This document shows, one piece after another, positions 1 to 35,703 of a DNA stretch of 35,703 nucleotides. Position numbers and translations under genes: made by a program. Each line of letters opens with the position of its first letter. The first letter of the stretch is position 1. The DNA is from Aneurinibacillus terranovensis DSM 18919 (GTDB lineage: Bacteria > Bacillota > Bacilli > Aneurinibacillales > Aneurinibacillaceae). The notes under the pieces are model-generated. The model was not told the origin of the DNA and searched no databases. It was given only the letters and a program-made list of their open reading frames with translations. Location: positions 1 through 35,703 of the forward strand of contig NZ_KE387175.1 in NCBI RefSeq assembly GCF_000430625.1, read 5' to 3'.

Positions 1-194
1 GATTCCAAAGATTCCCTCCCCATAGTTTCTTTTTTAGCTGGGGGAACTCTTTAAATAGCAACCTTGCCGAAACACCTTTTAACGCTTTGATGATATTTGG
101 AATTGAATGTTGCTTTATGGCGATATTTCACACACCATACAATATGGTATTGGATAGAGTACACATATCCTCTACCATGTTTGACTTCTGCCAT
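1..194 (-). pseudogene. tnpA: IS200/IS605-family TnpA transposase remnant, internally deleted
   Basis: Read leftward from an ATG at 194, preceded by GAGGTGG, the frame encodes the classical start of an IS200-type Y1 transposase (MAEVKHGRGYVYSIQYH, then IVWCVKYR). Near position 113 the frame jumps and the text resumes as QHSIPNIIKALKGVSARLL, then FKEFPQLKKKLWGGNLWN, running off the window edge. This tail belongs to the same family but normally lies about 40 residues further on. The missing segment should contain the HUH metal-binding motif, so the protein cannot be active. The recognition rests on remembered family sequence; the deletion plus frame change is visible directly. The C-terminal part lies outside the window. 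Confidence 0.85.
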
Positions 195-293
195 GTTATC
201 CACCTCAATCACAGGATAACATATGTCAAATATTTTTTAAGTTATTATTGCTAAATATCAGTATTTTTTTGTTAATAGATAAGTCAACATATG

Positions 294-372
294 TCGGACA
301 ATTGACGTGTCAAAAGACACGCCTTGTCCGAAGCCGATTCATCTCATGACGGAAGTCACGAGTGTTCTCGGC
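294..372 (+). repeat. Structured IS605-type end (possible right end / omegaRNA 3' part)
   Basis: Two hairpins sit next to each other. The first pairs TCGGACAA (294-301) with TTGTCCGA (324-331) and contains an inner CGTGTC-AAAA-GACACG stem. The second pairs GCCGA (333-337) with TCGGC (368-372) around an inner stem CTC.TGAC-GGAA-GTCA.GAG (343-362). The second has the ATTCATCTC...GAGTGTTCT layout I associate with right ends of IS605-type elements in Bacillales. With tnpA reading left, a divergent tnpB reading right would end here, so this may be the surviving end of an element that lost tnpB. The hairpins are seen; the identity is inferred. Confidence 0.5.
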
Positions 373-386
373 TAATTCATAAAAAA

Positions 387-423
387 AAGCATACTTATCG
401 CAAAGTACGCTCGAAGTATGCTT
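387..423 (-). terminator. Intrinsic terminator of the 456-1055 gene
   Basis: A perfect 10-bp inverted repeat (AAGCATACTT at 387-396, AAGTATGCTT at 414-423) is followed on the minus strand by eight T residues (381-388 as A on the plus strand). It lies about 30 bases after the stop of the minus-strand gene. Confidence 0.85.
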
Positions 424-455
424 ATCATTTCTCCATATGACTGGAAATATCCTTC

Positions 456-1055
456 CTACAGTTCCAGGAGCAGCATCTCTTGATGCAGGTGAGACAGTTT
501 TTCCTTTGTGCGCAGTATCAGGTCTTTATCCTCTGCCTTTATCGCCTCATGCAGAACCGACAATTCAGAATCCAGCTCCATGCGCAGAGCGGGGATACGG
601 GCTTCCGCATCGGTTCGTTTTAACGCGGCCATCACATCATCCATTGTGACCGAGCATTCTTTTTCAAAAACAATTTCGCGTTGAGACCCTGTGATTTTGA
701 TAATTCTCTCAGCTTCTCCGTACCGGATTTTCTGCACGACAAGCTGGTCGCCGGTAAAAAAGGTGATAATCGCATGACCTTTTACTTGCTCGATAAAGTG
801 GTGTAAAATTTTTTCGAAACGGTTATCTTTGATTTTATAGTGACGGTCACGCAGCCGATACTGCTGACCAATGCGTTTAAATGTGAGTCTGTGTCTGTTT
901 TCGTTAGTTTGCACTGAGAGGGTAAAATATTTTGTTGTTTCTCTCCATGCCACATTCATCCCCTGTTCCATAATCAGTACAACAAGTTCCTGAATCTGCT
1001 CGCGGTTAAACCACAACGCCACATTACTGTATTCGATCTGGTCGTACGCCTGCAT
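456..1055 (-). CDS. Conserved hypothetical protein, 199 aa
   Basis: I do not recognise a named family with certainty. The product is a soluble, charged 199-residue protein with no signal peptide or membrane segment. The middle (about 50-150) looks like alternating beta strands with a basic, aromatic-rich stretch (RLTFKR..QYRLRDRHYKI). The C-terminal 50 residues are predicted helical and leucine/glutamate-rich (LRTKEKLSHLHQEMLLLEL). The overall pattern reminds me of short proteins of Paenibacillaceae that carry the misleading label 'non-ribosomal peptide synthetase module', but no NRPS domain is present. The start at 1055 is chosen because GGAGGGGAG lies 5-13 bases upstream; an in-frame ATG 15 bases earlier has no such site. 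It is monocistronic, divergent from yktB, with its own terminator. Confidence 0.75.
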   Translation of the reverse strand: MQAYDQIEYSNVALWFNREQIQELVVLIMEQGMNVAWRETTKYFTLSVQTNENRHRLTFKRIGQQYRLRDRHYKIKDNRFEKILHHFIEQVKGHAIITFFTGDQLVVQKIRYGEAERIIKITGSQREIVFEKECSVTMDDVMAALKRTDAEARIPALRMELDSELSVLHEAIKAEDKDLILRTKEKLSHLHQEMLLLEL

Positions 1056-1089
1056 GTTACTCCCCTCCATTTCTAATATTCTGAAAATT

Positions 1090-1118
1090 TTGTTTACACT
1101 AATGATATACTATATAAT
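1090..1118 (+). promoter_or_regulatory. Predicted sigma-A promoter for yktB
   Basis: TTGTTT (1090-1095), a 17-base spacer and a perfect TATAAT (1113-1118) lie upstream of yktB, giving a leader of about 80 bases. The -35 box is weak, the -10 perfect. Confidence 0.55.
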
Positions 1119-1203
1119 TAAATAATTCAAGTGAGAATTGTTGTTAACTACTTACCACAAAGAGTATGATAAGAATCATAGCGTTCATACGAGGAGGTTC
1201 ACC

Positions 1204-1827
1204 ATGTCATTTCAGGGTTTTACCGAAACCGATTTTCATGTATTTACCATTCCGGGGTTGGAGGCGAGGATGGAAGCCCTTAAAGCGACAATTCGCCCAA
1301 AACTGGAAGCTCTTGGTTCCCACTTCACTCCGATTTTAACGGCGGAGACCGGGGACGAAATGTATTCCCACGTAGCCAAGCATGCCAGGCGAACGGTCCA
1401 CCCCCCATCTGATACATGGGTTGCCTGGGCAAGCAGCAAGCGCGGGTACAAAATGCTACCCCATTTTCAGGTAGGCCTGTGGGAAACCCACTTATTTATC
1501 TGGTTTGCTTTGATATATGAATCGCCGATTAAACCTCATTTCGCAGATAATCTGGCGGCGAGCTGGCGGCAAATTAAAACGGAAATTCCAGCGAACTATG
1601 TCTGGTCGTTTGACCATACCCAGCCCGGCACGTATCCGCATGCGGATATGAATGATGAGAAAATGGAGGAGACGATACACCGGTTAAAAAACGTGAAGAA
1701 GTCTGAAATTCTTTGCGGAATTACCTTGGACAGGCATGATTCGTCCGTTTCCGACGGGCACGCTCTGCTGTCTATTGTTGAGCAAACCTTTCAAACCTTA
1801 AAACCGCTCTATCTTCTTTGCAGATAA
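1204..1827 (+). CDS. yktB: YktB family protein (DUF1054, UPF0637)
   Basis: The 207-residue product matches the DUF1054/UPF0637 family by length and by its pattern: an N-terminal FTETDFHVFTIPGLEARMEAL segment that spans the first helix, a central HVAKHARRTVHPPSDTWVAW stretch, and the HFQVGLWETHLFIWFALI strand region. The biochemical role of the family is not established. The start at 1204 is supported by GAGGAGG nine bases upstream; the frame is open further upstream to 1138 but without a ribosome binding site. In B. subtilis yktB lies near speA, as it does here with one gene between, which supports orthology. It ends just before a strong bidirectional terminator. Confidence 0.9.
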   Translation: MSFQGFTETDFHVFTIPGLEARMEALKATIRPKLEALGSHFTPILTAETGDEMYSHVAKHARRTVHPPSDTWVAWASSKRGYKMLPHFQVGLWETHLFIWFALIYESPIKPHFADNLAASWRQIKTEIPANYVWSFDHTQPGTYPHADMNDEKMEETIHRLKNVKKSEILCGITLDRHDSSVSDGHALLSIVEQTFQTLKPLYLLCR

Positions 1828-1829
1828 AG

Positions 1830-1873
1830 AAAACTAAGGCTAGCGCCTTTGGCTTGGCGCTAGCCTTAGTTTT
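1830..1873. terminator. Bidirectional terminator between yktB and the nitronate monooxygenase gene
   Basis: A perfect 17-bp inverted repeat (1830-1846 with 1857-1873), rich in GGCTAGCGC at the core and A/T at the outer ends, sits between two convergent genes and can serve both strands. Confidence 0.9.
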
Positions 1874-1876
1874 CGT

Positions 1877-2857
1877 TTATTCAGCTTCTGCACTCCCCTG
1901 GAACATGCGCGCGATATCATTTCTTCTGTGCTCCACTGCTGCCATCATTTCATCAAAAAGCGCCTGAACAGTCGGGACGCTGTTTATAAGCCCGATCACT
2001 TGTCCGGCCCAGCCAAAACCGTTTGACTCATCCCCGTCATAAATGAAATTCCGATTTGCCTGGCCGCTGATTAAAGGTTTGATTTGCTCAAATGATTCGC
2101 CTTTCGCTTCCCTTTCGATAATCTGCAGCGCATGGTCGGTACGGAGGGTGCGCCCCGGGGCCCCCAGTGTGCGTTTAATAACAACGGTATCCGTTTCTTT
2201 TCCCTTCAACAGCGCATCCTTGTATGCCCGGCTGGCATGGACGCATTCTTTGGTAGCGATAAAACGTGTTCCCATCTCAATCCCCTCAGCTCCTAAGGCC
2301 AGCGCGGCAAGAAATCCCCGTCCATCGCCGATTCCTCCACTTGCCAGCACTGGAATGGAAACAGAATCAACGATGCGGGGAACCAGCACCATCGTTCCAA
2401 TGTCATCACGTCCAAGATGACCGCCGCCTTCCTGGCCTACCGCCATGACCGCATCTGCCCCCAGATCTTCCGCTTTCTGCGCCTGGCGCACACCTGCTAC
2501 GAGCACCAATGTCCGGATGTCCTCACCTTTAATCCGGTCAAAAATCGGTTTCGGATTGCCTCCGGTAATCGAAATAGCGGAGACTTTCTCTTCAATCGCG
2601 ACTTCAAGCAATTCTTCATACGGGCGGCCGTGCTGGCCGACTGCGAAATTAACGCCAAACGGCTTATCGGTTAACGCGCGCACCTTATGTATTTCCGCAC
2701 GAAGATTTTCCGGTGTTTTAAGTGTCATCGCTGTAATTTGTCCGAGTCCGCCCGCATTGGAAACGGCAGCTGCAAGCTGGGCGTAAGCCAAATAGGCCAA
2801 CCCGCCCTGAACAATCGGATAGTCAATGCCAAACTTTTCAGTTACACGTGTTTTCAT
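1877..2857 (-). CDS. Nitronate monooxygenase / FabK-like FMN protein
   Basis: This 326-residue protein belongs to the nitronate monooxygenase (formerly 2-nitropropane dioxygenase) family of FMN TIM barrels. It begins with FGIDYPIVQGGLAYLA, carries NAGGLGQITAM, the loop GQEGGGHLGRDD with the conserved histidine, and the phosphate-binding ending ASGGIGDGRGFLAALALGA. Family members oxidise alkyl nitronates; the close relative FabK is an enoyl-ACP reductase. Because a clear FabI is encoded at 20087-20860, a role as the main enoyl reductase is unlikely. YrpB of B. subtilis is the nearest named relative I can recall. The start at 2857 follows GGGGAGAGG; the frame is open about 54 bases further without such a site. 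It is monocistronic. Confidence 0.85.
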   Translation of the reverse strand: MKTRVTEKFGIDYPIVQGGLAYLAYAQLAAAVSNAGGLGQITAMTLKTPENLRAEIHKVRALTDKPFGVNFAVGQHGRPYEELLEVAIEEKVSAISITGGNPKPIFDRIKGEDIRTLVLVAGVRQAQKAEDLGADAVMAVGQEGGGHLGRDDIGTMVLVPRIVDSVSIPVLASGGIGDGRGFLAALALGAEGIEMGTRFIATKECVHASRAYKDALLKGKETDTVVIKRTLGAPGRTLRTDHALQIIEREAKGESFEQIKPLISGQANRNFIYDGDESNGFGWAGQVIGLINSVPTVQALFDEMMAAVEHRRNDIARMFQGSAEAE

Positions 2858-2945
2858 TGTTCCTCTCCCCTTTATCTCATTTTTATTTATTATATATTTC
2901 AACTTACGCACGTTTAAATCCTTTTATTTTTCATCATACTGACTC

Positions 2946-2973
2946 TTGAAATCGGAGGGGTTTTTGGTATACT
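2946..2973 (+). promoter_or_regulatory. Predicted sigma-A promoter for speA
   Basis: TTGAAA (2946-2951), a 16-base spacer and TATACT (2968-2973) are followed by the speA start about 50 bases downstream. This placement argues against any upstream start for speA. Confidence 0.65.
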
Positions 2974-3026
2974 CTATATGTTTAAGCGACGACATAAAAA
3001 CTGCATATGATTGGGGGCATGACAGT

Positions 3027-4496
3027 ATGGATCAATCAAAAACTCCCCTTTTTACCGGGGTTGTTGAGCACGCCCGGAAGAATCCGATTCAATTTCATAT
3101 TCCTGGCCATAAAAAAGGGGTGGGAATGTATCCGGAATTTAGGGATTTCATTGGCCAAAATGCTCTTTCGATAGATTTAATTAACATTGCACCGCTCGAT
3201 GATCTGCACCATCCAAAAGGCATTATCAAAGAAGCCGAGGATCTGGCTGCTGAAGCGTTCGGTGCCGACCACACATTTTTTTCCGTGCAGGGGACAAGCG
3301 GAGCGATTATGACTATGATTATGGCTGTTGTCGGGCCCGGGGAAAAAATCATTATTCCACGCAACGTGCATAAGTCGATTTTGTCAGCTATTTTATTTGC
3401 GGGGGCCATCCCGGTATTCGTCCACCCCGCAATGGATGCAAATCTGGGAATCGCCCACGGCATCACAACCGCCTCCGTACGGAAGGCACTTGAACAACAC
3501 CCGACAGCAAAAGGGGTTGTCGTAATTAATCCAACTTATTTTGGAATATCGGCAAATCTTAAAGAGATTGTAGAAGTCGCGCATGGGTTTAACGTTCCCG
3601 TTCTCGTAGATGAAGCGCATGGCGTTCATATTCATTTCCACGATCAGATGCCTCTCTCGGCCATGCAGGCAGGAGCCGATATGGCCGCTACAAGCGTTCA
3701 TAAGCTCGGCGGGTCGATGACTCAGAGTTCCGTGCTCAATGTCCGGGAAGGCTTTGTCTCTGTCAACCGTGTCAAATCGATTCTGAGTATGATGACAACG
3801 ACATCCACTTCGTATCTCCTGCTTTCTTCGCTGGATGTCGCCCGCAAGCATCTTGTTGAAAACGGGAAACAAATGCTCGATCGCGTGCTTGAACTGGCTG
3901 CTTTCGTCCGGGATGAGATTAACGACATACCTGGACTCTATTGTGTAGGAAAAGAAATTTTAGGTACAGAAGCCACCTATGATATGGATCCATCCAAATT
4001 AATCATTCAAGTGCGCGGGCTGGGGCTGACCGGCCATCAAGTCGAAGGATGGCTGCGTGAAAAATATAACATTGAAGTTGAACTCAGCGATCTTTACAAT
4101 ATTCTCTGTCTGGTAACTCCGGGTGACACCATCCTGACGGTAACGCTACTCGTTCAGGCATTGCGTGAATTAGCCCGCATTCAAATGGGGAAAAGTTCTT
4201 TGCGTGTTCTTCCGGTTCACCTGCCAAAAATACCGGCGCTCGCTCTGTCACCACGGGAGGCTTTCTACTCCGAAACGGAGATCGTGCCATTAACAGAAGC
4301 GGCGGACCGTATTATCGCGGAATTTATTATGGTATATCCGCCGGGTATACCGATTATTATGCCAGGCGAAATTCTTACAGAAGACAATATCACGTACATT
4401 CTTGAGAATCTGGAAGCCGGCCTTCCGGTGCAAGGGCCCGAAGATGAGTCTATGAAAACCGTCAAGGTGATTAAACGAACACAGGCAATTAAGTAG
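3027..4496 (+). CDS. speA: Arginine decarboxylase, Bacillus SpeA type
   Basis: The 489-residue product is a PLP-dependent fold-type I decarboxylase of the Orn/Lys/Arg decarboxylase family. It converts arginine to agmatine, the first step of polyamine synthesis in Bacillus. Visible hallmarks are FHIPGHKKG near the N-terminus, FFSVQGTSGAIMTMIMAV, PRNVHKS, LVDEAHGVHIHF with the PLP-stacking histidine region, and ATSVHKLGG, where Lys226 is the expected Schiff-base residue. The C-terminal small domain is complete. The start at 3027 follows GGGGG with a nine-base spacing and lies after a good promoter; the open frame reaches 2946 but overlaps that promoter. Its neighbours yktB and an SR1-like RNA match the B. 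subtilis speA locus. Lysine or ornithine decarboxylase activity cannot be excluded from sequence alone. Confidence 0.92.
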   Translation: MDQSKTPLFTGVVEHARKNPIQFHIPGHKKGVGMYPEFRDFIGQNALSIDLINIAPLDDLHHPKGIIKEAEDLAAEAFGADHTFFSVQGTSGAIMTMIMAVVGPGEKIIIPRNVHKSILSAILFAGAIPVFVHPAMDANLGIAHGITTASVRKALEQHPTAKGVVVINPTYFGISANLKEIVEVAHGFNVPVLVDEAHGVHIHFHDQMPLSAMQAGADMAATSVHKLGGSMTQSSVLNVREGFVSVNRVKSILSMMTTTSTSYLLLSSLDVARKHLVENGKQMLDRVLELAAFVRDEINDIPGLYCVGKEILGTEATYDMDPSKLIIQVRGLGLTGHQVEGWLREKYNIEVELSDLYNILCLVTPGDTILTVTLLVQALRELARIQMGKSSLRVLPVHLPKIPALALSPREAFYSETEIVPLTEAADRIIAEFIMVYPPGIPIIMPGEILTEDNITYILENLEAGLPVQGPEDESMKTVKVIKRTQAIK

Positions 4497-4520
4497 TATG
4501 ACGCAAATAGTATAACCAAT

Positions 4521-4564
4521 AAAAAAAGAACCCTGGTTTTGATTTTTGATAAGGGTTCTTTTTT
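4521..4564. terminator. Bidirectional terminator shared by speA and the SR1-like RNA
   Basis: AAAAAAAGAACCCT (4521-4534) pairs with the AGGGTTCTTTTTT stretch (4552-4564), so each strand has a stem followed by a T-run. It lies between the convergent speA and SR1P genes. Confidence 0.88.
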
Positions 4565-4572
4565 ATTTCTGT

Positions 4573-4692
4573 TTATTCTTCTTTTGACGACTTGCAGCCG
4601 CATCCGGAACATATGCCATACAGTGTATCAACCTTTTCATGTTCGTAGTGCTCGATCACGCTATCACATCGTTGACATACGATTGTAACCAT
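4573..4692 (-). CDS. sr1P: SR1P-type GapA-binding peptide, 39 aa
   Basis: This short gene encodes 39 residues, the same length as B. subtilis SR1P. It starts MVTIVCQRCDSVIEHYE, continues through KVDTLYGICSGCGCK and ends KEE. The family pattern of an N-terminal TIVC.. C pair, a central LYG and a C-terminal cysteine cluster is intact. In B. subtilis SR1P binds the glycolytic enzyme GapA and promotes its moonlighting interaction with RNase J1. The ribosome binding site AGGAGGT lies nine bases before the ATG at 4692. An out-of-frame ATG directly behind the Shine-Dalgarno sequence would give only 14 residues and is too close to be used. The gene is too short for most ORF filters. Confidence 0.85.
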   Translation of the reverse strand: MVTIVCQRCDSVIEHYEHEKVDTLYGICSGCGCKSSKEE

Positions 4693-4761
4693 TTTTTCAT
4701 GACCTCCTATTGAATAAATACATATTAACTAATAAAACACCGCTTTATATGTTATATTATT

Positions 4762-4790
4762 AATATAATATGTCATACTAATTCCGTCAA
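4762..4790 (-). promoter_or_regulatory. Predicted sigma-A promoter for the SR1-like RNA
   Basis: On the minus strand TTGACG (4785-4790), a 17-base spacer and TATATT (4762-4767) form a strong sigma-A promoter directly upstream of the SR1P gene. The predicted transcript begins near 4755. Confidence 0.65.
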
Positions 4791-4873
4791 CGGGGTATTT
4801 TGACCAATTAATGAAAACGTGGGCAGCATTAGCCGCACTTATACATGTAGAAAAGTTATACGGTTCTTTACAC

Positions 4874-4914
4874 AAAAAAATCCCCGGTTCTCATTTGGGA
4901 ACCGGGGATTTTTT
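4874..4914 (-). terminator. Intrinsic terminator after the DUF3055 gene
   Basis: An inverted repeat ATCCCCGGTTC...GAACCGGGGAT with A/T extensions on both sides (4874-4914) forms a GC-rich stem with T-runs on both strands. It lies 30 bases after the stop at 4945. Confidence 0.9.
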
Positions 4915-4944
4915 GGCTAACCTAGTTTTCGGTATTAGTCGAAA

Positions 4945-5238
4945 TCAATATTGCTGCTGCCCGCTGGAAACCGACGGTAATTGATCCTGGAGGAAAAGGG
5001 ACAACTCCCTTGCTTCTTCATCATTTTGGATAAGGAACTTTCTTTTTAGAAGCTCAAGATTCTGCACATCTTCGGAACACATAAGAGAAGAACGTCCCGT
5101 CTGCATACAAATCACGAGAGGTTTCCCAAAGAACTGATGTGTGAGAACGATTCCAAAATCGTACCGGCTTGTTTCTGATACAAACCCCGTAAAATGCACT
5201 TTCGTTGTCTCTGTTTCATCATACAAACGTTCGAACAT
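4945..5238 (-). CDS. DUF3055 family protein
   Basis: This 97-residue soluble protein has the features I recall for the DUF3055 (SAV0927-like) family of Firmicutes. These are an N-terminal LYDETETTKVHFTGFVSE strand region, YDFGIVLTHQFFGKPLV, a QTGRSSLM segment and an acidic helical C-terminus (DEEARELSLFLQDQL). No biochemical role is known. GGGAGGAATTCCGA precedes the ATG at 5238, an optimal ribosome binding site. A predicted promoter lies about 40 bases upstream and a terminator follows, so it is monocistronic. Confidence 0.8.
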   Translation of the reverse strand: MFERLYDETETTKVHFTGFVSETSRYDFGIVLTHQFFGKPLVICMQTGRSSLMCSEDVQNLELLKRKFLIQNDEEARELSLFLQDQLPSVSSGQQQY

Positions 5239-5276
5239 TCGGAATTCCTCCCTTATTTTAAATTTGCCGTGAAATG

Positions 5277-5305
5277 ATTATACCAGATTTTATTTTATAT
5301 GACAC
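5277..5305 (-). promoter_or_regulatory. Predicted promoter of the DUF3055 gene
   Basis: On the minus strand GTGTCA (5300-5305), 17 bases and a perfect TATAAT (5277-5282) lie 39 bases before the start codon. The -35 box is only partly conserved. Confidence 0.5.
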
Positions 5306-5342
5306 GCTAAATTTATGATACTGGAACACTTTGGAACGTACA

Positions 5343-5358
5343 TAGGGGGCCACCCCTA
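5343..5358. promoter_or_regulatory. Perfect inverted repeat upstream of the ccoG-like gene
   Basis: TAGGGG-GCCA-CCCCTA is a perfect 6-bp palindrome in an A/T-rich intergenic region, about 155 bases before the ccoG-like start. It lacks a T-run, so it is not a typical terminator; an operator is possible. No regulator can be assigned. Confidence 0.35.
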
Positions 5359-5513
5359 ATTTTAAAGCATAAAAGAATCGGATCACCGTTTCTGGCTTGG
5401 CTAAAAGCCACAAACTGTTCACTTCCCTTCTCTTTGCTTATATGCGAGAATTTCAGTGTAAACACATACTCTATAAGAGAAATTCAGGAATTCAATTAGG
5501 GGGAAGAAAATCA

Positions 5514-6488
5514 GTGAAAAACCGTACATGGCTACAAGTTTTGATACTTGTCCTGTTTTTTATCGTACCACTATTCGATATTTTTAGAATAGATATGGTA
5601 CACCTGCATTTCTACGTTTTAGGTAGAAAGTTTTCTTTTGATGACGGCTATATTTTACTTTTAACCGTACTTGTACTCGTTTTTACCTTTGTTTCCATTT
5701 CCAAATGGTTTGGCCGCCAATTCTGCGGTTGGATGTGTCCGCATAATACATTTTCCGGATACCTTACAAAGCTTACTAACTCTAAAGCATTAAAAAACAA
5801 CGCCACCCTGCGGAATACAATTGATATTGGGCTTTCTGTAATTTTTGCCCCGGTTATCGGATTTAGCATGATCGCGTATTTCTACAACCCACAGGACTTG
5901 CTTGCCGAAATCATTCACTTCGATACATCCGCCTGGTCTTTCTGGGCATACTTCATCACAACTGTTTTTTTCTTTTTGATGATTAACCGCCTTCGCCATA
6001 AATTTTGCCGTAACGCCTGCCCGTACGGTATGCTGCAGATGATTTTGTCTGATAAAAACTCCCGTCAGGGTGGCTTTAGAAATATGTTTCGCGGCGCCGG
6101 ATTCGTGCTGACCATCCTGATGACTGTGATGATTTCCCTTTTGCTCGTTGCTATTTTCAACAGTACCGGCTTCGCTGTGAGCATCGCGAAAAATATACAG
6201 GGAATACCCGCGCAGAATAAAATTATCTATACGTATAACCTTGAAATTGAGAACCTGGAAAAACAGCCGATGGCCTATACGCTTGAGTATAAAAATATCC
6301 CGCAAACATGGGATTCCCCACAGGTAAAAACCGTTACCGTTCCGGCGAATTCCGTGTCCACACAAAGCCTTATTTTCCGAATCGACCAGGGAAGCGTCGG
6401 GATCAATACGAATGTTACCGTCATCGTTAAAAATGAAAAAGGAAAAACCATTGAGCGTGAACTCAATATTTTCCCTATAAGAAAATAA
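5514..6488 (+). CDS. CcoG/RdxA-like iron-sulfur membrane protein, short form
   Basis: The 324-residue product starts with a transmembrane helix (about 5-23), then helices near 45-63, 105-124, 142-158 and 195-215. It has two CxxxCP motifs, CGWMCPHNTF (Cys71, Cys75) and CRNACPYGM (Cys165, Cys169), as in CcoG/RdxA/FixG. It ends with the Ig-like FixG C-terminal domain (about 225-324). CcoG proteins help mature the copper centre of cbb3-type oxidases. Typical members have about 450-480 residues, with a ferredoxin domain holding two more 4Fe-4S clusters after the second CxxxCP; here that domain is absent and the chain passes straight into the last helix. The GTG start at 5514 follows AGGGGGAAG; the frame is open to 5397 but without a ribosome binding site. 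It is monocistronic and convergent with a MarR gene. Confidence 0.8.
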   Translation: MKNRTWLQVLILVLFFIVPLFDIFRIDMVHLHFYVLGRKFSFDDGYILLLTVLVLVFTFVSISKWFGRQFCGWMCPHNTFSGYLTKLTNSKALKNNATLRNTIDIGLSVIFAPVIGFSMIAYFYNPQDLLAEIIHFDTSAWSFWAYFITTVFFFLMINRLRHKFCRNACPYGMLQMILSDKNSRQGGFRNMFRGAGFVLTILMTVMISLLLVAIFNSTGFAVSIAKNIQGIPAQNKIIYTYNLEIENLEKQPMAYTLEYKNIPQTWDSPQVKTVTVPANSVSTQSLIFRIDQGSVGINTNVTVIVKNEKGKTIERELNIFPIRK

Positions 6489-6513
6489 CCCCCAAGTTGG
6501 GGGTTTATTTTTT
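6487..6513 (+). terminator. Intrinsic terminator of the ccoG-like gene
   Basis: AACCCCC-AAGTT-GGGGGTT is followed by TATTTTTTTT. The stem begins within the stop codon. Confidence 0.88.
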
Positions 6514-6516
6514 TTG

Positions 6517-7041
6517 CTATGAATGAGTCAACTTGCGTACCTTTTCATCGCTCTCACGAATCCAGTTGATTTTTTCCTGGCCATGCAGTTCCTCAGCAAG
6601 GAAATCAAGGCATTCAAAGAAGAGAGCAGATACATTTCTGCCATAGCGGTTTTCAAGGCTTTCCAAGGCGCGCGTGATACGAAATACATCGGGTGCCTGC
6701 AGGCGGCTTTCTTCTACGGTCATTCTTCCTTTATCGGTTAAGTATACGTTAACGACCCTGCCGTCTTTGTCACTTTTCTCAATGGTCACAAGCTCTTTCT
6801 CCATCATTTTCTTTACGTGAATCACCACGGATGAAGGATGCCAAAATGTCCATTCGGCAATTTGTGTAACACGAACACCTTCGTAACAATATACAATCCA
6901 GAGTATATTTAACTGGACCGCTGAATCCAACTGCAGCCTTCTTGCAGCGGCTTCCCAATCATCCTTATTGACAACAGAAATCGCACGAAGTGTATTTAAT
7001 ACATCATGAAGTTCGTGTGTATGATTGTTATTTATGCCCAT
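6517..7041 (-). CDS. MarR-family transcriptional regulator
   Basis: The 174-residue protein has a MarR-type winged helix at about 45-110. LQLDSAVQLNILWIVYCYEG leads into a helix-turn-helix (VTQIAEWTFWHPSSVVIHVKK), and the wing contains KSDKDGRVVNVYLTDKGR with the conserved DxR..V.LT.KG. The C-terminal 60 residues are helical, for dimerisation. The pattern LNILWIVYCYEG..VTQIAEW..HPSSV resembles Hpr/ScoC more than drug-responsive MarR proteins, so a role in post-exponential control is conceivable but unproven. GGGAGGGAC precedes the ATG at 7041. It faces the ccoG-like gene tail to tail, with 28 bases between the stop codons, so co-regulation is not implied by strand. Confidence 0.85.
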   Translation of the reverse strand: MGINNNHTHELHDVLNTLRAISVVNKDDWEAAARRLQLDSAVQLNILWIVYCYEGVRVTQIAEWTFWHPSSVVIHVKKMMEKELVTIEKSDKDGRVVNVYLTDKGRMTVEESRLQAPDVFRITRALESLENRYGRNVSALFFECLDFLAEELHGQEKINWIRESDEKVRKLTHS

Positions 7042-7178
7042 AAAGTCCCTCCCTTTTCCTCCACTGATTTAATATTTTCTATAAATTTTATTTACTTATA
7101 ATAGTATATTTTTCTAAAAATTTAGTCAACACGTTGTTTAAGAGAATTTGTAGATCGATTGCATATTATGAATTTTTA

Positions 7179-7207
7179 TTGTCAAAGCCTTACTGCAATG
7201 CTAAACT
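7179..7207 (+). promoter_or_regulatory. Predicted sigma-A promoter of the DUF1885-like gene
   Basis: TTGTCA (7179-7184), 17 bases and TAAACT (7202-7207) lie 46 bases before the GTG start at 7254. Confidence 0.5.
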
Positions 7208-7253
7208 GTAACATAGGCAAATCATAAGAATCAGTTAGCGGGAGTGAATACTC

Positions 7254-7724
7254 GTGAGCATGAATGCTTTCATTAAATTTGTTGAAGGTTCAACTACCAA
7301 GCAGGCTACTCTTGAAGAAGTGAAAGAAAAACTCAATCATTACATAGAAATGACAAAAAAAACAGGCGAGCAGTTGGATTGGACGTATAATAATTCAGCT
7401 TTCCCTTATACCGTGCATGAAAAACCGGAAGCTAAAGGCCAGTGGTTTTACTTAAAAGGGAACGACCCGAAGCTTTACTGTTGCATTCTCATCGGTGTCG
7501 GCTCGAAAGTACCTGCCGTTGTACAGCATGCCGGGGAAGAAGGCGAAACATCAGCCGCCTCTGCGCCGCCGGAAGAACATTACATTCAGGTTACTCTTAC
7601 CGATGAATCAACGCACGGAGACAAAGGGAAAGCAAATGAATTCTGCAAATATCTGGCGAAAGAGTATAAAGCGGAACTTCATTTATTTAATGGCCGCGTC
7701 ATTTACTATAACCCACGTAAATAA
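7254..7724 (+). CDS. DUF1885-like protein
   Basis: This 156-residue acidic soluble protein matches my memory of the DUF1885 family of Bacillales, of unknown function but with one structural-genomics structure. Features are MNAFIKFVEGSTTKQATLEE at the N-terminus, HYIEMTKKTGEQLDWTY, a strand region ending in QWFYLKGNDPKLYCCILIGVG, and a C-terminal FCKYLAKEYKAELHLFNGR. A linker at about 95-110 (EEGETSAASAPPEE) separates two halves. The GTG at 7254 is preferred because GGGAGTG lies eight bases upstream; the in-frame ATG at 7260 would have a 14-base spacing. It has its own promoter and terminator. Confidence 0.7.
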   Translation: MSMNAFIKFVEGSTTKQATLEEVKEKLNHYIEMTKKTGEQLDWTYNNSAFPYTVHEKPEAKGQWFYLKGNDPKLYCCILIGVGSKVPAVVQHAGEEGETSAASAPPEEHYIQVTLTDESTHGDKGKANEFCKYLAKEYKAELHLFNGRVIYYNPRK

Positions 7725-7768
7725 GAAGAGGGATGCGTATTAAAGAGCAATACTCTTTTCTTATAGCT

Positions 7769-7804
7769 AAAAAAAAGAGAACCTTCATCGGGTTCTCTTT
7801 TTTT
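7769..7804. terminator. Bidirectional terminator after the DUF1885-like gene
   Basis: AAAAAAAGAGAACC (7769-7782) and GGTTCTCTTTTTTT (7791-7804) form a perfect 14-bp repeat with T-runs on both strands. It can serve both the plus-strand gene and the minus-strand DUF4912 gene. Confidence 0.9.
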
Positions 7805-7843
7805 ATAAACAATGTAGCGGAAATAAGGTATATCCCATCACAC

Positions 7844-8224
7844 TTAGCTTACACAAGGGGGTACCAGATTCGATCGTTTCAGCGAATAATACCGACCATC
7901 TATCATACGCACGCCTAATTCCCCACAATATTCGCGTGTGCCCTCCATCCCATACAGCAAGCATTCCGACGCCTGCAGGTTGATATCAAAATCAACATAA
8001 TGGTCAAGTCCATCATTTTTAATCATTCGTTCGGTCACATCGTAGACGCGCAGAACAAACGGTAATTCAGACAAGGGAATGGCAAAACGCTGCTCGATAG
8101 CCTCCATTTGTTGATTTTTAATATCCCAGGATGCTACCAGCGACTGTGTATCAGACCAATTAATGCGTAAATTAGGGCCATCCAAATCTTGGTTGGAGGT
8201 ACGCCTCTTAGGCTTCGCTTTCAT
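7844..8224 (-). CDS. DUF4912 domain protein
   Basis: The 126-residue product shows the DUF4912 pattern: a strand-turn with SLVASWDI, the signature FVLRVYDVTER, then DHYVDFDINLQASECLLYG and CGELGVRMIDGRYYSLKRSN ending in VPP. Such domains occur in short Firmicutes and cyanobacterial proteins and have a compact beta fold; the function is unknown. The N-terminal 20 residues are basic (MKAKPKRRTS) and probably disordered. The ribosome binding site is modest (AAAGGAACGAGAG). A TATAAT lies on the minus strand near 8297-8302, suggesting an own promoter in the 120-base gap to the upstream gene. The leader also contains a small TTCAC-CGAA-GTGAA hairpin. Confidence 0.78.
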   Translation of the reverse strand: MKAKPKRRTSNQDLDGPNLRINWSDTQSLVASWDIKNQQMEAIEQRFAIPLSELPFVLRVYDVTERMIKNDGLDHYVDFDINLQASECLLYGMEGTREYCGELGVRMIDGRYYSLKRSNLVPPCVS

Positions 8225-8344
8225 TCGACGCTCTCGTTCCTTTCCATTTTAAAGTTTCACCGAAGTGAAGGTATTAAGGGTTGCATAGAATTATTATATC
8301 ACTTACCTATAAAAATACAAATATCAGCCGTCAAAAAATGCATT

Positions 8345-8968
8345 TTATTGGGAATGGATTATATTTTCGCCAACAACCCTGTAATCCCCCGTATTTCCTT
8401 CTTTCATAATCAGTTGAACTTTATAATCGCCAGATTGTTTAAACTGCAGTTGTTTTACATTATGCGTATAAAGAAATGCTGTTCCATTTCGCGTGGTGGA
8501 ATAACTCTGCGGATAACTAACATACTCATCCGAACCGTTCGGACCCCGCACCACGACTTTGAATACGAGCATGTCGGCCTTGGGCGCATTATCCACTTCG
8601 ACAAAGACATCGAACGAGGCAGTTTTCCCCCTGGGAACAGCCATGAAAGGGGAGTTAATCTGATAATTGCCCTCCGTGCTTCTGGCGATTTCCCCAGCTA
8701 CAATCATATTGATATTTGGTTTGGTTACCATCATCTCCCCCGTATTCTCATCGGAGTCAACAAACGCGCCCATCTTTTCAGCCGCGGTCTGGAGAGGAAT
8801 CATAGTCTTATTATTTAGTGTAATCGCGGGTGTATCTTCTTCCGTTAAACTCGCACCGTTTATCCGGACATTGGCAACAGGATATTTACCCATATATATA
8901 TTGCCCGATGCGAAAGCCACACCCGATATCGATAATGTTGCCAGTATAATGAGTGCCTTCCCCTTCAT
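8345..8968 (-). CDS. Secreted protein with copper-amine-oxidase-N-like (stalk) domain
   Basis: The 207-residue product begins with a signal peptide (MKGKALIILATLSISGVAFASG, probable cleavage after the AFA-S region). Residues about 30-90 resemble the copper amine oxidase N-terminal domain of Firmicutes exoproteins (VRINGASL..., NNKTMIPLQTAAEKMGAFVD). The remaining 110 residues form a beta-rich domain with FDVFVEVDNAPKADMLVF and KQSGDYKVQLIM, possibly Ig-like. No catalytic residues are evident, so a cell-surface or envelope role is likely. The start at 8968 is chosen because GAGGG lies seven bases upstream and the signal peptide begins there; the frame is open to 9028. The neighbours do not define its task. 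Confidence 0.75.
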   Translation of the reverse strand: MKGKALIILATLSISGVAFASGNIYMGKYPVANVRINGASLTEEDTPAITLNNKTMIPLQTAAEKMGAFVDSDENTGEMMVTKPNINMIVAGEIARSTEGNYQINSPFMAVPRGKTASFDVFVEVDNAPKADMLVFKVVVRGPNGSDEYVSYPQSYSTTRNGTAFLYTHNVKQLQFKQSGDYKVQLIMKEGNTGDYRVVGENIIHSQ

Positions 8969-9056
8969 TTCAAACCCTCGTTTCCGAATCGTTTCAGCTA
9001 TCCTACTAGATTTATACGCATGATACACATCTTAGTTTTTGTTTGGCCTTTAATTT

Positions 9057-9191
9057 TTAATTTTGGTGGACCTCCTCAAACTTTGGGATCGCTTTGCTGT
9101 AATACCCTTCCCAGTAGAACTCAAGCCCTTCCTGCCAGCGTTGAGTAACGATGCCTGGTTTATTGACGTCGGCATCGGCCTGCCGTGCCAT
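9057..9191 (-). pseudogene. Short TPR-like coding fragment
   Basis: The minus-strand frame encodes about 44 residues (MARQADADVNKPGIVTQRW, then QEGLEFYWEGYYSKAIPKFEEV) that look like one tetratricopeptide-type helix pair with a preceding helix. It ends soon after at a stop. There is no ribosome binding site before the ATG at 9191, and it lies directly after the terminator of the ATPase operon. It is probably a broken remnant of a larger repeat protein, although a short real gene cannot be excluded. Confidence 0.4.
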
Positions 9192-9210
9192 TTCAGTAAA
9201 TTTTTTGATG

Positions 9211-9241
9211 AATAAAAGAAGCCCGCTATGCAAAAGCGAGC
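9211..9241 (-). terminator. Terminator of the P-type ATPase operon
   Basis: On the minus strand GCTCGCT (9235-9241) pairs with AGCGGGC (9221-9227), with one G-T pair, followed by TTCTTTTATT. It lies about 70 bases after the stop of the last operon gene. Confidence 0.65.
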
Positions 9242-9313
9242 AGATAATTTCGCAGCTTATTTTATCATTTTTTCCTCTGCCCCACAAAAATTCCTCGATT
9301 CATTATTTAGAAA

Positions 9314-9544
9314 TTACCACTTTCTAAAATTAGAAAATGAAATCCACGAGAGGAGATTCAGTTTATTTTCTACTCCCTTCCGTTTCACCATCCCAAAAAA
9401 CTCACTAAAGAAGAGTTCCCATTTTTTACCTAGTTCTTCTTTTTTTATTTGTTTTAGCTGAACCATATCCACACTTATGTTTAACGCTTGCTTAAGGTGA
9501 GCAAAGGCTTGCGTTAAATGATAATCCACATTATTCGCGTCCAT
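9314..9544 (-). CDS. Small helical protein of the ATPase operon, unknown function
   Basis: A 76-residue product starts MDANNVDYHLTQAFAHLKQAL and appears mostly helical up to about residue 60, with basic and aromatic residues (KKEELGKKWELFFSEFFGMVKRKG). It has no clear membrane segment or known motif. AGGAGGG stands seven bases before the ATG at 9544, and the gene begins 10 bases after the stop of the preceding DUF5132-like gene. Cotranscription with the ATPase is therefore likely. The last residues (NLLSWISFSNFRKW) look unlike the rest and may reflect a shifted or altered 3' end. I do not recognise the family. Confidence 0.65.
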   Translation of the reverse strand: MDANNVDYHLTQAFAHLKQALNISVDMVQLKQIKKEELGKKWELFFSEFFGMVKRKGVENKLNLLSWISFSNFRKW

Positions 9545-9554
9545 CCATACCCTC

Positions 9555-9788
9555 CTAATGCAAAATTTCCTTGTCTATCTGTTTTCTCATACGTTCAAAT
9601 TGTGCTTCAGCAAAAATGTCTTCCATTTCTTCTCTTGCCGTTTGAATTACTGTACGAATACCAGGCCATGCTTTTTCTTTGATTCTGCCTGCTGAACTCA
9701 ATGTCGTTTTTGCAATAGGCAAGAGCGCCGATGCACAGTAAATGAGTGCGGCTCCAATGATAATACCTTCCAGATTTCTGTTAATCAT
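9555..9788 (-). CDS. DUF5132-like small membrane protein
   Basis: The 77-residue product has one N-terminal hydrophobic helix (about 8-27, GIIIGAALIYCASALLPIA), followed by an amphipathic basic-then-acidic helix ending in EEMEDIFAEAQFERMRKQ. This layout fits DUF5132, a family I associate with genes next to HMA2-domain P-type ATPases. AAAGGATG precedes the ATG at 9788. The gene lies 23 bases after the ATPase stop and 10 bases before the next gene, so an operon is clear. It could be an accessory or regulatory subunit of the pump; nothing in the sequence shows this directly. Confidence 0.7.
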   Translation of the reverse strand: MINRNLEGIIIGAALIYCASALLPIAKTTLSSAGRIKEKAWPGIRTVIQTAREEMEDIFAEAQFERMRKQIDKEILH

Positions 9789-9811
9789 ATGTACACATCC
9801 TTTTTATTCAT

Positions 9812-12800
9812 TTACGCAGCTTGTAATACAGGTTTAGACGGCAATCGCCCTTCTGTCAAAGCCTTGTACAAAGGCTTTGACAGAAGGCTCACCGATCCGC
9901 TTACGAGCAATACTTGCAGTAACTGGCCCCATTGTAACGGTGCCGTATGGAATACCCGGGCTAATGCAGGAACATACAAAACGGAAAAGAGTGATATCCA
10001 GGAAATCGCAAGAGAACCAACAAAAAACTTTTCCTTTATCCAGCTAGAGAATGGCTGTCCATTTTCCTGTCTCCAGGAGAATGTTTGGATCAGCTGGCCT
10101 GCAACCAGTGTTGCAAATGCCATGGTACGAGCTGCCGGGAGTGACGCCCCCCGAGCCAGGCTTGTTGCAAAAAGGCCAAGCGAACCTAAGCCAAGAACGA
10201 TTCCCCTGATGGCCACCTTTTTGTACAAACTTTTATCAACGATATCCTGTTTTTCTGTTACTAATTCCTTATTTCCAGGATTTACGGCCAGAACTGCGGC
10301 CGGTAAAGCATCGGTTAAAAGGTTCATTAATAATATTTGAACCGGAACAAGCGGAATGGGCATCCCCCCGATGACAGCCAAACTGCTCACTAATATCTCG
10401 GCTAAATTCCCGGTTAATAAACAACCAATCGCTTTGCGGATGTTGCTTATAATGGTTCGACCCTCTTTTACACCTTCTAATATGGAACCAAAATGGTCCT
10501 CTTTTAGTACCATATCAGCCGTTTGCTTTGTTACCTCTGTCCCTGTTCTCCCCATTGCGATACCCACATTTGCCTTCTTAATCGCCGGTGCATCGTTTAC
10601 ACCGTCCCCTGTCATAGCTACGATTTGGCCGGTTTTTTGATAGGCCTGAACGATGCTCAGTTTATGTTCCGGGGTAACTCTGGCAAAAATCGAGACGTCT
10701 CCGACGATGTTTTCCAGCTGTTCATCACATAATTCGTCTAATTCACTTCCAATTAAAACGCGGTCACCCTGTTTGTACAGCCCTAACTGGCTTCCAATTG
10801 CAATGGCTGTAATCGGATGGTCTCCTGTGATCATGACAGGTTTAACGCCCAAACGGAATGTCTCTGCTATCGCATGCGCCACTTCCGATTTAGGCGGATC
10901 GATCATTCCAACCATCCCCACATAAATCAGTTGTTCGTCTTCGGCGTTCTCGTGGGTTTCATTCGTGTCTAACACCCGATAGGCGAAGCCAAGAACACGC
11001 AGCGCTTCGGCAGCAAATTGATCATTTTGCTGTAAGATGTTTGTTCTGATATCCTCTGTTAGTGGGTAAACTTTTCCGCTTTGCTGAAAAAATGAGCACT
11101 TTTTCAAAATGGCCTCAACAGAACCTTTCGCCATGATATGGCACGCATCTTCCTGCAACGTATCATTGCATAGAACACTCATTGTCCCGGTTGCAGAATC
11201 GAAAGGGATTTCCCGTTTACGGTGCCAGTGCGATAAGTTTGTAAAGCCCGCTTTTTCCGCTAACGTTAATAAAGATCCTTCCGTCGGGTCACCCTTTACG
11301 TTAAATCGTCCTTCTTCCATGGCTAGTTGGCTGTTATTGCAGAGAGCACCGATTTGAAGGATCTTATTTACCTCTTCATCACGTACATTTTCTCCGTCTT
11401 TATGAAGAAGTTTTCCTTCTGGTGAGTAACCCTCACCGGTAACATCCCATTGGTTGTTTATCGTGGCGATTTTCGTCACAGTCATTTCATTTTTTGTTAA
11501 GGTTCCGGTTTTATCAGAACATATGACACTAACCCGCCCCAATGTTTCTAATGCAGAAAGCTTTCTCATGACGGCATTGCGTCTTGACATTCTATAGATG
11601 CCGGCGCTTAATGCAATGGTAATGGTAACCGGCAAACCTTCCGGAATCGCGGAGGCGATTAAGGCTACCGATGTCGGGATCATTTGCTGTATCGTATTGC
11701 CTCTTACTAAACCTACAGCCAATACTAAAGCGCCCGCGAGGAACGCCCCCTTTACAAATACTTTACTAATCGAAGAAACCTTTTCTTGGAGAGGTGTAAT
11801 CTCTTTATTTTCGTCTTTTAACAGGGAGGTTAAATACCCAATCTCGGTATTCATTCCTGTTTCAACGACCACCCCGATTCCTTTCCCGCGGGTGATATTC
11901 GTTCCCATATACAGCATGTTTGTTCTCTCGGCAAGCCCGGTATCCGGGGGCAATGTACCGGCAGACTTCTTCACTGCCAAAGATTCACCTGTTAAAGCAG
12001 ATTCGTTAACCTCCAAATTCCAATCAGATAAAATACGCATATCAGCCGGCACTCTGTCCCCGCTCTCGATCACAACAATATCACCGGGGACTAATTGAGC
12101 TGCAGAGATCTCGGATTCTGTACCTTCACGAATGACCTTGCACATCGGCGGCTGAAATTGATTTAATTGATCAACGACTTTCTCTGCTTTCCGTTCCTGA
12201 ACTGTGCTGACAACGGCGTTAGCCAGCAGTACAGAAAGCATGGCCAGGCCATCAAAAATATCTCCCGAATAAAGAGAAACAGCACTCGTTCCCAACAAGA
12301 TCAGTGTGGTAAATTCCTTAAATTGTCTGATGAACGGAAAAACCCAATGTTCCTTCTGAGCAGGGTCTATCTGATTAAGGCCAACAGTTGACCTAATACC
12401 CGTTACGTTTTTTTCCGGTAGGCCTTTTTTGGAATCTGTCCCTAACCTCTCTTCCAATTGTTGTAATGAAAAAGTGTGCCAGTTTAGTCCATCATTTTTT
12501 TGCAGGTTACGTTTTATACGATTTGCGTCCGAACCGTTTTCTGCGGCTTTCTTTGCCCTGGCCAAAAGAACCACCTTTAACGCATCTGAAATCAGGTTGG
12601 CTAGTGGAGCAGCCATTCTGCCCGACATCATAAAAGCGGTTCCGAGCATATTCCACACCATTGTCCACTGTCGATGTTGCTCATTTACCGTCTCTATTTC
12701 CTTAGTGAACGCTAACGTCTTTTCAAAATGTTTTAGATCGGTAATAGGAATGCAGGATACATCGGTTTCACGTACTTGATCCGTTACAAAAATATATTTT

Positions 12801-14308
12801 TCTTTCAGTTTCTCAAGGTCTTCCCCGTTAAGTAATTCCCAATTATGTTCTTGTAGTTGTGTTCCCACTTGCATGGAATCTGATAAAAAATAAACCCTCA
12901 ATTGCGGATGATTTTTTTGAAGATTTTTCAAATCCTCTCCGGCTTGGGTAGAGAAGACGGGATTCTGGTATAAAAAAATCGCCAAACACTTCCCGTTTTT
13001 ACCTAAGAAATATACGTCTCCGTTTTTCTTCTCCCATCGTTTCACTTCAAGCTCGAACTCATTCCATAAAATTTTATGCTGCTGCATGAACTCTTTTGTG
13101 CCAAAACAATATGTTTGGCCGTTTACTTTACCTGTGATGCCTTTTTCTGTTTCTTTTACTTCAAATGATGTGCGCTTCGTCCTGTTAATCGCTGTAGCTT
13201 TTTCCAGAATTGAATGTTTTAAATGGTGGGAAGACTTTTCCACCAGACTGCCCGCTATACACCAAATTTTGTCTTCCTCTGTATTGCTTATGCATGATAA
13301 TGTTTCTTTTCTCTTGGAAAACAGCAGAGATGTATCCTTTACTACAACATTTTCCAAGTGAGCGATGTCGCATAACGTTTTATTTTTAGGAATAGTATGC
13401 GACTGATTCAGCTCGGCGCTTTTCCACGCATATTCTTCCGCAGCTAAACTAGGTCTCGGATTTGCGGCCAGCATTACACCCATGGTTTGCAGCGGATTTC
13501 GCGTTAACAAATACGTAAGCCCTGCTAAGCTGAACGCTAATTTTGTACTGCGGTCGGCGTATGTTTTCGTTTTATCCGATAAGTAAAGGGAAGGGTCCTT
13601 GTTTTCAATGTTGTTTTTTCTTTGCTGCCAATTTAAATACTGAATCAAACTAACGCCGGCCAATGCAATTACATTCTCCCGCACGAGAGCTAATACGAAA
13701 GCGGCCGTTCCCAAAATCAAGTCTTCATTTAATCGCCTTTCCCTTGAAAAACGTTCGAAGCCTCTTTTAAACACCGGATAACCCGTTAGGATCGATAAAA
13801 TTCCTGCCGTCTGAAACAACCCGCTGCCCATTGCTAACTGCGATTTACCCATGAGCAGCCGTTTGGCACCAATGATACCCAAGCCGGCAATCGAAGCCGT
13901 TAGTGCCAAAGAGGGAACGGAATTGTTTTTGGCTTCAGTCGGAATCGCTTCAAAAGTTTCCGGAATATCTACGGGTGGATTTGCTGCTACCGTTGCCGTA
14001 CTTGCCACTTCATCTGTAATTTGCTCATCATATTCACCGCATCCGACATGACATTTCATGAACTCTTCTTTCTCAAGCTGATGAAGAAGGTTACAGATAG
14101 AACCAGTCGTAGCTTGGGCTGGATTGTACATAATTAACACCCGGCCTGTGTTCGTACATGTATGCACACGTTGAATGTGTGATAAAGATTGCAGAGATTG
14201 TTCCAACTTTTGTGCAAAAGCACGGTTATCCTTTAATCCGTATATTTGAACCCGCAGTCTGCCTGGTAATGACCGAATCAATCTCTGTTTAAATAGAATT
14301 TGGTTCAC
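9812..14308 (-). CDS. Giant two-module P-type ATPase (CtpI-like), 1498 aa
   Basis: Residues 1-80 resemble an HMA2-type metal-domain fold (RSLPGRLRVQIYGL...GRVLIMYNP) without CxxC, followed by CHVGC (86-90). Residues about 130-600 look like a degenerate ATPase half: a membrane region, then KDTSLLF at Asp325 where DKTGTLT would be expected. Residues about 610-1498 form a complete catalytic module. LTGES is at 772-776, PEGLP at 889-893, DKTGTLT with the phospho-accepting Asp932, ITGDHP, TGDGVND at 1233-1239, and several C-terminal transmembrane helices. PEGLP and the overall order point to type II (Ca/Na/H-like) pumps; the double architecture recalls mycobacterial CtpI/CtpH. The substrate is unknown. 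The start is GTG at 14308 after a G-rich site (GAGGGGGGGG). It is first in an operon with two small genes, divergent from another small membrane protein. Confidence 0.88.
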   Translation of the reverse strand: MNQILFKQRLIRSLPGRLRVQIYGLKDNRAFAQKLEQSLQSLSHIQRVHTCTNTGRVLIMYNPAQATTGSICNLLHQLEKEEFMKCHVGCGEYDEQITDEVASTATVAANPPVDIPETFEAIPTEAKNNSVPSLALTASIAGLGIIGAKRLLMGKSQLAMGSGLFQTAGILSILTGYPVFKRGFERFSRERRLNEDLILGTAAFVLALVRENVIALAGVSLIQYLNWQQRKNNIENKDPSLYLSDKTKTYADRSTKLAFSLAGLTYLLTRNPLQTMGVMLAANPRPSLAAEEYAWKSAELNQSHTIPKNKTLCDIAHLENVVVKDTSLLFSKRKETLSCISNTEEDKIWCIAGSLVEKSSHHLKHSILEKATAINRTKRTSFEVKETEKGITGKVNGQTYCFGTKEFMQQHKILWNEFELEVKRWEKKNGDVYFLGKNGKCLAIFLYQNPVFSTQAGEDLKNLQKNHPQLRVYFLSDSMQVGTQLQEHNWELLNGEDLEKLKEKYIFVTDQVRETDVSCIPITDLKHFEKTLAFTKEIETVNEQHRQWTMVWNMLGTAFMMSGRMAAPLANLISDALKVVLLARAKKAAENGSDANRIKRNLQKNDGLNWHTFSLQQLEERLGTDSKKGLPEKNVTGIRSTVGLNQIDPAQKEHWVFPFIRQFKEFTTLILLGTSAVSLYSGDIFDGLAMLSVLLANAVVSTVQERKAEKVVDQLNQFQPPMCKVIREGTESEISAAQLVPGDIVVIESGDRVPADMRILSDWNLEVNESALTGESLAVKKSAGTLPPDTGLAERTNMLYMGTNITRGKGIGVVVETGMNTEIGYLTSLLKDENKEITPLQEKVSSISKVFVKGAFLAGALVLAVGLVRGNTIQQMIPTSVALIASAIPEGLPVTITIALSAGIYRMSRRNAVMRKLSALETLGRVSVICSDKTGTLTKNEMTVTKIATINNQWDVTGEGYSPEGKLLHKDGENVRDEEVNKILQIGALCNNSQLAMEEGRFNVKGDPTEGSLLTLAEKAGFTNLSHWHRKREIPFDSATGTMSVLCNDTLQEDACHIMAKGSVEAILKKCSFFQQSGKVYPLTEDIRTNILQQNDQFAAEALRVLGFAYRVLDTNETHENAEDEQLIYVGMVGMIDPPKSEVAHAIAETFRLGVKPVMITGDHPITAIAIGSQLGLYKQGDRVLIGSELDELCDEQLENIVGDVSIFARVTPEHKLSIVQAYQKTGQIVAMTGDGVNDAPAIKKANVGIAMGRTGTEVTKQTADMVLKEDHFGSILEGVKEGRTIISNIRKAIGCLLTGNLAEILVSSLAVIGGMPIPLVPVQILLMNLLTDALPAAVLAVNPGNKELVTEKQDIVDKSLYKKVAIRGIVLGLGSLGLFATSLARGASLPAARTMAFATLVAGQLIQTFSWRQENGQPFSSWIKEKFFVGSLAISWISLFSVLYVPALARVFHTAPLQWGQLLQVLLVSGSVSLLSKPLYKALTEGRLPSKPVLQAA

Positions 14309-14451
14309 CGTTTCACCCCCCCTCTGTTACTTTCATGATAAAGTTATTATGATGGGATCGCTGCCTTTTTATTCGCTGTCTGATTTCCTAATGCATAACA
14401 ATTACAAGTTAGGAAAAAGTAAACGATATACTAAAATATGGAGGGAAATTT

Positions 14452-14793
14452 ATGATTAAAAAATTGCTTCCTAAATCCCCGCTTGGTATCGCCTTTTTTA
14501 CAATCACAGCTATCCTTACTTTATCACCAGAAGCTAGACGATTAGTCAGGACAACCGCCGTAAAAGGCCTTGCTTCCATCATGTCACTTACAGATCAGGT
14601 AAAGGGGATGACGTCGAACACGCAAAATTTGCTGCCGGCTTCTTCCGAATCTAATCCTGTTTTTACATACGACACAAACGTAGAACCTGCGGAATATACA
14701 GAAAAAAATATGGACTCAGGCAGTGCGTTTAATGTGTTAAACGACAATTATTTACAAAGCCAATTTACAGAGATAAAAAATGAACTTCATTAA
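14452..14793 (+). CDS. Small membrane protein divergent from the ATPase operon
   Basis: A 113-residue protein with one N-terminal hydrophobic helix (about 9-24, SPLGIAFFTITAILTLSP), a basic amphipathic stretch (EARRLVRTTAVKGLASIMSL) and a polar C-terminal half of about 60 residues that looks disordered. The first 50 residues have the same plan as the DUF5132-like protein at 9555-9788, so the two may be distant paralogues flanking the pump gene. GGAGGGA lies seven bases before the ATG. The 143-base divergent region would hold promoters for both directions. I do not recognise a named family. Confidence 0.7.
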   Translation: MIKKLLPKSPLGIAFFTITAILTLSPEARRLVRTTAVKGLASIMSLTDQVKGMTSNTQNLLPASSESNPVFTYDTNVEPAEYTEKNMDSGSAFNVLNDNYLQSQFTEIKNELH

Positions 14794-14794
14794 T

Positions 14795-14844
14795 AAGGAA
14801 AAAGACCGGTCGCGCAAACACATCGCGATCCGGTCTTTTTCCTT
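14795..14844. terminator. Bidirectional terminator
   Basis: AAGGAAAAAGACCGG (14795-14809) and CCGGTCTTTTTCCTT (14830-14844) form a perfect 15-bp stem with a further TCGCG...CGCGA pairing in the loop. It separates two convergent genes. Confidence 0.9.
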
Positions 14845-15140
14845 TAACGTTTAAACATTATGCTGCCTGCTGTCGTCCCCACCGTACGCCCGACGCGGTC
14901 ACCAATCACTCCTCCAATCATAGCCCCGGCCACCGTGCCGATACCCGGCATAACCGCAGAACCCAGCATGGCGCCGTATTCCACACCCGCCATCACGCCG
15001 ACTGCACTTGTCACATTGCATGTTGTGTTTGCCGCATATTCACCCCTGTTGATAACCCCGTTTGAATATGCCCTCGAATCATTAATTTGAGATAATCCTC
15101 CTGAAACGACACCAGCCCAAAATGAATTTCCTCGAAACAT
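14844..15140 (-). CDS. Glycine-zipper membrane protein
   Basis: The 98-residue product is small-residue rich. From about residue 42 it contains glycine-zipper repeats (VGVMAGVEYGAMLGSAVMPG, then GTVAGAMIGGVIGDRVGRTVG) able to form two packed membrane helices. The N-terminal 40 residues are polar (MFRGNSFWAGVVSGGLSQ). Such proteins are found in envelopes and sometimes resemble bacteriocin-like peptides, but no processing or immunity gene is next to it, so a structural role is more likely. AAAGGAGGT precedes the ATG at 15140; the open frame upstream to 15230 lacks such a site. Confidence 0.75.
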   Translation of the reverse strand: MFRGNSFWAGVVSGGLSQINDSRAYSNGVINRGEYAANTTCNVTSAVGVMAGVEYGAMLGSAVMPGIGTVAGAMIGGVIGDRVGRTVGTTAGSIMFKR

Positions 15141-15284
15141 CGTATACCTCCTTTTTAGACCTCTCCCGATCTTTATTTTATATACTATGTCTATAAAACA
15201 TTCACAAACGGTGCCGTTATCATTTCCCATAAAGATTGCTTGGCTAGGGCTAACGCATTCTCTCCACGCCGGTAGTGAGCTTTG

Positions 15285-17420
15285 TTACTCATGAAAATCG
15301 GAATTTTCCTCACATTCGCTCACTTGATATGCCTTTTCAAACAACACAATTTGACTGTCAACTTCTTCCTCAGAAGCATCAGAATCCACATAATGGTATT
15401 TGCCGGATGCATCTTGAATTCTTGCCTTCACATTGTCTTTCAGTATGATTAAAAGGACGTCCTTTACATATTTTTTTAAAGACGAATCATAGATTGGAAA
15501 AAGAATTTCCACCCGGTTCTCCATATTTCTTGTCATCCAATCGGCCGAGGACAGGTATGTTTTTTCCTCTCCATTATGGTAAAAATAAAACATTCTACTG
15601 TGTTCAAGAAATCTCCCCACAATACTTCGTACGCGGATGTTTTCACTTACCCCCCGAATACCGGGGCGGAGGCAGCAAATTCCACGAATAATTAAATCAA
15701 TCTGTATCCCTTCCCTGGATGCTTCATACAGCTTCGTTATAATTTTTTTATCCGTCAATGCATTCATTTTTGCGATAATTCTTCCATTCCTTGTTTGTTG
15801 GTGGATTTTAATCTCTTGATTAATCAAATCCATAAACTTGTTCCGAATGTCATAAGGTGACGTGGAAAAATGATAAAACGACGGTTTTTCTGTATGACCA
15901 CTTAAATAGTTAAAAAAATTTGTTGCATCGATACCAAATTCATGGTTAGAAGTGAACAAGCCTACATCTGTATAGATTTTAGCAGTATTTTCGTTGTAGT
16001 TTCCCGTGCCTAAATGAACGAACCGTTCGATTTTGCCTTCCCTTTGTCGAATGACTAGCGTAATTTTACTGTGGGTTTTTAGATGGTACATACCATAGAT
16101 AACATCACAACCCACCCGTTCCAACATCTTCGCCCATTTTACGTTTTTTTCTTCTTCAAAGCGCGCTTTTAATTCAACGAGAACGGTGACCTGTTTGCCG
16201 TTCTCCGCAGCTCTTTTAAGCGCACCGATGATAGGTGAATCGCCACTAACCCTGTACAATGTTTGTTTAATGGCAAGAACATCAGGATTTTCAGACGCTT
16301 CAGAAAGAAAGTCAATCACCGGTGTAAATGACTGGTAAGGATGATGAATAAGAATGTCTTTCTTTGAAACAACATCAAAAATGCTCCCATCACAATTTAA
16401 ATCTTTTACCGGTTGGGGTAGGAGCGTTTCATAAACTAAATGTTCTTTATCATGTGCAACTTCGTCATAAAAAGAATTTAAAAATGTAAGGTCGAGCGGG
16501 CCGTCTATCATGTACATATCATTTTCATGGATGTTAAATGTTTTTAAAAGGGTGGCGACTACTTTTTTATCCGTATTGTTTTGTTTTACCTCTAAGCGAA
16601 CAGCATCCCCAAAATTTCGTTTTTTCAGCTCTTTTTCAATTTCCCTTAATAGATGTGTCGTTCTTTCTTCATGTATCGTTAAGTCGGCATCGCGGGTGAC
16701 ACGAAACTGAGTCGTTGAGATAACGGAATACCCTACAAATAATTTATAACTAAAGTGGGCAATCACATCTTCTAATAAAACAAATTGGCGGTGTCCCTGC
16801 TCCGAAATTTCGATAAACCTTTTGAACACAGAAGGTACTTTTATAATGGCAAACTTTGTTTTTGCAGTATCCTGTTCTGAGTCATGGTGCAATAGTATTG
16901 CCAAGTTAATACTCTTATTTAATACCATTGGAAATGGGCGATACGCGTCAATGGCCATCGGGCTGAGAACAGGAAAAATACGTTCACTAAAGATTTCTTC
17001 TAAATAGTTATGCTGATGTTGGTTAAGGTCGGACATACGTAAAATTTGTATATTTTGTTTTTCTAATTTTGATAAAATTTCAAAGTTAAAGAATTTGTAG
17101 AGCATCTTAACAAGATCGCGGGCTTTTTCGGAAATCGCGGCTAATTGTTGTTTTGGTGTTAACCCTGCTTTATTATCCGGTTTGTTATAATTTGCTCTTA
17201 TTTTATCTTTTAGCTCAGCGACTCTTATCATAAAAAATTCATCTAAGTTCGAGCTGAAAATAGCCAGAAACCTTAACCGTTCCAATAAAGGATTCCTTTC
17301 ATCGACCGCTTCCTGCAGCACGCGTTCGTTAAAATCAAGCCAGCTGAGTTCTCTGTTATTGTAATAATCTGGATTATTCAAATCGAGTATGTCTTTTATT
17401 TCTTTCGCTTCTTGTTCCAT
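15285..17420 (-). CDS. ppk: Polyphosphate kinase
   Basis: The 711-residue protein is a full-length PPK1, which reversibly polymerises the gamma-phosphate of ATP into polyphosphate. Family marks are NRELSWLDFNERVLQEA at the N-terminal domain, LPQPVKDLNCDGSIFDVV, PYQSFTPVIDFL, and HLKTHSK with His450, the expected autophosphorylated histidine in the first PLD-like motif. HLGTGNYNENTAKIYTDVGL and the second PLD-like domain with RGICCLRPG follow. Length and domain order (N, head, C1, C2) are normal. AAAGGGTG precedes the ATG at 17420. No ppx (exopolyphosphatase) gene is adjacent, unlike in many proteobacteria; the gene appears monocistronic, downstream of a tRNA gene. Confidence 0.95.
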   Translation of the reverse strand: MEQEAKEIKDILDLNNPDYYNNRELSWLDFNERVLQEAVDERNPLLERLRFLAIFSSNLDEFFMIRVAELKDKIRANYNKPDNKAGLTPKQQLAAISEKARDLVKMLYKFFNFEILSKLEKQNIQILRMSDLNQHQHNYLEEIFSERIFPVLSPMAIDAYRPFPMVLNKSINLAILLHHDSEQDTAKTKFAIIKVPSVFKRFIEISEQGHRQFVLLEDVIAHFSYKLFVGYSVISTTQFRVTRDADLTIHEERTTHLLREIEKELKKRNFGDAVRLEVKQNNTDKKVVATLLKTFNIHENDMYMIDGPLDLTFLNSFYDEVAHDKEHLVYETLLPQPVKDLNCDGSIFDVVSKKDILIHHPYQSFTPVIDFLSEASENPDVLAIKQTLYRVSGDSPIIGALKRAAENGKQVTVLVELKARFEEEKNVKWAKMLERVGCDVIYGMYHLKTHSKITLVIRQREGKIERFVHLGTGNYNENTAKIYTDVGLFTSNHEFGIDATNFFNYLSGHTEKPSFYHFSTSPYDIRNKFMDLINQEIKIHQQTRNGRIIAKMNALTDKKIITKLYEASREGIQIDLIIRGICCLRPGIRGVSENIRVRSIVGRFLEHSRMFYFYHNGEEKTYLSSADWMTRNMENRVEILFPIYDSSLKKYVKDVLLIILKDNVKARIQDASGKYHYVDSDASEEEVDSQIVLFEKAYQVSECEENSDFHE

Positions 17421-17532
17421 TGTTTATGCACCCTTTTATAAAATTTATATTAGTAGATTTCCTTTTCTTTAAAAAAATTATTTATAAATGGAATACGTTT
17501 TTCTAATTTCTCTTTTAGACGTGGAGTAAACG

Positions 17533-17569
17533 ACAAAGAGCAAGCCCCTAAGAAGGACTTGCTCTTTGT
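17533..17569 (-). terminator. Hairpin downstream of the tRNA gene
   Basis: ACAAAGAGCAAG (17533-17544) and CTTGCTCTTTGT (17558-17569) form a 12-bp stem. It follows the tRNA 3' end by about 20 bases. The T-run after the stem on the minus strand is poor, so termination may be incomplete and could feed ppk. Confidence 0.55.
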
Positions 17570-17589
17570 GATTAACATTTGCAATGAAA

Positions 17590-17662
<73 letters not shown>

Positions 17663-17673
17663 TAATTATTATA

Positions 17674-17702
17674 ACTATACACGATATTTATTGATAACGC
17701 AA
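17674..17702 (-). promoter_or_regulatory. Predicted promoter of the tRNA gene
   Basis: On the minus strand TTGCGT (17697-17702), 17 bases and TATAGT (17674-17679) lie just upstream of the tRNA, placing the transcription start a few bases before the mature 5' end. Confidence 0.55.
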
Positions 17703-17744
17703 TGATCACATGGGATTCATTGACCTTGTTAAAAGCGGGCTGCT

Positions 17745-18305
17745 CTAAGGCTGGCCCGCCTGCTTCCTGTTTTGCTGCGCCTGCAATTGGCGTTCCATTT
17801 CCGCCTCCTGTTCATCCCGCAGCCGGTGAGCCAATCGGCTTGAGGCAGACGAAGCAATACTGGCCACTAAATCATCCAGAAAGGTGTGAATGGCGTTCCC
17901 CCGCTTCGTATCCAACCGTTTAATAACGCCAATTTTCTGTTTGTCGAGATGACCGAACGTCGTTACTGCAATGCTTCCATATCCGAATACAGAACCTAAC
18001 GCCAACGTTTCATCGCACCCGAACAGGCCCTCGTCTGTTTCCACAATAGACAGCAAGGGTTCAGAAAGCGATTTTTTCTCCGCTAAAATATCCAGCTCTG
18101 TTCCTACAAGAATCGCGTGCTGAACCTCCCGCTTTTCTAAGACCGCGTGGACACTCTCAATACAGGAATCGATTTTCAACCCAACATTATAAGGAGCCTG
18201 CATAAGAAACACAACGTCAGCTATATCTTCTATCGTAACTCCTCGCTCTTGCAGACGAGACAAAGCGGCAGCCTTCACTTCCCTACTGTGCACCTGTCTT
18301 ATCAT
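17745..18305 (-). CDS. PgpA-like protein (YutG family)
   Basis: The 186-residue product matches the phosphatidylglycerophosphatase A-like family of Bacillales (YutG). The N-terminal region reads AALSRLQERGVTIEDIADVVFLMQAPY, followed by helices and FLDDLVASIASSASSRLAHRLR. PgpA enzymes remove the terminal phosphate of phosphatidylglycerophosphate, but Firmicutes members are soluble, lack the membrane segments of E. coli PgpA and have little experimental support. The tail after residue 165 is charged and glutamine-rich (EMERQLQAQQNRKQ), a feature not expected in the core family. GGAGAA precedes the ATG at 18305; the open frame upstream to 18350 lacks a site. Confidence 0.78.
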   Translation of the reverse strand: MIRQVHSREVKAAALSRLQERGVTIEDIADVVFLMQAPYNVGLKIDSCIESVHAVLEKREVQHAILVGTELDILAEKKSLSEPLLSIVETDEGLFGCDETLALGSVFGYGSIAVTTFGHLDKQKIGVIKRLDTKRGNAIHTFLDDLVASIASSASSRLAHRLRDEQEAEMERQLQAQQNRKQAGQP

Positions 18306-18433
18306 ACGGTGTTCTCCTTCCCCGAACCGAAAGTGAAAAAATAGATACATTTATTATATTATTCTTTCGGTTCAGGGTTGACAGAATCGTGCGCTTTGGG
18401 TGTATTCTTAGCTTTGCGCCGCCTTAATGAAAC

Positions 18434-18613
18434 TCAGGGATGATCCTCTTTATTTGTGTGTACCGTTTCTTCACTTACCCTTACCGTTTCTCTTATGATT
18501 AACCACTCCGCATTCTCACTTACCTTATTTAACACAAGCGCCAATAAGTAACTTGCACCGAATAATAAAATAAGTGCAATAAGAGAAAAAATAACTACAT
18601 AGACCATTTCCAT
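18434..18613 (-). CDS. Single-helix membrane protein, 59 aa
   Basis: The product has one N-terminal transmembrane helix (about 3-30, VYVVIFSLIALILLFGASYL) and a charged cytoplasmic or outer tail (ETVRVSEETVHTNKEDHP). AAGGAGG lies about nine bases before the ATG at 18613, an excellent site, so the gene is probably real despite its size. Upstream lies the divergent GNAT gene. No family recognised. Confidence 0.65.
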   Translation of the reverse strand: MEMVYVVIFSLIALILLFGASYLLALVLNKVSENAEWLIIRETVRVSEETVHTNKEDHP

Positions 18614-18716
18614 AAAAAATATGCCTCCTTGCATACGAATAAATTTAGGGTATACTTTTTATGTGAAAAATATACATGCATTCTAGTTCTATATTTACTT
18701 GGAGGGGGTATGCCGG

Positions 18717-19163
18717 ATGGCAGCTTATCATGTAAAAAGCGCAGACGACGCAGCAACGCTGAAAAAGGCTCTTGCAGTGCGGCGTTCGGTATTTATTGAA
18801 GAACAGAATGTTCCGGAAGAATTAGAATTGGACGAGCATGATGTGGCAGGGACGGGAACCCGGCATTTTATTATAGCGAATGAGAACGGGGAAGCCGTGG
18901 CGGCGGCCCGCCTGAGACCTTACGATCAAGGCATGGGAAAAGTGGAACGGGTAGCCGTACTTGCGGTTCACCGGGGTAAAGGGCTTGGCCGAAAAATCAT
19001 GGAAGCCGTAGAAAAGGCTGCCAGAGAAGAAAAATTTACGGCCCTAAAATTAAACGCCCAGATATCTGCCCAACCTTTCTATGAAGAACTCGGATATCAG
19101 CCCAGGGGGGAGCATTTTATAGATGCCGGTATCGAACATATTGCGATGATAAAAACCATGTAG
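18717..19163 (+). CDS. GNAT-family N-acetyltransferase
   Basis: The 148-residue protein has the GNAT fold. LAVRRSVFIEEQNVPEELELDEHD fills the N-terminal substrate-side region, ERVAVLAVHRGKGLGRKIM (about 83-101) is motif A with the acetyl-CoA pyrophosphate loop, and LKLNAQISAQPFYEELGY is motif B. The FIEEQNVPEELELD pattern is typical of the YjcF/ElaA-like subgroup, whose substrates are mostly unknown. The start at 18717 follows GGAGGGGG with an eight-base gap; the frame is open to a TTG at 18699 that overlaps this site. It ends before a hairpin shared with the convergent PHP gene. Confidence 0.88.
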   Translation: MAAYHVKSADDAATLKKALAVRRSVFIEEQNVPEELELDEHDVAGTGTRHFIIANENGEAVAAARLRPYDQGMGKVERVAVLAVHRGKGLGRKIMEAVEKAAREEKFTALKLNAQISAQPFYEELGYQPRGEHFIDAGIEHIAMIKTM

Positions 19164-19195
19164 AAATAAGCCTTGTAGAAATAAGCACTATAAAA

Positions 19196-19234
19196 AATAG
19201 AAAGGGGCCTGCCCATGCAGACCCTTTTTCTATT
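19196..19234. terminator. Terminator between the GNAT and PHP genes
   Basis: AATAGAAAGGG (from 19196) pairs imperfectly with CCCTTTTTCTATT (19222-19234), giving a stem with T-rich arms for both strands. The PHP stop codon (19230-19232) lies inside one arm. Confidence 0.7.
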
Positions 19235-20066
19235 GGACACGCGCCAATTTTTTTAAACGAGCAACGATTTCGATGGTTGTGCTTTTCTCACCTAAGTCCC
19301 CATGAAAGATTTCCCCGTTTCTCATCCCGTGAAAATCGGAACCGGCTGTTTTAATCAATCCATACCGGTCAGCTATGTCATTATAAAATTTTTCGTCCGC
19401 TTCACTGTGGTCGGGATGGAAGACCTCAATTCCCTTAAGCCCCTCTGCGACCAGATGTTCTACCAGTTCAACATCATCGTAGAGTCCCGGATGAGCAAGA
19501 ACAGGCACACCGCCGGCCTCCTCAATCATCCGCATGGCTTCTAACGGGGTAATGCGCGGCGGGTTGGCATAAGCAGCCTTCCCCTGTCCAAGGTATTGAT
19601 CGAATGCTTCCTGAATCGATGACACGACACCTTTTTCCATTAACACTTCCGCAATATGCGGCCGTCCAATATTTCCTTTCTTTACAGTGCTGCGGCTTTT
19701 CACTTCTTCCATCGTAATCGGAATTCCCAGTTCCACAAGCTTCTCCACAATCATTTGATTTCGCTGATTTCGTACATTGCGAAGGCTTTCAAGCTGCTGA
19801 TTAAATGATTCATCCGAATAATCGATGTAATATCCGAGGACATGGATGTCTTTTCCATCATGTACAGAGCTTATTTCTATGCCCGGCACAATCTCTATCC
19901 CCTGTTTTTTTCCTTCTTCAATCGCGGACGATAGGGCGGCAACCGTATCATGATCCGTAATACCCAGCGCGGACAGCCCATTTTTCCGGGCGCGAGCAAT
20001 ACTTTCTATCGGAGTAAAAGTGCCGTCGGATGCTGTTGTGTGAGAATGCAAATCTACTTTTTCCAT
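19230..20066 (-). CDS. PHP-domain phosphoesterase (YciV/TrpH family)
   Basis: The 278-residue protein is a PHP metal-dependent phosphoesterase. Expected metal ligands are visible: His7 and His9 in DLHSHT, Asp14, ITDHD (Asp38-Asp40), Glu64 in GIEIS, HVLGYY, VLAHPG and the C-terminal GSDFHG. An insertion of about 100 residues (DYSDESFNQQLESL to the GRPHIAEVL helix) is typical of this subfamily. E. coli YciV (RNase AM) removes nucleotides from the 5' ends of RNA and also acts on 3',5'-nucleoside bisphosphates; the same activity is plausible here. The ATG at 20066 is reached 20 bases after fabI, so the two may be cotranscribed. Confidence 0.88.
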   Translation of the reverse strand: MEKVDLHSHTTASDGTFTPIESIARARKNGLSALGITDHDTVAALSSAIEEGKKQGIEIVPGIEISSVHDGKDIHVLGYYIDYSDESFNQQLESLRNVRNQRNQMIVEKLVELGIPITMEEVKSRSTVKKGNIGRPHIAEVLMEKGVVSSIQEAFDQYLGQGKAAYANPPRITPLEAMRMIEEAGGVPVLAHPGLYDDVELVEHLVAEGLKGIEVFHPDHSEADEKFYNDIADRYGLIKTAGSDFHGMRNGEIFHGDLGEKSTTIEIVARLKKLARVQ

Positions 20067-20086
20067 TTTTTTAACCCCGTATGATT

Positions 20087-20860
20087 TTAATTGCCCATGA
20101 TATGGTAGCCCGCATCTACATGTATTACTTCGCCTGTAATGCCTCTCGATAAATGGCTGAATAAGAAAAGAGCGGTATCACCAACTTCGCTTTGGTCGAT
20201 CATGCGGCCAAGGGGGGTTTTTTCCGTTACGAGTTTCGTAATATCGTTAAAGTTCTTGATGCCTTTCGCCGCCAGGGTGCGAATGGGTCCTGCGGAAATG
20301 GCATTGACCCGAATATTGTCCCCGCCCAAATCTGCGGCAAGATAACGGACACTCATGTCGAGCGCGGCTTTGGCTACTCCCATAACATTATAGTTCGGCA
20401 GCACACGTTCGCCGCCCAAATAAGTAAGCGTAACAATGCTTCCGCCTTCCGTCATCGCTTCCTGGGCGGCATTCGCTACAGCAACAAGCGAGTATGTACT
20501 AATATCGTGGGCGATGGCAAAACCCGATCGGGAAGTAGTCACGAACTTCCCTTCCAGCTCTTCCGTTGGAGCGAAGGCGATGCAGTGGGCAATCCCGTGC
20601 AAAACGCCGACCTCTTCTTTAATCCGGGCGAATGCCGCTTGAATGTCTTCATCCTTCGTCACATCACATGGAATGAGAGTAGACTGTTCCGGGCCTAAGG
20701 TAGCCGCCAATTCTTCTACGTTTTTCTTTAACCGCTCGCCCTGATATGTAAAAAGCAGACGTGCTCCCGCCGCGTGGAGTGATTGTGCAATTCCCCAGGC
20801 GATACTTCGCTTGTTCGCAACACCCATAATAAGAATGTTTTTTCCTTCAAGAATATTCAT
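20087..20860 (-). CDS. fabI: Enoyl-[acyl-carrier-protein] reductase, NADH type
   Basis: This 257-residue short-chain dehydrogenase catalyses the last reduction of each fatty-acid elongation round. It carries IMGVANKRSIAWGIA (nucleotide-binding), FTYQGERL, and the FabI catalytic set Tyr147 (TLTYLGG), Tyr157 and Lys164 (NYNVMGVAK), numbered as in Staphylococcus aureus FabI. Residues around Tyr147 and the flexible loop near 195-205 (GPIRTLAAKGI) are the triclosan-binding region; nothing unusual is seen. GGAGGT precedes the ATG at 20860. A promoter is predicted 90 bases upstream. I looked for a FapR operator there and did not find a clear one. Confidence 0.95.
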   Translation of the reverse strand: MNILEGKNILIMGVANKRSIAWGIAQSLHAAGARLLFTYQGERLKKNVEELAATLGPEQSTLIPCDVTKDEDIQAAFARIKEEVGVLHGIAHCIAFAPTEELEGKFVTTSRSGFAIAHDISTYSLVAVANAAQEAMTEGGSIVTLTYLGGERVLPNYNVMGVAKAALDMSVRYLAADLGGDNIRVNAISAGPIRTLAAKGIKNFNDITKLVTEKTPLGRMIDQSEVGDTALFLFSHLSRGITGEVIHVDAGYHIMGN

Positions 20861-20947
20861 TTGTTACCTCCCATGCATAGTGTAGTCAACCCGTTTCGCA
20901 GCAAAACCACGAAAAGCAGTTGGTCTGAAAAAAATACATGTAGACAA

Positions 20948-20976
20948 AGTATACCATTTTGCCGCCTATCTGAAAA
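20948..20976 (-). promoter_or_regulatory. Predicted sigma-A promoter of fabI
   Basis: TTTTCA (20971-20976), 17 bases and TATACT (20948-20953) on the minus strand precede fabI. The leader would be about 80 bases. Confidence 0.5.
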
Positions 20977-21131
20977 ATCCCTTTATGCATGTTTAGCTCA
21001 ATACGACATATAGTAATGGTGAACAACCTGTAATCCATCACTGGTTTCCTGTAAATTTCAAAATTATAGTTTATTACCTGCGGAATAGAGGTAACAAACG
21101 TATAGTTCAAATAACCGAAGGGGTAATGAAT

Positions 21132-21299
21132 ATGTCCAAAGATACTTTTTCTTCCTGCAAGGAACAGGAACAATTATATAAAGAAATTCTGCAACTGCGT
21201 GAGAAATTGCACATTATCGTCCGGGAAGAAAACAGCTTCACACATCCTGCCGTAGTAGAAATGAGCCAGCTGCTTGATAAAAAACTGAACTTACTGTAA
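21132..21299 (+). CDS. Spo0E-like aspartyl-phosphate phosphatase, 55 aa
   Basis: The 55-residue product has the two-helix layout of the Spo0E family: EQLYKEILQLREKLHIIV, a loop (REENSFTHPAV), then VEMSQLLDKKLNLL with the signature SxxLD. Spo0E proteins dephosphorylate Spo0A~P and delay sporulation. The spo0A gene lies only 356 bases away (21655-22431), which suits that role. Two ATGs are in frame (21126, 21132); AAGGGG ends near 21122, so 21132, with a nine-base spacing, is preferred. The gene is too short for usual filters. Its last bases overlap the 3' end of the convergent zinc-ribbon gene. Confidence 0.75.
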   Translation: MSKDTFSSCKEQEQLYKEILQLREKLHIIVREENSFTHPAVVEMSQLLDKKLNLL

Positions 21300-21437
21300 C
21301 GTGTCTGGTTCACCGTTGTAATAGAAGTCCGCTTTCTCCAACCGCATATAGCCGCAATGCAGGCACGCGAAAGCTTCACCTTGATGCAGCGGTTGAATTT
21401 CTCCGCATTTAAGACAAATATATACTTCATATTCCAT
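21291..21437 (-). CDS. Small two-CxxC zinc-ribbon-like protein, 48 aa
   Basis: The 48-residue product contains CLKCG (8-12) and CLHCG (25-29), a rubredoxin/zinc-ribbon arrangement likely to bind one metal ion. It begins MEYEVYICLKCG and ends with an acidic tail. GGGGAGG lies about 14 bases before the ATG at 21437, longer than ideal, so an ATA six bases earlier (in frame) might also be used. It overlaps the Spo0E-like gene tail to tail by nine bases. No function can be named. Confidence 0.6.
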   Translation of the reverse strand: MEYEVYICLKCGEIQPLHQGEAFACLHCGYMRLEKADFYYNGEPDTLQ

Positions 21438-21592
21438 ATCTATGGCCGCAACCTCCCCTATTTTTTACATCTTACGATTAGGTTGCGTATGTCTGATAAA
21501 AAATAAACAGATCCAAATCTTTTTCCGGCAAATATTTCCGCAGAGATATTCCTTACATAATCATAAGAACAAACTCTCATCCCGCGCATAAT

Positions 21593-21640
21593 AAAACCTC
21601 TGCATACGCGTCTTTGAACGGCGCGCACGCAGAGGTTTTT
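21593..21640 (-). terminator. Terminator of spo0A
   Basis: AAAACCTCTGC (21593-21603) and GCAGAGGTTTT (21629-21639) form a stem with a long GC-rich loop containing further pairing (GCGCG/CGCG). On the minus strand it is followed by a TTTTATT run, 15 bases after the spo0A stop. Confidence 0.85.
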
Positions 21641-21654
21641 GCACTTTTTTCTGT

Positions 21655-22431
21655 TTAACTTACCTGATGCTCCAGGCGAAGCTTGTCCGCAACCATGGCG
21701 ATAAATTCACTATTTGTCGGCTTGGCTTTGCTGTTGCTTACTGTATACCCGAACAGTACGCTGATGGAGTCCATATTGCCGCGGCTCCAGGCTACTTCAA
21801 TCGCGTGCCGGATCGCACGCTCGACGCGGCTGGCCGTCGTATTAAATTTTTTGGCAATTTCCGGATACAGAATTTTCGTTATCGAACCTAACAGTTCAAT
21901 ATCGTTATAAACCATCGTGATCGCTTCCCGTAAGTATAAATAGCCTTTAATATGTGCCGGAACACCGATTTCATGAATGATATTCGTGATGTTCTGGTCA
22001 AGATTCTTTCCTTTAGGCGGCAGGGAAGGCGTGCGCAGATTTCGTACTGGAAGGATTGAACCGGCTACCTGGCGCAAGCGGTTTGTAAGAACTTCCATAT
22101 CAAACGGCTTCAAAATATAATACGACGCGCCCAGTTCAACCGCCTTTTTCGTAATCTCTTCCTGGCCGAATGCCGTAAGCATAATAATTTTTGGCATGAC
22201 CGGAAGTTCCATGCCACGAATGTGTTCCAAAACCGCCAGACCATCCAGATGAGGCATGATGATATCCAAAATCAAAACATCAGGCACCGTATCTTCAAGA
22301 AGTTTCAACACATCATTGCCGTTATAGGCAACGCCCATAACCTCTATATCATCCTGTTCATTTAAATATTCTCTTAGCAATTCTGTAAATTCTCGGTTGT
22401 CGTCAGCAAGCATGACACGGATTTTATTCAA
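21655..22431 (-). CDS. spo0A: Sporulation transcription factor Spo0A
   Basis: This 258-residue response regulator is the master regulator of sporulation. The receiver domain (1-120) has Asp10, Asp11, the phospho-acceptor Asp56 (LILDIIMP), Thr86 and Lys108 (ILKPFD). After a linker, the C-terminal DNA-binding domain carries the strongly conserved [39 protein letters not shown] and [11 protein letters not shown], ending in the NSEFIAM helix that contacts RNA polymerase. The start is TTG at 22431, with AAGGAG about nine bases upstream; no ATG is nearby in frame. B. subtilis spo0A also uses a non-ATG start. The neighbouring spoIVB and recN reproduce the conserved order. Confidence 0.97.
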
Positions 22432-22501
22432 GTCATTTCGCTCCTTTTTTCTTACATCTATTTTTACTATCTAATTCTTCGCAAATGTCCCGCATTGTTA
22501 T

Positions 22502-22572
22502 TTCGACGTTAAGCATACATATCCTTCAATAAAATCGGTAATTCCTTTCGACTGATCAGGCTAAAATTCGAC
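22502..22572 (-). promoter_or_regulatory. spo0A control region: three 0A-box-like sites and sigma-H-like promoter
   Basis: GTCGAA occurs three times on the minus strand (22502-22507, 22547-22552, 22567-22572). Each matches six of seven bases of the 0A box TGTCGAA, and the last two are exactly 20 bases apart. Overlapping the middle site is AAAGGAATT, 12 bases, then GAAGGA (about 22522-22547), close to the sigma-H pattern AGGAWWW-N12-GAAT. This arrangement fits the Spo0A-autoregulated, sigma-H-dependent promoter known for B. subtilis spo0A. Confidence 0.55.
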
Positions 22573-22637
22573 TTTACCGCTGTCGGTGAGGTTCGTTGCA
22601 ATTATTTATGTAAGCATGTTATGCTCTCTTATGCGGA

Positions 22638-22661
22638 TGAGAAAAACTCGCGGGCGTTGCC
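22638..22661. repeat. 24-base dispersed repeat, copy 1
   Basis: A 24-base sequence starting TGAGAAAAACTCGCGG is identical here and at 35605-35628. This copy continues into a CGTTGC-CGCAACG palindrome and lies between spoIVB and spo0A. Confidence 0.7.
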
Positions 22662-22678
22662 GCAACGGTAAACAAAAA

Positions 22679-22710
22679 AAAAACTCAGGGCTAACTTGCC
22701 TTGAGTTTTT
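22679..22710 (-). terminator. Terminator overlapping the 3' end of spoIVB
   Basis: AAAAACTCAGGG (22679-22690) pairs with CCTTGAGTTTTT (22699-22710), one G-T pair. On the minus strand the first arm is the last spoIVB codons, the stop codon (22691-22693) lies in the loop, and a run of ten T follows. Confidence 0.8.
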
Positions 22711-24004
22711 CTTCATTCCGAATATCGATTCCTGCATCTTTTAGCATCCACTCGATGAATGTTCCGTAACCGGAGGTGGGATCATTGACGAAAACGTGAG
22801 TGACGGCACCAACCAGTTTACCATTTTGAATAATAGGGCTCCCGCTCATTCCCTGAACGATGCCACCCGTTTTTTCAAGCAGGCGCGGGTCTGTAACTTT
22901 CAGAATCAGCCCTTTTGTCGCAGGAAATTTCTGCTGGATGACGTTAACAATTTGGATTTTAAACGTGTCGACTTTCTGACCGTCCACAACCGTATAAATT
23001 TCAGCCGGGCCAGGTTTTACCTCTTCACTGAGAGCTACCGGTATTGGCTTTGTTGCAACCGTGTTCTTCGGCAGCTTATCCATCTGACCAAAAATGCCGA
23101 ATGGCGTGTTTTTTTCAATGTTCCCTAACTTCACGCGTTCATTAATAAAGGTTGCAAACTTTTCACCCGGTGTACCGGTTGTTCCTCTTTCAATGGATGT
23201 TACACTTGACTGAACCACGTGGCCTTCTCCCACTGTTATCGGTTTCCCTGTGTCCATATCCGATATGACATGGCCAAGAGCTCCATATTTTTGCAGCTTT
23301 GGCTCGTAAAAAGTAAGTGTGCCTACTCCTGCCGCAGAATCGCGAATATACAGACCCATACGATATTTCTTATCTTTGTCATCCAATGCCGGCGTAAGCT
23401 GCATCGCAAGCTTTTGTTTGCCGCGCAGAATTTCCAAATCTACAGGTTTTCCTTTTTTTCCCGAGTCGTTAACGAGCTTGCCCACTTCATCCATATCGCT
23501 GATGTCTTCGCCATTTACCTTGAGGATCATATCGCCTTTTTTAATATTGGCAGCCTCTCCGGGAGAAACCTTTTTCCCCTTATTATCGACTAGATGATGA
23601 CCGACCACCAGAACGCCAACGGTCTGCAGTTGAACACCAATCGACTGACCGCCCGGAATGACTTTCAGCTCAGGAAGAACCTTCACATCTACCGTTTTAA
23701 GCGGTATACTTCCAACCTTCAGCATAAGCGTTGCTTCGCCTGGTTTACCTGGTTGAATGGTAATCGGATTCTGTAAATTAATCGTTTCGCGGGCGGCATT
23801 GCCAAGCTTAACCACTTCAGGATTACTCGTCTCAAGTGTAGCTGTTACGGGAGCCGTAAGCGACAGTTTAGTGAGCGTACCTTGAAACACCCGGAGCTTA
23901 TTCGGAAATGAGGCAAACTGTTGAAAAGGGGTTGAAGAGAAAGTGAATAGAGCGAGTACAATCAAGATATAACCAAACCATGTCTTTTTCTTCTGTTTAT
24001 TCAA
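22691..24004 (-). CDS. spoIVB: SpoIVB sporulation signalling protease
   Basis: The 437-residue SA-family serine protease is made in the forespore and cleaves SpoIVFA to trigger pro-sigma-K processing in the mother cell. One N-terminal membrane/signal segment (about 8-25) is followed by a PDZ domain (about 125-210, [20 protein letters not shown]). The peptidase domain ends in [20 protein letters not shown], where Ser387 is the expected nucleophile. Length matches B. subtilis SpoIVB (about 426). The start is TTG at 24004, after GGAGCG with a long spacing; no better codon is seen. It lies between recN and spo0A as in B. subtilis. Confidence 0.95.
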
Positions 24005-24138
24005 TGGGTCATCACGCTCCTACACGTTCCCTACCTACACCTCCATTTATCTGTAATAATAATCTTTCCGTTGTCCCGGACAATTATAACCCGTTGCCGG
24101 AAACAATCTCTTCCTGCCTCATTGTGATCGCCCCAGGA

Positions 24139-25863
24139 TTAGCTGCTTTTTTCTTTAATGTCATTCGCCTGATCCAGCATTTCTCTGGCATGATCCTTCG
24201 TTGTTTCCGTGACTTCCACTCCTCCAAGCATGCGGGCAAGCTCAATCACCCGATTTTCGTGCGATAACCGTTCAACCTTTGTTTGCGTTTCTTTATCATT
24301 CATTTCTTTCTCAATGCGCAGGTGTGCGTCCGCCATACTTGCCACCTGCGGCAGATGCGTAATGACCAGTACCTGCCTCCTGCGCGAAACAAGCACGAGC
24401 TTCTCAGCAATCGCCTGAGCGGCCCGACCGCTAACCCCTGTGTCAACCTCATCAAAAATCATCGTATCCACGTTTTCCGCATCCGCAAGTATCGTTTTCA
24501 TCGCCAGCATAATCCGGGAAAGTTCGCCCCCAGAGGCAATTTTGCTCACCGGCCGCAGCGGTTCTCCGGGATTTGGCGCAATGAGAAATTCCACCTGGTC
24601 AATTCCTTTTGCCGTGAGACGCAATTTTTCACCGTCAACCTCCAGACCTTTCTCGTCGGTTTCCTGGGTAACGGCGATTTTAAACCGGGCCCGCGTCATA
24701 TGCAAATCCTTTAGCTCATTTTCAATCGCCACGGATAAACGTTCAGCTACCTGTTTCCGCCGTTTGGACAGTTCCTGCGCTTCCAGTGCTAAATCAAGAG
24801 ACACTTCCTTAAGTTTTCCCTTTAATTCCTCAATGCGTGATTCCCTGTTTTCAATGCTGTCCAGTTCGTCTTCAATCGAGGCCGCATACTCAAGAATCTC
24901 ATCGACGGAACGCCCGTATTTCCGTTTAAGCCGGGTTAATTCATCCAAGCGGGTTTCAATTTCCGCAAGCCGTCCCGGATCGAATTCCACATGATCCCGG
25001 TATGCCCGTATCGACCGCGCTGCTTCTTCAAGCTGGTAAAAAGCATTTTCAATCATTTGGTACGTTTCTTTTAATTCTTCGTCGTACGTAAGGATCGTTT
25101 CGAGGTGGCCCATTGCATTGCTCACCCAGTCAATCCCCCGCTGTTCTCCGACAAGAGACCGGTGGGCGTCTTCAAGGCCACGCACCATCTTTTCCCCTCC
25201 GCTCAGGCGCTTGCGTTCCTGCATCAGCTTGTCATCTTCCAACGGCTTTAATTGGGAGCCGACGATTTCTTCCAGTTGGAACCGCAGCATATCGAGCCGC
25301 TGTACCATTTCCCGTTCGTTCGTCGATATGTAATCGAATTCAGAGCGAAGCTGCTGGTATTGCCGGTACAGGAGAGAGAACTCCTTCAACGTTTTCCCCG
25401 TATGTTCTTCACCAAACGCATCGAGCCAGTCGATGTGGCGTTCGCCCTGCATCAGCGATTGATGTTCATGCTGTCCGTGGATATTGATTAGCCACGGCCC
25501 AAGTTCACGCAGCATTGCCAGTGTGACAAGCTGCCCGTTGATACGGCAAACGCTTTTTCCGGAGCTGATGATCTCTCTCCGGACAATCACCATTCCATCT
25601 TCAGGTTCAATCGCCATCTGCTTAAGAATGGATAGGACCGGAGCTTGTCCCTGAAATTCAAAAAGCCCTTCCACTTCCGCTTTGGAGCATCCAAAGCGGA
25701 TATAATCGATGGAACCGCGGCCGCCGAGCAGCAGGCCGAGCGCATCGATCAGGATGGACTTCCCTGCCCCTGTTTCACCTGTTAAGATAGTAAGTCCCCG
25801 TTGAAAGGCAACGGAGACTTCTTTAATGACTGCAAAATTCTTAATGGTTAGTTCGAGTAGCAT
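24139..25863 (-). CDS. recN: DNA repair protein RecN
   Basis: This 574-residue SMC-like ATPase acts early in repair of double-strand breaks. It has Walker A GETGAGKS (29-36), a long coiled-coil centre (about 150-380, rich in E, K, L, R), the ABC signature SGGELSR and Walker B TMIFDEVDTGVSG, followed by the switch histidine in VITHLPQVA. The length is normal. GGAGGA precedes the ATG at 25863. It starts 14 bases after argR, so argR-recN cotranscription is likely, as in B. subtilis ahrC-recN. Confidence 0.96.
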   Translation of the reverse strand: MLLELTIKNFAVIKEVSVAFQRGLTILTGETGAGKSILIDALGLLLGGRGSIDYIRFGCSKAEVEGLFEFQGQAPVLSILKQMAIEPEDGMVIVRREIISSGKSVCRINGQLVTLAMLRELGPWLINIHGQHEHQSLMQGERHIDWLDAFGEEHTGKTLKEFSLLYRQYQQLRSEFDYISTNEREMVQRLDMLRFQLEEIVGSQLKPLEDDKLMQERKRLSGGEKMVRGLEDAHRSLVGEQRGIDWVSNAMGHLETILTYDEELKETYQMIENAFYQLEEAARSIRAYRDHVEFDPGRLAEIETRLDELTRLKRKYGRSVDEILEYAASIEDELDSIENRESRIEELKGKLKEVSLDLALEAQELSKRRKQVAERLSVAIENELKDLHMTRARFKIAVTQETDEKGLEVDGEKLRLTAKGIDQVEFLIAPNPGEPLRPVSKIASGGELSRIMLAMKTILADAENVDTMIFDEVDTGVSGRAAQAIAEKLVLVSRRRQVLVITHLPQVASMADAHLRIEKEMNDKETQTKVERLSHENRVIELARMLGGVEVTETTKDHAREMLDQANDIKEKSS

Positions 25864-25877
25864 GTAAGTCCTCCTGA

Positions 25878-26456
25878 CTACAGCATGTTGATAAACCGCT
25901 GCGACATTTCGGTTGCACCATCTTTTGTCCGGTTAATGATTAAAATCGTATCATCGCCGCAGATGGTGCCAAGAATTTCCGGCCAATCCAGATTGTCAAT
26001 GAGCGCCCCGATCGCCTGGGCATTCCCCGGCATCAATTTCATGACAAGCAGGTTATCCGCTTGTTCGATGCTGATAAAGCTATCGATAAGTGAACGCTTT
26101 AGTTTATGCTGCGGGTTAAATCGCTGATCAGCAGGCAGCGAGTATTTATAACGTCCATCGTTCGTTGGTACCTTCACAAGATGCAGTTCCTTGATATCGC
26201 GTGAAACCGTTGCCTGTGTAACATGAAAACCGGCGGCACATAAATAATCAACCAGGTCGTCCTGCGTTTCCACGTCATTTCGCGAAATAATTTCCCGGAT
26301 CTTAATGTGGCGCTGGCCTTTATTCATGCTTTTTCCTTCGGTTTGGCCAGGAAAATGTTCTGGATGGCCCGTTTCTTCATCGTTCATCTCATCCTGCGTA
26401 TCGTTCCCATTGTCACTCTTCTCGTTTTCAGTATTCAAATGATCAATATTTTCCAT
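25878..26456 (-). CDS. argR: Arginine repressor ArgR/AhrC with N-terminal extension
   Basis: The core of 149 residues (from Met at 26327, [16 protein letters not shown]) is a standard ArgR/AhrC: winged-helix DNA-binding domain with [18 protein letters not shown], then the hexamer/arginine-binding domain with [16 protein letters not shown] and GTICGDDT. It represses arginine synthesis and activates catabolism. The frame is open upstream, and a second ATG at 26456 stands one base after the nadK stop, behind GGGGAGGG. It would add 43 very acidic residues ([19 protein letters not shown]). The 26327 ATG also has an AAGGA site. I give the longer form because of the coupled start; both may be made. 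If this organism follows B. subtilis, the SR1-like RNA at 4521-4755 would target this mRNA. Confidence 0.88.
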
Positions 26457-26457
26457 T

Positions 26458-27315
26458 TCAATATCCCTCCCCCTGTAATTTTTTCCGCACAACTTCAAAA
26501 AAGCTGCGCGCTTTCCATTTAATGAGCGGTGTTGCATACGGAGACCGACGAATGACGATCTCATCGTTGACTTGAAGCGGATACCCTAACTGCCCGTCTA
26601 TTGTCATTCCCATGTCCTGGTGGGTAGCGTCCACCGTAATATGAATTTCTTCTTCGGCCGGCAGCACAATCGGCCGGGTGGTTAAGGAATGGGGGGCAAC
26701 CGGTGTTAAAACAATTGCATTAATATAAGGAACAACAATCGGCCCACCGGCTGACAACGAGTATGCGGTAGAACCGGTCGGTGTGGAGACGATGACCCCG
26801 TCACCGTTAAAGGTGGCCGCGTATAAATCGTCTACGAAAACCGTGCATTTTATCATCCGGTTAAAGCTTCCCTTGGCAATGCCAATATCGTTAAGAGCCA
26901 CAGAAGGATGGATTCGTTGGCCTTTGCGAATCACCTCGGCTTCCAGCATCATGCGCTGTTCTACATAGAATTGGCCGTTTAGAATCTGATCGACCGCATG
27001 CGGCAAATCATCCGGTTCGGCTTCAGAGAGGAAGCCCAGGTGTCCAAGATTAATGCCGAGAATTGGGATTTCATACGGAGCAAGCTCACGGGCAACCCCG
27101 AGCAGTGTGCCATCGCCCCCCAGGACGAAAACAATGTCAACATCACGGTGAAAATCCGCCACAGGTAAGGATAAATCTTGCCTTCCGATATGGTTCGCCA
27201 CCCTTTGATCTATGTATACACCAGCTTTCTTCCCTTCCAGTAATCGTACAAGTTCACGCGCTACAGACAGCGCGTTTTCTTTGTCCTTGTTGATTACGAT
27301 ACCTATTGTCGTCAA
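26458..27315 (-). CDS. nadK: NAD kinase
   Basis: The 285-residue enzyme phosphorylates NAD to NADP. It has the family motif [13 protein letters not shown], the [13 protein letters not shown] loop, NDIGIAKG, the glycine-rich [22 protein letters not shown] and a C-terminal IDGQ region. The length is slightly above the Bacillus average (about 265-272). The TTG at 27315 is chosen because GAGGTG lies seven bases upstream and the family begins there (TTIGIVINK); the frame is open to 27393 across a predicted -10 box. B. subtilis does not have nadK at this position, but clostridia and other Firmicutes place it between tlyA and argR. Confidence 0.93.
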
Positions 27316-27364
27316 AACAAACACCTCAATCTGGTAGGGTGAATGGGCATAAAACTCCTTTTCT

Positions 27365-27370
27365 ATTATA
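27365..27370 (-). promoter_or_regulatory. -10 box upstream of nadK
   Basis: A perfect TATAAT lies on the minus strand about 50 bases before the nadK start and just after the yqxC terminator. A convincing -35 box at 17 bases is missing (ATGCAT region), so strength is uncertain. Confidence 0.45.
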
Positions 27371-27406
27371 CCTCGTTTTCCAATAAAATGCATAAAAATG
27401 CAGAAA

Positions 27407-27434
27407 AAGTTGACGTATGAATCTACGTCAACTT
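27407..27434 (-). terminator. Terminator between yqxC and nadK
   Basis: AAGTTGACGTA (27407-27417) and TACGTCAACTT (27424-27434) form a perfect 11-bp stem followed on the minus strand by TTTCTG after TT. It lies 20 bases after the yqxC stop. Confidence 0.8.
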
Positions 27435-27453
27435 CCGTTCCGGTCGTACCTGT

Positions 27454-28269
27454 TTAAAATGTGTCGTGCGCTTCATTTACCAGGCGGCTAACGACATCGC
27501 TCCATTCCCCCGACAGCGTTGCCGGCACACCTGTCCATTCAAGATCAAGCAAAAATTCAATATTTCCTTCTCCCCCGGTAATCGGCGAAAAGGAAACCCC
27601 ACGCACCGCAAATCCGAGTTCCTGGCTAAATTGCATCATCCGGGTCAACACATCCATGTGGACCTGTTTATCACGCACGATTCCATTTTTGCCTACCTGC
27701 TCGCGCCCGGCTTCAAACTGCGGCTTAACAAGAGCAAGCACACGCGCCCCTTTGTCAAGGAAATCTTTCAAAACGGGCAGAATAAGGCGAAGGGAAATAA
27801 ATGAAACGTCAATCGTTGCAAACTGAACGCGCTCTCCGGCCCATTCCTCCGCTTTGAGGTGACGAAAGTTCGTCCGTTCCATCACGACAACCCGTTCGTC
27901 CTGGCGAAGCGACCAGTCGAGCTGCCCGTACCCAACATCAATCGCATACACAAGGCCGGCACCGTGCTGCAGCGCACAGTCTGTAAAGCCTCCGGTTGAG
28001 GCCCCGATATCCATCACAACGGCGCCGGTTAAATCAATATGAAATGCCTTCAGCGCCTTTTCAAGTTTAAGCCCGCCCCGGCTGACATACGGATGAACAT
28101 GCCCTTTTACCGTAATGGGAAGTCCGCTGTCTATTTTTGTGCCGGGTTTATCGCACCGCTCATTTTCCACAAAAACAATCCCCGCCATAATGGCAGACCG
28201 GGCTTTCTCTCTGCTTGGAAAGTATCCTTCCTGAACAAGGCGCACATCTATTCTTTCCTTTTTATTCAT
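27454..28269 (-). CDS. yqxC: TlyA-family rRNA 2'-O-methyltransferase (YqxC)
   Basis: The 271-residue protein has an S4 RNA-binding domain (about 4-65, RIDVRLVQEGYFPSREKAR) and an FtsJ-like methyltransferase domain with the SAM motif VVMDIGASTGGFTDCAL, IDVGYGQLDW and VKPQFEAG. TlyA enzymes methylate 16S and 23S rRNA in mycobacteria (C1409/C1920) and affect capreomycin susceptibility; the Bacillus orthologue is less studied. The old name haemolysin A is misleading. It starts four bases after the dxs stop, so it is cotranscribed with dxs. Confidence 0.92.
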   Translation of the reverse strand: MNKKERIDVRLVQEGYFPSREKARSAIMAGIVFVENERCDKPGTKIDSGLPITVKGHVHPYVSRGGLKLEKALKAFHIDLTGAVVMDIGASTGGFTDCALQHGAGLVYAIDVGYGQLDWSLRQDERVVVMERTNFRHLKAEEWAGERVQFATIDVSFISLRLILPVLKDFLDKGARVLALVKPQFEAGREQVGKNGIVRDKQVHMDVLTRMMQFSQELGFAVRGVSFSPITGGEGNIEFLLDLEWTGVPATLSGEWSDVVSRLVNEAHDTF

Positions 28270-28272
28270 CGA

Positions 28273-30156
28273 CTACGCTCTTTGCCTCCTGGCCGGCCAG
28301 AGGGATTTAACTTTCTGTGCGACCCGATCCGGCGTAAGCCCCAGTTCTTCCCTCTGTTCTTTCACACTGCCATGCTCTACATAGTAATCCGGAATCGCCA
28401 TAAGCTCGACAACCATATCATGGTAGCCTGCTTTCGCATAGCATTCCAGCACAGCACTGCCAAAGCCGCCTTTCAAACAGCCCTCTTCCAGCGTGATCAG
28501 CGTGTATCCGTCACGTGCAAGGCTGAACAGCAGTTCTTCATCGAGCGGTTTGGCAAAACGCGCGTTAATCACCATCGGGTGAATTCCTTCCACCTGTAAC
28601 AGCTCAGCGGCTGCCAATGCCGTCGGAACCATGTTTCCAAACGCCATAATCGCCACATGCTGTCCCTGGCTGAGCACCTCAGCCTTGCCAATCGGCAGGA
28701 GGCGAAGTTCATCATCGAGCGGAACCCCTTCTCCATTGCCGCGCGGATAGCGAACGGCCACCGCTCCGTCATCTTTGGCGAGCGCGGTATGGATCATATG
28801 CTGCAGTTCATTTTCGTCTTTTGGCATCATTATGGTCATATTTGGCAGGCTTCTGAGAAACGCAATATCAAATACCCCCTGATGGGTCTCCCCGTCAGCA
28901 CCCACGAGGCCCGCCCGGTCAATCGCAAACGTTACATTCAAGTTCTGGCGGCACACATCGTGAACGATCTGGTCGTATCCACGCTGCAAAAAAGTGGAAT
29001 AGACCGCAAATACCGGCTTCAATCCCTGGGTAGCGATCGCTGCAGCCATGGTAGTGGCGTGCTGTTCCGCAATCCCCACATCAAAAAAACGGTCCGGAAA
29101 TTTGTCCGAAAAACGCTTCAGGCCCGTACCGCCTGGCATTGCCGCTGTAATTGCCACAATCCGCGGGTCGTGCTCGGCCAGCTTTTCAATTGTTTTCGAA
29201 AAGATGCTTGTATAAGAAGGCGGCCCTTCACTTTTAATCACTTCACCACTTTCAATTTTGTACGTTCCGATGCCGTGGAACGTATCGGAATCCTCTTCGG
29301 CCGGTGCATAGCCTTTACCTTTTTTCGTAATGACGTGGACAAGAACCGGTCCTTTCGTGTTGGCCGCCATCCGTAACGTCTCCATTAACGTCGGCAGGTC
29401 ATGCCCGTCTACCGGGCCTAAATAGGTAAAACCGAGTTCCTCAAACAGTATGCCGGAGACGACGAGATATTTCAGAGAATCTTTTAGTCGTTCGGCGATT
29501 TTTGCCATTGTGCCGCCAACAGCCGGAATTTTTTTAAGCAGGTTTTCAATATCTTCCTTGGCACGTTTATAGTTATGGTTTGTCCGCAGTTTTCCCAGAT
29601 AGTTGTGAATAGCGCCAACATTGGGGGCGATAGACATTTCATTGTCGTTGAGCACGACCATTAAGTCCTTTCCTTCATGGCCGATATGGTTCATCGCTTC
29701 CAACGCCATTCCACCGGTGAGCGCACCGTCCCCGATAATCGCGATGATATGGCTTTTTTCTTTTTTTAAATCCCGGGCAATCGCCATTCCCATTGCGGCA
29801 GAAAGAGACGTACTGCTGTGGCCGGTTTCCCACTGGTCATGCTCGCTCTCACTCCGTTTTGGAAATCCGCACAGCCCTTTGTACTGGCGCAACGTTTGAA
29901 AGCGGTCCATTCGCCCTGTCAACATTTTATGTACGTAAGCCTGATGGCCGACGTCCCAAATAAATTTATCCTTCGGGCTGTCAAACAAACAATGGAGAGC
30001 CAGCGTCAGTTCAACGACGCCAAGGTTTGGGGCTAAATGCCCACCGGTAAGAGCGAGATTGGAAATGAGAAATTCTCTGATTTCGCCCGCTAATTTAATT
30101 AATTCATGTATGGTTAGCTTTTTTAATTGTTCCGGGGAGTTGATCGTAGATAACAA
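28273..30156 (-). CDS. dxs: 1-deoxy-D-xylulose-5-phosphate synthase
   Basis: The 627-residue thiamine-diphosphate enzyme condenses pyruvate and glyceraldehyde-3-phosphate, the first step of the MEP isoprenoid pathway. Seen are [16 protein letters not shown], the ThDP motif [15 protein letters not shown]...NDNEMSI, the transketolase domain with [18 protein letters not shown], and the C-terminal domain ending [10 protein letters not shown]. The TTG at 30156 ([14 protein letters not shown]) is favoured because GAGGAG lies seven bases upstream; the in-frame GTG at 30171 overlaps that site. It is preceded by ispA, so MEP entry and prenyl-chain synthesis are in one transcript. Confidence 0.95.
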
Positions 30157-30223
30157 AGTAAAACTCCTCACTTTCGCTGCATTTCATCCTAGTTTTCCCT
30201 TATGTTGTAAGTTATATCATGGC

Positions 30224-31117
30224 TTAATGATCGCGTTCCATAATATATTCCGCCAGAGACCGAAGTACCACATCATGGGCTACATTCGCTTCTGCGAGCG
30301 CACGCATGGCTTCATCAATCAACCGGGAAAGTTCCCGTTCCGAATGCTCGATTCCCAAAAGTGACGGATAGGTTGATTTTTTTCGCTTTTCGTCGCTGCC
30401 TACCGGCTTACCCAGCTTGGCTTCATCCCCGATCACATCGAGTATATCGTCCTTAACCTGAAAAGCCAAACCGATATTTGAAGCAAACCGGGTAAGACAA
30501 GTAAGCTGTTCGTCCGGGGCACTGGCTGCAATCGCAGCCGCACGTACGCAAAAAATGAGCAAATCCGCTGTTTTATGAAGGTGAATATATTTCAGCTCTT
30601 CAAAGGATAGCGACCTATTCTCGCCTTCCATATCGGCAGCCTGCCCGCCTACCATGCCTTTCGGGCCTGCAAACACAGACAGCTCACGCGTAATTTGCAG
30701 CACGCTTGCAGCCGGCACGCCGGCTTTCTCCGCCTCACAGATCGTTTCAAACGCCTGGGTTAGCAGGGCGTCTCCTGCCAGAATGGCCATGGCTTCGCCA
30801 AACACTTTATGATTGGTTGGCTTGCCGCGCCGAAAATCATCGTTATCCATTGCCGGTAAATCATCGTGAATAAGCGAATACGCGTGTACCATCTCCACAG
30901 CACAGGCAATGGAAATCCCCGCTTCCACCGGTTTCCCCAGTGCTTCCAACGTAGCGAGCACGAGAATCGGGCGTAAACGTTTGCCGCCTGCATTCAGCGA
31001 ATAGGCCATCGCCGATCGCAGCGGTTCCGGTACACCCGGCAGTTCCATAGACGTCTGGAGACTTGTATTTATCAGTTCTGATTTTTCAGCGATGTACCGC
31101 TCCAGGGTTTTGTTCAA
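30224..31117 (-). CDS. ispA: Farnesyl diphosphate synthase / geranyltranstransferase
   Basis: The 297-residue prenyltransferase makes farnesyl diphosphate from IPP and DMAPP. It contains GGKRLRPIL, the first aspartate-rich motif HDDLPAMDNDDFRRGKPT and the second KDDILDVIGD. Bacterial FPP synthases have a two-residue insertion in the first motif (DDxxxxD), as here. The start is TTG at 31117, overlapping the xseB stop (TTGA), with GGAGGG inside xseB. This indicates translational coupling. The 67-base gap to dxs holds no obvious terminator. Confidence 0.94.
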   Translation of the reverse strand: MNKTLERYIAEKSELINTSLQTSMELPGVPEPLRSAMAYSLNAGGKRLRPILVLATLEALGKPVEAGISIACAVEMVHAYSLIHDDLPAMDNDDFRRGKPTNHKVFGEAMAILAGDALLTQAFETICEAEKAGVPAASVLQITRELSVFAGPKGMVGGQAADMEGENRSLSFEELKYIHLHKTADLLIFCVRAAAIAASAPDEQLTCLTRFASNIGLAFQVKDDILDVIGDEAKLGKPVGSDEKRKKSTYPSLLGIEHSERELSRLIDEAMRALAEANVAHDVVLRSLAEYIMERDH

Positions 31118-31359
31118 TCTTCTCCCTCCAGGTGAAAAGCCGCCGGGGTCAGTTCCCCGTCTTTTTCAAGCAGCGCTTCGATTTTCTGTTCAACGTTGGT
31201 TAACGTTTGGCTGCAGATGCGCGATAATTCCATCCCTTCCTGAAACAGGGAAATTGCCTGTTCAAGCGGAACTTCTCCCGCTTCCAATTGTTCAACAATA
31301 TGCTCAAGTTTTTTTAACGCTTCCTCAAATGGCAGATCCTGAACTTCACTTTTTCCCAT
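31114..31359 (-). CDS. xseB: Exodeoxyribonuclease VII small subunit
   Basis: The 81-residue protein has the family features LPFEEALKKLEHIVEQLEAGEVPLEQAI and LFQEGMEL, forming a helical hairpin that binds the long coiled coil of XseA. Exonuclease VII degrades single-stranded DNA. GAGGAGA precedes the ATG at 31359, which lies inside the end of xseA (14-base overlap). The frame is open to 31377 without a better site. Confidence 0.95.
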   Translation of the reverse strand: MGKSEVQDLPFEEALKKLEHIVEQLEAGEVPLEQAISLFQEGMELSRICSQTLTNVEQKIEALLEKDGELTPAAFHLEGED

Positions 31360-32728
31360 GGGTATTCTCCTCTTCAATGCCCCATACCTGGCAATCTAAT
31401 ATACCATCGCTTAATTGTACCTTTAGCGTATCTCCCGGGTCAACTTCCTTTACAGATTTAACCAGACGATTCGCTGACTTCGTTTGTTTATACGCGAGCG
31501 AATACCCGCGGTGCATCACTTTAAGCGGGCTCAGCGCATCAAGCTTACCAATCAGGCGATCCAGACGCTGCGTATCGCTGCGTGTAATCGCTGTAATTGC
31601 ACGTTTCATACGGTGGTGGTGCTGCTGTACGCGTTCTTTATACCGCTCAATCTGGCGTACCGGATTATATTGAAGAAGCACCTGCTGAACATCCTTATGT
31701 TCGTTTCGTTTGCGGTACACATATTGAACCGCCGCTTTCCTGAGGCGCTCCTCCAGGCGGACGAGCTGCTGTTCACACTGAAGAAACTGCCGTTCCGGCT
31801 GGCGCAGCACCCAGGATTTTTGCAGCCGTTCCAGCCGCTGCCGCTGCTGTTTCACCAGGTAGTTTAACGCAGAGCGCAGCCTGCCGGTTTGCATGGATAT
31901 CCGTTCCTTTAATTCTAATATATGGGGTACTGCTAATTCGGCGGCTGCCGTTGGTGTAGCTGCCCGGACATCCGCCACAAAATCAGCAATCGTAAAGTCG
32001 GTTTCATGTCCAACGGCTGAAATCACAGGAATGGATGATCTGAATATGCTTCGCGCGACTACCTCTTCGTTGAACGCCCACAGTTCTTCAATAGAGCCGC
32101 CACCGCGCCCGACGATGAGAACGTCCACTTCGCCCCGTTCATTCATCAGGTCAATCGCACGGCTGATCGATCCCGCCGCATGTTCCCCCTGAACAAGCAC
32201 CGGAAACAGGAGAATGCGGCACACCGGATAGCGGCGGCGAATCGTAATGATAATATCGCGAACGGCCGCGCCGGTGGATGAAGTAATAACACCAATCGCC
32301 TGCGGGTAAGCAGGGATTGGCTTTTTGTTTTCCGCAGCAAACAGCCCTTCCTTTTCCAGCCTTTCTTTTAGCTGTTCATAGGCGAGATACAAGTTCCCGA
32401 TGCCATCCGGCTGCATTTCTTTTACATATAATTGATACTGCCCGTCCCGTTCATAAACAGAGATGGAACCGCGCAATAAAACACGGGTTCCATTCTTGGG
32501 GATAAATTTGAGGTAGCGGTTATACCCGGCAAACATCACGCCACGCATCCTGCTTTCCTCGTCTTTAATTGTAAAGTACATATGTCCGCGTGTATGGTGG
32601 GTAAAATTCGATAATTCCCCGCGTATCCAGACATCCTGAAGCACTTCATCAAATTCAATACGGTCTTTAATATATCTCGTAATGTCTTTTACGGAATAAA
32701 TGTGCCGGGTTTCTTCCACCTCTATCAT
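31346..32728 (-). CDS. xseA: Exodeoxyribonuclease VII large subunit
   Basis: The 460-residue catalytic subunit starts with an OB-fold (VWIRGELSNFTHHTRGHMYFTIKD), continues with the catalytic domain (GVITSSTGAAVRDIIITIRRRYP, IVGRGGGSIEELWAFNEE, SAVGHETDFTIADFVADVRAATPTAAAE in overlapping pieces) and a long coiled coil rich in R, Q and L (about 270-400). The C-terminal segment YSLAYKQTKSANRLVKSV is typical. The ATG at 32728 has AGGGG directly in front with almost no spacing; the GTG four codons on (32719) has a better nine-base spacing and may be the real start. Confidence 0.95.
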   Translation of the reverse strand: MIEVEETRHIYSVKDITRYIKDRIEFDEVLQDVWIRGELSNFTHHTRGHMYFTIKDEESRMRGVMFAGYNRYLKFIPKNGTRVLLRGSISVYERDGQYQLYVKEMQPDGIGNLYLAYEQLKERLEKEGLFAAENKKPIPAYPQAIGVITSSTGAAVRDIIITIRRRYPVCRILLFPVLVQGEHAAGSISRAIDLMNERGEVDVLIVGRGGGSIEELWAFNEEVVARSIFRSSIPVISAVGHETDFTIADFVADVRAATPTAAAELAVPHILELKERISMQTGRLRSALNYLVKQQRQRLERLQKSWVLRQPERQFLQCEQQLVRLEERLRKAAVQYVYRKRNEHKDVQQVLLQYNPVRQIERYKERVQQHHHRMKRAITAITRSDTQRLDRLIGKLDALSPLKVMHRGYSLAYKQTKSANRLVKSVKEVDPGDTLKVQLSDGILDCQVWGIEEENTHGKK

Positions 32729-32750
32729 CCCCTCGTGATCTCGTCCCCTG

Positions 32751-33608
32751 TTATTGAACCGCAGTAAGCCGCTTCGCCGCTTCCACGGTATTTTTCAACA
32801 GCATCGTAATGGTCATAGGACCCACTCCGCCAGGAACCGGAGTAATGTAGCTTGCTACTTCTTTTACCGCTTCAAAATCTACGTCCCCAACGAGCTTCCC
32901 GCTCGCAATACGGTTGACACCGACATCGATGACGATAGCACCCGGTTTCACATGCTCCGCACCAATCATGTGAGGACGGCCCACAGCAGCCACAAGGATG
33001 TCGGCCTGGCGCGTAAGCGAACCGAGGTCGGCTGTCCGGGAGTGAGCAATACTGACCGTTGCATTTTCTTGCAATAATAACATAGAAACGGGCTTGCCTA
33101 CAATGTTACTGCGCCCAATGACAACGGCATGCTTCCCGGCAATATTCTGGCCGGAACGCTTAATCAGTTCAATAATCCCATGCGGGGTGCACGGAAGATA
33201 GCACTCATCTCCTATTATCATATTGCCGACATTAATCGGGTGAAAACCATCGACATCTTTGTCGGGACGAATCGCATCGATCACCGCTTTCTCATTAATA
33301 TGCTTCGGCAGCGGCAGTTGGACTAGAATCCCGTGAATGCTTGAATCCGCATTTAATCGTTCGATTTCAGATAATAATTCGTCCTGAGTCAGGGATTCAT
33401 CCCTGCGGATAACCCGGGAATAAATTCCTGTTTCTTCGCAAGCCTTTGCTTTTCCCCTGACGTATGACTGGGATGCCGGGTCTTCGCCTATCAGAATAAC
33501 GGCCAGTCCCGGTGTAACCCCTTGTTGTTTTAATTGCGTGACATCCTCTTTTAAAGCAGCCCGGATATCAGCCGCTACCTCTTTCCCGCTAATTACTTGT
33601 GCTGGCAT
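32751..33608 (-). CDS. folD: Methylenetetrahydrofolate dehydrogenase / cyclohydrolase
   Basis: The 285-residue bifunctional enzyme converts 5,10-methylene-THF to 10-formyl-THF. It has SYVRGKAKACEETGI (catalytic Tyr and Lys: YVxxKxKxxxxxG), GILVQLPLPKHI, PDKDVDGFHPINVG, and the Rossmann segment VVIGRSNIVGKPVSMLLLQ, ending with TPVPGGVGPMTITML. GGAGGG lies before the ATG at 33608; the ORF extends five codons upstream over that site. It is followed after 22 bases by xseA. Confidence 0.96.
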   Translation of the reverse strand: MPAQVISGKEVAADIRAALKEDVTQLKQQGVTPGLAVILIGEDPASQSYVRGKAKACEETGIYSRVIRRDESLTQDELLSEIERLNADSSIHGILVQLPLPKHINEKAVIDAIRPDKDVDGFHPINVGNMIIGDECYLPCTPHGIIELIKRSGQNIAGKHAVVIGRSNIVGKPVSMLLLQENATVSIAHSRTADLGSLTRQADILVAAVGRPHMIGAEHVKPGAIVIDVGVNRIASGKLVGDVDFEAVKEVASYITPVPGGVGPMTITMLLKNTVEAAKRLTAVQ

Positions 33609-33640
33609 AAATGAACCCTCCATTGCGTTTTTTCACTTTT

Positions 33641-33670
33641 AGTGTAGCGAAAACATCCCAAGGTTGTAAA
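33641..33670 (-). promoter_or_regulatory. Candidate promoter of folD
   Basis: TTTACA (33665-33670), 18 bases and TACACT (33641-33646) on the minus strand lie in the 94-base gap between the TsaD-like gene and folD. Confidence 0.4.
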
Positions 33671-33702
33671 GAAAAAGCGAAATATAATTATCAAATTACA
33701 AG

Positions 33703-34683
33703 TTATTGTTCGGGTTTTTCCTTTTTATATTTTGTAAGACCCAGCCTGGCAACCCCGTATGCATTGTCACCGGCATAGCGGGGATCCGCAAAAAATAAGC
33801 GGGCTTTTACGGCCGGGTGGGTTAACCGTTTTAGCAGCCGACCGCGTATATAATCGTTGGCCGATACTCCGCCGACAATTAAAATATCCCGCGGATAGCC
33901 ATTCTCTATCGCGCTGCGCAGTGCTTTTTCAAGCGTATTGGCAATGCATTTCTCTGCCGCGCGTGCGATTTGCGCGGGGGAAGCGTCATTATTTTTAATG
34001 GCGCGCATGAGCGCCGCTTCGGGTCCTGAAAAACTAAAGGTATACTCCGCAACTGAGGAAGGTACTGAAAAATCGTTCGTTATCATTTCCGCCTCCACCG
34101 TTCTGGCCAGTTTTTCAAGCGAGGGGCCGGCCGGGAAAGGAAGGCCGAGTTCAACGCCCACACGATCGATAAGCTGTCCTGCATGAAGATCCCGGGTGCC
34201 GCCGATGCATTCGATGGCATACCCGTCTTCCGTGCGTGTGCAGTCGAGAATTTCGCTCGTTCCGCCCGACAGATGCACCGCAAGGAATCGATCCGCAGCG
34301 AGCGGGCGATTCATCGTATATTCACCTGCCGCAATATGCCCTTCCTGGTGTGTTGTATAGTAAATCGGAAGCCGGTGAAAATGGGCGAGCATCTCAGCCG
34401 CCATCTGACCGGCAAGAAACACCGGCATATAGCTGCCCTCCACCGGCCGGGGAGCCCGGCTGACAGCAACGGCTACCAGCTGTTTACCTTCCATCGACAT
34501 TTTCGCGGTAAGCTGTGGGAGACGCTTGACATGCTGAAAAAGAGCTACAGATTGCTGCAGCCCTTTTTCCCCCTGGTCTATGGACAGCAACTGTTTTTCC
34601 TCCGCGGCAATTTCCCCGTCCATGGTAACAAGACAAAGCGAAGTACGGTAGTTGCTCGTATCGATTCCAAGAATGACGTCCAT
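33703..34683 (-). CDS. TsaD/Kae1-like paralogue (M22 family)
   Basis: The 326-residue protein is an ASKHA-fold member related to TsaD, the tRNA threonylcarbamoyladenosine enzyme. ILGIDTSNYRTSLCLV starts the fold, His112 and His116 (HQEGHIAAG) fit the metal ligands, FLAVHLSGGTSEIL and DRVGVELGLPFPAGPSLEKLA follow, and IVGGVSANDYIR and RYAGDNAYGVARLG replace the usual TsaD ending. It is shorter and divergent from the canonical TsaD (about 335-345 aa) and sits between nusB and folD, not with tsaB/tsaE. It is therefore probably a second, specialised family member, often labelled O-sialoglycoprotein endopeptidase. Its start codon overlaps the nusB stop (TAATG), so it is translationally coupled. 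Confidence 0.85.
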   Translation of the reverse strand: MDVILGIDTSNYRTSLCLVTMDGEIAAEEKQLLSIDQGEKGLQQSVALFQHVKRLPQLTAKMSMEGKQLVAVAVSRAPRPVEGSYMPVFLAGQMAAEMLAHFHRLPIYYTTHQEGHIAAGEYTMNRPLAADRFLAVHLSGGTSEILDCTRTEDGYAIECIGGTRDLHAGQLIDRVGVELGLPFPAGPSLEKLARTVEAEMITNDFSVPSSVAEYTFSFSGPEAALMRAIKNNDASPAQIARAAEKCIANTLEKALRSAIENGYPRDILIVGGVSANDYIRGRLLKRLTHPAVKARLFFADPRYAGDNAYGVARLGLTKYKKEKPEQ

Positions 34684-35102
34684 TATTGCTCGTTCCCTCT
34701 ATCCCTTTCTTTTGCCATGCTGGAGAGTACCCCGTTTATAAACTTGGGCGATTCATCGGATCCAAACAGTTTGGCAAGCTCAACCGCTTCGTTGAGCGTA
34801 ACACCGATTGGAATTTCCTCCATATGTAACATTTCATACGCAGCAAGCCGGAGAATGGCACGATCCACATTGGCAAGCCGGGCCATCGTCCAACCGCGCA
34901 AATATTTGCTGATTACCGCGTCAATCTCAGGCTGATGCGCGACCGTTCCTTCTACCAATTCGAGCAGAAAAGATGTATCCCGTACCTCTGGTTTATTATC
35001 TTCTTCAATAAGATGAGCCATCGCATCCTCTACACTGTTTTGGGTCATATCGATTTGAAAAAGGAGCTGTACGGCCTTCTCGCGGGATTCGCGTCGATTC
35101 AT
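34683..35102 (-). CDS. nusB: Transcription antitermination factor NusB
   Basis: The 139-residue all-helical protein binds boxA RNA with NusE (ribosomal protein S10) during rRNA transcription antitermination. RRESREKAVQLLFQIDM, LRGWTMARLANVDRAILRLAAYEML and PIGVTLNEAVELAKLFGSDESPKFINGVL are conserved segments in overlapping pieces. AAAGGTGG precedes the ATG at 35102. It is the first gene of the conserved block in this window, and no acc or yqhY gene precedes it within the next 600 bases. Confidence 0.95.
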   Translation of the reverse strand: MNRRESREKAVQLLFQIDMTQNSVEDAMAHLIEEDNKPEVRDTSFLLELVEGTVAHQPEIDAVISKYLRGWTMARLANVDRAILRLAAYEMLHMEEIPIGVTLNEAVELAKLFGSDESPKFINGVLSSMAKERDRGNEQ

Positions 35103-35290
35103 AAAATACCACCTTTATTATTGTTCCTTCTATATTATCTTATCTTTATCCAAACGAAAAACCAACATTCCGGGAGGGTTCTCAACTTATAACTATAATC
35201 GAAACGATGTAAATTGGCTAGCGATCCGGCAGTAGATCATTCCTTTCTCTCTATTCATTTTTACGCTAACGAATTAATCTTATTCCAATA

Positions 35291-35446
35291 GTGATTATAG
35301 CGTTAAATCATCCTAAATATAGTACTCGTAAAGGGATACCGTCGGAGCAAAAAAGCAAACTCGGAAACATTAAGGTTGCGACTCTTGATGGTGATTTTAC
35401 TTATGCCATAGATGAGGAATTCCTGGTTGTTTATGCAAAAGTTTAG
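35291..35446 (+). pseudogene. Short coding-like fragment
   Basis: From a GTG at 35291 the plus strand encodes 51 residues, including NHPKYSTRKGIPSEQKSK and KVATLDGDFTYAIDEEFLVV, closing directly before a terminator. The composition looks like the C-terminal end of a real protein; TRKGI recalls small lipoproteins with a TxxGI..G motif. No ribosome binding site is seen and the frame closes 24 bases upstream of the GTG, so it is probably a truncated remnant. Confidence 0.35.
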
Positions 35447-35475
35447 AGAAAATATCTCTATGCTTTTTTTATTTT
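35444..35475 (+). terminator. Terminator after the coding-like fragment
   Basis: TAGAGA-AAATA-TCTCTA followed by TGCTTTTTTTATTTTT. The stem starts in the fragment's stop codon. Confidence 0.6.
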
Positions 35476-35604
35476 TATAGGGAGTTATGGTTGATCAGAT
35501 GTGATAATCATCACATCCAATATCCGTCACCTATTATAATAACGAACAGGTTTTCCCATCTTTGATTTATGTGCAGAGAAGTAACTATCGCATATAAACC
35601 CACT

Positions 35605-35628
35605 TGAGAAAAACTCGCGGGCGTTGCC
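35605..35628. repeat. 24-base dispersed repeat, copy 2
   Basis: Identical over 24 bases to 22638-22661. The flanks differ: here it runs into ACTCGTCCTTTTTCTGCAGG instead of the CGCAACG palindrome. Confidence 0.7.
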
Positions 35629-35703
35629 ACTCGTCCTTTTTCTGCAGGGTAGCGAAACGGCCGCTTAGTGACCGGAAGGTCGGACCGACAAAACATCCGG
35701 GTA

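Follow-up and report, generated by a model that had tools for sequence, protein, structure and literature searches.

Layout of the locus

We analysed a 35,703 nucleotide long stretch of DNA from Aneurinibacillus terranovensis DSM 18919 (assembly GCF_000430625.1, contig NZ_KE387175.1, positions 1–35,703 of the forward strand), which is called the window in the following. The locus under study, at positions 9314–14793, contains the gene of a double-length P-type ATPase and three small genes, termed helpers A, B and C. An earlier note, made from the sequence alone, had described these four genes, and all of them were located at the coordinates it had given. It had overlooked a glycine-zipper gene, ppk1 and a putative promoter, such that the list now reads (locus counts refer to the survey below):

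9314..9544, minus strand: helper C, 76 aa, soluble, helical; in 23 of 25 named loci
9555..9788, minus strand: helper B, 77 aa, one transmembrane (TM) helix and an acidic helix, DUF5132-like; in 25 of 25 named loci
9812..14308, minus strand: double P-type ATPase, 1498 aa, GTG start
9815..12508, minus strand: second half of the ATPase (residues 601–1498), type IIA Ca2+ ATPase with every catalytic motif
11495..11515, minus strand: DKTGTLT phosphorylation motif of the second half (residues 932–938)
12509..14053, minus strand: dead first half of the ATPase (residues about 86–600), P1B-type membrane helices and a remnant of the P/N domain
13319..13339, minus strand: KDTSLLF in the first half (residues 324–330), at the place of DKTGTLT
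14054..14308, minus strand: HMA_2 head of the ATPase (residues about 1–85)
14345..14374, minus strand: predicted forespore promoter of the sigma-G-like type, GAATA-N18-CATAATA, lying 36 nt ahead of the ATPase start
14452..14793, plus strand: helper A, 113 aa, small membrane protein, divergent, distantly PacL/DUF6110-like
14844..15140, minus strand: glycine-zipper membrane protein, 98 aa, three predicted helices; in 20 of 25 named loci
15285..17420, minus strand: ppk1, polyphosphate kinase 1 (PPK1), 711 aa; near the ATPase in 15 of 36 loci

The window also encodes spoIVB.

The first half of the ATPase

The HMA2-like head proposed previously corresponds to a Pfam HMA_2 match with an E value of 9.9e-8, above the Pfam cut-off. 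A CxxC motif was found in the head of none of 26 homologues. Likewise, DKTG, TGES and GDGxND were absent from the first half in all 26, and in the window KDTSLLF replaces DKTGTLT, in agreement with the previous claim that this half is catalytically dead. That claim had rested on the degenerate motif; it had not remarked that the A domain is wholly deleted, being absent from the sequence as well as from the structure model. In addition, ANP stands at the CPC position, i.e. the metal-binding motif is lost.

Profile matches of the first half in the PDB were Cu/Zn P1B ATPases (ATP7B, CopA, ZntA). A structure comparison of this region, proposed in the earlier note, placed ZntA and CopA on top in Foldseek, and the top rows of VIA-align were likewise P1B ATPases. 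Live relatives of the first half carry CPC together with the HN motif of TM6, a combination termed P1B6-like, for which PacL/DUF6110 proteins are the partners (PMC9374683). The first half is thus related to P1B ATPases in sequence and fold and lacks their catalytic motifs and A domain; judged by its sequence and structure model, it is a dead P1B-type (P1B6-like) ATPase.

The form of this half varies between genomes. In the Bacillus clade it comprises 511–540 aa, the N/P domain being dispensable. Split forms, as well as the Clostridia, encode the two ATPase halves as distinct genes that lie side by side, and one lineage (L171, L172) possesses a truncated first half with helpers A and B and no pump gene nearby.

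The second half: a predicted calcium-type pump

In the second half TGES, DKTGT, TGD and GDGVND are all intact and the full-length domain order of type IIA pumps is present. By sequence it was classed as a PMR1/SERCA-type (P2A, PMR1/SPCA/SERCA) Ca2+ ATPase, with SPCA1 and LMCA1 as best solved relatives. This agrees with the active type II half described before, activity itself being a prediction from the motifs. The window protein keeps the motifs IPEGLP, GNLAE, NLLTD and GQL; PEGLP occurs in 53 of 53 double ATPases, and GNLAE, NLLTD and the M8 Q/E in most of the 53. The calcium-coordinating residues of M4, M5 and M6 are therefore present in the window and in most doubles, where we take the roles of the IPEGLP, GNLAE and NLLTD residues as Ca2+ ligands from SERCA. 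Since the calcium-site motifs are kept, Ca2+, possibly Mn2+, can be predicted as the substrate. There are also single type II ATPases with an HMA2 head to which no first half is fused.

The small proteins

Helper A is characterized by the conserved sequence PLGxAxTAAAxxLxxSPEARKxTRKxxVKG, helper B by the acidic helix EExEDIxAEAxFER and helper C by the pattern VDYHLxQAFAHLxxAL...NLLSWISF. Profile comparison supports the shared plan noted earlier for two of the small proteins: helpers A and B are homologous (93.5%, E 2e-7). It returned helper C as unrelated to helper A, and helper B as unrelated to the glycine-zipper protein. The gene of helper A is indeed divergent, but the single helix ascribed to it is less certain, as its hydrophobic stretch lies at the threshold for a TM helix, which 13 of 26 members pass and the window copy fails. 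The DUF5132 likeness of helper B holds for the family, in which 14 of 26 members match Pfam DUF5132 (PF17195) at E<=1 (best 3.1e-5), and less so for the window protein with an E value of 0.08, below the cut-off. Across 299 genomes of the phylum, the DUF5132 profile gave three matches, each beside an HMA2 ATPase and each below the cut-off. Direct search found no Pfam family for helpers A and C.

In hhalign comparisons DUF6110 was matched by helper A with 65% (E 6e-5) and by helper B with 31%. One relative of helper B matches DUF6110 at 0.0087 and one DUF1490 at 0.005, none above the cut-off, and one relative matches both DUF5132 and DUF6110. Helpers A and B thus appear to have a weak relationship to the PacL scaffolds (DUF6110/DUF1490) that accompany other P-ATPases. 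The PacL-like plan, consisting of an N-terminal TM helix, an acidic Ala/Glu-rich helix and an adjacent P-ATPase, is clear in helper B and present with a threshold TM helix in helper A. The alignments of both helpers contain no His/Asp metal-binding C-terminal tail; DUF6110 proteins also have none, the tail being a DUF1490 feature (PMC9374683). The glycine-zipper protein starts with MFRGNSFWAG, with AGGAGG ahead. A fold search for it gave nothing significant; the top row (SlyB, E 4.6) is not evidence of a relationship.

Conservation and distribution of the gene set

The gene neighbourhood was surveyed in 25 named Bacillota loci, and flanking families were counted over 36 loci. The earlier interpretation had been made dependent on a conserved linkage of the small genes to this ATPase type, and it survives: helpers A and B occur with the ATPase in all 25 named loci, helper C in 23, the glycine-zipper gene in 20 and PPK1 in 11. 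Gene order and orientation are constant in most of these loci, with helper B in most directly downstream of the ATPase. Among the other recurring flanking families only PPK1 (15/36) and MntP (9/36) were clear. PPK1 adjoins in several distinct arrangements, and in over half of the loci none turned up within some 10 kb. The linkage persists at 23–58% protein identity and over many families, also where helpers were relocated (L055, L063) or genes were split.

Among 398 genomes helper A was found in 39 and the first half in 37, with both in 31 and either one singly in 8 and 6, respectively (Fisher 9e-33, genomes being counted without correction for phylogeny). In 31 of the 39 genomes with helper A, its gene lies next to the first half. 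All 37 genomes with the first half belong to endospore formers, compared to a base rate of 173/240 for the class. A plasmid tblastn for relatives outside Bacillota yielded nothing useful.

Sequence similarity to a forespore promoter

The sigma-G consensus was scored as GHATR-N17/18-CATWHTA. The site in the window matches in 12 of 12 positions, faces the ATPase and is the sole perfect match in the window. The pattern was found upstream of the ATPase in 19 of 40 loci versus 1.1 expected (z 9.8, related loci being treated as independent) and at 3 of 193 control genes versus 6.0 expected. Sigma-A and sigma-K patterns were not enriched at the ATPase, and a generic sigma-70 scan gave no excess. A search for a regulator-type conserved DNA word in the gap between helper A and the ATPase (143 bp in the window), carried out before sporulation sigma factors were scored, provided A/T-rich words only. 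The ATPase therefore looks likely to stand behind a sigma-G-like forespore promoter. Where the earlier note had stated that no transport substrate or regulator is known, the calcium-site motifs now predict Ca2+/Mn2+, and this promoter predicts when the gene would be expressed.

Possible function of the locus

Architecture, dead half, gene set, promoter pattern and restriction to spore formers are read directly from the DNA; from these we infer substrate, complex formation, promoter use, cellular site and role. Our preferred reading, with a probability of about 50%, is that the proteins form a Ca2+ (or Mn2+) pump complex of the forespore, the dead P1B6-like half acting with the PacL-like subunits as scaffold and regulator. 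The second half would drive transport: as a type IIA pump it would remove Ca2+ from the cytosol through the usual phospho-aspartate cycle. The first half would descend from a P1B6-like metal ATPase once partnered by one-helix proteins of the PacL/DUF6110 type. Having lost phosphorylation motif, A domain and CPC and retained the HMA_2 head and membrane helices, it may now be an integral scaffold or a regulatory subunit through which helpers A, B and C and the glycine-zipper protein are recruited to the calcium pump. Under sigma-G control this assembly would be placed in the forespore membrane, where it might reduce the free Ca2+ concentration inside the spore compartment or remove Ca2+ upon spore rehydration, with polyphosphate acting alongside as a cation buffer. 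A P-type Ca2+ pump in the forespore inner membrane would export Ca2+, opposite to the net accumulation by the spore, and its purpose is therefore not obvious. This speaks against the pump complex, as do two observations: the lineage L171, L172 keeps the truncated first half and helpers A and B with no pump gene nearby, and the PacL relationship is weak by sequence, with helpers that do not carry the metal-binding tail of PacL.

The second half is complete by itself, and single type II ATPases with an HMA2 head occur that have no first half attached, as expected if the protein were an ordinary single-protein Ca2+ exporter. The dead half would then be an autoinhibitory extension comparable to the termini of plant ACA and animal PMCA, and the small proteins phospholamban-like regulators instead of structural subunits; SERCA regulators with one helix are well known. 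We consider this unlikely, because some genomes have the first half as a gene of its own with helpers, in one lineage with no pump gene nearby, because it retains P1B membrane helices that a soluble autoinhibitor would not need, and because the Bacillus clade can dispense with its N/P domain. Still further from the data is a neighbourhood through common descent alone, with no functional tie of the small genes to the pump. Many loci are related and gene order can persist by descent, but the linkage outlasts strong sequence divergence, helper relocation and gene splits, and helper A and the first half occur together in 31 genomes, making this explanation very improbable.

Alternatively, the gene set could build a cation-polyphosphate store enclosed by a membrane, as a bacterial equivalent of acidocalcisome or ferrosome. 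The pump would load it with Ca2+/Mn2+, the small membrane and glycine-zipper proteins would shape its membrane, and polyphosphate from PPK1 would be the counter-ion. PPK1 adjoins in several different arrangements, which argues for a linkage kept through rearrangements; a second copy of the locus in one genome (G047) adjoins genes whose products appear on visual inspection to be a PPX/GppA homologue and a PPK2/dTMP-kinase-like protein; and there are several small hydrophobic partners. With such a store, export from the forespore cytosol would no longer conflict with net Ca2+ accumulation by the spore, and ferrosome formation provides a precedent, requiring the membrane protein FezA and the transporter FezB (PMC12574912). 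Yet most loci have no PPK1 within about 10 kb, no vesicle-forming protein was recognised and the zipper fold search gave no significant match, so that we regard the store as rather doubtful. A bolder version appears more speculative still: the dead P1B6-like ATPase would be an obligate subunit of the live calcium ATPase and, with the PacL-like and glycine-zipper proteins and polyphosphate kinase, build a forespore-specific calcium- or manganese-polyphosphate compartment, i.e. a spore-stage organelle. Efflux of heavy metals (Cu, Zn, Cd), with a metal-binding HMA_2 head and helpers as metallochaperones as proposed for PacL1, would suit the HMA_2 domain name, the P1B ancestry and the PacL-like partners. 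It is improbable given the missing CxxC, the change of CPC to ANP, the helpers lacking a His/Asp tail and the calcium-site motifs of the second half.

P-type ATPases are usually self-sufficient or have one small regulator; here a dead ATPase of one class is combined, by fusion or as a neighbouring gene, with a live one of another class and a conserved set of small membrane proteins. The dead ATPase offers a natural experiment on how a pump can give up catalysis and turn into a subunit. Orphan double-length P-ATPases of the CtpH/CtpI kind would gain testable biology, PacL-type scaffolding may reach beyond heavy-metal pumps, and a candidate calcium/manganese pump is named for bacterial spores, whose calcium economy is poorly understood.

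Comparison with known systems

The conserved linkage of helpers A and B fits the undescribed multi-subunit transporter proposed earlier, and no description of such a multi-part pump was found in the literature consulted. However, its elements are less novel, as double ATPases of the CtpH/CtpI kind as well as PacL/DUF6110 scaffolds beside P1B ATPases (PMC9374683) have already been described. In the parts of the literature consulted, CtpH and CtpI of Mycobacterium tuberculosis (FUPA24, TC 3.A.3.24) are described as double-length P-type ATPases whose C-terminal half alone carries functional motifs, with PEGL/PEGM in M4 (PMC3573892); they stand isolated in the P-ATPase tree with unknown function (PMC10654040). 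The window ATPase, likened to them by description, shares the double length and the confinement of functional motifs to the C-terminal half; those same parts mention neither a set of helpers nor a linkage to PPK1 nor a spore promoter for CtpH/CtpI.

PacL acts as a scaffold that holds the pump in patches of membrane (PMC9374683, PMC13043812). As for PacL1-3 with CtpC/G/V (DUF1490) and for DUF6110 with P1B6 pumps, a small one-helix protein with an acidic Ala/Glu-rich cytoplasmic stretch lies beside a P-ATPase in the window, and the CPC and HN motifs of the live relatives of the first half recall the DUF6110/P1B6 systems. Unlike in these systems, the P1B component is catalytically dead and joined in one protein to a calcium-type pump, and two paralogous helpers, at the hhalign values of 65% and 31%, are joined by two unrelated proteins, with no metal-binding tail. 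The second half aligns nearly over its full length with LMCA1/PMR1-SPCA (E about 1e-157 to 1e-160) and shares DKTGT and the M4/M6 calcium motifs. Those pumps have no first half, HMA_2 head or small partners, and LMCA1 carries IPEAL and NLVND where the window has IPEGL and NLLTD, closer to SERCA. With ferrosome fez clusters and acidocalcisomes the locus has in common a P-type ATPase and small membrane proteins, on the window side with polyphosphate synthesis; it differs from the ferrosome in that no FezC-like cytochrome and no iron link were seen, and in that a compartment here is hypothetical.

Conservation of the gene set

The earlier note described a double P-type ATPase with three small helper-like proteins, perhaps a multi-subunit transporter. 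All four genes are present exactly as it stated:

9314-9544, minus strand: helper C, a soluble helical protein
9555-9788, minus strand: helper B, DUF5132-like
9812-14308, minus strand: double P-type ATPase, GTG start, strong ribosome-binding site upstream
intergenic region of helper A and the ATPase, 36 nt upstream of the ATPase start: candidate sigma-G promoter GAATA-N18-CATAATA, a perfect consensus match
14452-14793, plus strand: helper A, divergent
14844-15140, minus strand: glycine-zipper protein
15285-17420, minus strand: ppk1

Downstream lie a Cu_amine_oxidN1-domain protein (8345-9028) and a DUF4912 protein (7844-8224), neither recurrent at other loci.

When genome contigs were scanned with a profile of the ATPase's first half, 25 named loci were found, in Aneurinibacillus, Brevibacillus, Ammoniphilus, Paenibacillus, Thermoactinomycetaceae, Tumebacillus, Bacillus, Neobacillus, Priestia and others. 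Profile searches found helpers A and B at all 25, helper C at 23, the zipper protein at 20 and PPK1 at 11. Usually helper A lies divergently directly upstream of the ATPase, which is followed by helper B and then C. When flanking ORFs of at least 90 aa were clustered across 36 loci, PPK1 (15/36) and an MntP-type protein (9/36) were the only further clearly recurrent families. In the reverse direction, among 398 genomes of the class helper A was found in 39, adjoining the first half in 31 of these; the first half occurs in 37 genomes of the same draw, in 31 together with helper A (Fisher 9e-33, genomes being counted as independent despite shared ancestry). The linkage whose absence would have spoken against the earlier proposal is thus conserved in other genomes, and by this linkage the small genes belong to the ATPase.

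Helper A homologues, some weak, also occur in genomes with no detectable first half (L146 9889-10227, L156 9187-9540, L163, L165, L168, L170, L173). Reading frames in pieces, from frameshift or sequencing error, were seen for the ATPase at L060 (9968-14238) and for ppk1 at L064 (6232-8354) and L044 (17049-19127). A second double ATPase of one genome (G047; L038 10693-13549) has only the zipper gene beside it; its adjoining genes were read by eye as PPK2/dTMP-kinase-like and PPX/GppA.

A degenerate and a calcium-type half

In Pfam, ATPase residues 13-66 match HMA_2 (E 9.9e-8, above cut-off) and residues 610 to 1475 a complete type II ATPase; residues 90-600 gave no P-type domain at all. Its sequence and predicted fold mark this first half as a dead P1B ATPase that has no A domain. 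In the PDB, the hits of a profile built from 26 homologues were all P1B pumps or HMA domains (ATP7B 1e-22, CopA 1e-20, ZntA 3e-7). In the predicted model (mean pLDDT 76; cytosolic domain near 90, membrane part poor), whose top structural matches were ZntA and CopA, only a short linker takes the A-domain place. DKTG, TGES and GDGxND are absent from all 26 sequences, and we call the half dead because the three motifs are lost together, rather than from the phosphorylated-aspartate residue alone (E in 15, D in 8, A in 2, K in the window). The M4 CPC motif is replaced by ANP in 26/26, and none of the 26 carries CxxC in the HMA_2 head.

Alignment with live relatives revealed a graded series. It starts from live pumps, the clostridial relatives having an HMA_2 head, M4 CPC, TGES, DKTGT and an M6 HN motif. 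Intermediate forms (L098, L100, L107) have lost TGES and kept DKTGT; a later one, the double ATPase L102, still has DKTGT and GDGIND in its first half. At the far end stands the Bacillales form, in which the whole A domain is gone. The Bacillus clade and G007 have lost part of the N/P domain as well, which makes their first half ~100 residues shorter. Head and membrane helices are kept throughout.

By its motifs, the second half resembles a functional calcium pump. Of the NCBIfam models, the one for PMR1-type calcium ATPases fits the protein best (E 2e-197, under that model's equivalog cut-off), and among solved structures SPCA1 and Listeria LMCA1 are nearest to this half. Most of 53 double ATPases keep IPEGLP (M4), GNLAE (M5), NLLTD (M6) and an M8 residue that is Q, or E in some; we take these to be the SERCA calcium ligands, with E908 changed to Q in most. 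Since SPCA pumps transport both Ca2+ and Mn2+, Mn2+ may also be a substrate. At 9/36 loci, e.g. L055 14745-15470, an MntP-type protein, a putative manganese exporter, is encoded close to the ATPase, which is a hint at Mn2+.

Fused and separate halves

Four genomes encode the dead first half separately, as a gene of ~640 aa. It clusters there with live HMA2-headed type II ATPases, a further type II ATPase lacking DKTG and GDGxND, and helpers; three or four P-type ATPases stand in a row:

L037 4344-16320
L145 35-12449
L148 2-12141
L169 6237-19177

Clostridia encode a homologue of the first half either as a separate neighbour of a type II HMA2 ATPase (L100, L105, L107, L108) or fused to it (L101-L104). 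Fused and separate forms were interleaved in quick trees that carry a long-branch warning, L101 (fused) grouping with L105 (separate) with full support. Fusion or separation of the two ATPases thus probably occurred on more than one occasion.

A truncated first half (~450-465 aa) occurs with helpers A and B at L171 (7638-10220) and L172 (7786-10320), with no pump gene within 10 kb. This spore-forming family, in which the first half is also found in G626, G634, G714, G723, G732 and G759, keeps both without a nearby pump gene, which suggests that first half and helpers are a module in their own right. Two clostridial loci, L098 (4597-9278) and L099 (1261-5930), pair a live CPC-type HMA2 P1B ATPase with an adjoining degenerate one (DKTGT kept, TGES lost); such live/degenerate pairs of P-ATPases may thus extend beyond the present system.

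Link to sporulation and proposed working

SpoIVB is present in 37/37 genomes with the first half, the base rate in the class being 173/240. The sigma-G consensus is GHATR-N17/18-CATWHTA; within the 35.7 kb, no site but the candidate before the ATPase matches it perfectly (0.2 expected). Sigma-G scores of at least 11/12 occur at the ATPase in 19/40 loci versus 1.1 in dinucleotide shuffles (z 9.8, related loci being treated as independent), and at 3 of 193 further genes from these loci versus 6.0 expected. Sigma-A and sigma-K were not enriched at the ATPase in the 40 loci. Weaker signals were obtained for sigma-F at helper A (z 3.1) and sigma-G at the zipper gene (z 3.0). The window also holds spo0A and spoIVB (21655-24004), ~4-7 kb beyond ppk1.

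We propose, with a probability of about one half, a scaffolded pump of the forespore membrane: the second half would be the motor, exporting Ca2+ (or Mn2+) from the cytosol, and helpers A, B and C, the zipper protein and the dead first half would together act as scaffold or regulator. Spores accumulate Ca2+, which makes the export direction awkward. The pump might keep free Ca2+ low ahead of dipicolinate arrival, or act at germination and outgrowth. It might instead fill a polyphosphate-containing compartment, at which the ppk1 linkage hints; we consider this unlikely.

Relation to known systems

By hhalign, helpers A and B are homologues of each other (93.5%, E 2e-7). Helper B resembles DUF5132 (14/26 members match, best 3e-5), helper A aligned with DUF6110 at 65%, and a clostridial helper relative adjoining an HMA2 ATPase matches both families. 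The zipper protein, predicted to form three helices, matches Gly-zipper_Omp in 21/21. No relation to helpers A and B emerged when helper C was compared with A and the zipper protein with B, and for helper C no family was found.

In the literature searched, which covers few subscription journals, no paper was found that describes the gene set; there was also no mention of DUF5132, and nothing relevant for the domain names or dead P-type ATPases. DUF1490 (PacL) and its relative DUF6110 are the one-helix proteins that accompany P1B6 and P1B6-like pumps (PMC9374683), and PacL platforms have been described (PMC13043812). P1B6-like pumps have CPC and an HN motif in TM6 (PMC9374683), exactly the two found in the live relatives of the first half. 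In the simplest history, a P1B6-like pump with PacL-like partners would have lost its catalytic activity and taken on the task of carrying these partners for a calcium pump. Both PacL-type helpers and double-length P-ATPases whose N-half is uncharacterised (CtpH/CtpI, FUPA24) are on record, and the gene set is thus a variation on these two kinds.
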